A DNA stretch of 37,923 nucleotides from Candidatus Omnitrophota bacterium (GTDB lineage Bacteria > Omnitrophota > Gorgyraeia > Zapsychrales > Zapsychraceae): NCBI GenBank assembly GCA_015232535.1, contig JADFZM010000008.1, forward strand, positions 1 through 37,923, written 5' to 3'. Positions 1 to 37,923 of the stretch are shown here, one piece after another. A program made the position numbers and the translations under genes. The notes under the pieces are model-generated. The model was not told where the DNA came from, did no database searches, and was given only the letters and a program-made list of their open reading frames with translations. Each line of letters begins with the position of its first letter. The stretch's first letter is position 1.

Positions 1-168
1 TATAGACACCGGCTAAAAATTTTGATATAAGTATCCACGGGATTAAAGCTGTTTTGGACAATTTCCTTATTGTTAAAAATATATCGTGCCGTACTTTTTC
101 CCCGGGAAGATTTAAAAGAAGAAAGTATAGGCGCCAATAATTGTATAGATTTTAATTAAAGTAATCTT

Positions 169-241
169 GGGCCATTAGCTCACATGGTAGAGCAACTGAC
201 TCTTAATCAGTGGGTAGCAGGTTCGATTCCTGCATGGCCCA
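169..241 (+). tRNA. tRNA-Lys (anticodon CTT)
   Basis: Cloverleaf readable: acceptor GGGCCAT/ATGGCCC, anticodon arm ACTGA-CTCTTAA-TCAGT, T arm GCAGG-TTCGATT-CCTGC, discriminator A. Confidence 0.96.
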
Positions 242-410
242 TAAAATAGCATCTGTAGAGCAATCCCTTTTTTTTAAGCATAAAGGGAATTGGTTCTCCC
301 GCCAATCTAATAAGTGAATTAATGATGGCGGGATTAATTCGTACAATCATTTATATTCTCATAGGCTCCATAAATGAAATGCTCATTAAGATTCCTGCTT
401 GGCCCATAAA
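225..410. repeat. Direct repeat of the tRNA-Lys 3' end (225-245 and 390-410), att-like
   Basis: GATTCCTGCATGGCCCATAAA versus GATTCCTGCTTGGCCCATAAA, 20/21 identical, offset 165 bp. Confidence 0.85.
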
Positions 411-418
411 TATCAAAA

Positions 419-1246
419 ATGACCTCCGATAAATTAAATTTAGAATCCCTTAAAGATACCGCCCGGAAGATCCGAGAGGATATCCTCAAGATGACAAATA
501 AGGCAGGGTCCGGCCATCCCGGCGGCTCGCTCTCAGCGGTCGAGATAATCATAAGCCTCTATGAATATCAGATGCGTTATGACCCCAAAAACCCCAAGTG
601 GGATGGACGAGATTACCTTATAATTTCTAAAGGGCATGCCTCTCCGGTCATTTACGCAGTTTTAGCCAGATACGGCTTTTTCCCGGAAGAAGAGCTTTTA
701 ACCTTCCGACAATTAGGTTCGCGCTTGCAAGGCCACGTCCATAGAAAAGTCCCGGGAATAGAATTTAATACCGGCTCTTTGGGGCACGGTCTATCGGTCG
801 CGAACGGCATCGCCTTAGGCGCTAAGCTTCTAAAAAAAGATACTAAAGTATACTGCATTATGGGAGACGGTGAGATCCAGGAAGGTTCCGTATGGGAAGC
901 GGCCATGACAGCTTCACACCAGAAAATAGATAACGTTTGCGCGATCGTTGACTACAACAAAGTGCAGGAAAACGGCCCCGTTGAAGAAATAAAATCCCTC
1001 GAGCCGCTAGCAGAAAAATGGAAGAGTTTCGGCTGGGAAACCATAGAGATCAACGGCCATAATTTTAAAGAGATAAAAGGGGCATTTGATAAGTTTAATA
1101 ATTCTAAAGGCAAGCCTTTTGCAATCATTGCCCATACGGTAAAAGGCAAGGGAGTGACTTTCATGGAAGGGAACCGAGAGTGGCACGGAAAAGCTCCTAA
1201 CGCGGAGGAATTGAAAAAAGCCTTGGAAGATATAAATAATGGATAA
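419..1246 (+). CDS. Transketolase, N-terminal (TPP-binding) subunit
   Basis: GHPGGSLSAVE, SKGHASPVIYAVLA and GDGEIQEGSVWEA TPP motifs; stops before the pyrimidine-binding domain. Confidence 0.95.
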   Translation: MTSDKLNLESLKDTARKIREDILKMTNKAGSGHPGGSLSAVEIIISLYEYQMRYDPKNPKWDGRDYLIISKGHASPVIYAVLARYGFFPEEELLTFRQLGSRLQGHVHRKVPGIEFNTGSLGHGLSVANGIALGAKLLKKDTKVYCIMGDGEIQEGSVWEAAMTASHQKIDNVCAIVDYNKVQENGPVEEIKSLEPLAEKWKSFGWETIEINGHNFKEIKGAFDKFNNSKGKPFAIIAHTVKGKGVTFMEGNREWHGKAPNAEELKKALEDINNG

Positions 1247-2189
1247 GAAAATACCTACCAGAGACGGCTTCGGCGAAGAGTTGGTCGCCTTGGCAAAAGA
1301 AAATGATAAAATAATAGTCGTTTCGGCCGACCTTGAAGATGCGACCCGCGCCGAATATTTCAAGAAAGCTTACCCCAACAGGTTCTTTACCGTCGGCATC
1401 GCCGAACAGGACATGGTCGGGATGGCCGCAGGACTTAGCCTGATGGGTTTCAAATGCTTCGTTAATTCATTTGCGGTATTCCTGACCAACCGCGCCTATG
1501 ACATGATACGCCTAGATTTATGTTACAACAATTGCGACGTTAAGATAATCTGTTCCCACGCCGGGATAACCGTCGGTCCTGACGGCGCATCCGCCCAATG
1601 CTTGGAAGATCTGGCACTCATGAGAGTATTACCTAATTTAAAAGTCATTTGCCCGGCCGATTATATCGAAGCCAAGAAAGCCACCCGGGCGATAACAAAA
1701 GAATACGGCCCAATGTATTTAAGGACTTCCCGGGCTCCTTTGCCCGTTATAACAAAAGAAGAAGACACTTTTAAAATCGGCAAAGCCAATTGTTTAAGGG
1801 AAGGGACGGATGTAACCGTTATCGCCTGCGGTGTCATGGTCTCGGAAAGCTTATCCGCGGCCGACATATTGGAAAAAGAGAATATCAAATTAAAAGTCAT
1901 CAATATGCACACCATAAAACCGTTGGACGAAGAAGCAATTATAAATTCCGCCCGGCAAACAGGTTGCATAGTAACCGCAGAAGAACATCAGATAAACGGC
2001 GGCTTAGGAAGCGCGGTTGCTGAGGTACTAGCTAGGAATTATCCCGTTCCGCTTGAAATGGTAGCCGTTCGGGATGTTTTCGGCGAATCAGGTACACCGG
2101 ATGAACTTATGAAATCTTATAATTTAAAGGATTCTGACATCGCCAATGCCGCAAGAGCAGTTTTATCCAGAAAAATAAAAGACAGATAG
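1239..2189 (+). CDS. Transketolase, C-terminal subunit
   Basis: RFFTVGIAEQDMVGMAAGLS and SHAGITVGPDGASAQCLEDLALMR; overlaps the N-terminal subunit by 8 bp. Confidence 0.95.
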   Translation: MDKKIPTRDGFGEELVALAKENDKIIVVSADLEDATRAEYFKKAYPNRFFTVGIAEQDMVGMAAGLSLMGFKCFVNSFAVFLTNRAYDMIRLDLCYNNCDVKIICSHAGITVGPDGASAQCLEDLALMRVLPNLKVICPADYIEAKKATRAITKEYGPMYLRTSRAPLPVITKEEDTFKIGKANCLREGTDVTVIACGVMVSESLSAADILEKENIKLKVINMHTIKPLDEEAIINSARQTGCIVTAEEHQINGGLGSAVAEVLARNYPVPLEMVAVRDVFGESGTPDELMKSYNLKDSDIANAARAVLSRKIKDR

Positions 2190-2204
2190 GGGAGGTTCCT
2201 CAAA

Positions 2205-3338
2205 TTGAACACCAGCCTTTTAAAAGAACTGCATAGTTTCGGCCAAAGCATCTGGCTGGATTATATCAACCGCGCTATGATCAAAAGCGGTAAACTAGAG
2301 AAAATGATCGGCCTCGGAGTTTCCGGTATGACTTCGAACCCATCGATATTCAACCAAGTTATAAGCAGCACTGCTGATTATGACGATAGTATAGCCGAAC
2401 TTAAAGATTTAGGAAAAACCACTTTTGAAATCTACGATGAATTAACCGTAAATGATATACAACAAGCCGCTGATGCATTTCTTCCTGTTTATCAGTCGAC
2501 AGATAAAAATGACGGTTATGTGAGTTTGGAAATAAACCCGCTTTTGGCCCACAATGTCTCTGAGCAGATCAAGGAAGGAATAAGGCTTCACTCAAAAGTT
2601 AACCGGCGGAATTTAATGGTAAAAGTACCGTCGACAAAAGAGGGGATAACGGTCATCGAGGAATTAACCGCGAGAGGGATAAACGTTAACGCAACTCTTA
2701 TATTCTCCATTCAACAATATGAATCGGTAGTTAAGGCTTATTTATCAGGCATGAAAAAACTCCTTGAAAGCGGAAAACCTTTAAAAGAGGTAAGGTCGGT
2801 CGCCAGCGTTTTCGTAAGCCGAATAGATACTGTTTCTGATAAAGCCTTGGAAAGCCTTCTTCAATCGGGAATAAAGCCTAAGGAAAAAGAGAAAGTAATC
2901 GCGTTACAAGGCACGGCCGCAGTTGCAAACTCTCGGCTCATGTACGAAACTTACCGGAACCTTTTTGAATCAAAAGAATTTATTTCCCTCGCCCAGGAGG
3001 AAGGCCACGTGCAAAGGCTGCTCTGGGCCTCAACAGGAACAAAAAATCCTAAATATAGCGAAATAAAATATGTCAGCGAATTGATCGCCAAGTTTACAGT
3101 CAATACCGTGCCTGAAAATACCTTAAATGCTTTTATACTCCATGGGAAAGTTAAGGATGCCTTCAATTATGACGCTAAAGGGTCCTTAAATGCTATAAAC
3201 AGCCTAAAATCATACGGAGTTGATATCAACCAAATCTGCGATAATTTACTTAAAGAAGGCGTAAACTCTTTTGAAAAAGCATTTGAGTCGCTACTTAATT
3301 CGATCGAGACCAAAAGCGCTCAAATAATAAAAAAATAA
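2205..3338 (+). CDS. tal: Transaldolase
   Basis: IWLDYINR, GVSGMTSNPSIFNQV, LMVKVPSTKEGI; TTG start with GGGGAGG upstream. Confidence 0.93.
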   Translation: MNTSLLKELHSFGQSIWLDYINRAMIKSGKLEKMIGLGVSGMTSNPSIFNQVISSTADYDDSIAELKDLGKTTFEIYDELTVNDIQQAADAFLPVYQSTDKNDGYVSLEINPLLAHNVSEQIKEGIRLHSKVNRRNLMVKVPSTKEGITVIEELTARGINVNATLIFSIQQYESVVKAYLSGMKKLLESGKPLKEVRSVASVFVSRIDTVSDKALESLLQSGIKPKEKEKVIALQGTAAVANSRLMYETYRNLFESKEFISLAQEEGHVQRLLWASTGTKNPKYSEIKYVSELIAKFTVNTVPENTLNAFILHGKVKDAFNYDAKGSLNAINSLKSYGVDINQICDNLLKEGVNSFEKAFESLLNSIETKSAQIIKK

Positions 3339-3360
3339 AATTTTAAATTAAATAGAACCT

Positions 3361-3918
3361 ATGCAAACCAGGCAAAGAAATCAAGTAATATCGGCTGTGT
3401 CCGGAGTCCTCGGATTTATCCTTATAGCTTTTATCCTTTTAAGATTGTACTCCCAAACAAGGTTCTTGAAATACGAAAACCTTACTGACGGATATTCCAT
3501 CGATTACCCTTCCGGCTGGACCTATACCGAGGATACCAACAATACATCCGCAATATTCTTATCCCCCAAAGAATATGAATTTGACTTATTCCAGGAGAAC
3601 GTAAATATCGTTATCCAGGACCTCTCCAAAAACCCTAAGAGCCTGAAAGATTATACCCAGCTGGCAATAGTCCAGCTGCAAGCGGTTTTCCAGCAAAACA
3701 TAAATATTGTCGAATCTTCAGAGATATTCTGGGGAGGAAATCCCTCCCACAGACTTGTCTTCACCGCTAAGGGCGATCAATTCGATCTTAAGTTCATGAA
3801 TATCTGGACAATAGAGGGTAACCGGGCATATCAATTCACTTACGCCGCAACCTTGCCTAAATACAATGACTACCTTAAAAAAGTCAAGAAAATGGCGAAT
3901 TCTTTCAACATCCGATAA
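3361..3918 (+). CDS. Membrane-anchored protein with PsbP-like domain
   Basis: N-terminal TM helix, then YENLTDGYSIDYPSGWTY and RAYQFTYAA, as in PsbP-like proteins. Confidence 0.6.
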   Translation: MQTRQRNQVISAVSGVLGFILIAFILLRLYSQTRFLKYENLTDGYSIDYPSGWTYTEDTNNTSAIFLSPKEYEFDLFQENVNIVIQDLSKNPKSLKDYTQLAIVQLQAVFQQNINIVESSEIFWGGNPSHRLVFTAKGDQFDLKFMNIWTIEGNRAYQFTYAATLPKYNDYLKKVKKMANSFNIR

Positions 3919-3926
3919 TTCATATC

Positions 3927-5009
3927 ATGCCAACTTTAACAGATGAGGATTTATCAAAGAAAGTAAAGCCGCTTTGCCCGGTATTCGGCGAATGCGGCGG
4001 CTGTTTATATCAGGACTTGCCATACCCCGAGGAATTATCACTCAAACAAAAATTATTATCAGGCATTCTCGAGCAGAAAGTCGATTTGAATAAAGCATCT
4101 TTCCGGGAAATCATCCCATCCCCGAAACCTTACCATTACCGAAACCGCCTAGACCTTAAACTGCTGAAGACAAAAGACAATAAGGTTTTTATCGGCTTCT
4201 CACCTCAAAGCAAGAACAAAGTGGTTCCTATCAACGAATGCCCTATCGCAATCGAAGCAATATCGGATTTCATCCCCGAATTAAAGAATCAGGCCGTTGA
4301 AAGATTAACACCGAAATACCGCAATGCCAACTTAACAATCCGCACCGGAGACGACAAAAGAGTCTTGTGGGGAGGGATAGGAAAAAGGTCGCTTGAGCTC
4401 TCTCCCGACCATTACCTGTCGACAAAGATAGGGTCAAAAACAATATTTTATTCCCTTGATACTTTCTTCCAGGCGAATTTGTCAATCCTTCCGGAACTGC
4501 TAAGGATACTTTCATCATTTACGTTTATCAAACAAGAAAGCACTTTTTTTGACCTATACGGAGGAGTGGGGCTTTTTGGCATAAACCTCAACGATAAAGT
4601 TAAGAATGTAATATTAATAGAAGATTGCATACAATCTATAAGGGTTGCCGAACATAACTCATTTTTCAACGGTTTGAAGAATCTCGATATTTATAAAGGT
4701 AAAGTCGAGGGCCTCTTCCCGGAGCTACTTAAGAATTCCGCCGGACCGAATATTGTAATGATCGATCCTCCCCGTAGCGGGCTAAGCAAAGAGGCATTAA
4801 AATTATTATCTAACAGTTCAGGAATCGATAACTTAATCTATCTATCATGTAACCCAAAAGCCTTAGCCGATGATTTAAAATATCTATGCGAATATTCATT
4901 TAACATTAGCGAAATAATTCCCTTTGATTTATTCCCTAAAACCGAGCATATAGAAACCCTGGTCACTTTGGAGAAAAAGCATGGCCGAACCAATTATGCC
5001 GCTTCATAA
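3927..5009 (+). CDS. TrmA/RumA-family tRNA/rRNA (uracil-5-)-methyltransferase
   Basis: CPVFGECGGCLYQDLPY...K Cys cluster; DLYGGVGLFGINL SAM motif; MIDPPRSGLS and YLSCNP. Confidence 0.93.
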   Translation: MPTLTDEDLSKKVKPLCPVFGECGGCLYQDLPYPEELSLKQKLLSGILEQKVDLNKASFREIIPSPKPYHYRNRLDLKLLKTKDNKVFIGFSPQSKNKVVPINECPIAIEAISDFIPELKNQAVERLTPKYRNANLTIRTGDDKRVLWGGIGKRSLELSPDHYLSTKIGSKTIFYSLDTFFQANLSILPELLRILSSFTFIKQESTFFDLYGGVGLFGINLNDKVKNVILIEDCIQSIRVAEHNSFFNGLKNLDIYKGKVEGLFPELLKNSAGPNIVMIDPPRSGLSKEALKLLSNSSGIDNLIYLSCNPKALADDLKYLCEYSFNISEIIPFDLFPKTEHIETLVTLEKKHGRTNYAAS

Positions 5010-7044
5010 TATTATAAAGCAAATACCGGTTTTCTCCGACCTAAACTGGTTCGATATTCAGAAAATCGCAGGTAAAGCGGCCATTGAAGAATATAAAAAG
5101 GGCGCTTTCATAAGAAAGCAGGGCGATCCTCCCGATTTCTTTTATTGCCTGGTCTCGGGTAGATTACAGGCTTACACAGCGGACGAAAAAGGGCGTATCC
5201 GATATACTGATTACCTTTACCGCGGAATGTATTTTGGGATCATTTCTTCTTTGACCGGGCAGAACCATACCTTAACCTTTGAGGCTTTGAACGATTCCGT
5301 CGTCTTAAAAATACCTAAAGGCGACTTCCAGGAAATAATAAAGAAGATCCCCAAACTCGGCATTTTCTTCAGCCAGAGTTTATCAAGGAGGATTCGCCGG
5401 GCAGTGGGCGGGGAAAAGATAGTTTTCGAAAGCATGGTCATATCTGTATACGGGCCGCTGAGCGGGACAGGAAGCTCTACCTATGCTTTGAATTTGGCCT
5501 TAAGCCTTAAGAGACAGGCCAATAAAAGGGTTATCTTTATCGATATGAATATCCCCCGGAATAACGTTGCAGGGAAAGAAAAAACCCCTTATTTGAAATC
5601 GTCTCCGGTAAACTTCCGGGAATTAGCCAGTAATCCTAATGTTATACAAAGCAAGATCGTCAAAGACGACCTCGGTATCGATACGATCAATATTCTTTTT
5701 GACCGCCATGATGCCGAAATAAGGAAGAAGATCAGCCTTTTTATAAGCAATTTATTCGGAGAATACAGCCACATAGTAGTCGATCTTCCGAACGAAATAG
5801 ACGAGATTATCCTAGAGACTCTAGTCCAATCGGATCTTTTGCATATCATAACCTATGACAGAGAAAACGACCTAGAGCAGACAAAAAAAGTCATAGATAA
5901 AATGCGCGACACATTAAAAGATAATTTTAAACAAGATAAAGTCAAAGTCTTGATTCGTTCGCTTGAAGGAATCGATTATACTTCCTTTGACAAATTAAGA
6001 GAAAAAATAAATTTCGATGTTTATAAGAAACTCCCGCAGATAGCTGAGGCGGAATTCAATCAAAATGTCGAGTCAAACCAAATAGTTTTTTGCCAGGCAA
6101 AAGAGGGCGGGGAGTACGCCAAAGCAGTGAACTTTATCGCCCGCCAAATATCCGGCACTTTAGTCGGGCTGGCATTAGGAGGAGGGGCGGCTCTCGGAGT
6201 AGCGCATATCGGGGTCATTAAAGCCCTGGAGAAGGAACAAATAACAATCGATGTTATATCTGGAAGCAGCATGGGAGCCCTGATCGGAAGCTTGTGGGCT
6301 ACAGGAAGGAATTATCCCGAGCTTGAGGAAATAGCTCGGGAATTCAAGCACAAACCGGCTTTGATGAAACTTTTCGACCCGGTTTTGCCCATATCCGGAT
6401 TCATAGGCGGAAGGGCAATTTCCCGCTGGCTTAGGAAACACTTAGGCGATAGGACCTTTAATCAAAATAAAATACCGCTAAAAGTAGTGGCATTGGACCT
6501 AGGCAACCGGGAAGACATAATTATCGAAGAAGGCTCAGTAGTTGATGCGGTCAGAAAAAGCGTCGCGATCCCCGGGATAATCGAGCCGGTCATGGATAAA
6601 GGACGGACAATTATCGACGGAGGTGTTTTAAACCCTCTTCCCATCGATGTCTTGGCAAAGTCAGGAGTCAGGAAGATAATCGCCGTGAACGTCCTTCAAT
6701 CGCCCGAAGACGTTGCCAAACACTCATGCCAAATAAAAAACAGGATCAAACTCAATGATAATTATTCTTTCCTACAAAGGCCGTTGAGTTTTATCCTTAA
6801 ACAAATAAAATTTCTCTTAAGTAAATTCTTTAAACCGACAATTGCCGATATCATAGTTAATACCCTTCAGGCTTCAGAATACGTGATAGCCCGGCAGAGC
6901 GAACAGCAAGCGGACATAAACATCCATCCGGACTTAGCGGATATTGATTGGTACGAACTCTACCGTGTTGACGACCTGATAAAAAAAGGGGAAGAGGCCG
7001 CTTATAAAGCCATGCCTCAAATAAGGAAGCTGGTTTCTGAATAA
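4981..7044 (+). CDS. Cyclic nucleotide-binding domain + degenerate MinD/CpaE-like domain + patatin-like phospholipase
   Basis: CNB-like N-terminus (FIRKQGDPPDFFYCLVSGRLQAY); P-loop-like GPLSGTGSSTYALNLA; patatin GLALGGGAALGVAHIGV, GSSMG and DGG. Confidence 0.92.
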   Translation: MAEPIMPLHNIIKQIPVFSDLNWFDIQKIAGKAAIEEYKKGAFIRKQGDPPDFFYCLVSGRLQAYTADEKGRIRYTDYLYRGMYFGIISSLTGQNHTLTFEALNDSVVLKIPKGDFQEIIKKIPKLGIFFSQSLSRRIRRAVGGEKIVFESMVISVYGPLSGTGSSTYALNLALSLKRQANKRVIFIDMNIPRNNVAGKEKTPYLKSSPVNFRELASNPNVIQSKIVKDDLGIDTINILFDRHDAEIRKKISLFISNLFGEYSHIVVDLPNEIDEIILETLVQSDLLHIITYDRENDLEQTKKVIDKMRDTLKDNFKQDKVKVLIRSLEGIDYTSFDKLREKINFDVYKKLPQIAEAEFNQNVESNQIVFCQAKEGGEYAKAVNFIARQISGTLVGLALGGGAALGVAHIGVIKALEKEQITIDVISGSSMGALIGSLWATGRNYPELEEIAREFKHKPALMKLFDPVLPISGFIGGRAISRWLRKHLGDRTFNQNKIPLKVVALDLGNREDIIIEEGSVVDAVRKSVAIPGIIEPVMDKGRTIIDGGVLNPLPIDVLAKSGVRKIIAVNVLQSPEDVAKHSCQIKNRIKLNDNYSFLQRPLSFILKQIKFLLSKFFKPTIADIIVNTLQASEYVIARQSEQQADINIHPDLADIDWYELYRVDDLIKKGEEAAYKAMPQIRKLVSE

Positions 7045-7114
7045 TCAAATAAATATATCGTTAAATGATTTTTGTTATAAAATATATCGAAGATAAGAAA
7101 TCAGAGGAGATATT

Positions 7115-7513
7115 ATGGGAAAAAGAGTAGGATTGATTCTGCGGATTTTTTTACTTCCATTGCTGCTCATAGTAAACACAGGCTGCATTCCTTTAATAAT
7201 CGGGACGGCGGTGGGAGCCGGAGGGGCAACTTATCTGCAGGGTTCCCTTGGAAAAGAATACAACCACCCCTTATCCGAGACCCATTTGGCCGTTTTGCGG
7301 GCATTAAAAAACTTGAAACTTTTCGTAAAAGAAGATGAGCTCAATTTGAACAATGCTAAAGTCTCCTTTGAAACAGAGACAGGCAAAGCAGGAAAAGTAT
7401 CGCTTGAAGCCTTAACCGAGGAACATACCAAAATAGTGATAAGGATAGGTTTTTTTGGCGACCGTGACAAATCATACATGATCCTTAATGCCCTGGACAA
7501 GGAAATGAGATGA
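7115..7513 (+). CDS. DUF3568-like lipoprotein
   Basis: Lipobox VNTGC; GTAVGAGGATYLQGSL; AGGAG upstream. Confidence 0.75.
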   Translation: MGKRVGLILRIFLLPLLLIVNTGCIPLIIGTAVGAGGATYLQGSLGKEYNHPLSETHLAVLRALKNLKLFVKEDELNLNNAKVSFETETGKAGKVSLEALTEEHTKIVIRIGFFGDRDKSYMILNALDKEMR

Positions 7514-7866
7514 GCACGGTTAAACTGAACTTCTACGAAAGGCCGTGGGGCCACTATATAAAAATTTTCGAAGACAACGGCGTATGGGTAAAAAGGGTGG
7601 AGGTAAAACCCGGTAGCCGTCTAAGCCTTCAGAAACACGAGCACCGCTCGGAGAAATGGAATATCATATCCGGCAAGGCATTGATAACCATAAATTCCGA
7701 GGATTTTGAGGCGGTATCCGGGTCGGTCATAGATGTCCCGGTAGGGGCAATACACAGGATAACTAATATCGGGAATAAGCAGCTAATTTTTATAGAAGTA
7801 GCCTGCGGAGAAAACCTTTCCGAAGAAGACATTATCCGTCTTGAAGACGATTATCAACGCGGTTAA
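7510..7866 (+). CDS. Cupin-type mannose-6-phosphate isomerase domain protein
   Basis: RPWGHYIKIFEDNGVWVKRVEVKPGSRLSLQKHEHRSEKWNIISGKA, as in PMI type II / ManC C-terminal cupin. Confidence 0.9.
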   Translation: MSTVKLNFYERPWGHYIKIFEDNGVWVKRVEVKPGSRLSLQKHEHRSEKWNIISGKALITINSEDFEAVSGSVIDVPVGAIHRITNIGNKQLIFIEVACGENLSEEDIIRLEDDYQRG

Positions 7867-7900
7867 CAAATTCTAAGTAAAATAAAAGTGAAGGATTAAA

Positions 7901-8854
7901 ATGTCAAAGTTTTTAGTCGCCGGAGGAGCCGGATTTATCGGTTCTCATATCACCGAGCACTTGCTCGATAGAAAGCATTTTGTCAGAGTTCTGGACAATT
8001 TTTGTTCCGGAAAAAAAGAAAACATCGCATTTTCCAAAGAATACAACAGCAAACAATTTGAATTAATCGAGGGAGACATCCGCGATAAAAAAGTTTGCGA
8101 TAAAGCAGCAAAAGGAATGGATTATGTCCTTCTATTAGCCGCTTTGCGTTCTGTCCCGAAATCATTTACCTGCCCTAAAGAATATAATGACGTTAATATA
8201 AACGGTACCCTGAATATGCTTGAAGCTGCGGTTAAAGCACGCATTAAAAGATTTGTTTTCTCATCGTCCAGCTCGATTTACGGAGACCAGGAAAAATTCC
8301 CGATAAAAGAGGCGGCTATCCCGAAATTTATATCACCTTACGCGCTGACCAAGCAGGCCGGAGAGAACTACTGCCGCATTTTTTCGGAAAAAGATGGGTT
8401 AGAAACCGTTTCTCTGCGCTATTTCAATATTTTCGGCCCTCGACAGGCTTTAGACGATGATTATGCGGTTGTAATCCCCAAATTTATTAAATGCCTGATA
8501 AAAAACGATAATCCCCCTATATTCGGCGACGGCCATCAATCCCGAGATTTTACTTATGTTGACAATGTCGTTCAAGCTAATATTCTAGCCGCTACAAAAC
8601 CCGGAATCAAATTAGGCGTCTTTAACGTGGCATGCGCAGAGGAAACTTCCGTGATCAAGCTTGTCGATATATTAAACAAAATACTTAAAAGGAATATAAA
8701 GCCGGTATTCCTCAAGAAAAGGCCCGGAGACATTTACCGCACCATAGCCGATATATCAAGCATATCAAAATCGCTGGGTTATATTCCAAAAATACGAATA
8801 GAAGAGGGGCTAATAAAAACGGTGAAACATTTTTCTGATTCTATCAAAAAATGA
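7901..8854 (+). CDS. NAD-dependent epimerase/dehydratase (NDP-sugar 4-epimerase-like)
   Basis: GGAGFIGSHITEHLL Rossmann motif; SSSSSIYG; SPYALTKQAGENYCRIF; RYFNIFGPRQ. Confidence 0.93.
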   Translation: MSKFLVAGGAGFIGSHITEHLLDRKHFVRVLDNFCSGKKENIAFSKEYNSKQFELIEGDIRDKKVCDKAAKGMDYVLLLAALRSVPKSFTCPKEYNDVNINGTLNMLEAAVKARIKRFVFSSSSSIYGDQEKFPIKEAAIPKFISPYALTKQAGENYCRIFSEKDGLETVSLRYFNIFGPRQALDDDYAVVIPKFIKCLIKNDNPPIFGDGHQSRDFTYVDNVVQANILAATKPGIKLGVFNVACAEETSVIKLVDILNKILKRNIKPVFLKKRPGDIYRTIADISSISKSLGYIPKIRIEEGLIKTVKHFSDSIKK

Positions 8855-9999
8855 AGAATTGCAAAAGATTCAAGATTCTGAGTGTAGTCGGCGCCCGGCC
8901 GAATTTCATTAAAATCGCTCCTTTTTGCTCAGCGATCAAATCGCACAAGAATATCGATCATTGCCTGGTCCATACCGGACAGCATTATGATGCCCAAATG
9001 TCTGATTCATTCTTCAAAGACCTTGAAATTCCAACTCCTGATTTCAACCTTAACGTAGGTTCTGCTAGCCATGCGGTGCAAACGGCAAAAATAATGATAG
9101 AGTTCGAGAAAGTCCTTAAAAAAGCCCAACCTAATGTTGTAGTTGTTGTAGGTGATGTGAATTCAACCCTGGCTTGCTCTCTGGTTGCGTCAAAAATGGG
9201 CTTTCCTGTTGCTCATATTGAAGCAGGGCTTAGGAGTTTTGACCGCACCATGCCGGAAGAGATAAACCGCATTTTGACCGATAGTATATCAGATATACTC
9301 TTTACCAGCTGTACAGACGCTAATCGTAATCTGTTAAAGGAAGGACTGCCTAAAAACCGCATTTTCTTTGTAGGGAACATAATGATTGACTCATTAAGAG
9401 CTAATCAGGCAAAAGCCAATAAACAAAGGGTATTGGAACTTTTGGGGTTAAAGAAGGGCGGGTTTTGCCTGGTAACATTGCATCGGCCCTCAAACGTTGA
9501 TAACCTTAATATTCTTATCGAAATCTTCTCAGCTTTAGAAGTCATTCAAAGGCACTTAAAAGTTATTTTTCCGGTTCATCCCAGAACACAAATAAATATA
9601 AATAAACTTATAAAAACAGGAAAGATCAAGAAGTCAGATAATCTTCTTCTTATTAAACCCCTAAGCTATTTAAGTTTTTTTAACATTTTGCAAAGAGCCA
9701 AATTTGTAATAACCGATTCCGGAGGGATTCAAGAAGAAACAACAGTTTTAGGCATTCCTTGCCTGACAGTTAGAACTAACACGGAACGGCCAATAACAGA
9801 AGAAATAGGAACAAATATCCTTGTTGGAAGCGACAAAAAAGCCCTCATAAAAGAAAGTCTCAAGGTCCTAACAGGGAAAGGAAAAAAAGGGACCATTCCA
9901 AAATATTGGGATGGAAATACTGCCAAAAGGATAATTAAAATACTTATCCGCCTGCATACTCAAAACATTCTTTTTAGGTATCCTAAGTCACAATCGTAA
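8851..9999 (+). CDS. wecB: UDP-N-acetylglucosamine 2-epimerase (non-hydrolysing)
   Basis: VVGARPNFIKIAPF, HTGQHYDAQMSDSFF, HIEAGLRSFDRTMPEEINRILTD, LVTLHRPSNVD, ITDSGGIQEE. Confidence 0.95.
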   Translation: MKNCKRFKILSVVGARPNFIKIAPFCSAIKSHKNIDHCLVHTGQHYDAQMSDSFFKDLEIPTPDFNLNVGSASHAVQTAKIMIEFEKVLKKAQPNVVVVVGDVNSTLACSLVASKMGFPVAHIEAGLRSFDRTMPEEINRILTDSISDILFTSCTDANRNLLKEGLPKNRIFFVGNIMIDSLRANQAKANKQRVLELLGLKKGGFCLVTLHRPSNVDNLNILIEIFSALEVIQRHLKVIFPVHPRTQININKLIKTGKIKKSDNLLLIKPLSYLSFFNILQRAKFVITDSGGIQEETTVLGIPCLTVRTNTERPITEEIGTNILVGSDKKALIKESLKVLTGKGKKGTIPKYWDGNTAKRIIKILIRLHTQNILFRYPKSQS

Positions 10000-10036
10000 A
10001 AATGATAAAAATTTATTGCATCGAATAAACAATACG

Positions 10037-10062
10037 TTAATATGAGCATATGCTCATATTAA
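10037..10062. promoter_or_regulatory. Perfect 26-bp palindrome TTAATATGAGCATATGCTCATATTAA, putative operator
   Basis: Exactly self-complementary; a degenerate second copy TATGAGCATGTGCTA lies at 10075-10089. Confidence 0.85.
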
Positions 10063-10119
10063 TCTATGACTTATTATGAGCATGTGCTAATTAAAGAGTT
10101 TAATATCAAGGAGCTGTTT

Positions 10120-10509
10120 ATGAGGCGCGGAAGAACTAAAAAAGTCAGATATATACAAGAAATGCCAAAAATAGATCAATTTAGCCCCAGAGGCAAACCT
10201 GGGCGTCCGGATGAAATTGAACTTAAAATAGACGAATTTGAGGCTATCAAAATATCGGATTTTCAAGGGCTGGACCAGGCAAAAGGCGCTATTTTAATGG
10301 GTTTATCAAGGCCAAGCTTTGGACGCTTATTAAGAAAAGGCCGTAAAATTCTTGCAGACGCATTAGTTAACGGCAAAATAATAAGAATACGTACTGCTGA
10401 TGTCCAAGTAGGAATAAAAAGAAGGACGTCACCCGATTTATCCCAGAATTCTGATTCACCCGGAAAGAGCCAGGAAGAAGGCCTCCGCAGAAATATTCTG
10501 AAATATTGA
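10120..10509 (+). CDS. DUF134/UPF0251 family putative DNA-binding protein
   Basis: GRPDEIELKIDEFEAIKISDFQGLDQAKGAILMGLSRPSFGRLLRKGRKILADALVNGKI HTH region. Start moved from ORF 10066 to ATG 10120 behind AAGGAG. Confidence 0.9.
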   Translation: MRRGRTKKVRYIQEMPKIDQFSPRGKPGRPDEIELKIDEFEAIKISDFQGLDQAKGAILMGLSRPSFGRLLRKGRKILADALVNGKIIRIRTADVQVGIKRRTSPDLSQNSDSPGKSQEEGLRRNILKY

Positions 10510-10798
10510 GATTTTACTCCACATAGGTCCCAAATTTACCCCTCTCCAGCCCTTCACATCACTTCCTATAATACATCTTATGTTAACTACGGCAATATGG
10601 CAATTGGTCTATAAACGCTAAATAATCTAAGGGTTACGATGTTATTAAATCTGGTTGTTAATAACTGGGCTTAAACTTACTTATAATATAAACAAGCAAT
10701 AAAAACATACGGTTACATGACATATAAAGGCGGATTTCCTAATTAGAGATATAATTCTATGGTATTTTGATGTTTATTATAAAAGATTGGATAAATCT

Positions 10799-10833
10799 GT
10801 CCCTCCCTCAATTTTGGGGCTTAAGGGAGGGAC
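10799..10833. terminator. Hairpin between convergent genes, probable terminator
   Basis: Perfect 10-bp stem GTCCCTCCCT / AGGGAGGGAC with a 15-nt loop, followed by CCGTTTT on the + strand. Confidence 0.8.
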
Positions 10834-10845
10834 CCGTTTTAAAGC

Positions 10846-11253
10846 TTAAAACTTGATCCTATCGGGCTGCATTTGCTGCGGAGACATGGCCTCAACTTCT
10901 TTGATATCAACTTCAACCAAACAGAAATTAGGGTCAGAAATTCCCCCAAAATACTGTTTTAACATTGGAATATTGTTCCAAAGTATTTCTTTTTTAGCGG
11001 AATCTTTGCTGACTATAGCCTTTCCGGCAATACGGCAGAAACACATTTTGCGGTCAACAAAACACATTTCAACCATAGGGTTTTCCTGTATCTGCCTGAC
11101 TGTCCTTAAATGCACGAATAAAGCCATCAATAACTTCCCATCATCCGTTAAATAAGGGGACATCGGCCTAACCCTGGGCTGGGTCCCTTCTACGGTCGCT
11201 AAAGTACAATAACCGGAATCCTTGATAAGGTCAATTACCTCTTCTTTTGTCAT
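10846..11253 (-). CDS. Pyridoxamine 5'-phosphate oxidase-like (FMN-binding split barrel) protein
   Basis: GYCTLATVEGTQPRVRPMSPYLTDDGKLLMALF...MVEMCFVD. Confidence 0.88.
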   Translation of the reverse strand: MTKEEVIDLIKDSGYCTLATVEGTQPRVRPMSPYLTDDGKLLMALFVHLRTVRQIQENPMVEMCFVDRKMCFCRIAGKAIVSKDSAKKEILWNNIPMLKQYFGGISDPNFCLVEVDIKEVEAMSPQQMQPDRIKF

Positions 11254-11256
11254 TTC

Positions 11257-12072
11257 TTATTTCCCTTTCTCGTGTTTTTCCTTAAATTTTGCGCTGCCAA
11301 CCATTGATTGGTTGTTTTTCTCGATAACCTCTCCGGCTATCGAAACCGCTATTTCTTCAGGAGTTTGAGAACCAATATCTATTCCGGCCGGGGCGCTTAT
11401 GCGGGACAAATCATTATCCGAGAAACCGTTCTTTTTTAACGATTTAAAAAACTTGATCTTTTTGACGCGGCTGCAAATCAACCCAATATAACCGGCCTTT
11501 GTCTGAAGCGCCTTCTTTAGACAAACGTAATCATGCTCATGCCCATAAGTCGCGATCATAATATGGTCTTTGGCGGTAATATTTATCAAACCTAATGACC
11601 GGGCGAAATCACCTTTGACAATTTTATCTGCATGGGGAAAACGCCCCTTGCTGGCAAAATCTTTACGGTTATCTATAATAACAACCTCGAAGTTAAGCAT
11701 TTTAGCGATAACCGACAGTTGCAACCCAATATGCCCGCCACCACAAATAATGAATTTTCTTACCCCTTTAAAAGGCTCTATCAGTATTCTGGTTTGGCCG
11801 CCGCAAATTGATTGATTTTTCCGGCCAAAATGCTTGAAAGTTAATACATTGATTTTGCCGCATGTTATAGCCTTTTTACACTCGATTTGGGCTTTTTTCT
11901 CAGTCCGGCCTCCTCCCACTGTTCCCCAAAATGAACCATCTTCCAAAACAAGCATTTTGGCGCCAGGCTTACGTGGAGTGCCTTTTTCTGTTGTCTCAAC
12001 AACGGTTGCAAAAGCGTATGAACGGCCATTCCGGGAGGCTTCCAAGGCTTTCAATAAAAGGTCGTGATCCAT
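11257..12072 (-). CDS. XdhC/CoxI family molybdenum-hydroxylase maturation factor
   Basis: AFATVVETTEKGTPRKPGAKMLV, GTVGGGRTE, FIICGGGHIGLQLSVIAKMLNFEVVIIDNR, GIDIGSQTPEEIAVSIAGEVI. Confidence 0.93.
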   Translation of the reverse strand: MDHDLLLKALEASRNGRSYAFATVVETTEKGTPRKPGAKMLVLEDGSFWGTVGGGRTEKKAQIECKKAITCGKINVLTFKHFGRKNQSICGGQTRILIEPFKGVRKFIICGGGHIGLQLSVIAKMLNFEVVIIDNRKDFASKGRFPHADKIVKGDFARSLGLINITAKDHIMIATYGHEHDYVCLKKALQTKAGYIGLICSRVKKIKFFKSLKKNGFSDNDLSRISAPAGIDIGSQTPEEIAVSIAGEVIEKNNQSMVGSAKFKEKHEKGK

Positions 12073-12109
12073 AACTCAGTCCGATTATTTTAAAAACACA
12101 ACCTTTTAT

Positions 12110-12679
12110 TTATTCCTTTACATAAGCCTTGATAACTTTTTGTTCCTGTACCGGGCGGTCGCCTGGGCCTACCTGGGTATTTTCGATCTTCCTGACTGTT
12201 TCATATCCGTTCACTACCTCGCCAAAAATAGTATGCTTCATATTGAGCCAGGGGGTTGGTTGGGTGGTGATAAAGAACTGGCTGCCGTTTGTATTAGGCC
12301 CGGCATTGGCCATAGCTAATATCCCGGGGCGGTCGAATACAACATCCTCTTTGACCTCGTCCTCAAACTTCCCTCCCCACAGGCTCGCTCCCCCGCGGCC
12401 GGTTCCGGTCGGGTCGCCGCCTTGGATCATGAAATTCTTTATCACGCGGTGAAAGATCAGCCCATCATAATAGCCCTTCTTTATTAACCCGATCATGTTC
12501 TCGCAGGTTTTTGGGGCGATGTCCGTAAAAAGCTTTATTTCTATATTGCCTTGATTTGTCTCAAAAACAATTGCTGTTTGGCTCATTGATATTTCCTTTT
12601 TTTCGGTTTGGGCGAATATGGTCCTATGGACTAGAAGCAGGGCTAAAAAAATGAGAATAATAATCACGGTTTTAAGCAT
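12110..12679 (-). CDS. Peptidyl-prolyl cis-trans isomerase, cyclophilin type, exported
   Basis: Signal-like N-terminus; FHRVIKNFMIQGGDPTGTGRGG; GSQFFITTQPTPWLNMKHTIFGEVV. Confidence 0.95.
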   Translation of the reverse strand: MLKTVIIILIFLALLLVHRTIFAQTEKKEISMSQTAIVFETNQGNIEIKLFTDIAPKTCENMIGLIKKGYYDGLIFHRVIKNFMIQGGDPTGTGRGGASLWGGKFEDEVKEDVVFDRPGILAMANAGPNTNGSQFFITTQPTPWLNMKHTIFGEVVNGYETVRKIENTQVGPGDRPVQEQKVIKAYVKE

Positions 12680-12751
12680 AGATATGTGTCCTTTCTTTTG
12701 TTGATTTATAATTTTGTTATTGCAGGAAAAAAGGCAGGATCAGCCTGTCGT

Positions 12752-13477
12752 TTAGGTTTCCGTTTTATCAAGATGCGGCACAATGCCCCCTTGTTCCTTG
12801 GATCCTTCTTTCTGGGCCAGTTCCTTCTCCAGCCTAGTAGCTTTCTCCTCAAGCAAAGCAATCTTCTTTCGATAATCTTCCAAAGCGAGGTTATTTGACT
12901 TGACCTCATTTTGCAGGTCTTTATTGTTATTGCGCAAAGCGGTGATCTCTCCTTCAAGAAGAGATTTAACCTTATCGAATTCTCCTCTATTTCTGACCTC
13001 ATTATCAAGGGCCGATTTTATCCTATCAAGCTCTTTTGTTTTCTCGTTTAGCATTTGATCAACTTTATTATACTTTTGATCGAGCTCACTGCTTACGATT
13101 CCTGCTCCAATCGGTGATGTCGTTAAAGATGCTGAGCCGCCTGCGGGCCTTTGGCCAAAAATGCGGCTGCTCATAAGCCTAGTATTTTTCTCCTTGATCT
13201 TGTCAAAATCCTTAAGCCCGGAAAGAGCGGTCGCCTCCGGAACAGTTATTCCACTAGTAGCTATCGTTTCGGGTTTCTTCGGAATATTGATAAGCTGCTC
13301 GTTATTACTATTTTCATCTTTCGCAATGATCAATTTTGCTTTTAATTCCTTAGAGATCTCGGAAGGATCAACTTTCTTAACGATACTCTCATCGGATGAT
13401 TTATCGCTAATTATCAACCAGGCGACAAACCCTATCCCGGCTAAGGAAACTGCGACTACAATTATAAATAAAGTCAA
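12752..13477 (-). CDS. Hypothetical membrane-anchored coiled-coil protein
   Basis: N-terminal TM segment; long heptad-like C-terminal region. Confidence 0.7.
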   Translation of the reverse strand: MTLFIIVVAVSLAGIGFVAWLIISDKSSDESIVKKVDPSEISKELKAKLIIAKDENSNNEQLINIPKKPETIATSGITVPEATALSGLKDFDKIKEKNTRLMSSRIFGQRPAGGSASLTTSPIGAGIVSSELDQKYNKVDQMLNEKTKELDRIKSALDNEVRNRGEFDKVKSLLEGEITALRNNNKDLQNEVKSNNLALEDYRKKIALLEEKATRLEKELAQKEGSKEQGGIVPHLDKTET

Positions 13478-13556
13478 GGTTTGACTCCGCTAAGGTTTGA
13501 ATTTAGAATAATATATAAATAAGTTACCAAAACCTTTAATAATAATCAACACTAAA

Positions 13557-14150
13557 ATGATATCTTGTATACTACTCTCTGCGGGACTCAGCAGCCGTTT
13601 TGGTTCTCCTAAGGCTTTAGCAACAATAGGCTCCCTGACTGTCATCGAAAAACTGCAACAGATGCTTCTTAAGACATCAATAAGCGAGATAATTATCGTC
13701 TTGGGAAGTGAGCCTGAAAAAATAATTCCTTTTATCGGCAAGGATAAAAGAATAAGTTATGTTATCAACAAAGATTTTCTAAAAGGGCAAACATCTTCTT
13801 TTAAGGCGGGGGTGAAGAGATCCGACATAAACTCCCGAGGATATCTGCTCCTCCCCGTTGATTTCCCCTTAGTAAAAACACAAACCATACAGAACTTGAT
13901 CGATATTTTCTTAGAGAAAAAACCACGAATGCTTATTCCCCTTTACCTCGGGAGAAAAGGTCATCCTCCTCTTTTCAGCGCAGAATTAAGAAAACACTTT
14001 TTGAATTTGAGCGATGAGAATGGGTTGAACACGCTGGCTAAAGAAGACAAATCCGGGGAGGTTTCTTTCATTGACACTGATGATCAAGGAGTAATAAAGA
14101 GCTTTAACTCCCCCGAGGAATTCGAGGCCTTAAAGAAACTTATTCGCTAA
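13557..14150 (+). CDS. MocA/MobA-like NTP transferase
   Basis: ILLSAGLSSRFGSPKALATIG, LGSEPEKI, LLPVDFPLVKTQTIQNLI, GRKGHPPLFSAELRKHFL. Confidence 0.88.
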   Translation: MISCILLSAGLSSRFGSPKALATIGSLTVIEKLQQMLLKTSISEIIIVLGSEPEKIIPFIGKDKRISYVINKDFLKGQTSSFKAGVKRSDINSRGYLLLPVDFPLVKTQTIQNLIDIFLEKKPRMLIPLYLGRKGHPPLFSAELRKHFLNLSDENGLNTLAKEDKSGEVSFIDTDDQGVIKSFNSPEEFEALKKLIR

Positions 14151-14157
14151 AGACAAC

Positions 14158-14535
14158 TCACTCCTTAAAGACCACCATCTTGGCTTTAAAATTAGCACGC
14201 ACGTAGGCATTCCCGATTAATTTCTGGGCAGGTAATTTCTTCCATGTACCGGAGGCGTCAGTCGTGATCTCGGTAATCGCATCGGCACCCAAGATAGCCG
14301 CCTCTCTTTTCATTTTAATAATAACATCTTCTAAAGACTGCCTTCTTTCGGCGTTGACTACGACATAACCGATAACCGCACTCGGCTCTGTTACGGTTTC
14401 CATATAGACAACATCATCGGAAGTATTCTTCGAGGGGTAATATTCGCCTGTCAATTCTTGCGAGTCAATCGAATACATGCTACATCCGACAGCAAACGCG
14501 AATAAAATAATTATCAAGAAAGCAGTTTTTTTCAT
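14158..14535 (-). CDS. Small lipoprotein, unknown function
   Basis: MKKTAFLIIILFAFAVGCSMYS signal and lipobox; start moved from ORF end 14604 to the Met with GGGAGAG upstream. Confidence 0.75.
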   Translation of the reverse strand: MKKTAFLIIILFAFAVGCSMYSIDSQELTGEYYPSKNTSDDVVYMETVTEPSAVIGYVVVNAERRQSLEDVIIKMKREAAILGADAITEITTDASGTWKKLPAQKLIGNAYVRANFKAKMVVFKE

Positions 14536-14610
14536 TTTTTCTCTCCCGTAATAACCCAGCGCAAAATTTATTGCCGCTGGCCAGTTAATATTAAAAACTC
14601 CCAAAAGGAG

Positions 14611-16920
14611 TTACGATATATCTTTATTCTTAAGCGCTTTTAAAACCTTATCGGGAGTAAAAGGCAACTCTTTTAACCTGATACCAACTGCGTCTTCGAT
14701 AGCGTTAGCGATAGCCGCAGCAGTCGGCAATAACGCTGCCTCTCCCATTCCCTTTGCCCCGAACGGCCCTTGGGGGTCGTTGGTCTCGATTAAAATCGTC
14801 TCCGTTTCGGGAATATCGGTCGAACGCGGCACCCGGTAACCCGAGAAATTACAATTTGTTATTTTACCATCTTTTAAAAATAAGTCTTCAAAAAAAGTAT
14901 ATCCAAGGCCCATAGTCAAAGCGCCTTCGATTTGACTCTCCACAGAGGAAGGATTGATTGCCCTTCCTACATCATGGGCATCCCAAATTTTTATAATTTT
15001 AACTCTTCCCGTATTTTTATCAACCTCTACTTCAGCTATTTGCGCCTCATAGCTATAGGTGCTTGAAACGTGGCCCTCACCCGTCCTGAAATCGACGGGT
15101 GTAGTCTTCGGATTAAAACTACCGCGGCCGATGATTTGTTTACCGTAGTTAAAAGAATAGCAAAGCTCGATCGCTTTTTCAAAACTCAAGACAGCGGATG
15201 AATCTGCCTTTCTAACTATATTTTCGGCACTAATATCCAAATCGTCGGCAGTCGTTTTGTATTCTTTTGAAACAACTTCCAATATCTGGCTTTTTGCATC
15301 CCGGGCGGCTAAAAGCGCGGCGTTACCGGAGATGAAAGTAACACGCGACGCAAAACTTCCCGTATCAAAAGGCGTGATCTCCGTATCTGCGGCTTTACAA
15401 TTGATCCGCATAAAGTTTATACCCAGTTCCTGAGCGGCAATCTGTGACAAAGCGGTATTCGAGCCTTGCCCGGTGTCCGCCGCGCCGGTGAATAAATAAA
15501 CCGAGCAATCCTCTTCAATTTTTATGATCGCCCCGGCTGATTCGTGTGATTTATACATTTTTGAACCCATAACATCCGCCGCTATACCGATCCCGATACC
15601 GCGGCATATGCCTTTTTGTTTGCCGCGTTTTTTCCCCCAATCGGAAGCTGTTGCCGCCGAATGAATGCACTCTTTCAAGCCGTTACTCGAAATCTGCATT
15701 TTATTTATGGTGACCATATTAGGGCGGGTAATATTCTTCAGGCGGAATTCAATAGGGTCCATACCTATGCCTTTAGCCAATAAATCCATATGCGATTCTA
15801 CGGCAAATCCGGATTGAACGCCTCCGAATCCCCGTATCGCCCCGCAAATAGGGGTATTGGTGTAAACGCGGTATCCGGTCATACGGATATTCTTCAAATC
15901 ATAAACCATAAATATGCGCATGATCGCCGCGGCCAAGACCGTAGGTCCGTAGCTGCAATAAGCTCCTCCGTCGGCAATAACCTCGCCTGTTATCGCCATA
16001 AGAGTGCCGTCTTTTTTAACGCCGGATTTAAGCTTGTACTGCATAGAATGTTTCCGACGGGATGCGAGGAATTCCTCCTCCCGGGTATAACATATTTTTA
16101 CCGGCATGCCGCCCGCTTTTTTTGATAATAGGCACGCGGAGAAGTCCATCGGAAGCATCTCGAGTTTACCGCCGAACCCGCCTCCCGTCGGCATTTTAAT
16201 AACCCGGATATCGTTTAGATCCATTTTCAGGCATTTGGCCATGGCTTCTCTGATTTTGAAAGGAGCTTGGTGCGAAACCCATAAGGTAATTTTGTTCGAG
16301 GCTGTTTCCCATTGGCCTATACAAACATGAGTTTCCATGCAGGCATGTACCGCTGATTGGCATTCAAAAACATCCTCCCTAACATAATCCGATTCTTTTA
16401 AAGCCCTGTCGGGATTACCGAAATTTACAGGCAGGATCAAAGCAATATTATTCCTTACATGGCCATGTATCTGAGGGGCATCTGGCTTCATAGCCTCTGA
16501 GGCCTTGAATACCGAGGGAAGGATCTCATATTTTACATCAATAAGTTTTAAGGCGGCCTCGGCTGTCTCCTCGTTTACCGCCGCGACAGCCCCAACTTCA
16601 TCCCCGATATAACGAACCTTTTCCCCCTCCAGAGGAAGCTGGTCGACAGTGTGCGGGAAGAAGAATTCGTTAGAACCGAATTTTATATTCAAGGTGTCTT
16701 TAGCGGTTATTACCGCCTTGACCCCGGGCAGCTTTTCGGCCTTCGATGTGTCTATTGAAATTATCCTAGCATGCGGATGCGGGCTGCGCAGCATCTTTGC
16801 AAAGAGCATGTTAGGAAAAGACATATCGGATGTGTACTTCGTCTCTCCCGTGACCAGCCCTCTACCGTCGATACGCGGGATGCTTTTTCCTACAGGATTA
16901 ATAAACTTCTCATTTAACAT
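14611..16920 (-). CDS. Xanthine dehydrogenase-family molybdopterin-binding subunit
   Basis: GGGFGGKLEM, GAIRGFGGVQSGFAVE, DTGQGSNTALSQIAAQEL, GPFGAKGMGEAALLPTAAAIANAI (active-site Glu region). Confidence 0.95.
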   Translation of the reverse strand: MLNEKFINPVGKSIPRIDGRGLVTGETKYTSDMSFPNMLFAKMLRSPHPHARIISIDTSKAEKLPGVKAVITAKDTLNIKFGSNEFFFPHTVDQLPLEGEKVRYIGDEVGAVAAVNEETAEAALKLIDVKYEILPSVFKASEAMKPDAPQIHGHVRNNIALILPVNFGNPDRALKESDYVREDVFECQSAVHACMETHVCIGQWETASNKITLWVSHQAPFKIREAMAKCLKMDLNDIRVIKMPTGGGFGGKLEMLPMDFSACLLSKKAGGMPVKICYTREEEFLASRRKHSMQYKLKSGVKKDGTLMAITGEVIADGGAYCSYGPTVLAAAIMRIFMVYDLKNIRMTGYRVYTNTPICGAIRGFGGVQSGFAVESHMDLLAKGIGMDPIEFRLKNITRPNMVTINKMQISSNGLKECIHSAATASDWGKKRGKQKGICRGIGIGIAADVMGSKMYKSHESAGAIIKIEEDCSVYLFTGAADTGQGSNTALSQIAAQELGINFMRINCKAADTEITPFDTGSFASRVTFISGNAALLAARDAKSQILEVVSKEYKTTADDLDISAENIVRKADSSAVLSFEKAIELCYSFNYGKQIIGRGSFNPKTTPVDFRTGEGHVSSTYSYEAQIAEVEVDKNTGRVKIIKIWDAHDVGRAINPSSVESQIEGALTMGLGYTFFEDLFLKDGKITNCNFSGYRVPRSTDIPETETILIETNDPQGPFGAKGMGEAALLPTAAAIANAIEDAVGIRLKELPFTPDKVLKALKNKDIS

Positions 16921-17386
16921 TATTCTTCTTTAACTCCGAAGCGGCTGATTCGACAGCTTCAAATATTTTTTGATACCCGGCACAGCGGCAGATATTCCCG
17001 TCAAGACCTATTTTTATTTCTTCCTTGGACGGCGAGGGATTCTTGTCCAAAAGCGCTTTAGATGACAGAACCATGCCCGGGATACAGAACCCGCATTGCA
17101 CCGCGCCTTTCTCCAGAAACGCTTCCTGCAAAGGATGAAGCTTATCCCCTTGCGCTAGACCTTCAATTGTAGTAATTTCCTCTCCCTCTAAATCGCAGGC
17201 TAAAGAAACACAGGACAGGACTGATTTCCCGTTCACTAAAACAGTACATGCCCCGCACTCGGCTTCATCGCAACCGTGCTTTGTCCCGGTCAACCCTAGA
17301 TTATCGCGCAAAACCTCTAGCAATGTCTCATGGCCCATTAAATCAAGAGTATAAACTGTTTTATTTATTTTAAGTTTAACAAACAT
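16910..17386 (-). CDS. (2Fe-2S)-binding subunit of molybdenum hydroxylase
   Basis: GTKHGCDEAECGACTVLVNG and VQCGFCIPGMV...GNICRCAGYQKI. Confidence 0.96.
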   Translation of the reverse strand: MFVKLKINKTVYTLDLMGHETLLEVLRDNLGLTGTKHGCDEAECGACTVLVNGKSVLSCVSLACDLEGEEITTIEGLAQGDKLHPLQEAFLEKGAVQCGFCIPGMVLSSKALLDKNPSPSKEEIKIGLDGNICRCAGYQKIFEAVESAASELKKNNVK

Positions 17387-18228
17387 TATCCTTTCAACTC
17401 CCTGAAAGCTTCTTTAATTATATGCCGAAAAAGAGTTTTCTTATAATCATCCGACTTAAGATCATAAAGCCTATAATCCATGTTCTCTGCGATCTTTGGA
17501 AATAAAGCGGAATTAAGTTCTTTTCCCTCCAGAAATCCTTCCAACTTATTGTCTCTTTGAGGAAAACTAATACAGTTATTAACCACTATCCGCGCCTTTT
17601 TAATCTTTTTTTTATCCGTTCTGATATTAGCGCACAGAGCTAAGAAAGGCTTGTCAACAGAAGCAAATTTAGTCGACCTTTTGTAAACAACCTTAGCGTC
17701 CGGATCTATCTTAATGATTATTTCAGTCAATATTTTATCCGCGCCTATCTTATAATCTACAAAATCCTCCGCGCCGACTATTTCTGTTTTCTTATCCCGG
17801 CCGATAAACTTTAGCTTCGCATCATAGGCTATCATTACCGCCAAAAGTTCCGCCCAGACAAAACGGCTGGCAATATTTCCGCCTATTGTTGCCATATTCC
17901 TTATCGGCGATGTCGCGATAGACGAGCAGGCAACCTTTAAAGCGGAAAGATTCTTATCCACAATGCTCGATTCGGCAATTTCCGTTAAGGTGGTCATTGC
18001 CTTTATGGTTATTTCATTTTTATCTTTCTTAATCCCTTTTAACTCAGGGATCTTATAAAGACTGATAATGTTAGCGGGGGTTTTGGCCCCTCTTTTTTTC
18101 CATGCCTTTAAATGGTTAAGAAGGAAGGTCCCGCCGGCCTTGATTTTATAGTCATTAATCGTAGCGCATAATTTGCACAATTCGGAAAGAGTTACGGGAG
18201 AATGGTATGTGAAGTTATTTAAAAGCAT
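17386..18228 (-). CDS. FAD-binding subunit of molybdenum hydroxylase
   Basis: KAGGTFLLNHLK; SIATSPIRNMATIGGNIASRF; co-linear with the S and L subunits. Confidence 0.93.
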   Translation of the reverse strand: MLLNNFTYHSPVTLSELCKLCATINDYKIKAGGTFLLNHLKAWKKRGAKTPANIISLYKIPELKGIKKDKNEITIKAMTTLTEIAESSIVDKNLSALKVACSSIATSPIRNMATIGGNIASRFVWAELLAVMIAYDAKLKFIGRDKKTEIVGAEDFVDYKIGADKILTEIIIKIDPDAKVVYKRSTKFASVDKPFLALCANIRTDKKKIKKARIVVNNCISFPQRDNKLEGFLEGKELNSALFPKIAENMDYRLYDLKSDDYKKTLFRHIIKEAFRELKG

Positions 18229-18233
18229 CGGAT

Positions 18234-20054
18234 TTAATCCTTCATAGCTATTTCAACCACCGCGACATCCCAACCGTGAGAGATGATCTCAGCAAAGACT
18301 TCCTCTTTTGTTTTTCCCTTAAACTTATCAGTATTATTCTTTAAATGTTCTTTCAATATTCCCAGGTTATAAAGCTGATGCTTATTTAAATGCCAAGCCA
18401 TTTCTTTCTCTTCTTCGCTCCTATTAAGCTTAAAAGCTATAAGGGCAAAAGCGGCGGGTATGGATAAAACCACAATCGAGCTAATAAAATCTGCTGGAAG
18501 ACTCTTCCCGAGCAAATAACCTGAAGAGCTCCAGAAAACATCAAAAAGATAATGGGCCACTATTACCGTTATAAGCCCGTATTTTAAATATACAAAAGCC
18601 AGGAAAAATCCTAATATGGAAACTTCTATGCCCCTAAACCACATAGGAAAGACCGGATACGTGCTATGGGCAAAACCCCAGATAAGAGAAGAAACTATCG
18701 CCGCGATAAGAGTGCTTTTTATCAATTTCTTACCCCAGCTTATGGCGAAAAGCCGGTACATCAACTCTTCCGTAAAGCTGGCTTTAAACCCGACCGTAAA
18801 CGCCGCTAAAAAAGGCAGATAGGCAGTAGACAACTGCCCCGATAAAGTGTGTTCTACCCAGACTCCCAAATAAGTTTGCCCGATTTTCGTAATAAAAGAC
18901 TGTATCCCGAGCATGATAAGAAAACAAAAGTAACCCAGGATAATAAGCCCCGCCACTCCACGGGAAAAGAATGTTGAATTAATATAATGCAAAAAAGACC
19001 CGTGCTTATGCTCTCGCAAAAGCTCATAACGCAAAGATTCGCCCGATAGGCTCGGCATCAAAAGAGCTACTGTTGCCAAAAGAGCGTTCATGGCGGAGCC
19101 GACAATAAAACGGGCAATGTAAGAGTTAAAAGAAGACGTCGTGCTATAGCCGTAAAGTATCGACTGAAAATTATTAGCGTTTGCAGCCAAAGAGAGAAAG
19201 AAAGATATGCAGGTAATTGCTATATAAAAACGCTTGGTCAGGTGCATCGACAAGTGGTTTCTTCTCAAGACTATATAAAATATCGCCCCGACAAACAAAA
19301 TGACATGGAAGACGCTGACGACGGAAGAGATATTATCCGAGATGCTTGATTCCTTGGCTAACATCCGGTTAAATTTCTCGGGGATATCGAAATAATTCGA
19401 GGAAAACGACAAAACTTCGTCTCCGGCAACGGTTCCTCCCGTTAAAAGCTTGCCCGTACCGGAATCGGCTTCCTTGCTCCATGGTATTTCCACATCATTT
19501 TTCTGCCAGGTAAAAGAGTATTCCGATCTCTGGTCGAGGTTTGATTTATTGTCGTTTTTGATCTTATATTCATCAGGGTTAAAGCTTATCCTCTTGGCAA
19601 GATAATCAGCTACTTTTTGTTGCGCCTCCTCTTTCTCTATTGGGCGCCTGTAATCCGTTTCCTTAATAAGATGTGAAAAGCCTATGAGCCTTCCTGTGGA
19701 CGAACTTACGGTAAGGTTAAACTGTTCAATTTGATGTTCCTTGTAATACCTGGTTCTCCAAAAAAAGAGATCGATATTATTTTTCTCGACAAACCCCCTA
19801 AAACCTCCGAAACCCAGAGTTTTTTGCACATAACGGGTGGCATTAGATTCCCTTCCGAGAACTACCGCCCTACGGTATCCGTTGAAATCATAACCGCCTT
19901 CTTTTAAATATTTCTCCGTGAGTTGTACGGCTTTTTTCCTGTCAACGGAGAGGTCCATTAGAGAAAGCTGCGGATAGCTGAAATTGAACCAAACGATCAA
20001 GCTTAACAAAGCTGATAAAGAGAAATTTATCCAGGTTTTTTTCTTAATATCCAT
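18234..20054 (-). CDS. CPBP intramembrane metalloprotease with extended PepSY-like N-terminal region
   Basis: TEELMYRLF, GFAHSTYPVFP and HYLFD CPBP motifs; multiple TM helices; about 250-aa extracytoplasmic N-terminus. Confidence 0.85.
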   Translation of the reverse strand: MDIKKKTWINFSLSALLSLIVWFNFSYPQLSLMDLSVDRKKAVQLTEKYLKEGGYDFNGYRRAVVLGRESNATRYVQKTLGFGGFRGFVEKNNIDLFFWRTRYYKEHQIEQFNLTVSSSTGRLIGFSHLIKETDYRRPIEKEEAQQKVADYLAKRISFNPDEYKIKNDNKSNLDQRSEYSFTWQKNDVEIPWSKEADSGTGKLLTGGTVAGDEVLSFSSNYFDIPEKFNRMLAKESSISDNISSVVSVFHVILFVGAIFYIVLRRNHLSMHLTKRFYIAITCISFFLSLAANANNFQSILYGYSTTSSFNSYIARFIVGSAMNALLATVALLMPSLSGESLRYELLREHKHGSFLHYINSTFFSRGVAGLIILGYFCFLIMLGIQSFITKIGQTYLGVWVEHTLSGQLSTAYLPFLAAFTVGFKASFTEELMYRLFAISWGKKLIKSTLIAAIVSSLIWGFAHSTYPVFPMWFRGIEVSILGFFLAFVYLKYGLITVIVAHYLFDVFWSSSGYLLGKSLPADFISSIVVLSIPAAFALIAFKLNRSEEEKEMAWHLNKHQLYNLGILKEHLKNNTDKFKGKTKEEVFAEIISHGWDVAVVEIAMKD

Positions 20055-20064
20055 GGCGAAAGGC

Positions 20065-20787
20065 TTATAGTAAATGTAGAACCTCTTTTGGAAGTTTCTT
20101 TAACTCCGCACTGCCTAATATTTTTATCGACCAGCGCAGTAATTTTATTTTCTTGCTTAATTTAGGCCCAGGGTCATTTATTACGGCTAATTTCTTCCGT
20201 GAAAGAAAAAGTACTTTGCTTAAAGTATCAAAAATTATCCTGGCCTCCCGGGTCCTGTTTTGCCCGCTCTCGATAATACTGTTTAAGCTGGTATAGGCCA
20301 TATCATTTACCGTCGAGTTATAATGATCTAGTTTCTGTATTAAGCTGCGCATTGAAAAAGCGAAATAACGGTAGCGGTCCAAAATACAAAGGGTATGCAT
20401 TATTTCGACCTGAACAAAAGGAGAATCGGCCCTATCTAGTCTCCTCAGGAGAAATTTCTCGAAATATACTTTCTCTTTCCCGACCACCTCCTCGGCAAAT
20501 TGCTCCCGAAAAGCCCTGATAGCAGCCGTGCCTTGATACGGGCTTAAGGTGTCGTCTTTTACCATCTCGAGCAAAATTTCCTTTGTTTGAGCTTGATACT
20601 GCTTGGCGTAGCCTTCAATAAGGCTTTTATCATCGAAAATGGTATGAGGATGTGAACCTGCGATTAAATTGAAAGGGGCGGAAGTTTTTTCTCCTCCGTT
20701 CACTTCCTGGGCCTCAGCGCCTGTGGCACATACAGCCGACAAAAAAAAGACTTGTAAGCAAACCAAAGATAAATTTATTAATTTCAT
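20065..20787 (-). CDS. Exported hypothetical protein, HEAT-like helical
   Basis: Signal peptide MKLINLSLVCLQVFFLSAVCATGAEA followed by a helical region. Confidence 0.6.
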   Translation of the reverse strand: MKLINLSLVCLQVFFLSAVCATGAEAQEVNGGEKTSAPFNLIAGSHPHTIFDDKSLIEGYAKQYQAQTKEILLEMVKDDTLSPYQGTAAIRAFREQFAEEVVGKEKVYFEKFLLRRLDRADSPFVQVEIMHTLCILDRYRYFAFSMRSLIQKLDHYNSTVNDMAYTSLNSIIESGQNRTREARIIFDTLSKVLFLSRKKLAVINDPGPKLSKKIKLLRWSIKILGSAELKKLPKEVLHLL

Positions 20788-20788
20788 A

Positions 20789-21643
20789 TTAACGAATAAA
20801 ATCCATTGAAACGTCTATAAACTTATGAGTGTGGGTTAAAGCCCCGACAGAAATATGGTCGATACCGGTTGAAGCGATCTTTTTTATGTTCTTTAAAGTA
20901 ATCCCTCCCGAGGCCTCGAGGATGGGGCGGTTTTCCCCTTTGGCTTTTTGAGTGATCTCTATCGCCTTTTTTATTTCTTTTAGATTCATATTATCCAGCA
21001 TTATGATATCCGGGTCAGCGCGTAGGGCCTGCCTGAGTTGAGTGAAGTTATCCACTTCTATTTCAACCATCTTATGGGTTTTTGTCCGGAAATATTTGAT
21101 CACCTCCGATAGGCATTTGACTTTATCTCCTAAGGCTTCGCGGTGATTATCTTTGATCAAAACAAAATCGATAAGGTTGAGGCGGTGATTAGTACCTCCT
21201 CCGCATTTAACGGCATATTTCTCCAGGCGGCGCATGCCGGGAGTGGTTTTACGGGTATCAAGAATTTTTGACTTAAAAGGCTTTACAGCATCTACATAGC
21301 TTTTGGTATTTGTCGCTATTCCCGACAAATATGATAGAAAATTTAGAGCGGTCCGTTCACCTGTCAAAAGGGCCCTGGTCTTGCCTTTTAAGAATAAAAC
21401 TTTGTCTCCCTTTTTTACTATCTCTCCGTCTTTAAAATATTCCTTGAACACGATATTCCTGTCAAGAAGCCTAAAAACATATTTTGCGACCTTGATACCG
21501 CAAAGTATGCCGTCTTCCTTAAAAATAATATTCCCTTGAGAACTCTTATCTTTGGGAATGATAAGGTTGGTCGTTATATCCTCATCAACGGCATCTTCCC
21601 TAAAAGCCTCTAAAACGATATGTCTGTATTCTTTTTTAAGCAT
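20789..21643 (-). CDS. nadC: Nicotinate-nucleotide pyrophosphorylase (carboxylating)
   Basis: DEDITTNLI, TGERTALNFLSYLSGIAT, DTRKTTPGMRRLEKYAVKCGGGTNHRLNLIDFVLIKDNH, EVDN, LDNM. Confidence 0.96.
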   Translation of the reverse strand: MLKKEYRHIVLEAFREDAVDEDITTNLIIPKDKSSQGNIIFKEDGILCGIKVAKYVFRLLDRNIVFKEYFKDGEIVKKGDKVLFLKGKTRALLTGERTALNFLSYLSGIATNTKSYVDAVKPFKSKILDTRKTTPGMRRLEKYAVKCGGGTNHRLNLIDFVLIKDNHREALGDKVKCLSEVIKYFRTKTHKMVEIEVDNFTQLRQALRADPDIIMLDNMNLKEIKKAIEITQKAKGENRPILEASGGITLKNIKKIASTGIDHISVGALTHTHKFIDVSMDFIR

Positions 21644-21679
21644 ACTTAATATCCTAGTATATATATTACTATTTGTGTG

Positions 21680-21708
21680 ATTATAATATCGGCGGGAGTT
21701 TGGCGCAA
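21680..21708 (-). promoter_or_regulatory. Sigma70-like promoter for the nadC operon
   Basis: Minus strand TTGCGC-17 bp-TATAAT (-35 at 21703-21708, -10 at 21680-21685). Confidence 0.75.
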
Positions 21709-21769
21709 GGTAATTTTAGGGTTTGCCAAAATAAATATTTGAATAAAAACTGATAACTGTTGCGCTAGT

Positions 21770-23659
21770 TCACCGATTGTTCCCGTCACCGGGATAAGCC
21801 TGCATCACTCCATTCTTACGGTTGTGCACGATTATCGGCTCTCCGTTAAGCAAAACCACATAATTGTGATGCGGATCAACTTCAAAGTTAAAGATATCGT
21901 ATTTCTCCCCGGATTTACCGGTAACTTTTTCTATTTTCTCAATATTAATATCTTCCTGGGAAGTGTTGGTCAAGGTATCTCCGCTTTTCATTTTTCCGAT
22001 TTTCACCCATTCTCCTTTACTCAATACAGGGTGAATCGCCGTAACTTTAAGAGTACCGTTAACTATCAAATATTCCGCCTCGGGAGAGTGCTCAAGTATT
22101 TTATCCACCTTGCCTATTGCCATTTCTTTATTTTCTTCATCGTAAGACATGACTAAATCTCCGGCCTTTACTTCCTGAATAAGTTTTGTTTTCCCGTCGG
22201 CCATTAAAACCATGGTGTCTGCTAGAAAACATCCTCCGCCGCAGCTATAAACACAATTACCGTTCTTTGATTTCATGTTAGGGTTAGGGCAACAGGCATC
22301 GCTTAAGCCATCGCAACTTTTTCCGTTATCCGGCCCGGCATAGTAAAGCCCTCCGGTTGTTTCACTGCATTCGAATCTTCTTTGAAGCGAGGAATATACC
22401 TGCCTAGGGTAAACAAAATCAGGGTTACTGCCGTTATCAGCAATACTCATTATACCCCACCATTCTTCGTTAAAATAATTGTCGGCGGATGGCGGATACC
22501 AATCAGGAACACCGTCTCTGGGACAATCCGTATCAATAGGCCCAAAACCCCCGAAATCATGATCATCATTATATTCCCAATTACGGGTCTTCCACCATTC
22601 ATCAGAATACTCCATTACACTGGCGCCGATACAAACATTATTGTTGCGAACCACTTCATCCCAAAGCCTTCCTACCCAGGCCGCCTGGGTCGATTGATCT
22701 TCATAACCATTTTGGGGATTTTGCGGATCAACGGTAAAATAAGCATCCGTACCGAATTCCGAAATCCATAAGGGCTTTGATGTCTTAGAAGCAAAATCAT
22801 TAAAAACCTGGCCAAAAGAAATTCCATAATAGATATTAGTTCCCCAAATATCCAAATCCGGCATCTGGCTGTCGGTTGACCCATAAGCAGGCACACCGAT
22901 AGAAGTTATATCCCCGTTCACAACAGCGACAGGATGATAATCATAGCAATTATTCGGGTAGGTCGGGCATTCGGCCTTATGAGCCTCAAAAGCTAATTGA
23001 TTAACCAGCGAATACCAAGCCATTAAAAAATCCTTCCGTCCATTATACTCTGTTGGTATAGATAGATTATTCTCATTTCCTAGTGCCCAAAATAGAATTG
23101 CATTATGATTTTTAAAAGTATTGACATAAGCTTTAAAGTCTTCGATTATAGCCTGCCGGGAAGAGACATAGTTAGGGCTTTGATTATTTAAGTAATCCGG
23201 GATGTTCCAAACGATATGATTTACATTACACCAGGGATATTCGGCTTGAATCCAGAATCCAGCGATGACTTTTATCGGATTGACACCGTTATTCTCAGCG
23301 GCGTTTAGAAATGCTGTTGTGAGTTTTGTCGTAAAGCGTCCGCCAACTTCTGTATCGTCCCCTTTCCAAATACGTACAGTGTTTGATTGCAAGTTACGAA
23401 GGTGGGCTAAATCGCGATTATATATCAACGGATCCCCAAAAATGTTCGGGCCCCAGTCATCCGGCTGACGGCCTATAGGATACGGTGAATAACCGGTGCT
23501 TCTTATGATATAGTTCTCATATTGACCGTTTCCGTCGAAATCAACCAAAAGGCTTCTTCCTTCCACCTTCACTTTGGGGCTGGCCTCAGAGTTAATCGGC
23601 AAAAGGAAGCAGAAAAAAAATAATAAAATAAAAAGGGGTATATTTCTTAAATTAAACAT
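21770..23659 (-). CDS. Secreted clan GH-A glycosidase-like protein with Cys-rich linker and C-terminal Hint domain
   Basis: Signal peptide; WALGNENN and WISEFGTD (candidate acid/base and nucleophile Glu); Hint region from Cys477 (CFLADTMVLMADGKTK...VTAIHPVL...VHN). Confidence 0.88.
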   Translation of the reverse strand: MFNLRNIPLFILLFFFCFLLPINSEASPKVKVEGRSLLVDFDGNGQYENYIIRSTGYSPYPIGRQPDDWGPNIFGDPLIYNRDLAHLRNLQSNTVRIWKGDDTEVGGRFTTKLTTAFLNAAENNGVNPIKVIAGFWIQAEYPWCNVNHIVWNIPDYLNNQSPNYVSSRQAIIEDFKAYVNTFKNHNAILFWALGNENNLSIPTEYNGRKDFLMAWYSLVNQLAFEAHKAECPTYPNNCYDYHPVAVVNGDITSIGVPAYGSTDSQMPDLDIWGTNIYYGISFGQVFNDFASKTSKPLWISEFGTDAYFTVDPQNPQNGYEDQSTQAAWVGRLWDEVVRNNNVCIGASVMEYSDEWWKTRNWEYNDDHDFGGFGPIDTDCPRDGVPDWYPPSADNYFNEEWWGIMSIADNGSNPDFVYPRQVYSSLQRRFECSETTGGLYYAGPDNGKSCDGLSDACCPNPNMKSKNGNCVYSCGGGCFLADTMVLMADGKTKLIQEVKAGDLVMSYDEENKEMAIGKVDKILEHSPEAEYLIVNGTLKVTAIHPVLSKGEWVKIGKMKSGDTLTNTSQEDINIEKIEKVTGKSGEKYDIFNFEVDPHHNYVVLLNGEPIIVHNRKNGVMQAYPGDGNNR

Positions 23660-23676
23660 AAAAGAAGTATACCCCT
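23634..23676 (-). promoter_or_regulatory. Start-codon-containing hairpin followed by U-rich tract
   Basis: Arms AGGGGTATA/TATACCCCT (9 bp) plus inner TTCTT/AAGAA; ATG in the loop; mRNA continues TTTTATTTTATTATTTTTTTT. Confidence 0.7.
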
Positions 23677-23716
23677 AGTAAGCTGACATTTAAAGCAAAA
23701 CTATTTTAAAACTATA

Positions 23717-25267
23717 TTATATCTTTTGCCACGACACAACAATAAACAAATTAGAGCTCGCGCCGACCATTCCCGGCGGCATAGAATTAACCGTTTGGGG
23801 CACCTGAAAGATTGCGGGAACGTTTGTGCCCATGTCAAAATAATTGGAAACTATGGTACCAACAATATTTGTTTGGCGGGCAACAACTACTCTGTCCGCG
23901 GCATAAAAAAGGCCCATAACGTTACGCTGCGCCCCTGTTGAAAGATTTATTCTTCTAGGTGTCATAAAACCAACTATATTATTCGGGAAAGAGGCGTTCC
24001 CGGGAGTGATAAGATCAACATCCATTGTAATGTCTCCGGTGACTAAAAGAGTCCCCGTCCCGGTATAAGTCACGGTCTTATCGATCCCTTGAGAGTTTAA
24101 TAAAAGGGCATTATTTCCGTCGACATAAACCCTTCCGGATATCGTCATATTCCCCTTTCCGTCCATCCGGATGCTTCCGTTGGCGTTTGAATAATTAAAA
24201 CTGCTTTTAGCGGTAAGGTTGCTAAGTTCGTTTGTTAGGACTAAAGCATGATCTTGAAAATATTGCTGAAAGGTCTTTGTAGGGTCGATCGGGTCAGGGT
24301 CGGTTAAAAGCGGGAAACGAATTCCTTCTCCCAGATCCCAGGCGGTGCTAGTCCCGTTATCGGAATGAGCGTTTGCCGCGCCCTGATTCCCTCCCCAATT
24401 GTCCGCTCCGCCATCAACGATGTAGATCCCATCAACTTTCTCTTTATAGGCATTTCCTGTAGCATTAACCTCCCCGACTGTAGCCGAGCCGCTTAAACCG
24501 ACCATGCCTCTTTTAATCCTTAGATTCGCATGTAAAGTCTCGACAGTCTCCCCTCCTACAACAACTGTATCCAATGCCGGCACTTTCGCCTTTAAATTAG
24601 GCAATCCACCGCTTCCATCCGGTATAGAGCGGTAATTGTTTCCGACCAACTCAGCTGTCCCTCCCATGTTTACCGCATAATCCCCGTCAGCTAAACCAGT
24701 CCCCAGAACTACTACTGAGCCTCTTATATCAACATTGCCGTTTATCATAGAGCCAGATGCACCCGCACCGGCGAAAATAGCCGTCCCCCAAGGAGATACC
24801 TGGACCATTTTAGCATATACCAAAATAGTATGGGATTGTCCGTTTATCGTACCGGTTGATCTGAGCCAAATATCCCTTGTGCCGGAATCATTTTTTAACT
24901 GAACGCTATAAGACCCGCCGTTAAAAGCAGTATCGGAATAAGTTATTTGATAAAAATTGTTATAATCCGGGCCGATCGCATAACCGTTAATATCGCTGTC
25001 CGCCCAGCTAGGAGTGCTGTCTATAACAAAATCCCTACGAAGGTCATAAAGCCCTCTTTCAATACCCGCCTCAGCGATATGAAAAGCTACAGTATTTATG
25101 CGCTCGCGCTCGGCCACTTTAGTTTCGTTGGTTAAAAGCACCATAAACGCCGCTCCTATACCAAGAAGCACCATGATCACCATATAAGAAATTAAAAGCA
25201 GGCTGCCGCGTTTATCTTTTGTTATTTTTTGCATAAATCTTTTTATTAGAATTGTCATACGCACCAC
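23717..25267 (-). CDS. PilX-like pilus-assembly/pseudopilin-associated protein
   Basis: KRGSLLLISYMVIMVLLGIGAAFMVLLTNETKVAERERINTVAFHIAEAGIERGLYDLR followed by a long Gly/Asn-rich beta region. Confidence 0.8.
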   Translation of the reverse strand: MVRMTILIKRFMQKITKDKRGSLLLISYMVIMVLLGIGAAFMVLLTNETKVAERERINTVAFHIAEAGIERGLYDLRRDFVIDSTPSWADSDINGYAIGPDYNNFYQITYSDTAFNGGSYSVQLKNDSGTRDIWLRSTGTINGQSHTILVYAKMVQVSPWGTAIFAGAGASGSMINGNVDIRGSVVVLGTGLADGDYAVNMGGTAELVGNNYRSIPDGSGGLPNLKAKVPALDTVVVGGETVETLHANLRIKRGMVGLSGSATVGEVNATGNAYKEKVDGIYIVDGGADNWGGNQGAANAHSDNGTSTAWDLGEGIRFPLLTDPDPIDPTKTFQQYFQDHALVLTNELSNLTAKSSFNYSNANGSIRMDGKGNMTISGRVYVDGNNALLLNSQGIDKTVTYTGTGTLLVTGDITMDVDLITPGNASFPNNIVGFMTPRRINLSTGAQRNVMGLFYAADRVVVARQTNIVGTIVSNYFDMGTNVPAIFQVPQTVNSMPPGMVGASSNLFIVVSWQKI

Positions 25268-25268
25268 C

Positions 25269-25811
25269 TCAATTCCTTAATTGTATCTTCTGGTTTAATT
25301 GCGCGGTAACAGTCCTTCCATTGGTTGTGTCTTTGCTGGCATTTATGGTGATCTCTAAAAGATGCGGAGAGGAAGCTTGCCTTCGAAATTGCAGGCCTGA
25401 TATATAGTTGGCAACAACTGTTGTTTTGGTCGGGGTGATCATCAAAAGCTGCTCTCCGTCGGTTCCTCCAAGCGAGATTTCGGTAGCATCATTGCTCCAT
25501 ACAATAGCCCCTCCTACGACTCCGGTCGGGACCTTAAAGGTGATTTGGTCATAAGTGTTGCCGTCAGCGGGCACATCAAAAATAGCGGCGTTACCGGTCT
25601 CCCGTAGTTCATAACGCATCCTTTCTATCGATTTACGTATCTCCTGCTGTAATTCTATTTTTGTTTTATTTGCCTGCCATGATTGATCACCGACGGCAGC
25701 GGAGGTATAAAGAGCGGAACAAAGAAGGCCAAAAATTATCATCGTGACCATTGTTTCAACATAACTGAACCCGCAATCTCCAAAACAAAGTATTTTAATA
25801 AATCTTTTCAT
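25269..25811 (-). CDS. PilW-like prepilin
   Basis: CGFSYVETMVTMIIFGLLCSALYT prepilin cleavage/methylation motif. Confidence 0.85.
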   Translation of the reverse strand: MKRFIKILCFGDCGFSYVETMVTMIIFGLLCSALYTSAAVGDQSWQANKTKIELQQEIRKSIERMRYELRETGNAAIFDVPADGNTYDQITFKVPTGVVGGAIVWSNDATEISLGGTDGEQLLMITPTKTTVVANYISGLQFRRQASSPHLLEITINASKDTTNGRTVTAQLNQKIQLRN

Positions 25812-25820
25812 GTTTCTCCT

Positions 25821-26282
25821 CTAATCATAACGCCGGGCGATCATGCCTTTTACCTGAACAATCGAGGTGATTTTCCCGTCACTATTCAAATCCTCCCCTA
25901 CTTCCAAAATACCGTTTAAATTCGTGTCTTCGCCTACGATCCGGCCGTATTTATCCCTCCAGCAGGCAACAATCTCTACCTCTAAAAGGTCCGGGTTGCT
26001 TGAATCGACATAAATAGCCCCTTTTCCGGTTAGACCGGATAAGTCGAATTTATTTCCCGGGGAAGTTCCGTATGTGGAGGCAATATTGTTATAAGTAGCG
26101 TTTCTAATTTGCTCTAATTTGGTTTGAACTTCTCCCATAGCCACGCTTTTATTCTCGGCCATTTTGGCTAAGACAGAGGTATAAATATATAGCCTTAACA
26201 TCCCGACAATAACTACCGCCAAGATACCGGATACTATCATAAGTTCGACAAGCGTAAAACCATTTTGCATTTTTTTCATCAT
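25821..26282 (-). CDS. Prepilin-type N-terminal cleavage/methylation protein (PilV-like)
   Basis: QNGFTLVELMIVSGILAVVIVG; second Met (26279) is better placed relative to AGGAG. Confidence 0.92.
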   Translation of the reverse strand: MMKKMQNGFTLVELMIVSGILAVVIVGMLRLYIYTSVLAKMAENKSVAMGEVQTKLEQIRNATYNNIASTYGTSPGNKFDLSGLTGKGAIYVDSSNPDLLEVEIVACWRDKYGRIVGEDTNLNGILEVGEDLNSDGKITSIVQVKGMIARRYD

Positions 26283-26298
26283 TTTCTCCTAAAAAAAA

Positions 26299-26322
26299 TG
26301 CCTATCCGAAATAGGATAGGCA
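26299..26322 (-). terminator. Riboswitch expression-platform intrinsic terminator
   Basis: Minus strand TGCCTATCC-TATTTC-GGATAGGCA followed by TTTTTTTT (26291-26298), abutting the RBS. Confidence 0.93.
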
Positions 26323-26348
26323 CAGTATTCTTATATAGTTTACTGCTT

Positions 26349-26468
26349 GATTCGGCGGCCAGGCTATCCTATTTATTAAGGACCCTTTAGCTTTGCGTCC
26401 CCACCTTACGATGCACGCCAAACTGCTCGGCGTGTCCGCAGATGTTACTTGCGGAGGTTTGCCATTTT
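26349..26468 (-). ncRNA. Cyclic-di-GMP-I (GEMM) riboswitch aptamer
   Basis: Minus strand TGGCAAACC...GGTGGGGACGCAAAGCTAAAGGGTCC...AGGATAGCC...GCCGA matches GEMM-I conserved blocks in order. Confidence 0.93.
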
Positions 26469-26486
26469 CGTCAAAGCATATTTTGT

Positions 26487-26514
26487 CTATTACAAGCATA
26501 AAACATTTTCGCAA
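26487..26514 (-). promoter_or_regulatory. Putative promoter of the riboswitch-led operon
   Basis: Minus strand TTGCGA-16 bp-TAATAG, just upstream of the aptamer. Confidence 0.5.
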
Positions 26515-26547
26515 TTAATGCCAACGCTTAAAAGATATAAAATCCCC

Positions 26548-27294
26548 TTAAGGCTCATCTTTTTTTCGGTAATCCCTAACTTCGATTAACTCCCCTTTTT
26601 CGTTATAGATCTTCTCCTGGGTCAGCTCTCCGGCAATATTATAGGACCTGGCGTAACCGCCTCTGTTTGTATTAGTTATGCTCCATTCGTACATGAGCTT
26701 TCCGTCACGGAAATACATCTTACCCTCCCCGGCCTCGGCATTATCGCTCATAACAAGGCGGTCACGAAAATCCCTTTTCATCTTGGTCGTTCCGTCATTA
26801 AAAAAATCTTCGTCATCAAGTAGCCGTCCGAAAGAATACTGCGCCTTGCGCTTCAATTGGCCGTTGGGATAAAACTCGCGGTAATCACCGCTTCTTTTAT
26901 TGTCCAGATAGAATTCTTCACCGCTTGTGCCGGTCGTAATATTGGTAAAAGCTACTCTTCCGTCAGGGATCTTTCCTTCGATCTCTAATACTTCTTCCCC
27001 GGAGCTCTTGAGGCGGGCGATTTCATCTTTGCCACTATAAAACACTTTTTCCGAAAACTGATGATTCGGATCAAGCCATATTTTCTCGGTTATTTCCTGC
27101 GGGTCTTGACTACGGGTTTTTTCGGCTACAATAAAACCGCTTTCTTTTGGCTTAGAAAGGTTTTCCGGCGCGGCCTTCTCGCGCATAATTCGGCTAATTA
27201 CTATCTGGTTTATCACCAAAAGCCCTAATAGCAAAAGACAAAAAACAATAACAGCGATTTTTTTTCCGGTTATGCGCCTGTCCTGCATATACAT
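26548..27294 (-). CDS. Membrane-anchored YwqK/MORN-repeat-like protein
   Basis: N-terminal TM; YREFYPNGQLKRKAQYSFG, GKMYFRDGKLMYEW and KIYNEKGELIEVRDY repeats. Confidence 0.75.
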   Translation of the reverse strand: MYMQDRRITGKKIAVIVFCLLLLGLLVINQIVISRIMREKAAPENLSKPKESGFIVAEKTRSQDPQEITEKIWLDPNHQFSEKVFYSGKDEIARLKSSGEEVLEIEGKIPDGRVAFTNITTGTSGEEFYLDNKRSGDYREFYPNGQLKRKAQYSFGRLLDDEDFFNDGTTKMKRDFRDRLVMSDNAEAGEGKMYFRDGKLMYEWSITNTNRGGYARSYNIAGELTQEKIYNEKGELIEVRDYRKKDEP

Positions 27295-27349
27295 TCCCTT
27301 TTTTAGAGTATTATACTACTAAAAATCACAAGAATAATTATCAATTGAA

Positions 27350-29980
27350 CTATTTAAGGATACTAACTAGTTTTTCCAATTCTTTTATGTGCACATCCAA
27401 GGAATTAAGCTGTTCTTTCGTATTATCGATTATTTCTTGCGGGGCTTTTGAGAGGAAGGATTCATTGTTTAACTTTGCGGCAAGAGCCTCATGATTATTC
27501 TTCAGCTTGGCTAAATCGGATTCTTTCTTTGCGCGCTCCTTTGCGACATCAATAAATTCTCCTAAAGGAATTATAAATTGCGATTGCCCGATGATGAAAG
27601 AAGCGGAGTTTATTATATCTTTGCCTGTTTTCCCGGAATGCAACTCTAGGCTGCAGTTAGAAAGACGGCTTAAAAGGCTCTCATTATCGTTTATCAGCGA
27701 AATAAAATCTTTATCAGATGAAAATACTTCGCATTTTATCTTATTTGTCCTGGCAATGTTCCAATCGGCGCGAATGTTGCGGATATTCGTTATGGAATTC
27801 AGCACCGACTGCATCCTATTTTCAGCCTCAAGATCAATTAGGCTTTTATCAAATGACGGCCAATTTTGCGTGCTTAAACAGCCGGATTCTGGATTAAGAT
27901 GACTCCATATTTCCTCCGTCACAAAAGGGATAAAGGGGCTCATCATCTTAAGCGATTCCCCTAAAACATAAAGCGTGATATTATTGGTATTTTCATCGTT
28001 CCACTTATCTTTTATAATCTCCAGATACCAATCGCAGAAATTCCCCCAAAAGAAATCATAGATCATGGTTTCAGCCTCTGAAAAACGGTATTTTTCTATC
28101 GCTTCCTCCACCTTCTGAAGCGTCGAATAGAATTTTGAAATAATCCAGCGGCTCGGAAGGCTTAATCCTTCCGTGTCGGATATTTTATATCCCGGGTTAT
28201 AATCGGAGGTGTTCATCAGAATAAGGCGGGACGCGTTCCATATCTTATTTGCGAAATTACGTCCGATCTCGAATTTTTCTTTAGAGATAAAAAGGTCCTG
28301 CCCGGAATTTATTATCAAGCTGAAACGTAAACTGTCCGCGCCGTATTCGGAGATTATTTCCAAAGGATCGATAGCGTTTCCTAAAGACTTGGACATCTTC
28401 CTCCCCTTCGCATCGCGTACCGTGCCGTGAATGTACACATCCGAAAAAGGGATATCTCCCATGAATTCAAGCCCAGCCATTATCATCCGTGCGACCCAAA
28501 AGAAAATTATTTCTGACGCGGTAAATAAAGATGTTGTGGGGTAATAAATATCCAAATCCTTGTTTTTTTGCGGCCAGCCGAAAGTGGCAAAAGGCCAAAG
28601 CCAGGAAGAAAACCATGTGTCCAGTACATCTTCATCCTGTTTAATGTCCTTCGAATCGCACCTCGGGCATTTTGGAGGATTATCCTTGCTTACAATAATG
28701 TTTTCTCCCTCCGGGCATTGCGGGCAATACCATACCGGGATCCTATGCCCCCACCAGATCTGCCTCGAGATACACCAGTCGCGGATATTTTCCATCCAGT
28801 TAAGATAAACCTTGGTCCAGCGCTCGGGATAGAATTTTATCTTCCCTGACTTGACCGCCTCCAATGCCGGTTCGGCCAGCGGCTTCATTTTCACGAACCA
28901 CTGTTTGGATAAATAAGGCTCGATAACGGTATCACAGCGGTAGCAGTGCCCGATCGAGTGGGTATGCTCATCGATCTTCTCCAAAAGACCCTTGGCTTTA
29001 AGCTCCTCAACAATTCTTTTTCTCGCCTCAAAACGGTCCAACCCCTTAAAATGCTTTCCGTTTTCGTTTATTTTAGCGTCAGGGTACATAACATTAAGGA
29101 ACTCTAATTCGTGGCGAAGCCCCATCGCATAGTCATTGGGGTCATGAGCGGGCGTAACCTTGACCGCCCCGGTGCCGAATGCGGGATCGACAAATTCATC
29201 GGCAATAATATTTATTTCCCTCTCCATCAAAGGAAGGATCAATTTCTTCCCGATGAAATCTTTATAACGCGGGTCCTTGGGATTGACGGCAACCGATGTG
29301 TCGCCGAGCATCGTTTCGGGCCGGGTGGTCGCAACCGTTACGTATTTATTTTTATCGTCTTTTAAAGGATAACGGATGTAATAAAGATTGCCTTTCTTCT
29401 CTTTATGCTCCGCCTCTTCATCCGAAAGCGCGGTCAGGCAACGCGGGCACCAGTTGATTATATATCGGCTGCGGTAGACCAACCCTTTTTCATAAAGCCA
29501 GATAAAAACCTCATTCACCGCATCGCTGTACGCTTCATCCATCGTAAATCTAGATCGCGGCCAGTCGCAGGAGGCGCCGAGCTTCTTGAGCTGATTGATT
29601 ATAGTATCCCCGTATTGGCTTTTCCACTCCCAAAGCCTTTTAAGCATGGCCTCGCGGCCTATTTGCTGGCGGGTCTTTCCCTCTTTGGCCAGTTGTTTTT
29701 CGACAACATTCTGGGTGGCTATCCCCGCGTGGTCAGTGCCCGGCATCCAGCAAGTATTAAAACCTTTCATCCTTTTAAAGCGGACAATAATATCCTGCAG
29801 GGTATTGTTTAATGCATGGCCCATGTGCAGGATTCCTGTTACATTCGGCGGGGGAATAACGACACTGTAAGAAGGCTGTCCGCTCTTTGAGGAAGCGTGA
29901 AAAACTTTTTCCTCGTCCCAGAGCTTGGCCCACTTATCGTCGGATTCCTTGAAATTATAACGCGGATATAATTCTTTCAT
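27350..29980 (-). CDS. valS: Valyl-tRNA synthetase
   Basis: PPPNVTGILHMGHALNNTLQD (HIGH), GRKMSKSLGNAIDPLE (KMSKS), WCISRQIWWGHRIPVWYC; start moved from 30007 to MKELYPRYNF. Confidence 0.97.
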   Translation of the reverse strand: MKELYPRYNFKESDDKWAKLWDEEKVFHASSKSGQPSYSVVIPPPNVTGILHMGHALNNTLQDIIVRFKRMKGFNTCWMPGTDHAGIATQNVVEKQLAKEGKTRQQIGREAMLKRLWEWKSQYGDTIINQLKKLGASCDWPRSRFTMDEAYSDAVNEVFIWLYEKGLVYRSRYIINWCPRCLTALSDEEAEHKEKKGNLYYIRYPLKDDKNKYVTVATTRPETMLGDTSVAVNPKDPRYKDFIGKKLILPLMEREINIIADEFVDPAFGTGAVKVTPAHDPNDYAMGLRHELEFLNVMYPDAKINENGKHFKGLDRFEARKRIVEELKAKGLLEKIDEHTHSIGHCYRCDTVIEPYLSKQWFVKMKPLAEPALEAVKSGKIKFYPERWTKVYLNWMENIRDWCISRQIWWGHRIPVWYCPQCPEGENIIVSKDNPPKCPRCDSKDIKQDEDVLDTWFSSWLWPFATFGWPQKNKDLDIYYPTTSLFTASEIIFFWVARMIMAGLEFMGDIPFSDVYIHGTVRDAKGRKMSKSLGNAIDPLEIISEYGADSLRFSLIINSGQDLFISKEKFEIGRNFANKIWNASRLILMNTSDYNPGYKISDTEGLSLPSRWIISKFYSTLQKVEEAIEKYRFSEAETMIYDFFWGNFCDWYLEIIKDKWNDENTNNITLYVLGESLKMMSPFIPFVTEEIWSHLNPESGCLSTQNWPSFDKSLIDLEAENRMQSVLNSITNIRNIRADWNIARTNKIKCEVFSSDKDFISLINDNESLLSRLSNCSLELHSGKTGKDIINSASFIIGQSQFIIPLGEFIDVAKERAKKESDLAKLKNNHEALAAKLNNESFLSKAPQEIIDNTKEQLNSLDVHIKELEKLVSILK

Positions 29981-30021
29981 TAAATGAGCCCCAAATTTAC
30001 ACAGCATTAGCGCTTGTAAAT

Positions 30022-30063
30022 TTGTCGGGTGAATTTATCCCGACAATCCTAATTTAATGTCGG
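30022..30063. repeat. Three-arm alternating inverted repeat upstream of valS
   Basis: + strand TTGTCGGG (30022-30029), CCCGACAA (30039-30046) and TGTCGGG near 30059: the middle arm can pair with either neighbour. Confidence 0.65.
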
Positions 30064-30104
30064 GGTTTTGTTAATTTAGTAGTTTATACTTGATAGACAG
30101 TGCG

Positions 30105-31673
30105 CTATTTCTTCCCGTCTTTTAGCATTTTATATTCTATTGCGTCCAAAAGCGCTTCCCAGCTGGCTTCAATAATATTCTCATGTACGCCGACGGTAGT
30201 CCAGGAATCAGTACTGTCCTGAGATTCGATAAGGACTCGGACCTTGGCCGCTGTCCCCTCTTTCGAATCGATAACCCGCACCTTATAGTCCCTCAAATGC
30301 ATTTCTTTTAAGGAAGGATAAAATTTAGTCAGGGCGTGCCTTAAAGCTTTATCCAAAGCATCGACGGGCCCATGCCCCTCGGAAGCCGAGAACATCTCCT
30401 CGCCGTTAACCTTAAGCCGGACGGTCGCCTCGGCAAAGGTGCGCCCATCGAAACGTTTTTCTGTCTGGACCTTAAAACTCTCCAGGTTGAATAAAGGCTT
30501 GTATTCTTTAAGTGTTTTTTTGACCAGCAATTCGAAAGAGGCATCGGCCGCTTCATACTGATAGCCGTTATTTTCCTTATCCTGGATTATTTCAAGAAGT
30601 TTTTTGGCCTCGGGGGAAGCCTTATCGAGCTTGATATTAAGTTTCTCCGCTTTTTTTATAATCGGCATTTTGCCGGCTAGCTCGGAGGTTATAAAACGGC
30701 GATGGTTACCGATCAGGTTCGGGTCAAGATGTTCATAGGCCTTCGGGTTTTTTAGCATCGCGTCTATATGCACCCCGCCTTTATGAGCAAAAGCCGAATG
30801 CCCGACAAAAGGGTTATTCCCGGGCAGTTTGATATTGCTCGTTTCGCTTATAAAATAAGCGGCCTCCATCAGCTTCTTGATATTATCCTGGGGAATAGTC
30901 TCAGTCTTCATTTTTGTGGATAAAATCCCGATCAATGTCCCCAAATCCGCATTACCGCAACGCTCACCAAGGCCGTTAAAAGTGCCCTGAATTTGGGTAC
31001 AGCCCGCCTCAACTGCAGCGAGGCTATTGGCAACCGCTAAGCCCAAGTCATTATGGCAATGAATTCCTAAATTAACTTCCGTCAATTTTCTTACTCCGGA
31101 GACGATCATTGCGATCTCCTCTGGAAGCGTGCCGCCGTTTGTATCGCAAAGTATTATTGTATCCGCCCCAGCTTCTTGAGCGGCGAGTATAGTCTTTAAC
31201 GCATACTCGCTATTGCTCTTATAACCGTCGAAGAAATGCTCGGCATCGTAGAAAACCTCTCTTTTTTTGCCTTTTAAGTAAGCAACCGAGCTTTTGATCA
31301 TCTCGATATTTTCATCAAGGGTGGTCTTCAAAACCTCCAGTACATGAAAATCCCAAGTTTTTCCGAAAATGGTTATCGTTTCCGTCCCTGACTCTATTAA
31401 AGCATTAAGATTAGCGTCATCTTCGGGTTTGATATTTGCCCGGCGGGTTGAGCCAAAAGCGGTTATAATCGTGTTTTTAATCCGTGATTTCTTTATCTGC
31501 TCAAAAAAACTTTTGTCCTTCGGATTAGAACCCGGCCAACCGCCCTCCACATAGGGAATACCAAGCTCATCGAGTTTCTCGGCGATCTTAACTTTATCAT
31601 TGGCCGAGAAGGATATCCCTTCGGTCTGCGAGCCGTCCCGCAATGTCGTATCGTACAAAATTACCTTTGGCAT
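30105..31673 (-). CDS. cimA: Citramalate synthase
   Basis: LYDTTLRDGSQTEGISFSANDKVKIAEKLDELGIPYVEGGWPGSNPKD; GIHCHNDLGLAVANSLAAVEAG; GERCGNADL. Confidence 0.95.
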   Translation of the reverse strand: MPKVILYDTTLRDGSQTEGISFSANDKVKIAEKLDELGIPYVEGGWPGSNPKDKSFFEQIKKSRIKNTIITAFGSTRRANIKPEDDANLNALIESGTETITIFGKTWDFHVLEVLKTTLDENIEMIKSSVAYLKGKKREVFYDAEHFFDGYKSNSEYALKTILAAQEAGADTIILCDTNGGTLPEEIAMIVSGVRKLTEVNLGIHCHNDLGLAVANSLAAVEAGCTQIQGTFNGLGERCGNADLGTLIGILSTKMKTETIPQDNIKKLMEAAYFISETSNIKLPGNNPFVGHSAFAHKGGVHIDAMLKNPKAYEHLDPNLIGNHRRFITSELAGKMPIIKKAEKLNIKLDKASPEAKKLLEIIQDKENNGYQYEAADASFELLVKKTLKEYKPLFNLESFKVQTEKRFDGRTFAEATVRLKVNGEEMFSASEGHGPVDALDKALRHALTKFYPSLKEMHLRDYKVRVIDSKEGTAAKVRVLIESQDSTDSWTTVGVHENIIEASWEALLDAIEYKMLKDGKK

Positions 31674-31676
31674 CTT

Positions 31677-32900
31677 TTAAATCCTTTCAAGCTCAAATAC
31701 CTTATGCAAGGCTTTAACCGCATTAGCAGCCTCGGTCTCCTTTATAATACAGGATATGCTTATTTCTGAGGTGCTAATCATATCAATGTTGATTTTATTC
31801 TTGGCTAAGGTTTGAAACATTTTTGCGGCAATCCCATGATGGGCGCGCATACCCGATCCGACGACCGAAACCCGGGCGATATTTTTATCGTGCAGCACCT
31901 CTCCGGCATTGATTTTTCGCGCGATTTTCTTTGCCGCGGTCAAAGCCTTGGCAAGCTCATTTTTCGGTACGGTAAAAGATATATCGGTCAACTTGGTATG
32001 GCTGACATTCTGGACTATAGTATCTACGACAGCTCCTGTTTTGGATACTTCGGTAAATATCTGCGCCGCTATTCCCGGCTGGTCGGGAACAGCGCAAATA
32101 GTGATCTTTGCCTCTTTGGTATTACTGGTTATGCCGGTTACGGCGATTGATTCGATCTTATCCGTTGTTTCTACTATCATCGTGCCTTCCTCCTTGGAAA
32201 AACTGGACCTTACATGTATTGGTATGTTATATTTCTTTGCTACTTCTATCGAGCGCGCCTGCATTACCTGCGCGCCTAAAGACGCCATTTCAAGCATCTC
32301 ATCGAAAGTTATTGTTTTGATCTTCTTGGCCGAAGGAACAATCCTGGGGTCGGTCGTATATACTCCTTCCACATCGGTAAAGATTTCGCAGACTCTTGCT
32401 TTTAATGCCTGGGCTAAAGCAACCGCGGTCAGGTCCGAGCCGCCGCGGCCTAAGGTCGTTATGTCATTATCCTCGGTCACCCCCTGGTATCCGGCGACAA
32501 TAACTATTTTTCCCTCCGCCAGGGCCTGATGGATCCTCTGCCCGGAAATTGTTTCAATACGCGCTTTGGTATGGCTTTTATCGGTTCTTATCCCGACCTG
32601 GTTCCCGGTGAAAGAAATCGCCTTATGGCCCAGTTCTTTGACGGCGATAGCCAAAAGAGCGCAGGAGATCTGCTCTCCCGTGGACATAAGCATATCCATT
32701 TCCCTCTCGGGAGGGTTTTTACTGACAGCGTATGCCATCTCCTCGATCTCATCGGTCGTATCACCCATCGCGGAAACAACAACAACCAGGTGGTTATTCT
32801 TCGTCTTTGACTCGACTATCCTTTTTGCGACAGCCTTTATCCGGTCGATATTGGCCACCGATGAACCCCCGAATTTTTGGACAACAATATACTTATCCAT
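31677..32900 (-). CDS. lysC: Aspartate kinase
   Basis: VVQKFGGSSVANIDRIKAVA; TLGRGGSDLTAVALAQAL; two ACT-like C-terminal regions. Confidence 0.97.
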   Translation of the reverse strand: MDKYIVVQKFGGSSVANIDRIKAVAKRIVESKTKNNHLVVVVSAMGDTTDEIEEMAYAVSKNPPEREMDMLMSTGEQISCALLAIAVKELGHKAISFTGNQVGIRTDKSHTKARIETISGQRIHQALAEGKIVIVAGYQGVTEDNDITTLGRGGSDLTAVALAQALKARVCEIFTDVEGVYTTDPRIVPSAKKIKTITFDEMLEMASLGAQVMQARSIEVAKKYNIPIHVRSSFSKEEGTMIVETTDKIESIAVTGITSNTKEAKITICAVPDQPGIAAQIFTEVSKTGAVVDTIVQNVSHTKLTDISFTVPKNELAKALTAAKKIARKINAGEVLHDKNIARVSVVGSGMRAHHGIAAKMFQTLAKNKINIDMISTSEISISCIIKETEAANAVKALHKVFELERI

Positions 32901-32924
32901 TTCTTTTTCCCGTCCTCCTTAGCA

Positions 32925-34127
32925 TTAAAGATGCTTTTTAGTAAAATAATTCATCAAATCTTCGCCGTTATCGAAGCGTAGCTCTTTTTCTTCAGCGCTT
33001 TTCTCGGTGAATTCCTCCCCTCCGTCATGAGGGATATTCTTCCCCCACAGGACGACTCCTACCGGTTTATCGGTATGAGTGCGCAATTCAATCGGGGTTT
33101 GATGGTCGGGCAAGACCATAATCCTCACATCATCCGTTTCGCTGAAATGATTAAGGATAGTCCCGACGATATTTTTATCAATCTGCTCGATAGCTTCTAT
33201 TTTAGCCCGGATATCGCCGTTATGGCCGGCTTCATCGGGTGCTTCAATATGGATAAAAACAAAATCTTTTTTCTTAAGGGCTGAAAGGGCATATTCCGCC
33301 TTCCCCAGATAATTCGTATCATAATAGCCGGTTATACCCGGTACTTTAATGATCTCAAGCCCGATTGTCTTGCCTATCCCGTTCACTAAATCAACCGCGG
33401 ATATGATCCCCCCGTCGAGCCCGTATTTCTCTTTAAATGACGGCAGTGTCGGCTTAACACCCTGCCCCCAAAGCCAGATCATGTTAGCCGGGTTTTCCTT
33501 TAAGTCGATCCTCACCTGATTTATAGGGTGTGATTTTAATACTTCCTTAGACTGTTCCATAAGCTTGATTATATCCTCGCTATGCATTCCCTTGGGCAGA
33601 AAAGCCCCGATCTCTTTCCCTAGAATATCGTGCGGAGGAGTCGTTTTAAGCTTCAGATAATTTTGCGGATCGCTGGATTTTATGACCGCCAGATGGCGAT
33701 AGCTTTTCCCGGCCACAAACCTTATATCTTTTGTGGACAGCGATTTGTTAAGCTCTTCGACCAAGACCGCCGCTTCTTTAGTTTTAATGTGCCCGGCGCT
33801 GTAATCCTCCATCACATTGTCAAAAATAGTGACCAAATTTGTCCGGAAAGCGACCTCATCTAAGCTGAGTTGCAGGTCCATGCTGGCGGCCTCCAAAGCA
33901 GCCCGGCCGGCCAAATATTTCCTCGGGTCATAACCGAGAAGCGACATATTGCCTACATCGGATCCGGCCGCCATACCTTCGGGAATCGTACGCACTACGC
34001 CGACGGAACCGTTTTTGGCGAGGAAATCCATATTGGTCCTTCTTGCCGCCTCAAGCGGAGTCTTTCCGCCCAATGCGGGGATTGGATTATCTGCCATTCC
34101 ATCAGGAACTATGACAATGTATTTCAT
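32925..34127 (-). CDS. aPGM-family protein; probable non-ThrB homoserine kinase
   Basis: IVPDGMADNPIPALGGKTPLEAA, PEGMAAGSDVGNMSLLGYDPRKYLAGRAALEAASM, IHIEAPDEAGHNGD; located in a lysC/thrC/hom cluster lacking thrB. Confidence 0.88.
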   Translation of the reverse strand: MKYIVIVPDGMADNPIPALGGKTPLEAARRTNMDFLAKNGSVGVVRTIPEGMAAGSDVGNMSLLGYDPRKYLAGRAALEAASMDLQLSLDEVAFRTNLVTIFDNVMEDYSAGHIKTKEAAVLVEELNKSLSTKDIRFVAGKSYRHLAVIKSSDPQNYLKLKTTPPHDILGKEIGAFLPKGMHSEDIIKLMEQSKEVLKSHPINQVRIDLKENPANMIWLWGQGVKPTLPSFKEKYGLDGGIISAVDLVNGIGKTIGLEIIKVPGITGYYDTNYLGKAEYALSALKKKDFVFIHIEAPDEAGHNGDIRAKIEAIEQIDKNIVGTILNHFSETDDVRIMVLPDHQTPIELRTHTDKPVGVVLWGKNIPHDGGEEFTEKSAEEKELRFDNGEDLMNYFTKKHL

Positions 34128-34748
34128 TTATGTCCGCTCCAAAGCCTTTACCAATTCCTTAGCTAAATTCTTTTTATTGTACTGCTCTGATAAAATGACC
34201 GAATTTCTGTCAATTATAAAACCCCTGTATTCGCCCTTAGTAAAACTATTGGCCACAACCAAGTCGCAACCGGACTGCTTAATTAATCCTTTAGCTTTAA
34301 ATTTCGCCGTTGCTGAGGTCAAAGCTTCCTCCAACTTGAACCCTACTAATCTTGATCCGGGTGAAATCTTTTTTATTGAATTTATTATCTTCTCCGACGG
34401 GATAAGCTCAAGCCTCAAACTCTTCTTTTTTGAGTCAATCTTGCCTGTATATGCACTCTTTAGCTTATAATCGGACACTGCTGCAGCGTGGATAATAAAA
34501 TCATAACCTTTTTTAAGCTCTTTTTTGAGCAAGGAGGATATTTCATCAAAAAACTTATAATTAAGAATTTGTACTCCTTTTAGATCAAGCCGAACAGTTA
34601 CCGGGCCCATGAGCAATGTTACCTTTGCCCCTTTCTTAATTAACTCTAAGGTGATAAGCTGCCCCATTTCCCCGGATGAAATATTGCTTATAACCCTAAC
34701 ATCATCAATCGGAACCCAGGTCGCTCCGCAAGTAACTAAAAACTTCAT
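34128..34748 (-). CDS. coaB: Stand-alone phosphopantothenate-cysteine ligase (CoaB domain)
   Basis: MKFLVTCGATWVPIDDVRVISNISSGEMGQLI, FIIHAAAVSDYKL, KLVGFKLE-type region; no CoaC domain in the ORF. Confidence 0.88.
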   Translation of the reverse strand: MKFLVTCGATWVPIDDVRVISNISSGEMGQLITLELIKKGAKVTLLMGPVTVRLDLKGVQILNYKFFDEISSLLKKELKKGYDFIIHAAAVSDYKLKSAYTGKIDSKKKSLRLELIPSEKIINSIKKISPGSRLVGFKLEEALTSATAKFKAKGLIKQSGCDLVVANSFTKGEYRGFIIDRNSVILSEQYNKKNLAKELVKALERT

Positions 34749-34785
34749 TGATTTAAGTTTGCTTCTTTTCATATGTGAAAGAACT

Positions 34786-35838
34786 TTATAACCCTATAAC
34801 ATCCAAAAGGTCTTTTAACTTGGCTTCGACGGAGACCGGCTGGGAAACATTTTTGATCGCGATATTCGGATCTTTTAGGCCATGGCCGGTCAAAGTGCAA
34901 ACAATTCTCCCCTTTTTCCCCTTAAAATATTCCTTCTTCCTTAGCTTGATCACCCCCGCAACTGAAGCGGCTGATGCCGGCTCCACAAAAACTCCGTCAT
35001 ACTTTGCAAGCATCTTATATGCTTCGATAATTTCCTCATCTGTAACTATATCTATCAGCCCTCCCGATTCATCCCGGGCGGCAACAGCCTGTTTCCAGCT
35101 GGCAGGATTTCCTATCCTGATTGCGGTGGCAATAGTTTCCGGCTTATCGATAATCTTGTCATAAACTATAGGCGCTGAATCGGCCGCCTGAAAACCAAGC
35201 ATCTTAGGAAGCTTCCTGGAAGATTTATTTTCGAAATATTCTTTATAGCCTTTCCAATAGGCGGTGATATTACCCGCATTACCCACAGGAATGGCATGAA
35301 AATCAGGCGCGTCTCCCAAATTGTCGCAAATCTCAAAAGATGCGGTCTTCTGCCCTTCTATACGAAAAGGGTTAACTGAATTAACAAGAACTATAGGATA
35401 CTTCTGTGATATCTCCTTGACCAAAGTCAAAGCTTGGTCAAAGTTGCCTTTAATCGCAATGACCTGGGCATTATGGATCATGGCCTGCGCCAGCTTGCCT
35501 AAGGCGATATTGCCCTCGGGGATCAAGACAACGCTTTTCATCCCGGCGCGAGCGGCATACGCCGAAGCCGAGGCTGAAGTGTTACCCGTCGAAGCGCAGA
35601 TGACGACCTTTGCCTTATCCTCCAAGGCCTTTGATATGGCCATAGTCATTCCCCTGTCCTTAAACGAGCCGGTCGGATTGAGCCCTTCATATTTTAAAAA
35701 AACTTCCAGGCCAGTTAATTCAGACAAACACTTAGAAGGAATAAGCGGAGTATCCCCCTCCAACAAAGTAACTACCGGGGTTTTGTCGCCGACCGGGAGA
35801 AACTTCCTGTATTGCTCGATTACGCCTTTATGGCTCAT
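34786..35838 (-). CDS. thrC: Threonine synthase
   Basis: [53 protein letters not shown]-Lys motif. Confidence 0.96.
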
Positions 35839-37124
35839 AATTTTTCCATTCGAATCGCGACCGGTTTTTTCCGAATGATAGAAAGTTCGGCTATCTTATC
35901 CAGCGCCTGACGTAATTCTTTCTCGGTTATATAATCGGTCAACATAACAACCGGAACTGCCGCCATCCAATTATGGGCTTTTTGAGTGACGGAATTTATA
36001 CCGATACCGTGCTTTCCCAGTATGCCGGTTATTTTCGATAGAACACCTGGTTTATCAATAGCCTGCAGACGGATATAAAACCTTGTCTGGACATTATTTA
36101 TCGCCTTAATCCGAACATTTTTTGCCTCGCTGTATATATTGCAAATCAAATTCTCATCGTAATCTTTAGATGCCAAGTTAATAAGATCACTCACAACCCC
36201 TGAGGCCGCGGTCATCTGACCGGCACCCTGACCGGATATCATGAGCTCTCCTAACGGGTCGGCATCCAAATAAATCGCGTTGTAAACGCCGTTTATAGAC
36301 GCCAAGGGATGCTCCTTCGGTATCAGCGTCGGATGCACACGGGCTTCGATCCGGTCGTTCTCCTTTTTAGCGATTGTAAGCAGCTTGATAACCAAACCCA
36401 GGGAATCGGCATATTCGATATCGGCGTGCGAAATATCTTTTATGCCTTCTTTGTAAATATCTTCGCCTTTGATGAATTTACCGAAGGCAAGATATGTTAG
36501 AATCGCCAGTTTATGCGCCGAATCCATTCCGTTGATATCTAATACCGGATTACTTTCGGCGTAGCCCTTTTTCTGAGCAAGCTTAAGCGCCTGAGAAAAA
36601 GTGATCTTATTTTTTGTCATCTCCGAGAGAATGAAATTACAGGTACCGTTAATTATGCCGTAAAGCCGCTGCACTTTATTACCGGCTATGCCTTCGGTTA
36701 TTCCTTTGATAATGGGTATCCCAGCTCCCACGGAAGACTCAAAATAGATGTTCCTTTTTTTCTCCCTGGCCAACCGGAAAAGCTCCCTGCCGAAGGTGGA
36801 TATGACCGCTTTATTGGCGGTCACAACATGCTTGCCGCGTTTAAGAGCGCCCGTTATTATTTCTTTAGCCGGATGAAGGCCGCCTATTAACTCAACAACG
36901 CAGTCAATAGACTTGTCCTCTAGGATATCTTCGAATTTGGTAGTTAAGTATGCCCGGCCCAATCCGGAGGTGTCCCTTTTACTGATCTTCACATCGCAAA
37001 CCGATTTTATGGCAAATTCAGTCTTGAATTTATTGCGGATATAATTCTTCCTCTGGTTTAAGAGTTTGGCTACACCGCTTCCCACAACCCCGTAACCGAT
37101 CAGCCCGATATTAAGCTTATTCAT
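35835..37124 (-). CDS. hom: Homoserine dehydrogenase
   Basis: [41 protein letters not shown]-terminal ACT-like region. Confidence 0.97.
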
Positions 37125-37506
37125 TCTTTTCCTTCTCTCCGTCTAAGAAATAATTTATTAAAGTTTTCAAAACAAATTCCGCCTCAGGCTTCAATTCTTC
37201 GAACTGAAGCCTTGTTTCGTAAACAATATTTTTCGCTTTTTCGTGAGATTCTAGTATCTTGCCGTTAACATTTGTAACTTCAGATATATAAGGAGTTTGT
37301 AAATTAATCCCGACAAAAGTACCCGGAGCGATTTTCTTTGTAGTCACAAAACACATTCCGCCTAAGCTAATATTCTTCAGCTGAGTTATCTCATAAATAT
37401 CATTTGGGTCATCTTTTTTGAAATAAGTGAGAATATAGTTTTTCTTTATGCGGCTATACCCTCTTCTTTCGGTTTGCCTGCCGTTTCTATTATCGGGCTT
37501 ATCCAT
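37117..37506 (-). CDS. PilZ domain protein
   Basis: ERRGYSRIKKNYILTY (RxxxR) and LKNISLGGMCFVT (NxSxxG), arranged as in c-di-GMP-binding PilZ domains. Confidence 0.88.
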   Translation of the reverse strand: MDKPDNRNGRQTERRGYSRIKKNYILTYFKKDDPNDIYEITQLKNISLGGMCFVTTKKIAPGTFVGINLQTPYISEVTNVNGKILESHEKAKNIVYETRLQFEELKPEAEFVLKTLINYFLDGEKEKNE

Positions 37507-37531
37507 TATTCACCTTTTTTATTATTATTAA

Positions 37532-37605
37532 TCGGAGCGGTGGGATTTGAACCCACGACCTCTTGTACCCCATACAAGTGCGCTAGCCATCTGCGCTACA
37601 CTCCG
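37532..37605 (-). tRNA. tRNA-Pro (anticodon GGG)
   Basis: Minus strand CGGAGTG...CTTGT-ATGGGGT-ACAAG...GTGGG-TTCAAAT-CCCAC CGCTCCG A. Confidence 0.96.
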
Positions 37606-37638
37606 TATTATATTGATATTTATAAGTTTAGCTGAGTA

Positions 37639-37666
37639 ATTATACTATACAAAGGTTTTAGTGCAA
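37639..37666 (-). promoter_or_regulatory. Sigma70-like promoter for tRNA-Pro
   Basis: Minus strand TTGCAC-16 bp-TATAAT. Confidence 0.75.
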
Positions 37667-37683
37667 ATAAAAAATAAGGGAAC

Positions 37684-37923
37684 TGTCAAGCCAAAATAGA
37701 AATGTCCTAGTTTTACCAAAATAGAAATGTCCTAATTTTGAAATACACGCCTACGTCCGATTGTAAATCTACGCCAAGGAGAATTTTTAGGCGGCACATA
37801 ACGTATACGTGAGTTTATCTTACGCGGTTTAACTTCCCGCTCGGGTCGTTGAGTAATTAACTGATAACTCAATTTTTGTTTGCCATGTTTAATAGCCATT
37901 CGGCCATTAAGATGCTCAAATAC
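37684..37923 (-). mobile_element. Terminal part of an integrase-type IS element, truncated by the window edge
   Basis: Two 25-bp tandem copies (37691-37715, 37716-37740) of CCAAAATAGAAATGTCCTA(G/A)TTTT(A/G) plus the transposase C-terminus. Confidence 0.8.
37732..37923 (-). CDS. Transposase C-terminal fragment (incomplete at window end)
   Basis: My translation of the minus strand gives VFEHLNGRMAIKHGKQKLSYQLITQRPEREVKPRKINSRIRYVPPKNSPWRRFTIGRRRVFQN*; the PPKNSPWRR tail is typical of integrase-type IS transposases. Confidence 0.8.
   Translation of the reverse strand, partial: VFEHLNGRMAIKHGKQKLSYQLITQRPEREVKPRKINSRIRYVPPKNSPWRRFTIGRRRVFQN

Follow-up and report, generated by a model that had tools for sequence, protein, structure and literature searches.

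This locus raises the question of whether a c-di-GMP-I riboswitch governs the pilin genes that follow it, and of how its aptamer might accommodate a 42-nt element lodged in one of its helices. In the window, which is the whole stretch of 37,923 nucleotides analyzed here, the region upstream of these genes probably contains a transcriptional c-di-GMP OFF riboswitch that precedes a minor-pilin operon and carries a member of a 42-nt family inserted in P2 as a four-way junction. Such a riboswitch would provide a clear and testable case of c-di-GMP control over pilin genes, in a phylum for which nearly all knowledge comes from metagenomes.

The pilin operon and its upstream aptamer

The preliminary description had placed a pseudopilin operon downstream of the riboswitch, and the genes found there agree with this assignment.

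25821–26282, minus strand: gene 1, a prepilin/pseudopilin-like protein of 153 aa (PF07963, TIGR02532, GFTLVE motif)
25269–25811, minus strand: gene 2, a minor-pilin-like protein of 180 aa with a GFSYVE motif (weak ComGE-type matches)
23717–25267, minus strand: gene 3, a protein of 516 aa with a PilX-like N terminus (PF14341, below cut-off)

The first gene is of the prepilin type, with an N_methyl match (PF07963) over the cut-off. Homologues of gene 3 were found in 51 of the 55 genomes of the order, many of them as strong full-length matches, and several are preceded by a c-di-GMP-I aptamer in the corresponding position, indicating that the riboswitch belongs to the pilin operon. Behind the operon, positions 21770–23659 (minus strand) encode a secreted protein that resembles glycoside hydrolases and ends in a Hint domain at its C terminus.

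The upstream region contains the following elements.

26495–26524, minus strand: promoter-like pair TTGGCA-18-TATGCT, a weak consensus match only, no more than in shuffles
26477–26471 with 26350–26345, minus strand: P1, by inspection of the sequence
26351–26473, minus strand: c-di-GMP-I aptamer (RF01051, 41.2 bits against a cut-off of 35)
26456–26463, minus strand: GGCAAACC, with G20, G21, C22 and the basal P2 strand C26-C27, by hand alignment to Vc2
26402–26413, minus strand: distal P2 hairpin CAUC-GUAA-GGUG with a GNRA tetraloop, by sequence and covariation
26395–26401, minus strand: GGGACGC, the basal P2 3' strand, including G45 and C46, by sequence, RF01051 alignment and covariation
26358–26391, minus strand: P3 (GCUAAAGGGUCC ... 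GGAUAGCCUGGC), by sequence and RF01051 alignment

An Rfam covariance search, which had been proposed as a check on the riboswitch, matched RF01051 at 26473–26351 on the minus strand and exceeded the cut-off. The span originally given for the riboswitch (26291–26468) is slightly short, as the aptamer match begins at 26473 and P1 at about 26477. The score is modest, presumably because of the 42-nt insert. P2 is closed by a GNRA loop (CAUC-GUAA-GGUG plus CC/GG), its 5' strand being broken by the insert, and in the RF01051 alignment P3 is without the 11-nt tetraloop receptor typical of the c-di-GMP-I family, although it may contain a receptor of a different type. An RNA arising from the promoter-like pair would begin just upstream of P1. 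The source genome has 11 RF01051 matches and five GGDEF domains; across the genomes searched in the order, aptamer matches number 2–14 per genome.

c-di-GMP is the likely ligand, favored by the ligand-contact letters G20, A47 and C92, which were read from the RF01051 and RF03167 alignments with Vc2 numbering assigned by hand. The G20-like position had previously been read as G, and G indeed occupies position 20 in the alignment. Aptamers of the cGAMP type carry A20, whereas the window does not have the A expected of a GEMM-Ib 3',3'-cGAMP aptamer. A G20A mutant binds cGAMP (PMC6274999).

It is very improbable that the aptamer senses another ligand, whether 3',3'-cGAMP or the one recognized by the c-di-GMP-I-GGC variant (RF03167). 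The window resembles the latter in its P3 without the 11-nt receptor, RF03167 scores slightly better than RF01051 on the window (43.2 versus 41.2 bits), and several insert-free orthologues pass the RF03167 cut-off. However, the window itself stays below that cut-off (59 bits), has G rather than A at position 20, and shares with its orthologues an A at position 47, following GACGC, where the RF03167 consensus has G (the name GGC probably denotes positions 20, 47 and 92); the genome also encodes GGDEF cyclases. The aptamers L209, L212, L217, L218 and L214 exceed the RF03167 cut-off, and position 47 is A, not G, in those read (L209, L212, L217 and L218). Thus, the RF03167 model seems to draw in ordinary c-di-GMP-I riboswitches of the phylum. 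Matches to Qrr, PyrG and csRNA in the aptamer region lay far below cut-off and were dismissed.

Terminator and antiterminator

Between the aptamer and the first gene lie the elements of a putative expression platform.

26364–26374, minus strand: antiterminator strand AAAUAGGAUAG, overlapping the P3 3' strand
26309–26319, minus strand: CUAUCCUAUUU, the antiterminator partner, comprising the terminator 5' arm and loop
26291–26323, minus strand: intrinsic terminator with a 10-bp stem, a 6-nt loop and U8
26286–26290, minus strand: AGGAG ribosome-binding site directly behind the terminator, from the sequence

The preliminary description had claimed an 11-nt complementarity between an aptamer segment and a strong U8 terminator, and both parts of this claim are borne out. 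AAATAGGATAG (26374–26364, minus strand) is perfectly complementary over 11 nt to CTATCCTATTT (26319–26309), which forms the 5' arm and loop of the 10-bp hairpin GUGCCUAUCC-UAUUUC-GGAUAGGCAU; the hairpin is followed by U8 (26323–26291) and adjoins AGGAG, with the start codon at 26282. The match is the longest complement between aptamer and arm, and it is beyond chance, with 2 of 20,000 dinucleotide shuffles of the aptamer reaching 11 nt.

The proposed antiterminator pairing is also conserved. The same-genus orthologue L209 keeps both AAATAGGATAG and CTATCCTATTT exactly, with differences in the terminator linker, loop and tail. Pairing is retained with changed letters in the orthologue L240 (GCAAGGATAG/CTATTCCTTGC) and in L073, which belongs to another family and lies before a response-regulator-like gene (TAATGGGATAG/CTAATCCTATTA). 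For a swap test we took 46 distinct aptamers of the order with the P3 strand GGA[T/C]AGCC, 39 of which had a terminator 31–73 nt on. The 12-nt strand paired with its own terminator arm at a mean of -8.6 kcal/mol versus -7.2 kcal/mol with the arms of others, and 0 of 5000 permutations were as good (n = 39), a figure that overstates independence because some of the 39 rows are close relatives. This narrower test was made after a broad one, in which the entire P3 region paired no better with its own terminator arm than with swapped ones; the P3 segments of that test were too wide and some terminators had been mis-called.

Folding calculations indicated that, before the terminator 3' arm is made, the antiterminator is favored over the aptamer (-49.4 versus -41.2 kcal/mol; antiterminator probability 0.91), and that in the full-length RNA the terminator forms with a probability of 0.92. 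Since the terminator prevails at equilibrium even in the absence of ligand, the switch must act kinetically, deciding during transcription. The predicted mechanism resembles that of Cd1 from C. difficile. Cd1, the c-di-GMP-I riboswitch of the Clostridioides difficile flagellar operon, is a proven transcriptional OFF switch that decides during transcription; its terminator is made from two downstream strands, and its antiterminator, which is only transiently stable, joins an aptamer 3' strand to the terminator 5' strand (PMC9262584). In the window, the 5' arm of a separate terminator is likewise complementary to an aptamer strand, but switching would occur via the P3 3' strand, the genes targeted are pilin genes, and P2 contains two extra hairpins in a four-way junction. 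The pilM riboswitch of Geobacter metallireducens (GEMM-Ib, 3',3'-cGAMP) belongs to the same aptamer superfamily and also lies before pilus genes (PMC9262584). In contrast to the window, with its G20 and separate terminator, pilM is a cGAMP-specific ON switch whose terminator incorporates an aptamer strand.

Comparison across relatives gives good support to the OFF reading, and the predicted sign would arise as follows. Without ligand, the emerging terminator 5' arm would pair with the P3 3' strand, so that the aptamer would unfold, the terminator would be prevented and the operon would be read. With c-di-GMP bound, P3 would be held in the aptamer and the terminator 5' arm would be left free; the terminator could then form just before the ribosome-binding site, and transcription would stop. 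The riboswitch adds a member to a known class, and its OFF design is well supported.

The 42-nt insert in P2

The riboswitch reading of the preliminary description stands, but it had overlooked an insert in P2.

26414–26455, minus strand: 42-nt double-hairpin insert in the P2 5' strand (hairpin 1, 26455–26435; hairpin 2, 26434–26414)

The insert follows nucleotide 27, between GGCAAACC and CAUC-GUAA-GGUG-GGGACGC. A covariance model of the element (R1), built from 18 sequences of which that of the window is one, matched 26414–26456 with 49.4 bits (E 5.3e-9). The corresponding site in L209 is exactly empty: its junction reads GGCAAACC/CATCGTAAGGTGGGGACGCAAAGC, also given as GGCAAACC/CATCGTAAGG, with no duplicated bases and a clean 42-nt difference from the window. 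Given these near-identical empty and filled sites, the effect of the insert is directly testable.

Because the 3' strand of P2 is continuous and all four arms abut, the insert turns P2 into a predicted four-way junction in which the ligand site and the GNRA loop could stay in place. Across 17 cores bearing the insert, pairing in the four-way-junction structure amounts to 95%, and 18 of the 23 pairs are changed on both sides; sliding the pairing partners destroys this covariation signal. In distal P2 (helix 5), 4 of 4 pairs change on both sides. The insert illustrates a way in which the core of a riboswitch might accommodate 42 additional nucleotides, via a stacked four-way junction.

An aptamer interrupted in this way might instead have been disabled, binding no c-di-GMP and leaving the operon to an unregulated competition between antiterminator and terminator. 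Such a loss would be in keeping with the low Rfam score (41.2 bits versus 67.8 bits with RF03167 for an insert-free orthologue), with tRNA-gene copies that bear the same element and look broken beside intact ones, and with a source that is a metagenome assembly known here from sequence alone. We nevertheless consider it improbable, since P2 pairing is kept in the insert-bearing sequences (basal P2 100%, distal P2 98.5%, n = 17) despite two-sided changes, the window, L240 and L073 all retain the ligand-site letters and the antiterminator, and the same insert site recurs in c-di-GMP-I aptamers of many families. The four-way-junction aptamer would then function despite the insert.

When the GTDB r220 genomes were scanned, the two-hairpin form turned up in Omnitrophota, with one doubtful case in Elusimicrobia. 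A search of open papers returned none on an Omnitrophota riboswitch or a four-way-junction c-di-GMP-I aptamer, and we found no description in that literature of a P2 turned into a four-way junction by a dispersed repeat.

Two further loci combine the insert with other features. The riboswitch of the pilin-operon orthologue L312 (G016:C23:238877) combines the double hairpin in P2 with another, dissimilar hairpin inserted on the 3' strand, and L077 (G086:C57) has tandem c-di-GMP-I aptamers, the first with the P2 insert and the second without it.

A dispersed double-hairpin family

The R1 model matched elements in 19 of the 55 genomes of the order and in 71 of 144 genomes of the phylum, with up to 44 matches per genome and many elements matched on both strands. 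The source genome has two copies, both in P2 of c-di-GMP-I aptamers, the other being at C132:15523-15565. By our own reading of the flanks, 32 elements of the order comprise 10 in c-di-GMP-I aptamers (9 in P2 and 1, L336, in J1/2) and 10–11 in 5' tRNA-gene copies beside an intact tRNA; RNase P RNA accounts for 2, and another 9 lie elsewhere. When exactly 42 nt are removed from the tRNA copies of L340 and L188, the flanks rejoin to an intact tRNA with 0 mismatches.

The 5' tRNA-gene copies interrupted directly upstream of an intact tRNA include L169, L170, L174, L187, L188, L201 and L340. L307 and L326, from two genomes, have the element inside the bacterial RNase P RNA. Elsewhere in the phylum, the element abuts the edge of an FMN riboswitch aptamer (L184).

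These sites suggest, tentatively, that a 42-bp Omnitrophota element moves without target duplication and accumulates in folded RNA genes, among them c-di-GMP-I P2 after nucleotide 27, the D- and T-arms of tRNA copies and RNase P RNA. By converting a stem into a four-way junction it may spare the host fold, and gene-control RNAs may go on functioning while harboring a mobile element in the core; this reading is perhaps somewhat nearer to a conjecture than to a conclusion. The four-way-junction aptamer could alternatively be an old inherited subtype, spread by recombination between riboswitches rather than by repeated insertion of a mobile repeat. Most insert-bearing aptamers do have the insert after nucleotide 27 with the same core length (73 nt), and the flanks CATCGTAAGG are common to the window, L073 and L075 and nearly so in L240, as such descent would predict. 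We find this origin rather unlikely, however, because the same element is also found interrupting RNase P RNA and copies of tRNA genes, its position differs in some aptamers (J1/2 in L336), and it is patchy among pilin-operon orthologues, being present in the window, L240 and L312 and absent from L209, L212, L213 and L217. At the present locus, the insert may have been gained rather than lost.

Among bacterial repeats, the Rickettsia palindromic elements and REP/BIME are also dispersed and palindromic, some of them lying inside genes, and we liken them to the Omnitrophota family by description only. A link to the Y1/REP transposase was not borne out, as PF01797 counts do not follow element numbers: G078 has 31 element matches and no Y1, and G036 has no element and one Y1. 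No description of the 42-nt double-hairpin family was found in open papers. The nearest known things in form appear to be the double-hairpin elements of Allomyces and the hairpin-forming elements of sponge mitochondria, which are short and dispersed and consist of one or two adjacent hairpins (PMC2800124). Some mitochondrial hairpin elements lie in structural RNA genes, and those of Allomyces are reported without flanking duplications (PMC2800124). The likeness is one of form only, the Omnitrophota family being bacterial, 42 nt long and endowed with its own loop motif. If mobile, the element would be a bacterial counterpart of the double-hairpin elements of mitochondria, and one unusually associated with structured RNAs.

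Other enlarged c-di-GMP-I aptamers also occur in the order. In the source genome, L008 (G000:C128:502-592) and L011 (G000:C55:12696-12818) have different hairpins, which are inserted in P2 on its 3' side and immediately precede the GCAAAG strand. The long aptamers L042-L050 were considered as relatives of the window variant and rejected, their insertion being in P3 and not in P2. Together with L007 (G000:C11:3695-3840), they form a second long c-di-GMP-I variant of ~138–146 nt with a large conserved P3 extension (GGCCC...GGGCA), which is found in several genomes of the order, including the source genome.
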